A stretch of 13,223 nt of DNA from a bacterium (GCA_029932675.1 JAOZPP010000084.1:1-13223); one strand, 5' to 3'; shown: positions 1 through 13,223, counted from the stretch's first letter. Notes: a model not told the origin generated them from the letters alone. Numbers and translations: made by a program.

Positions 1-313
1 GATGAAAGAGAGAGAATCTATCCAGGGTGGTTACCATGTGGGGTCATCAGCCAAATTTGTATAAGTTTTGGGTTGACAACGAAGGCAGACGAGACTATTT
101 TGGAAGGGAGAAATGCCCAGAAAAGTAGATTTGGCCAAGAAGATAAGGCCAAGGGGAATAATATAAAAAGCTTAAAGGTGCTTCTGCTGTATTGCACTTA
201 TAGGCCGCTGTTCATACGAACCTGATCCAGGAATAAGGAGAGGCTAAATAGAACTGGCTACGCCACAAAGCAGAGGTGTAACCAAACTACGGCTCCGCTA
301 TCGATCCACCCAA
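1..313. other. Left-edge stretch with no convincing gene
   Basis: No recognisable protein or RNA gene was found here. Frame 1 of the plus strand is open from the edge to a TGA at 223-225, but its translation shows no recognisable motif. It could be the tail of an off-window gene or chance. The stretch ends at the left arm of an inverted repeat that brackets the DUF2283 gene downstream, so part of it may belong to a cassette recombination site or a mobile-element flank. Confidence 0.5.
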
Positions 314-342
314 GTTCGCTTGCCCGCTGCCCGTTATACGCC
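314..342. repeat. Left arm of inverted repeat flanking the DUF2283 gene
   Basis: This 29-base arm is the reverse complement of 690-718 with 25 of 29 positions matching. It contains GCCCGTTATACGCC, which resembles the terminal half of an integron attC site (R' box of GTTRRRY type, here GTTATAC, an imperfect match). The matching first half of a complete attC is not visible upstream. The arm could equally be the end of a MITE-like element. Confidence 0.6.
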
Positions 343-476
343 ATGCCACTGAATAACATTAACATTACAAAAGGAACGAGCGAGTATGGATTTATTATTA
401 CCGCCTTCTTAACGAGGCGGAGAAAACAACTTGGAAGGAGGCGAAAGATACGGCAGCAGTAGAAGTAAAAAATATA

Positions 477-698
477 TTGCTGCTTGTACCAGAGCTGTTG
501 AAAGTCTCATATTCAAGGATTTGGACATCCTACGATGAAGGAGCCGATGTTTTATATATTAACTTCAAGAAGCCAAGCCATGCAGATGATTCTGAACTCA
601 CGGACGATGACGTGATAATCAGATATGAGAAAGGAGAAATTGTGGGAATCACCATACTCAATGCAAGTAAGAGGACGGGATATGGGCGTGGCATATAA
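477..698 (+). CDS. DUF2283 family small protein
   Basis: The 73-residue product contains a DUF2283 domain at roughly residues 18-67: SYDEGADVLYINF, then an acidic DSELTDDDVIIRYE stretch, then GEIVGITILNASKR. The family is small and beta-rich, of unknown function, and often found in cassettes and near toxin-antitoxin genes. The TTG start at 477 is only the first start codon in this frame and has no clear ribosome binding site. The frame stays open upstream to a stop at 360-362, and the upstream peptide looks plausible. A well-placed ATG at 386, with AAGGA before it, lies in another frame, so a one-base indel may have broken the original N-terminus. The stop codon lies inside the right inverted-repeat arm, as cassette stops often do. 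The domain call is firm; the start is not. Confidence 0.7.
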   Translation: MLLVPELLKVSYSRIWTSYDEGADVLYINFKKPSHADDSELTDDDVIIRYEKGEIVGITILNASKRTGYGRGI

Positions 699-718
699 CG
701 GGCGGCGAGTAAGCGAAC
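690..718. repeat. Right arm of inverted repeat flanking the DUF2283 gene
   Basis: This arm is the reverse complement of 314-342 (25 of 29 bases). It begins just before the DUF2283 stop codon and contains ATATAACGGGC, resembling the R'' box at the start of an integron attC. Downstream, CCCGCT at 718-723 can pair with AGCGGG at 799-804. No full complementary R' box (GTTAT-type) occurs in the next 200 bases, so a complete attC is not demonstrated. Confidence 0.6.
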
Positions 719-955
719 CCGCTAGGTTTTGGGTCGTTTTTGACGCTTATGGCATCAATCCTCAGCTACGCCGAGGGGTGAGCGCCATTTAGATTATCAG
801 CGGGTAAGTGGCTTCGGCATCGCTCTTTACAATGACAGAATACAACAGTAAGGAACCTTCAATAAACCGCAAGCCATCGGGCGAGGCGAGCTATATATGA
901 GCCTGGGATATGAAGTAAACCAGTAGATATCATTTGCACTTAGGCTCGTACCGAG
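719..955. other. Intergenic region before the chaperone-TPR operon
   Basis: No gene was recognised in this 237-base gap. It holds short imperfect inverted repeats, such as CCCGCT/AGCGGG at 718-723 and 799-804, and CCTC/GAGG around 760-776. They look like structured repeat sequence rather than coding DNA. Any promoter for the downstream operon should lie here, but no convincing -35/-10 pair was found. Confidence 0.4.
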
Positions 956-3157
956 ATGTCCAAGAAGAGGCATAAAAAGAAGAAAAAGCATAAAACCCCT
1001 GTCTTCCCCGGAGGGCAGGGAAACAGTTACGAGATTGGGTTGAAGCATTTTCAAAACGGCAATTACCGCGATGCCATTAAAGCGTGGCGAACCATGCCTC
1101 CAGACGTGGAGATTACGGCCAAGTTGGCCGAAGCCTACTTCAGGTATGGGCTCTCCTTCTACACCAGTGGGCAGGTTGTCCAGGTTCTCTCTGAGCTTCA
1201 TCAGGCCGTTAAGTTTAACCCAGAAAAGGCTATCTACTGCTTTCACTTAGGTTTAGCCTATCATCGAAAGGGCAATTTGGAGAAGGCCATAACCTGGTAT
1301 GAAAAGGCTCTGGAGGCTGACCCGCAAAATAGCCGATTCAGATACCATCTTGGGTTGGCCTGGATCGAGGCTGGGGCCATTGGGAAAGCTAAGGAACATT
1401 TCCACTCCATTCATAGGGAATCGGAGGAAGATAAAACCCTCTGGAAACTGGGTCTGACCTCCGCCTTATTGAAGGAGCAACGGTGGGATAAGGCACTAGA
1501 CCTTTTGAGAGATGTGGACGATGGAATTCCCTACTTTCAATCCCTCAAGGGCCTGACCTTATTGATGATGGGTAAGGAGAAGCAGGCCAAAGTCGCTTTG
1601 GATAAGTCCATTAAAGCCGGGGCAACCGATCCGCTGGTGAGATACTACCTTGGGCTTGCTTACGCCGCAGATGGAGATCTCCCTGCTGTGGTAAAGGCTT
1701 GGGAGGAGGCGCTGAAAAAGGGGCTCAGTCCACACCTGATCGAGGCTGATCTTGCGGCCATCTACCACCGGTTTGCTATCCAGGAGGTGAAAAAGGGCGC
1801 TTTGGCTAAAGCCGCGGGCTTCTGGGAGAAAGTGCTGGAACTACGGCCCCGGGACGAGGTCGCTCGAGACAACCTCGTGCATGCCTGTTTCTTAATGGGC
1901 AACCGATATTCTAAGGAAAATCGGCTCCGGAAGGCCATAGGGTGGTGGGAAAAGGTCGTGGCGTTAGACCCTAAAAACCTTGAGGTTCTGCACAACTTAG
2001 CATTGGCCTATGACCAATTAGGGGAAACCTTAATGGCCAATCGGTATTGGACGAAAGTGGTTAATAGCTGGGGGAAGCTGCAACGTTCTGACGAGGAACT
2101 CAGGGGCTCCCTCTATCTCGCCCACAGACATTTAGCAAACAATTATTTGAAGATGGACAAACCTGACAAGGCAGCAAGCGAATACCGTAAAGCTATGAGA
2201 TATAAGCCAAATGATGTGGAAACTTCAATCAGACTGGCTGAGCTTTGGCTCGGGCAGAACAACCCAGTGGCGGCGATGCGGGAGTTGAATCGTGTCCAAA
2301 GGATTGATCCGGAAAACACCGATCTCCTTGGCACCTTGGCAATGGCCTATTGTAAACATGGGGATTGCCAAAAGGCACTGGCCTGTTGGAAGAAGATAAT
2401 CCTGATAGACCCCACAAACAAGGCGGCTGCAGAGCAATTTACAGATTGTCTCCTTCACCAAGCATATAAGCAGTGGCAGCGGGGGGAGACCGATCAGGCC
2501 CTCTCTCAACTTAATGAGGCGATGGGTTTCTGTCCAGATTGTATTCCCCTATACCTCCTGATGGGTGAGATCCACCTGGATGTTGGAGAACCAGCCCGAG
2601 CCAGGGAGATCTTTAATCAGGCCATCACTATCCAACCCGAGAGGCCAGATCTCCATTTTGGGGTGGGAAATGCCTATCTCAAGCATCAGATGGCAAAGGA
2701 AGCAGAGAGGCACTTCGAGAGGGCCATCGCCTGTGCACCAGGGGATTATAACCTTCTCATCGCCATCGGGGAGTCATATTTCCACGCCAACCGTTTCAAG
2801 ACCTCAAGGAGATACCTCAGAAAGGCACTTGATGCCAACCCCAGGAACCCTTTTATCCCCTTGGAAATTGGAGCTATGCTCTTGAATGATGGCTTTGCAG
2901 ACCGTTCTATCCCTTACTTCAAGAAAGCCCTGCGGCTTTCCCCTGATATAGCCAATGCCCACTTCTTTTTGGGGTTTGCCCATTTTCAGGAGAAGAACTA
3001 TTTAAAAGCAGGTAAGGCCCTTGATCAAGCGAGAAAGTTAGCCAAGAGGGAAAATGACGAGGAGCTATTGGAGGCTATAAAAGATCTCCAGGACATTATA
3101 GAGCTTGTTTGCCTTCCATTAGAAAAGCGAGGTTATCATGAACGAAGATCCCTATAA
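956..3157 (+). CDS. Large cytosolic TPR-repeat protein heading an Hsp70 operon
   Basis: The 733-residue protein has a very basic N-terminus (MSKKRHKKKKKHKTP) followed by about 15 tetratricopeptide repeats from near residue 25 to 715. Typical units show the W/LG/Y/A/F/A/P pattern, for example HLGLAYHRKGNLEKAITWYE near residue 97. TPR arrays are helical scaffolds that bind partner proteins. No signal peptide or membrane segment is visible, so it is probably cytosolic, and the lysine-rich start could bind nucleic acid or acidic lipid. The ATG lacks a strong Shine-Dalgarno sequence. Its last 20 bases overlap the J-domain gene, and GrpE and DnaK genes follow, so a client adaptor or co-chaperone role is inferred. 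The exact client is unknown. Confidence 0.85.
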   Translation: MSKKRHKKKKKHKTPVFPGGQGNSYEIGLKHFQNGNYRDAIKAWRTMPPDVEITAKLAEAYFRYGLSFYTSGQVVQVLSELHQAVKFNPEKAIYCFHLGLAYHRKGNLEKAITWYEKALEADPQNSRFRYHLGLAWIEAGAIGKAKEHFHSIHRESEEDKTLWKLGLTSALLKEQRWDKALDLLRDVDDGIPYFQSLKGLTLLMMGKEKQAKVALDKSIKAGATDPLVRYYLGLAYAADGDLPAVVKAWEEALKKGLSPHLIEADLAAIYHRFAIQEVKKGALAKAAGFWEKVLELRPRDEVARDNLVHACFLMGNRYSKENRLRKAIGWWEKVVALDPKNLEVLHNLALAYDQLGETLMANRYWTKVVNSWGKLQRSDEELRGSLYLAHRHLANNYLKMDKPDKAASEYRKAMRYKPNDVETSIRLAELWLGQNNPVAAMRELNRVQRIDPENTDLLGTLAMAYCKHGDCQKALACWKKIILIDPTNKAAAEQFTDCLLHQAYKQWQRGETDQALSQLNEAMGFCPDCIPLYLLMGEIHLDVGEPARAREIFNQAITIQPERPDLHFGVGNAYLKHQMAKEAERHFERAIACAPGDYNLLIAIGESYFHANRFKTSRRYLRKALDANPRNPFIPLEIGAMLLNDGFADRSIPYFKKALRLSPDIANAHFFLGFAHFQEKNYLKAGKALDQARKLAKRENDEELLEAIKDLQDIIELVCLPLEKRGYHERRSL

Positions 3158-3491
3158 GGTCTTAGGCATCGACAGAAGGGCTTCCACTGCCGAGGTGAAG
3201 AAGGCCTACTTCAACCTAGTCAAGCGATATTCGCCGGAGACCCATGCCGAACGCTTCAAGGAGGTGCGAAGGGCATACGATCGGTTGAAGACAAGGGAGA
3301 GGCGGCAGGAGACCGATGTCTTCCTTTACAACGATCCATATGGAGATTTCAAGCCAGTTGCTAAAGAGTGCAGGTTTAAAGCCAAAGTTGAGGTTGAAAA
3401 AGTTGTGGAGGCCATCCTGCGTGCCTCCTCAGATCTGGAGCGGGTGGATTTCAGTGAGGATTTTACTCCCCTTGAAATGATATGGGCCTGA
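3138..3491 (+). CDS. J-domain protein lacking the HPD motif
   Basis: The 117-residue protein opens with a J domain (about residues 4-55): DPYKVLGIDRRAS, helix II AEVKKAYFNLVKRY, and helix III ERFKEVRRAYDRL. The invariant HPD tripeptide between helices II and III, needed by ordinary J proteins to stimulate Hsp70 ATPase, is replaced by Ser-Pro-Glu at residues 32-34 (bases 3231-3239). The C-terminal 60 residues contain no zinc-finger or CTD substrate domains and are unlike canonical DnaJ. The gene overlaps the upstream TPR gene by 20 bases and the grpE-like gene by 10, indicating coupled translation. It may be a regulatory J-like protein that docks on the operon's DnaK without classic activation; that is inference. 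Confidence 0.85.
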   Translation: MNEDPYKVLGIDRRASTAEVKKAYFNLVKRYSPETHAERFKEVRRAYDRLKTRERRQETDVFLYNDPYGDFKPVAKECRFKAKVEVEKVVEAILRASSDLERVDFSEDFTPLEMIWA

Positions 3492-4123
3492 GATCATTAT
3501 TCGATACTATAAGGTTTTGGAATCAGGTGGCAAGACTCAAGGATCAGCCTGTATTTGCCATCCACGAAGAGCCTGAACCTCCAAGGGAGAAGGGCCTTTC
3601 CGATGGGCCCACGGAGTTAAGAAGGGAACTGGTCAAATTAGGTAAAACTCAGCTCCGTTCCCAGGCGGTGATCGAAGCGGCGGTGGAGAGAATCGGAAGG
3701 ATGGTGGAGGAGTTGAAAGCTGCTCTTCAGCAGGTGGTGGCGAGCGACGGCCTTATAAAAGATGTGCTCCTGGTAGCCGACGGCCTTGAAGAGGCCATCC
3801 ATGCTGGAGAGGCGATGATGGAGGCTGGAGGGTCAGGGGAGGATCGACCAGGGGTTCCAGAGGAAGGTTGGTTGGAGGGTATACGCATAATCCACCGTCG
3901 GGTATGCCAGATGCTTGACAAAGAGGGGGTGCGGCCCATCCCTTCGGTTGGGGAGAGTTTTGACCCCCAGCTCCACAGAGCCGTGGGAGTTGAGCATACG
4001 TTGGAAGTTCCGGAGAACACAATTATAGAGGAAGAACGTAGGGGGTATAGACGGGGCAATCAGGTCATCCGATATGCCGAAGTGGTAGTGGCCAAGTCGC
4101 CATCGAACGAAAAGGGCAAATGA
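3482..4123 (+). CDS. GrpE-like nucleotide exchange factor
   Basis: The 213-residue protein matches the GrpE C-terminal beta domain at residues 144-213: GVRPIPSVGESFDPQLHRAV, then IIEEERRGYRRG, then QVIRYAEVVVAK. GrpE releases ADP from DnaK and resets the chaperone cycle. Residues about 45-105 form the long helical, probably coiled-coil part. The first 35 residues (FDTIRFWNQVARL and beyond) are not the usual acidic GrpE tail, and an extra Gly/Glu-rich insert (GGSGEDRPGVPEEG) sits near residue 120. The start overlaps the J-domain gene by 10 bases, and dnaK begins 3 bases after the stop. It is probably a paralogue dedicated to the adjacent DnaK; whether the housekeeping grpE lies elsewhere cannot be seen. 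Confidence 0.88.
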   Translation: MGLRSLFDTIRFWNQVARLKDQPVFAIHEEPEPPREKGLSDGPTELRRELVKLGKTQLRSQAVIEAAVERIGRMVEELKAALQQVVASDGLIKDVLLVADGLEEAIHAGEAMMEAGGSGEDRPGVPEEGWLEGIRIIHRRVCQMLDKEGVRPIPSVGESFDPQLHRAVGVEHTLEVPENTIIEEERRGYRRGNQVIRYAEVVVAKSPSNEKGK

Positions 4124-4126
4124 GCG

Positions 4127-5845
4127 ATGAGCAAAATAATTGGTATTGATCTGGGCACAACCAATTCTGAGGTGGCGGTCATAGAGGAGGGGAGGCCGGT
4201 TGTCATCCCCGATGAGAACGGCCAGAAAATCGTCCCCTCATTCGTTGGCATCTCCCCCTCAGGGGAACTTTTGGTGGGCACCTTAGCAAAGAACCAATTC
4301 ATGGCTGAGCCAGAGAGCACGATCAGGTCCATCAAACGGAAGATGGGAACCGAGGCCAAGGTTTCCCTGGGCGGGAGGACTTATACGCCTCAGGAGATCT
4401 CTGCCTTCATCCTCCGCAAGCTCAAGGGGATGGCAGAACGTTATTTGGGAGAAAGGGCGGAGAGGGCCGTGATCACCGTTCCGGCCTATTTTTCCGATAC
4501 CCAGCGGCAGGCAACGAAGGATGCCGGAGAGATCGCTGGGCTGGAGGTGGTGCGGATCATCAACGAACCCACAGCGGCGGCCCTGGCCTATGGTCTGGAG
4601 AGAGAGGAGGACCAGTTCCTCCTCGTCTACGATTTGGGCGGTGGCACATTCGATGTCTCGGTCATCGAGGCCAACTCTGGTGTGGTGGAGGTGAGGGCCA
4701 GCCATGGCAACACCCACCTGGGAGGAGATGACTTTGACGAACTGATCGTCAACTACCTAATTGCTGAATTTCAGAGGAGATATGGGGTTGACTTGAGACA
4801 AGACCGAAAGGCACTTGCTCGGATCACCAGGTCTGCCGAGGCGGCCAAGATCGAGCTTTCGGATAGGCCTTTTGCCCAGATCGTGGAGGAGTTCATCGCC
4901 ACGGTGAATGGACGGTCGCTCAATCTGGAGCTTGAACTAACCCGATCTACCTTTGAGGAGATGATCTCGGACTTAGTCCGTTCCACCGCAGATTCCATCA
5001 GGGAGGCTCTAAGGGATGCCGAACTGAGCGGCCGGGAGATAGGCAAAGTGCTTATGGTAGGTGGGTCTACTCGTATTCCCTTGGTCGGTCGGGTAGTTGA
5101 GGATATGCTCGGCCTACAACCGCACTTAGAGGTCGATCCTGAACTTTGCGTGGCCATGGGTGCGGCTGTCCAGGCTGGCATCATCGGGGGCGAACCCATA
5201 GAGGCCTACCTCGTAGACGTAGCCCCTCACTCTTTGGGAATAGCTACGGTCACCCATAAGTTTGGCATCTTATTGAAAGATCAGTTCAGTATCTTAATCA
5301 GGAGGAACACCACCATCCCCACATCCAAATCCGAGGTCTATACCACGCTCGTGGATAACCAGGAGGCTGTGGAGATCAAAGTCTACCAAGGTGAGAGCCG
5401 CACCGCATCTGAGAACAAGTTACTTGGGAAATTCCTCCTGGGAGATATCCCCAAAGCCCCTGCGGGTGAGCCCAAGGTTGTGGTTACCTTCGACTACGAC
5501 GTGAACGGCATAGTCCATGTAACGGCTAGAGATAAAAACACAGGGAACGAAAGGAGCATAACCCTTTCCGCATCACCCGATCGGCTTACTGAGGCGGAAA
5601 AGGAAAAGGCCCGGATCAAGAGCGAGGAGATGTGGAAGAGACCCTTCCCCAAAGAGGAAGTTGAAGCCTTGGTTAAGAGGGCCAAACGGATGGCCAAGAA
5701 ACTTAAGGACAAACGAACATCCAAAGAACTCTCGGAGCTCGCCTCGAAATTAGAGGGCACCATCAGGGAGGGGAAAACCGAGGAGATGAGGAGGCTCGAG
5801 GAGAGGCTGTTGGACTTGATGTATAAGTTGTCAGATACCACCTGA
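4127..5845 (+). CDS. Short DnaK/Hsp70 paralogue
   Basis: The 572-residue Hsp70 has an intact ATPase domain: phosphate-1 loop GIDLGTTNS (6-14), SIKRKMG with Lys70, VPAYFSDTQRQATKDA (118-133), INEPTAAALAYGL (145-157), YDLGGGTFDVSV (168-179) and VGGSTRIP (311-318). The linker reads AYLVD instead of the common VLLLD. In the substrate-binding domain, the SLGIAT to NTTIP segment is longer than in E. coli DnaK (insert near residues 375-390). The helical lid is short (about 485-572) and there is no disordered EEVD-like tail, so the protein is about 65 residues shorter than standard DnaK. It lies between grpE and a membrane TPR gene, which suggests a specialised rather than housekeeping chaperone. Confidence 0.92.
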   Translation: MSKIIGIDLGTTNSEVAVIEEGRPVVIPDENGQKIVPSFVGISPSGELLVGTLAKNQFMAEPESTIRSIKRKMGTEAKVSLGGRTYTPQEISAFILRKLKGMAERYLGERAERAVITVPAYFSDTQRQATKDAGEIAGLEVVRIINEPTAAALAYGLEREEDQFLLVYDLGGGTFDVSVIEANSGVVEVRASHGNTHLGGDDFDELIVNYLIAEFQRRYGVDLRQDRKALARITRSAEAAKIELSDRPFAQIVEEFIATVNGRSLNLELELTRSTFEEMISDLVRSTADSIREALRDAELSGREIGKVLMVGGSTRIPLVGRVVEDMLGLQPHLEVDPELCVAMGAAVQAGIIGGEPIEAYLVDVAPHSLGIATVTHKFGILLKDQFSILIRRNTTIPTSKSEVYTTLVDNQEAVEIKVYQGESRTASENKLLGKFLLGDIPKAPAGEPKVVVTFDYDVNGIVHVTARDKNTGNERSITLSASPDRLTEAEKEKARIKSEEMWKRPFPKEEVEALVKRAKRMAKKLKDKRTSKELSELASKLEGTIREGKTEEMRRLEERLLDLMYKLSDTT

Positions 5846-5859
5846 GACCAGAGGGAGAA

Positions 5860-6732
5860 ATGGAAGCTATCGACTTATACAACGAAGGTCTGATAAAAGC
5901 AACGGAAGGGGCGCTGGACGAGGCCATTAAACTACTGGAAAGATCACTAAGGAAGGACCCCTTACATGTAAACACCTATAACGTCTTGGGTAAGCTACTT
6001 ATCCGTAAAGGGGCATTGAGGAAGGCAAGATGGTATTGGAAAAGGGCGCTCACCATAGATCCCTTGAACCGCACGGCTCTGGCCTGTTTGGAAGCTTCAA
6101 AGGGAGGGCTATCCCGTATAGGATGGCCGCTGGCCTTCTCCCTCCTCCTCATCGGTTCCATTTTTGCCTTTAGGGGAGCAGAACAACAGATCCAAACGCT
6201 CCACAGGGAGCTTTCCACCATCGGCTCCCGGTTGGAACAAGGGGTCTTCTCCCCAAGCAGGTGGACATCTCCCTCGGCAAAACAGGTGCCCACTGAGGAC
6301 TCCTCGCAGATCAAACCACTCGACAAGGGGAAGATCAAGGAGGTTTACTCCCTGGCCTTGCAATACCATAAGAACGGGGATTTTGAGAGAGCCATCCCTA
6401 AGTTCGAAGAGATCCTGGCCTATCCTTACCCGCATGATTTGAAGGACAACGCCCAATATTGGATTGGTGAATCCCATTATGACCAAGGGGACTACAAACG
6501 GGCTCTGAGGGAGTATAAAAAGATAAAGGCCCTTTATCCAAGGGGGAACAAGGTCCTCGATGCTCAGATCAAAATCGCCTATTGTTACTATAAGTTAGGT
6601 GAGGACGGAAAGGCATTGGCTCTGTTGAGGGAGTTGGCCGATAATCCTCCCAAAGAGCCTCATGCTGAGCGGGCAATACAAAACTTAATGAGGAGGATCC
6701 ACTCCAAACTCCGGAATCGCCAAAGCCCGTGA
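5860..6732 (+). CDS. Membrane-anchored TPR / CpoB (YbgF)-like protein
   Basis: The 290-residue protein has two TPRs at about residues 3-70 (LLERSLRKDPLHVNTYNVLG), one hydrophobic segment at about 88-104 (GWPLAFSLLLIGSIFAF), and a short heptad-like helix at 106-128. A Pro/Ser linker follows, then a second TPR set (160-278) resembling the C-terminal domain of CpoB/YbgF (WIGESHYDQGDYKRALREY, ALYPRGNKVLDAQIKIA). Basic residues precede the membrane segment, so the N-terminal TPRs should be cytosolic and the C-terminal TPRs periplasmic. CpoB works with Tol-Pal at the envelope; the same role here is not shown. It starts 14 bases after dnaK with a GAGGGAG ribosome binding site, making it the membrane end of the chaperone operon. 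Confidence 0.82.
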   Translation: MEAIDLYNEGLIKATEGALDEAIKLLERSLRKDPLHVNTYNVLGKLLIRKGALRKARWYWKRALTIDPLNRTALACLEASKGGLSRIGWPLAFSLLLIGSIFAFRGAEQQIQTLHRELSTIGSRLEQGVFSPSRWTSPSAKQVPTEDSSQIKPLDKGKIKEVYSLALQYHKNGDFERAIPKFEEILAYPYPHDLKDNAQYWIGESHYDQGDYKRALREYKKIKALYPRGNKVLDAQIKIAYCYYKLGEDGKALALLRELADNPPKEPHAERAIQNLMRRIHSKLRNRQSP

Positions 6733-6774
6733 TGGGGAAATGCTGTTTCTCATCGCCACAACTGGAGGACCAAC

Positions 6775-6897
6775 TTGTTCTTGCATGGTTTTAAGCTCGA
6801 TGGAGAAAATGAGCTGAGCAAGATATTCGCCAGGCGGTTTGTGATCCTGAATCACTCACAAAAGGCGGGGGGACTTATTGGCAGAAAGGAGGTCTGA
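6775..6897 (+). CDS. Possible 40-residue small ORF coupled to the cupin gene
   Basis: A TTG at 6775 is preceded at ideal distance by GGAGG (6764-6768). It opens a 40-codon frame beginning LFLHGFKLDGENELSKIF and ending in GRKEV. Its TGA (6895-6897) overlaps the cupin ATG by one base, which would couple the two. The same frame is open back to the stop of the upstream TPR gene, so it might instead be a decayed C-terminal remnant of an older gene. No family is recognised and the product is unproven. Confidence 0.3.
   Translation: MFLHGFKLDGENELSKIFARRFVILNHSQKAGGLIGRKEV
6838..6862. promoter_or_regulatory. Dyad-symmetric element upstream of the cupin gene
   Basis: Arms TTTGTGA (6838-6844) and TCACAAA (6856-6862) are perfect reverse complements separated by 11 bases, with a smaller nested dyad GTGAT/ATCAC inside. 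It lies 35-59 bases before the cupin ATG. The arm sequence resembles half-sites of CRP/FNR-type regulators, but the spacer is longer than their usual six bases. It could be an operator or an RNA hairpin, and it also lies within the possible small ORF. Confidence 0.3.
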
Positions 6898-7235
6898 TGA
6901 AAATTACCAAATGGAAAGAGGTCGAAGTGGCCCCAAATCCCCATCGGGTCGATGCGAGAAAAATCTATGATACGGATAACGCTCAGGTTGTGCACATAAC
7001 CTTAAAGCCTGGGGAAAAGTTAAGGAGACACATAACGCCTGTCGATGTAATCTTCTATGTTCTTGAGGGTAGAGGAATAGTGGAGGTTGGTGATGAAAAA
7101 CAGGAGGTAGGCCCAGACATTCTTGTTGACAGTCCTGCAAAAATCCCCCATTGCTGGTATAATGAGGGTAATAAGCTTCTTCGTTTTCTGGTAATCAAAG
7201 TCCCCCGGCCTACTGAAACTACGAGGCTGTTATGA
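6897..7235 (+). CDS. Single-domain cupin protein with a depleted metal site
   Basis: The 112-residue protein fits a small cupin beta-barrel: LKPGEKLRRHITPVDVIFYV covers cupin motif 1 and DILVDSPAKIPHCWYNEG covers motif 2. Motif 1 normally has HxH and a Glu as metal ligands. Here only His45 remains, with Thr47 and Val51 in the other positions; motif 2 keeps His85 and Asn89. Metal binding may be altered or absent. Cupins of this size act as small-molecule sensors, isomerases or oxygenases, and the substrate cannot be read from the sequence. The start is strong, with AGAAAGGAGG just upstream of the ATG. Confidence 0.8.
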   Translation: MKITKWKEVEVAPNPHRVDARKIYDTDNAQVVHITLKPGEKLRRHITPVDVIFYVLEGRGIVEVGDEKQEVGPDILVDSPAKIPHCWYNEGNKLLRFLVIKVPRPTETTRLL

Positions 7236-7241
7236 CAGCCT
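7224..7241 (+). terminator. Hairpin at the cupin stop codon
   Basis: AGGCTGT (7224-7230) and ACAGCCT (7235-7241) form a perfect 7-bp stem with a TATG loop, spanning the cupin stop codon. A second stem, GTGGTGAG/CTCACCAC, lies at 7255-7262 and 7274-7281. Neither is followed by a clear U-tract, so a factor-independent terminator is only possible; mRNA stabilisation is an alternative. Confidence 0.35.
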
Positions 7242-7483
7242 GTAGAGTTCATTGGTGGTGAGTAGGGATACCTCTCACCACGAGCACTTCCCCTCTCGCG
7301 GCAGATTTTGGCGAGGATCAATTTTCATATTTTTGACTAATGAAACTACTTCTACTCCCTTTTACCCGATATAGAGAAAGTAAACTTAAAGATTATAGAA
7401 AGGTGACCAAAGAAGAGCAAAAGCACTTTGGCAGCCATTTAATCGCTGTGTTCAAGAAAAAAAGCGTAAAAAGGAGAGCAGGA

Positions 7484-8173
7484 ATGAAAGGAAACATTTT
7501 CTTTGCTGGTATAATAACGTTAAACCTCTTTCTCTTTGCTTCTTCAAAAGCCATGGCAGCCCGTCCCCTCACCACCGATGATGCAGGAACAGTCGATCTT
7601 GGTTCATTTGAGATCGAATTGGGTTACGAATTCTCCCAGAGCAAAGACAATGCCCAAATTCAGTCAATAGGGATCTCACTGAAGCATGGATTGTCTGAAA
7701 GATTCGATTTCGGCATCAGCTTCCCTTATGAACTCAAGCCAAAGAGCGGATTGGGAGGAGCGGAGGTCGGTATAAAATTCTCCCTCTTGAAGGAGAAGAA
7801 CCTCCCCGCAACCTCTCTAACATTTACCTTTGGATTGGGTGGTTCAGAATATACCCTAAACGGAATTATGAGCAAAGAATTATTTGGAACCTTATCTGCT
7901 CATCTGAACCTCGGTTATGTTGCCCCAGGAATTGTAACAGAAAGTGGAATTACTACTTACTCCGGAGCTATCGAGTTCCCCACTGGCAAAAATTTAACTA
8001 TGGTTACTGAACTTGTCGGTGAATCCAATGCTGAAGGAAACTCTTGGGAAGGATTAATTGGTGGAAATCTTCAAGTTCTGAGAGGGATGGTCCTGGATTT
8101 CGCAATAGGTAAAGGCTTTAATGGGACAAGCATAGAATGGAAAACAGGAATTGGTCTAACTTATGGATTTTGA
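7484..8173 (+). CDS. Exported outer-membrane beta-barrel protein
   Basis: The ATG at 7484 is chosen because AAGGAG precedes it at good spacing and it opens a classic signal peptide: MKGN, a hydrophobic core (IFFAGIITLNLFLF), and an AMA cleavage site near residue 25. The in-frame extension back to 7340 is basic and lacks a ribosome binding site. The mature protein starts ARPLTTDDAGTVDLGSFEIE, a signature of a putative transporter/MetA-pathway-like barrel family. It continues with alternating amphipathic strands (LGYEFSQ, RFDFGISFPYEL, LTFTFGLGG) and ends in LTYGF, an aromatic C-terminal residue as in BAM-inserted barrels. At about 229 residues it could supply some 10-12 strands. The substrate is unknown. 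Confidence 0.75.
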   Translation: MKGNIFFAGIITLNLFLFASSKAMAARPLTTDDAGTVDLGSFEIELGYEFSQSKDNAQIQSIGISLKHGLSERFDFGISFPYELKPKSGLGGAEVGIKFSLLKEKNLPATSLTFTFGLGGSEYTLNGIMSKELFGTLSAHLNLGYVAPGIVTESGITTYSGAIEFPTGKNLTMVTELVGESNAEGNSWEGLIGGNLQVLRGMVLDFAIGKGFNGTSIEWKTGIGLTYGF

Positions 8174-8220
8174 GGAGATAAATAAAGTATAAACATAGAC
8201 CTCGATTGTCTTCTCCTTCC

Positions 8221-9426
8221 TTATCTTTCCAACAAAGAGCTCACCTCTGTAGCCCATCTAAGCGCTTGTAGATAGGCATCTCGGATGGTTCCAACCTCAA
8301 GGCCCGGATAGAGAACCTCCTCCCAATTCCCTCGTTCATAGGCGATAACACAATGTAGAAGGGCACCAAGGTTTCCCTCCTGGTATAGGAGGGCGTGGGC
8401 GATATCATCAGAAAGGGGTAAAGAGGCGAGAATCTCCTTTAGTGGGAGGTCAAGGAGGGCATCCAAAACGGAAAACAACCCAGTCATAAAACCCGCCTCT
8501 GCTCTTTTTTCCTTAAAACTCCCGGTGAGCAGCTCACACATCTTAGCCCTTACCATAGCGGTTACCATCAGCTCGTGGGGTTTATCATCGATCCTCGAGA
8601 GGACAAGCAGGCTTACCCACGCTTGGACCTGTTTTAACCCAAGGAGGGTCAAGGCCTGACGAATTGATTTAATCTCCATAGGCCTAGCATAAAAGGCTGA
8701 GTTAATCAATCGGAGGAGCTTATAACTGAGGGAGACATCCTGGGAGACGATCTCCTCCAGCTCTTCAAATTGTATGTCCGGGACCTGCAGTTTAGCCAAA
8801 AGGCGGAGAACGGAGAGGCGCATAGCCGGCATCCGGTGTCCCTTCACCACTTTGGGCTTACAGAAAAAGTAACCTTGGAAATAGTCGAACCCCAGGTCTT
8901 TACAGAGTTCAAAAACTTCTGGCGTCTCCACCTTCTCAGCAAGCAGCTTTACCTTATGTTGGCGGAGGAGGGTGATAAATTCCTCAAGTCTGGCCTGCTC
9001 CACAGCAATAAGATCCAGTTTGGCGATATCTGCAATATCTAATAACGGACCCAACTCATAAGGGTTAACTACATCATCCAAGGCGATCTGATAACCGCGA
9101 GAGGAAAGAAGGCGAAGGGCTTTAATTAGCTCTTCATCAAGAGTGATATCCTCCAAGACTTCCAGCACCACCCGATCCTTGGGTAAGGGAAGAGAATACT
9201 TCTCCAGAATAAAGTTGCGGGTAAGGTTGACAAAAGCCAGATGGTTACCGACGAGCTGCTCAAGCCCAATCTCCATAAAAGCGTTAAGAACCACTTCAGA
9301 GGTTGCCTGGTCACCGTTCTGAAATTGTGCTTGATCAGCTTTGTAACTGCGGAAGAGGAGCTCATAACCGATTACCTTAAGCTCACGATTGTATATGGGC
9401 TGCCTACCTACAAAGGCCTCAAGCAT
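8221..9426 (-). CDS. EAL-HDOD signalling protein
   Basis: The 401-residue protein has an N-terminal EAL-like domain (about 1-200) and a C-terminal HDOD domain (about 205-385). The EAL signature is ELLFR (22-26). Candidate metal and substrate residues remain at Asn67, Glu89, Asp117, Asp118, Lys136, Glu164 and Gln184 (FQGYFFCKP). However, the loop that normally reads DDFGTG is DDVVNP, so c-di-GMP hydrolysis is doubtful. The HDOD part shows the IVSQDVSLSYKLLRLINS and SIRQALTLLGLKQV stretches typical of this domain. YuxH/CdgJ-type proteins of this layout regulate motility or surface behaviour. The gene converges with the barrel gene, 47 bases between stops, and has a GGAG about 10 bases before the ATG. 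Confidence 0.88.
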   Translation of the reverse strand: MLEAFVGRQPIYNRELKVIGYELLFRSYKADQAQFQNGDQATSEVVLNAFMEIGLEQLVGNHLAFVNLTRNFILEKYSLPLPKDRVVLEVLEDITLDEELIKALRLLSSRGYQIALDDVVNPYELGPLLDIADIAKLDLIAVEQARLEEFITLLRQHKVKLLAEKVETPEVFELCKDLGFDYFQGYFFCKPKVVKGHRMPAMRLSVLRLLAKLQVPDIQFEELEEIVSQDVSLSYKLLRLINSAFYARPMEIKSIRQALTLLGLKQVQAWVSLLVLSRIDDKPHELMVTAMVRAKMCELLTGSFKEKRAEAGFMTGLFSVLDALLDLPLKEILASLPLSDDIAHALLYQEGNLGALLHCVIAYERGNWEEVLYPGLEVGTIRDAYLQALRWATEVSSLLER

Positions 9427-9534
9427 AAAATGGCTTCTCCGCCTAATTAATTGAATTTAGCAAACTTTTAGGGATAGGTTAGCACGCTATCTAAACCCCG
9501 AGGATGGATGGGCAAGGAGTTGATCCAGAGAAAT

Positions 9535-9543
9535 TCACCTCCT
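9535..9543 (-). promoter_or_regulatory. Orphan strong Shine-Dalgarno sequence
   Basis: On the minus strand this reads AGGAGGTGA, a full match to the anti-Shine-Dalgarno end of 16S rRNA, about 16 bases after the stop of the lipoate-ligase-family gene. No ATG, GTG or TTG at proper distance opens a meaningful frame; the nearest TTG gives 15 codons. The rest of the 9427-9558 gap shows no gene. It may be the remnant of a lost downstream operon gene. Confidence 0.35.
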
Positions 9544-9558
9544 GTGTGACTTTATTTG

Positions 9559-10317
9559 TCAGCCGGCTGCTTTGCTTAGCGACTCCAGGTGGGGAGAGAA
9601 CTCCTCCCAGGTATAAGGTATAAATTCCAGTCCAAAAATCCTTTCAAACCCCCTTCTGATGGAGAGTTTAACCTCATCAAATCCCATCTCCCTGTCCAAA
9701 CTCTCAGAGAGATTTGTCCCGCGCAGTTGGCCTGATTTTGAGGGAAGAAGCTCAGTTATCGATAGTTCCCTTTTCCGGAGAGGAATCGAGCCATGCTGGA
9801 GAATTGCCCTTCCCATCCTCCTTTGAGCACTGCCCACAAGCTTTCGCCCCCCCACTTCGATTTCATATCTGCTTATGGAGGCAAAGCAAGGCCCTCCCCT
9901 AAAAAGCTGCTGGCCCTTTATCTTCCCCCGTTCCAACCTTGCTTCCACCCCTAAGCGCCTTAGCCCTTCCACCAAGGCTTGGCTGATAAGCAGATAGGTC
10001 CCCGTCAACCCCCTCACCGCTCCCACCTCCTCCTCTCTAACTACGAATGAGTAGGTAAAATCATCTAAATGGAGAATGGCCCTCCCTCCGGTGGGCCTCC
10101 TTACTACCTCCACCCCGAACTGCTGGCATCTTTTTAGGTCAACCGTCTCCTCAAGGCTCTGAAAGAACCCTATGGAAACGGCCGGGGGCTGCCATCCATA
10201 TACCCTTAGAACGGGAGGAAGGTTTTCCTCCTCAGCCCGGAGGAGAAGCCACTCATCCAATTCCATATTAAATCGGCCATCCCGGTAACCGGTATCCAAG
10301 AATATCCCTTGTCTCAT
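9559..10317 (-). CDS. Lipoate-protein ligase A family protein, LipM octanoyltransferase-like
   Basis: The 252-residue protein carries the family motif VVRRPTGGRAILH (71-83), the LRVYGWQPPAVSIGFFQ start of the fold, and GRKLVGSAQRRMGRAILQHGSI (157-177) with the conserved lysine at 159. Cys144 in GGPCFAS is placed as the catalytic cysteine of LipM-type octanoyltransferases, and there is no separate C-terminal accessory domain. It therefore most likely moves octanoyl groups from acyl carrier protein to lipoyl domains, although a lipoate ligase is possible. Its ATG overlaps the etfB stop by 4 bases (ATGA), so it is co-translated as the last gene of the mntA-hepT-etfB chain. Confidence 0.82.
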   Translation of the reverse strand: MRQGIFLDTGYRDGRFNMELDEWLLLRAEEENLPPVLRVYGWQPPAVSIGFFQSLEETVDLKRCQQFGVEVVRRPTGGRAILHLDDFTYSFVVREEEVGAVRGLTGTYLLISQALVEGLRRLGVEARLERGKIKGQQLFRGGPCFASISRYEIEVGGRKLVGSAQRRMGRAILQHGSIPLRKRELSITELLPSKSGQLRGTNLSESLDREMGFDEVKLSIRRGFERIFGLEFIPYTWEEFSPHLESLSKAAG

Positions 10318-11105
10318 AGAAGATGGGATTCCTTCAATTTGGCATACAACTTATTGGCTACCTCAGTTGGATCACCTTCCCAGATTTCCCCCTTCTCCCG
10401 AGGCTTTGGGGTAAAGACCCTTAACACCTGGGTAGGTGATCCGTTCAGGCCAACTTCCTCCTCCTTGAGACCCACTTCCTCCAACCCCCAAACCGGGATC
10501 TCGGCCTTCTTTGCCTTCAATTTCCCCTTTAAGGAAGGAAGCCTTGGCTCATTTATCTCTTTGACCACGGTAAATAGGGCTGGAAGGGGGGTCTGAATGA
10601 CTTCATAACCCTCCTCAGTCATCCTCTCAACTACTGCGTGCTCAGGGTCTATCTTTTCTATCCGGCGGACAAAGGCCACCTGAGGGATGTTTAGGTGCTC
10701 GGCGACTCCAGGACCCACCTGGCCGGTATCCCCATCTGAAGCCTGGCGACCACAAAGGATGAGATCATAGGGTTTAAGCTTAGAAATAGCCTGCGCTAAG
10801 GTATAGGATGTGGCTAGGGTATCGGCACCAGCAAAGGCGGGGTGGGAGAGGAGGATCGCCTGATCAACCCCCAAAGAGAGGGCCTCCCTTAAGGCCTCCT
10901 CTGCTTGGGGAGGGCCCATACTGATGGCGGTTACCTCACCCCCCAGTCTTTCCTTTATCCTCAACCCTTCCTCAATGGCATACATATCGAAAGGATTGAT
11001 GATGCTGGGTACCCCTTCCCGGATAAGGGTATTCGTCTCGGGGTTGATTTTAATGTCTGTGGTATCCGGAACCTGTTTTATGAGGCAGATGATCTTCAAA
11101 CTCAA
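10314..11105 (-). CDS. Electron transfer flavoprotein beta subunit
   Basis: The 263-residue protein shows the EtfB pattern: KIICLIKQVPDT at the start, GRQASDGDTGQVGPGVAEHL (119-138) and the family signature VKEINEPRLPSLKG (181-194). EtfB binds AMP or FAD and, with EtfA, passes electrons from dehydrogenases to quinone or, in some groups, bifurcates them. The DGDTGQVGP segment resembles the anaerobic and bifurcating groups more than the mitochondrial type, a motif-level inference. A TTG at 11105 overlaps the hepT stop by 4 bases (TTGA). A second TTG at 11099 is spaced better from AGGTGA and gives the usual N-terminus. No etfA is adjacent, which is unusual. Confidence 0.92.
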   Translation of the reverse strand: MSLKIICLIKQVPDTTDIKINPETNTLIREGVPSIINPFDMYAIEEGLRIKERLGGEVTAISMGPPQAEEALREALSLGVDQAILLSHPAFAGADTLATSYTLAQAISKLKPYDLILCGRQASDGDTGQVGPGVAEHLNIPQVAFVRRIEKIDPEHAVVERMTEEGYEVIQTPLPALFTVVKEINEPRLPSLKGKLKAKKAEIPVWGLEEVGLKEEEVGLNGSPTQVLRVFTPKPREKGEIWEGDPTEVANKLYAKLKESHLL

Positions 11106-11533
11106 TCACCTGAGTGTTTTTGGAGCCACTCACCAATGCATTTGGCATAATAACTGAAATCCGCAAGGTCGTTCTGCAGATGATTATATACCTCCTCCAA
11201 ATCTACTTCCAGGTAGTTATGCACCAGAATGTTACGAAACCCAGCCACGGGGGCAAATCGGTAGGCAAAATTATCGGGGATTATCCCCTCCTGTCCCAGG
11301 ATATCAATGACCTGACGAGAAGTTTCGGGCTTAGGTAATTTAAGGCTGGATATCAAAATCTCACCTATATCTACCACGCATTCCACACTAAGTTGCAAGT
11401 ACCTCTCCACCGCCCCTCGCAAGGTAGGGTCCTTCTTTAAATCCTCCAAACTATGTCTCTGGAGATTTTTTAGATAGCCAATATACTCCTCTAATTTTCC
11501 TAATCTGTCCCCGATGCTTTCCACGTCCGTCAT
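11102..11533 (-). CDS. HepT-like toxin (DUF86 family)
   Basis: The 143-residue helical protein carries the HepT RX4HXY motif as RNILVHNY: Arg100, His105, Tyr107. HepT proteins are HEPN-type RNases that act as toxins and are silenced by MntA nucleotidyltransferase antitoxins, which AMPylate the tyrosine. The MntA gene lies directly upstream, overlapping by 4 bases (ATGA), in the usual antitoxin-first order. The catalytic residues are intact, so activity is plausible. Its own stop overlaps the first TTG of etfB, giving translational linkage to a metabolic gene. Confidence 0.9.
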   Translation of the reverse strand: MTDVESIGDRLGKLEEYIGYLKNLQRHSLEDLKKDPTLRGAVERYLQLSVECVVDIGEILISSLKLPKPETSRQVIDILGQEGIIPDNFAYRFAPVAGFRNILVHNYLEVDLEEVYNHLQNDLADFSYYAKCIGEWLQKHSGD

Positions 11534-11949
11534 AGAAGTCCTTCCTTGGCAACCCGTTCTATCAAAAGCTTTGCGTGTCTTCGGTAATAATATTGGCGAT
11601 CGAAGTAGTAGGACATCACCTTGAATTCAAACCTTATCCTCTGTAGTTCATCTTTACAGTAAATCAGTTTCCCTTCCTTCACTACCCTAAATTGAAAGGA
11701 AAGGGGAAGATCCCTGAGCAGAAGAAGATCAATCCTATCAGTATGGAAAACGACTGAGAGGTCGCTCATCAACCGCAGCCTGAGGTCAAAACGCTCGCCC
11801 CTGTCTAATCCTTCATTCAGGTACACGGCAATATCCAGGTCGCTCCTCGGCCCAACCTCCCCCCTGGCCTGAGAGCCAAAGAGATAGGCAAAAACCACTT
11901 TACTCCTGCCCAAAACCTCCACCAACTCTGTTTGATCAAACCTGTCCAT
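11530..11949 (-). CDS. MntA-type minimal nucleotidyltransferase antitoxin
   Basis: The 139-residue protein has the minimal nucleotidyltransferase core: FGSQARGEVGPRSDLDIAVY, with Gly25-Ser26 and Asp37/Asp39 as the GSX10DXD metal site, and a later acidic residue in DRIDLL (about 71-76). The C-terminal part (about 101-139) is helical and basic. MntA antitoxins transfer AMP to HepT and neutralise it. The gene leads a minus-strand operon with hepT, etfB and the lipoate-ligase-family gene. The ribosome binding site before the ATG is weak, and the upstream gap contains a two-hairpin repeat. Confidence 0.9.
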   Translation of the reverse strand: MDRFDQTELVEVLGRSKVVFAYLFGSQARGEVGPRSDLDIAVYLNEGLDRGERFDLRLRLMSDLSVVFHTDRIDLLLLRDLPLSFQFRVVKEGKLIYCKDELQRIRFEFKVMSYYFDRQYYYRRHAKLLIERVAKEGLL

Positions 11950-11988
11950 TAGCCCGGATTATTTCTTAAAAAACCGATGTTTTGTAGG

Positions 11989-12051
11989 TGTAGGGACAGG
12001 GCTTCAGCCCTGTCCGAGGAGGACGGACAGACCTAAAGGTCTATCCCTACA
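11989..12051. repeat. 63-base two-hairpin palindromic repeat (REP/MITE-like)
   Basis: Terminal inverted repeats TGTAGGGA (11989-11996) and TCCCTACA (12044-12051) enclose two 22-base hairpins. One is a perfect GGACAGGGCT/AGCCCTGTCC stem with a TC loop (11994-12015). The other is a GGACAGACCT/AGGTCTATCC stem with an AA loop and one mismatch (12025-12046). A 9-base linker separates them. Such compact elements are often dispersed in many copies. It lies upstream of mntA and may affect that operon or the transcript from the right. Confidence 0.8.
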
Positions 12052-12100
12052 ATGTCATGCGTCTATGAATAATTTAGATTAACTCCTTTATTCCCCTGTG

Positions 12101-12126
12101 CCCGTCAGGGCTCCTGCCCTGACGGG
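12101..12126 (-). terminator. Strong hairpin after the type IX-secreted protein gene
   Basis: CCCGTCAGGG (12101-12110) and CCCTGACGGG (12117-12126) form a perfect 10-bp, GC-rich stem with a 6-base loop, only 3 bases beyond the stop codon of the minus-strand gene. No U-tract follows on the minus strand, so it may be a Rho-assisted terminator, a 3'-end stabiliser, or another dispersed palindromic element. Confidence 0.5.
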
Positions 12127-12129
12127 GTC

Positions 12130-13223
12130 CTACCGCAGGAGAATCATCTTCCTGGTCTTCGTGATCTTTAACCTATCACCCATCACCTGTAACCTGCAGA
12201 AGTAAACACCACTGGAGACTTCTCTGCCTGAGCTATCTCTCCCATCCCACAAAACCCGATAACTGCCCACTGGTTGCTCCTCATCCACCAGGGTCCTCAC
12301 CTCCTCCCCCAAGATGTTGTAAAGCTTTAAACTAACGTTGATCGTGCTCGTGGCTCGTATTCGTGGACTACCCTCCCCTGACTGCTGGTGGCGATCTACG
12401 ATCAACGAGTAACGAATAACGGTGGTTGCATTAAACGGATTGGGATAGTTTTGCTCTAAGGCAAACTGCTGGGGCAATAAACCTGGGCCTGGTTCTTCCT
12501 CCACCCCATTGAACGGGCCAAACTTCCCCCAGATACGCATCGTGTTGGCGGGATGACCGTTGATTTCAGGAGTCCAACCGGAATAGATAAGCAGTATTTT
12601 ACCATCCTGTCCCCTTGCCAGGGCAGGTAATAACTGGTTCCCCAGTTTGGTTGAAATCCCAAAGGTGTCAATCACCACACCAGATGGATTCACCTTGGCT
12701 CCGTATATATCCCAATCTGAACCATTGCGATAATCCGCCCACATAACTAAGTAGTTGGTACCATCAAAGGCCACTGAGGGATCGGATTGCCAACCTGCTA
12801 CAGTGCAGATGGCAATCCACGCCGAGTCGAGAACCTCTCCTGATGGAGCCACCCGCGCCCCGTATATGTCAGCATTCTCCCAACTACCGCTGCGCCAGTC
12901 CTCCCACACAACCAGATAGTTTGTGCCATCAAAGGCTACTGAGGGTTCCTCCTGATCACCTTGGGCGGTGGAGATAGCAATCCCGGCTGGATCAAGAACC
13001 TCCCCTGATGGAGCCACCCGCGCCCCGTATATGTCATAATCCCAACCGCTGCGGCTGCGATAGTCCGTCCACACCACCAGATAGTTTGTACCATCAAAGG
13101 CCACTGAGGGATCGGATTGCCAACCTGCTACAGTAGAGATGGCAATCCCGGCTGGATCAAGAACCTCTCCTGATGGAGCCACCCGCGCCCCGTATATGTC
13201 AGAATAATCCGGATCGTTGCGAT
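12130..13223 (-). CDS. Repeat-rich secreted protein with type IX sorting domain (5'-partial)
   Basis: The gene runs off the right edge; 363 complete C-terminal codons are visible. The visible N-terminal part consists of 53- to 55-residue units (VAPSGEVLDPAGIAIS, PSVAFDGTNYLVVW, DIYGAR), three clear and one degenerate, likely blades of a propeller-like beta fold. The last 108 residues form a type IX (Por) sorting domain: EQNYPNPFNATTVIRYSL, LYNILGEEVRTLVDE, GSYRVLWDGRDSSGREV, GVYFCRL. Such proteins pass the inner membrane by Sec and are exported and anchored, or released, by the type IX system, which exists in FCB bacteria. The GTG at 13182 is inside a repeat and is not a true start. The domain also holds a roughly 22-residue insertion from palindromic DNA. 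Confidence 0.88.
   Translation of the reverse strand, partial: RNDPDYSDIYGARVAPSGEVLDPAGIAISTVAGWQSDPSVAFDGTNYLVVWTDYRSRSGWDYDIYGARVAPSGEVLDPAGIAISTAQGDQEEPSVAFDGTNYLVVWEDWRSGSWENADIYGARVAPSGEVLDSAWIAICTVAGWQSDPSVAFDGTNYLVMWADYRNGSDWDIYGAKVNPSGVVIDTFGISTKLGNQLLPALARGQDGKILLIYSGWTPEINGHPANTMRIWGKFGPFNGVEEEPGPGLLPQQFALEQNYPNPFNATTVIRYSLIVDRHQQSGEGSPRIRATSTINVSLKLYNILGEEVRTLVDEEQPVGSYRVLWDGRDSSGREVSSGVYFCRLQVMGDRLKITKTRKMILLR
12336..12407. repeat. Palindromic insertion inside the sorting-domain coding sequence
   Basis: Perfect 10-bp inverted arms CGTTGATCGT (12336-12345) and ACGATCAACG (12398-12407) bracket 52 bases. The DNA between and around them encodes about 22 residues (IVDRHQQSGEGSPRIRATST and two more) between the first strand (IRYSL) and the LKLYNILG strand. 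Family members usually have only a few residues there. It keeps the frame, so it may be a small mobile palindromic element captured within the gene. Confidence 0.55.
12682..13223 (-). repeat. Tandem 165-base coding repeats
   Basis: The same 30-base opening occurs at 12841, 13006 and 13171, exactly 165 bases (55 codons) apart, with a degenerate copy aligned at about 12682 (159-base spacing). The array is interrupted by the window edge. A 46-base stretch at 12759-12804 is identical to 13089-13134, two units away, while the middle unit differs there. This suggests recent exchange between alternate copies. Confidence 0.85.

Follow-up and report, generated by a model that had tools for sequence, protein, structure and literature searches.

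The window analysed here is the whole of contig G000:C96 (13,223 nt) from a draft genome of 3.03 Mb with 97% completeness, and contains a five-gene operon that appears to link the ordinary bacterial DnaK to the poorly understood HscC chaperone of E. coli. On balance, we favour the reading that the operon encodes a self-contained Hsp70 machine falling on the same side as HscC in the division from canonical DnaK; its J protein would be a matched partner, one TPR protein an adaptor and the other a membrane-spanning anchor. The canonical J-domain motif is HPD; the J-like protein of the operon has SPE instead, a loss that the first-pass annotation missed, as it did the relationship to HscC and DjlC. 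Across several phyla, an HPD-less J domain is kept beside an Hsp70, a GrpE and TPR partners of its own, and the linker of that Hsp70 has changed to match, so that the question of whether such domains reflect accident or selection becomes directly testable. The HscC system, in turn, gains relatives and a possible evolutionary route, by loss of GrpE.

Organization and conservation of the operon

The genes of the operon and the sites discussed below are as follows, in window coordinates.

956..3157, + strand: TPR1 ORF, 733 aa (ORF call and Pfam TPR families)
956..997, + strand: lysine-rich N-terminal tail of TPR1, MSKKRHKKKKKHKT (read from the sequence)
3138..3491, + strand: J-like ORF, 117 aa (DnaJ, PF00226, E 1.8e-13)
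3231..3239, + strand: SPE codons, residues 32-34, at the HPD position (J alignment)
3482..4123, + strand: GrpE ORF, 213 aa (GrpE, PF01025, 1.4e-26)
4127..5845, + strand: DnaK ORF, 572 aa (HSP70, PF00012, 1.4e-174)
4901..4924, + strand: equivalent of the GrpE-signature loop (DnaK 290-295), retained (DnaK alignment)
5201..5221, + strand: interdomain linker EAYLVDV (canonical VLLLDV), L392 to V (DnaK alignment)
5252..5275, + strand: 8-residue insertion THKFGILL in loop L1,2 of the SBD (DnaK alignment)
5860..6732, + strand: TPR2 ORF, 290 aa (Pfam TPR/YfiO)
6118..6174, + strand: predicted transmembrane segment of TPR2, IGWPLAFSLLLIGSIFAFR, residues 87-105 (its sole hydrophobic segment)

ORF calling exactly reproduced the five collinear genes described at first, with overlaps of 20 and 10 bases and gaps of 3 and 14 bases, and the known families then claimed for the products agree with their Pfam matches (TPR, DnaJ, GrpE, HSP70 and TPR/YfiO). 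A ribosome-binding-site-like stretch, GGGAG, lies 5′ of TPR2, and scans for promoters and terminators gave no clear excess over shuffled sequence. Defence-system models produced no match. The GC content of the operon (0.50-0.545) is near that of both housekeeping chaperone loci (0.48-0.52), so composition does not indicate recent horizontal transfer. Elsewhere in the window, on the minus strand, there are a gene for an EAL+HDOD protein (8221-9426), apparently truncated in its N-terminal part because the EAL match begins at profile position 87; a MntA/HepT-type toxin-antitoxin pair (11102-11949), formed by genes for a HepT-like RNase (PF01934) and a Polbeta nucleotidyltransferase overlapping by 4 bases; and a gene running off the contig (12130-13221), whose product carries nearly identical repeats, DPSVAFDGTNYLVVW, together with a FlgD-Ig/T9SS-like tail.

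The operon is an extra set beside the housekeeping chaperones. It is not the only dnaK/grpE set of its genome, since dnaK-grpE occurs on contig C8 and hrcA-grpE-dnaJ on C91 (with HrcA recognised by reading the sequence and not by family search); a third, weaker Hsp70-like match is on C69. Likewise, all 18 genomes with operons of this family that were searched had at least two strong Hsp70 matches, and 17 of them a second long Hsp70, with only a fragment in the remaining one (G297). Two of these genomes contain a further unusual Hsp70, within open frames of ca. 1160-1210 aa (G015:C1:2287413 and G163:C25:41374).

The grouping of the genes also recurs in unrelated genomes, and the layout is therefore not due to chance. 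Gene calls outside the window were mechanical and high-GC loci were read by tblastn. The order TPR, J-like, GrpE and DnaK was found in 13 other loci, from Chloroflexota and Holophagaceae, and three architectures can be distinguished. Type A, with separate genes in that order, comprises the window, Chloroflexales and other Chloroflexota, the Holophagaceae locus L084 and the myxobacterial locus L228, which adds a zinc-ribbon protein and whose TPR protein was read off the gene map. In type B (L050, L053), a TPR protein of ca. 1324-1331 aa with the J domain near its C-terminus is followed by GrpE, DnaK and a zinc-ribbon TPR protein. Finally, in type C (L046-L049, L051, L054) the J domain is fused ahead of the TPRs in a protein of ca. 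430 aa, followed by GrpE and DnaK and, in four of the six loci, by a zinc-ribbon-TPR-TM protein. A DnaK is also paired with a J-TPR protein in Sorangium, in G374 and in Spirochaete/Clostridia loci. The J-TPR fusions, or a membrane-anchored TPR protein downstream, in other lineages indicate that the association of these genes is not fortuitous. Together with the housekeeping set elsewhere in the genome, this conserved grouping supports the idea of an Hsp70 set that has TPR partners and a dedicated role other than housekeeping. Three Spirochaete/Clostridia J-TPR proteins (L096, L118, L120) end with a SEC-C-like zinc motif, matched by Pfam in L120 and read as the same sequence in the other two.

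The distribution of the family is patchy, with 7 out of 301 Chloroflexota genomes and, by locus inspection, 3 out of 112 Myxococcota genomes. The best matches of the J-like protein in a sample of 290 genomes were in other phyla, and the operon was absent from the other three of the four genomes sampled from the phylum of the window; it is, therefore, not essential in this lineage. Scans of viral contigs with DnaK or GrpE alone yielded nothing, and the A2 scan of these contigs gave a single match, to an ordinary HPD J protein; the wide J alignment A1 had too much diversity to serve as a pattern. Plasmid searches by tblastn with the J-like protein retrieved only weak J-domain matches covering less than 80% of it. 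We found no description of this operon class in the literature searched, which lay apart from the main survey of bacterial J proteins (Barriot 2020, cited in PMC8215388).

A J domain without histidine and its GrpE and DnaK partners

AlphaFold confidently predicted a four-helix J fold for residues 1-65 of the J-like protein, with SPE in the loop between helices II and III, and Foldseek matched the protein to J domains. The original label, J-like, is thereby corrected to a complete four-helix J domain that lacks HPD, an absence then unnoticed. As in class C J proteins there are no G/F or substrate domains, but SPE in place of HPD puts the protein in the HPD-less type IV category. The histidine was missing from all 23 family J domains aligned, which come from loci collected with His-less seeds, so that a His-bearing version in such operons could be missed. 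Its position is occupied by P (14), D (3), N (3), S, G or Q, whereas the proline of the motif is invariant and the acid position holds E (20) or D (3). Compared with ten canonical J domains and E. coli DnaJ, the loop that leads from the motif to helix III is also shortened by six residues. L052 (6131-7408) encodes a protein of 425 aa whose J domain is of the PPEK type, and no DnaK or GrpE was matched in its vicinity.

The operon GrpE is a clear member of its family (PF01025, 93.5 bits; cut-off 25.8) and, in the GrpE tree, falls among those encoded by type A operons (88/99). Grouping by operon type is supported in this tree, where row C_L025, labelled canonical, is a family locus, and the deep branches do not resolve.

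The operon DnaK keeps all the catalytic residues checked, which are invariant across the family, as well as R167, Q378 and P419. It scores below the cut-offs of the models PRK00290 (643.8; cut-off 648) and TIGR02350 (631.8; cut-off 822.6), does not group with housekeeping DnaKs and lacks the acidic C-terminal tail, which is lost in the family save for L084, whose reading runs on. The GrpE-signature loop is kept in the family, where GrpE is encoded; HscA has lost it altogether, and HscC has either lost it or retains a shortened form. Among the rows shown, the L1,2 insertion occurs in type A, Spirochaete/Clostridia, myxobacterial and HscC proteins, but not in type B, type C or canonical DnaKs.

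Within canonical J domains, the histidine of HPD makes a bond with the main chain of linker residue L391, and the acid acts on R167 (PMC8215388), which is surrounded by N170 and D393 (PMC7289447, PMC8215388). R167 is kept in 27 out of 28 family DnaKs; position 392, L in every canonical row, holds V, I or T in all 28 and in HscCs. The contact between the acid and R167 is kept, whereas that between histidine and linker is changed on both sides. N170D and D393H occur together, beside R167, in the six type C DnaKs (L046, L047, L048, L049, L051, L054).

A single branch (100/100) separates the 28 family DnaKs from 28 canonical DnaKs, including that of E. coli and housekeeping DnaKs of the same genomes. 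When E. coli HscC and HscA were added, HscC grouped with the family (100/97) and HscA with the canonical DnaKs, and the AU test rejected placing HscC with canonical DnaKs (p 0.0003). With five HscCs, these formed a clade of their own (100/100) that left out the window DnaK, and the canonical split stayed at 100/100. In this unrooted tree of modest sampling, with long branches at the HscC end, the family DnaKs bridge canonical DnaK and HscC by degrees.

TPR proteins, proposed mechanism and alternatives

A crude consensus scan gave ca. 13 TPR motifs in TPR1 and four in TPR2. TPR1, described initially as a cytosolic protein with 15 TPRs, is indeed a TPR solenoid with no transmembrane segment in a hydrophobicity scan, the count of 15 being approximate; several relatives of type A share its basic N-terminus. 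We propose that it may act as an adaptor or scaffold for the J-like protein, which is supported by the TPR-J fusions in relatives. In agreement with its first description as membrane-anchored, TPR2 has one predicted hydrophobic segment, placed between N-terminal TPRs and a C-terminal CpoB/YbgF-like TPR domain that resembles the TPRs of CpoB and BamD (an AlphaFold model made without an alignment, of low confidence with a mean of 59, was used for this domain only). This layout of TPRs, transmembrane segment and extra C-terminal region matches the zinc-ribbon-TPR-TM protein of type C loci, with TM-bearing counterparts in L048, L049, L051 and L054. TPR2 is missing from the Chloroflexota loci, so the membrane part is not universal. 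We propose TPR2 as a putative inner-membrane anchor; its transmembrane segment and CpoB/YbgF-like domain suggest action at the inner membrane, with the putative topology given below. The SEC-C motifs in a relative and the basic TPR1 tails are weak hints of a possible link with ribosomes or export.

According to our model, the J-like protein and DnaK would be a matched working pair, largely insulated from the housekeeping DnaK and DnaJ, and GrpE would drive ADP release. TPR1 would capture clients or position them beside the J domain, while TPR2 would hold the machine at the inner membrane, with its N-terminal TPRs in the cytosol and the CpoB-like TPR domain outside; clients would thus probably be membrane or exported proteins.

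The main alternative is that the J-like protein is an inactive pseudo-J, similar to Pam16, that serves as a docking partner or scaffold for DnaK or for a different J protein but does not itself trigger ATP hydrolysis, the ordinary DnaJ of the genome doing so. Substitutions of H33 abolish J function in every canonical system tested (PMC8215388), and a His-less J domain may therefore be inactive; the exchange of H for Q is one such case, and Pam16 exemplifies a J-like partner with a structural role (PMC8215388, PMC13254874). The loss of histidine in the whole set of 23 J domains and the retention in DnaK of R167, Q378 and P419, known DnaJ contacts, are also as expected of a pseudo-J. Nevertheless, we consider it rather unlikely: the proline is invariant and the acid kept as E or D, unlike the DKE/DKS of Pam16; the linker contacted by J has changed in step (L392V/I/T in 28/28; N170D plus D393H in 6/6 type C); and DjlC, whose loop is equally short and whose acid is also E, acts on HscC. 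In fact, HscC is stimulated by DjlC (HPE) but not by DnaJ, CbpA or HscB (PMC8215388). A matched, insulated J/Hsp70 pair is, then, the best reading, because the contact with R167 is kept, that with the linker is changed and DjlC stimulates HscC, and we infer that the J-like protein may be active without histidine. A review regards as enigmatic whether HPD-less J domains are accidental or selected, with the HPE of DjlB/DjlC as the only tolerated replacement of HPD (PMC13254874). Going further, and only tentatively, the family could represent a widespread undescribed class of bacterial Hsp70 machine, in which the histidine-free J domain ([P/D/N/S/G/Q]-P-[E/D], with a short loop) is an active, selected partner of its own Hsp70. 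This class, with its GrpE and TPR proteins, would be the ancestral line that gave rise to HscC/DjlC, which has no GrpE, and the HPD histidine would be dispensable in nature when the Hsp70 linker co-evolves.

It is improbable that the operon is a spare stress-response DnaK set, a backup with no special client. GrpE and the catalytic residues of DnaK are intact and DnaK paralogues are frequent in genomes (PMC11019930), but this DnaK belongs to a distinct clade, with altered substrate-arch and linker residues and a lost tail, and is accompanied by a His-less J domain and conserved TPR partners. That the operon serves type IX secretion or the assembly of the outer envelope as a dedicated chaperone is very unlikely: the window genome has a SprA homologue and the protein with a T9SS-like tail, and TPR2 is similar to CpoB/BamD TPRs, but SprA exceeded the cut-off in only one of 20 genomes with family loci, that of the window, and the four-gene core is common in Chloroflexota. 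Of the early proposal of a dedicated chaperone for an envelope or secretion process, the dedicated set stands, the type IX link is not supported and a specific role in it is unlikely, while a role in envelope assembly through the membrane TPR protein is possible.

Comparison with known chaperone systems

The closest characterised system is HscC/DjlB/DjlC. The window DnaK and E. coli HscC are both short Hsp70s (572 aa, within the 550-580 aa of the HscC type) with a deletion at 76-101 in the NBD, present also in many non-proteobacterial DnaKs, an L1,2 insertion (THKFGILL, within the 4-8 residues typical of HscC) and a short tail; DjlB and DjlC share with the J-like protein the E for D and the six-residue loop deletion; and the E. 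coli region ybeQ-djlB-ybeT-ybeU-djlC-hscC also encodes TPR-like (Sel1) proteins nearby and has a membrane link. However, HscC lacks the GrpE signature (290-295) and a dedicated GrpE, whereas the window DnaK has the loop and its own GrpE in the operon. Furthermore, the J partner of HscC is large and keeps the histidine in E. coli (HPE), DjlB and DjlC being tail-anchored in the membrane (PMC8215388), while no hydrophobic segment was found in the 117 aa of the J-like protein. The window DnaK lies on the same side of the canonical split as the five HscCs but outside their clade. With these three departures, in GrpE signature, J partner and clade, it is therefore not assigned to HscC. Nor is the HPE of E. 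coli typical: the HPD histidine is also missing where the J partner was read for five other HscCs (RPD, RPD, RPD, DPQ and DIE in L234-L238).

With the canonical hrcA-grpE-dnaK-dnaJ operon, the window shares GrpE and a DnaK with intact catalytic residues, but it has TPR partners and no full DnaJ, HPD or acidic tail. GrpS-SglK (MxDnaK2) from Myxococcus xanthus is likewise a specialised grpE-dnaK pair, not heat-induced and with a process-specific role (PMC8265645, PMC11019930), but it is bicistronic; it was rejected as founding member on its reported neighbourhood, without a J protein, and not on the sequence of SglK. StkA was also rejected, since stk adjoins an SCP2-like and a PhaE-like gene. 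A TPR solenoid is joined to a J domain in DNAJC3/P58IPK, DNAJC7 and Synechocystis Sll1384; however, Sll1384 has HPD, and the TPRs of DNAJC7 bind the EEVD tail of Hsp70, which family DnaKs lack. Finally, Pam16 and other type IV (HPD-less) J proteins share a J fold without HPD (PMC13254874), but Pam16 has DKE/DKS and pairs with Pam18, whereas the family J domains keep the proline and the acid and have an Hsp70 and a GrpE in their operon.
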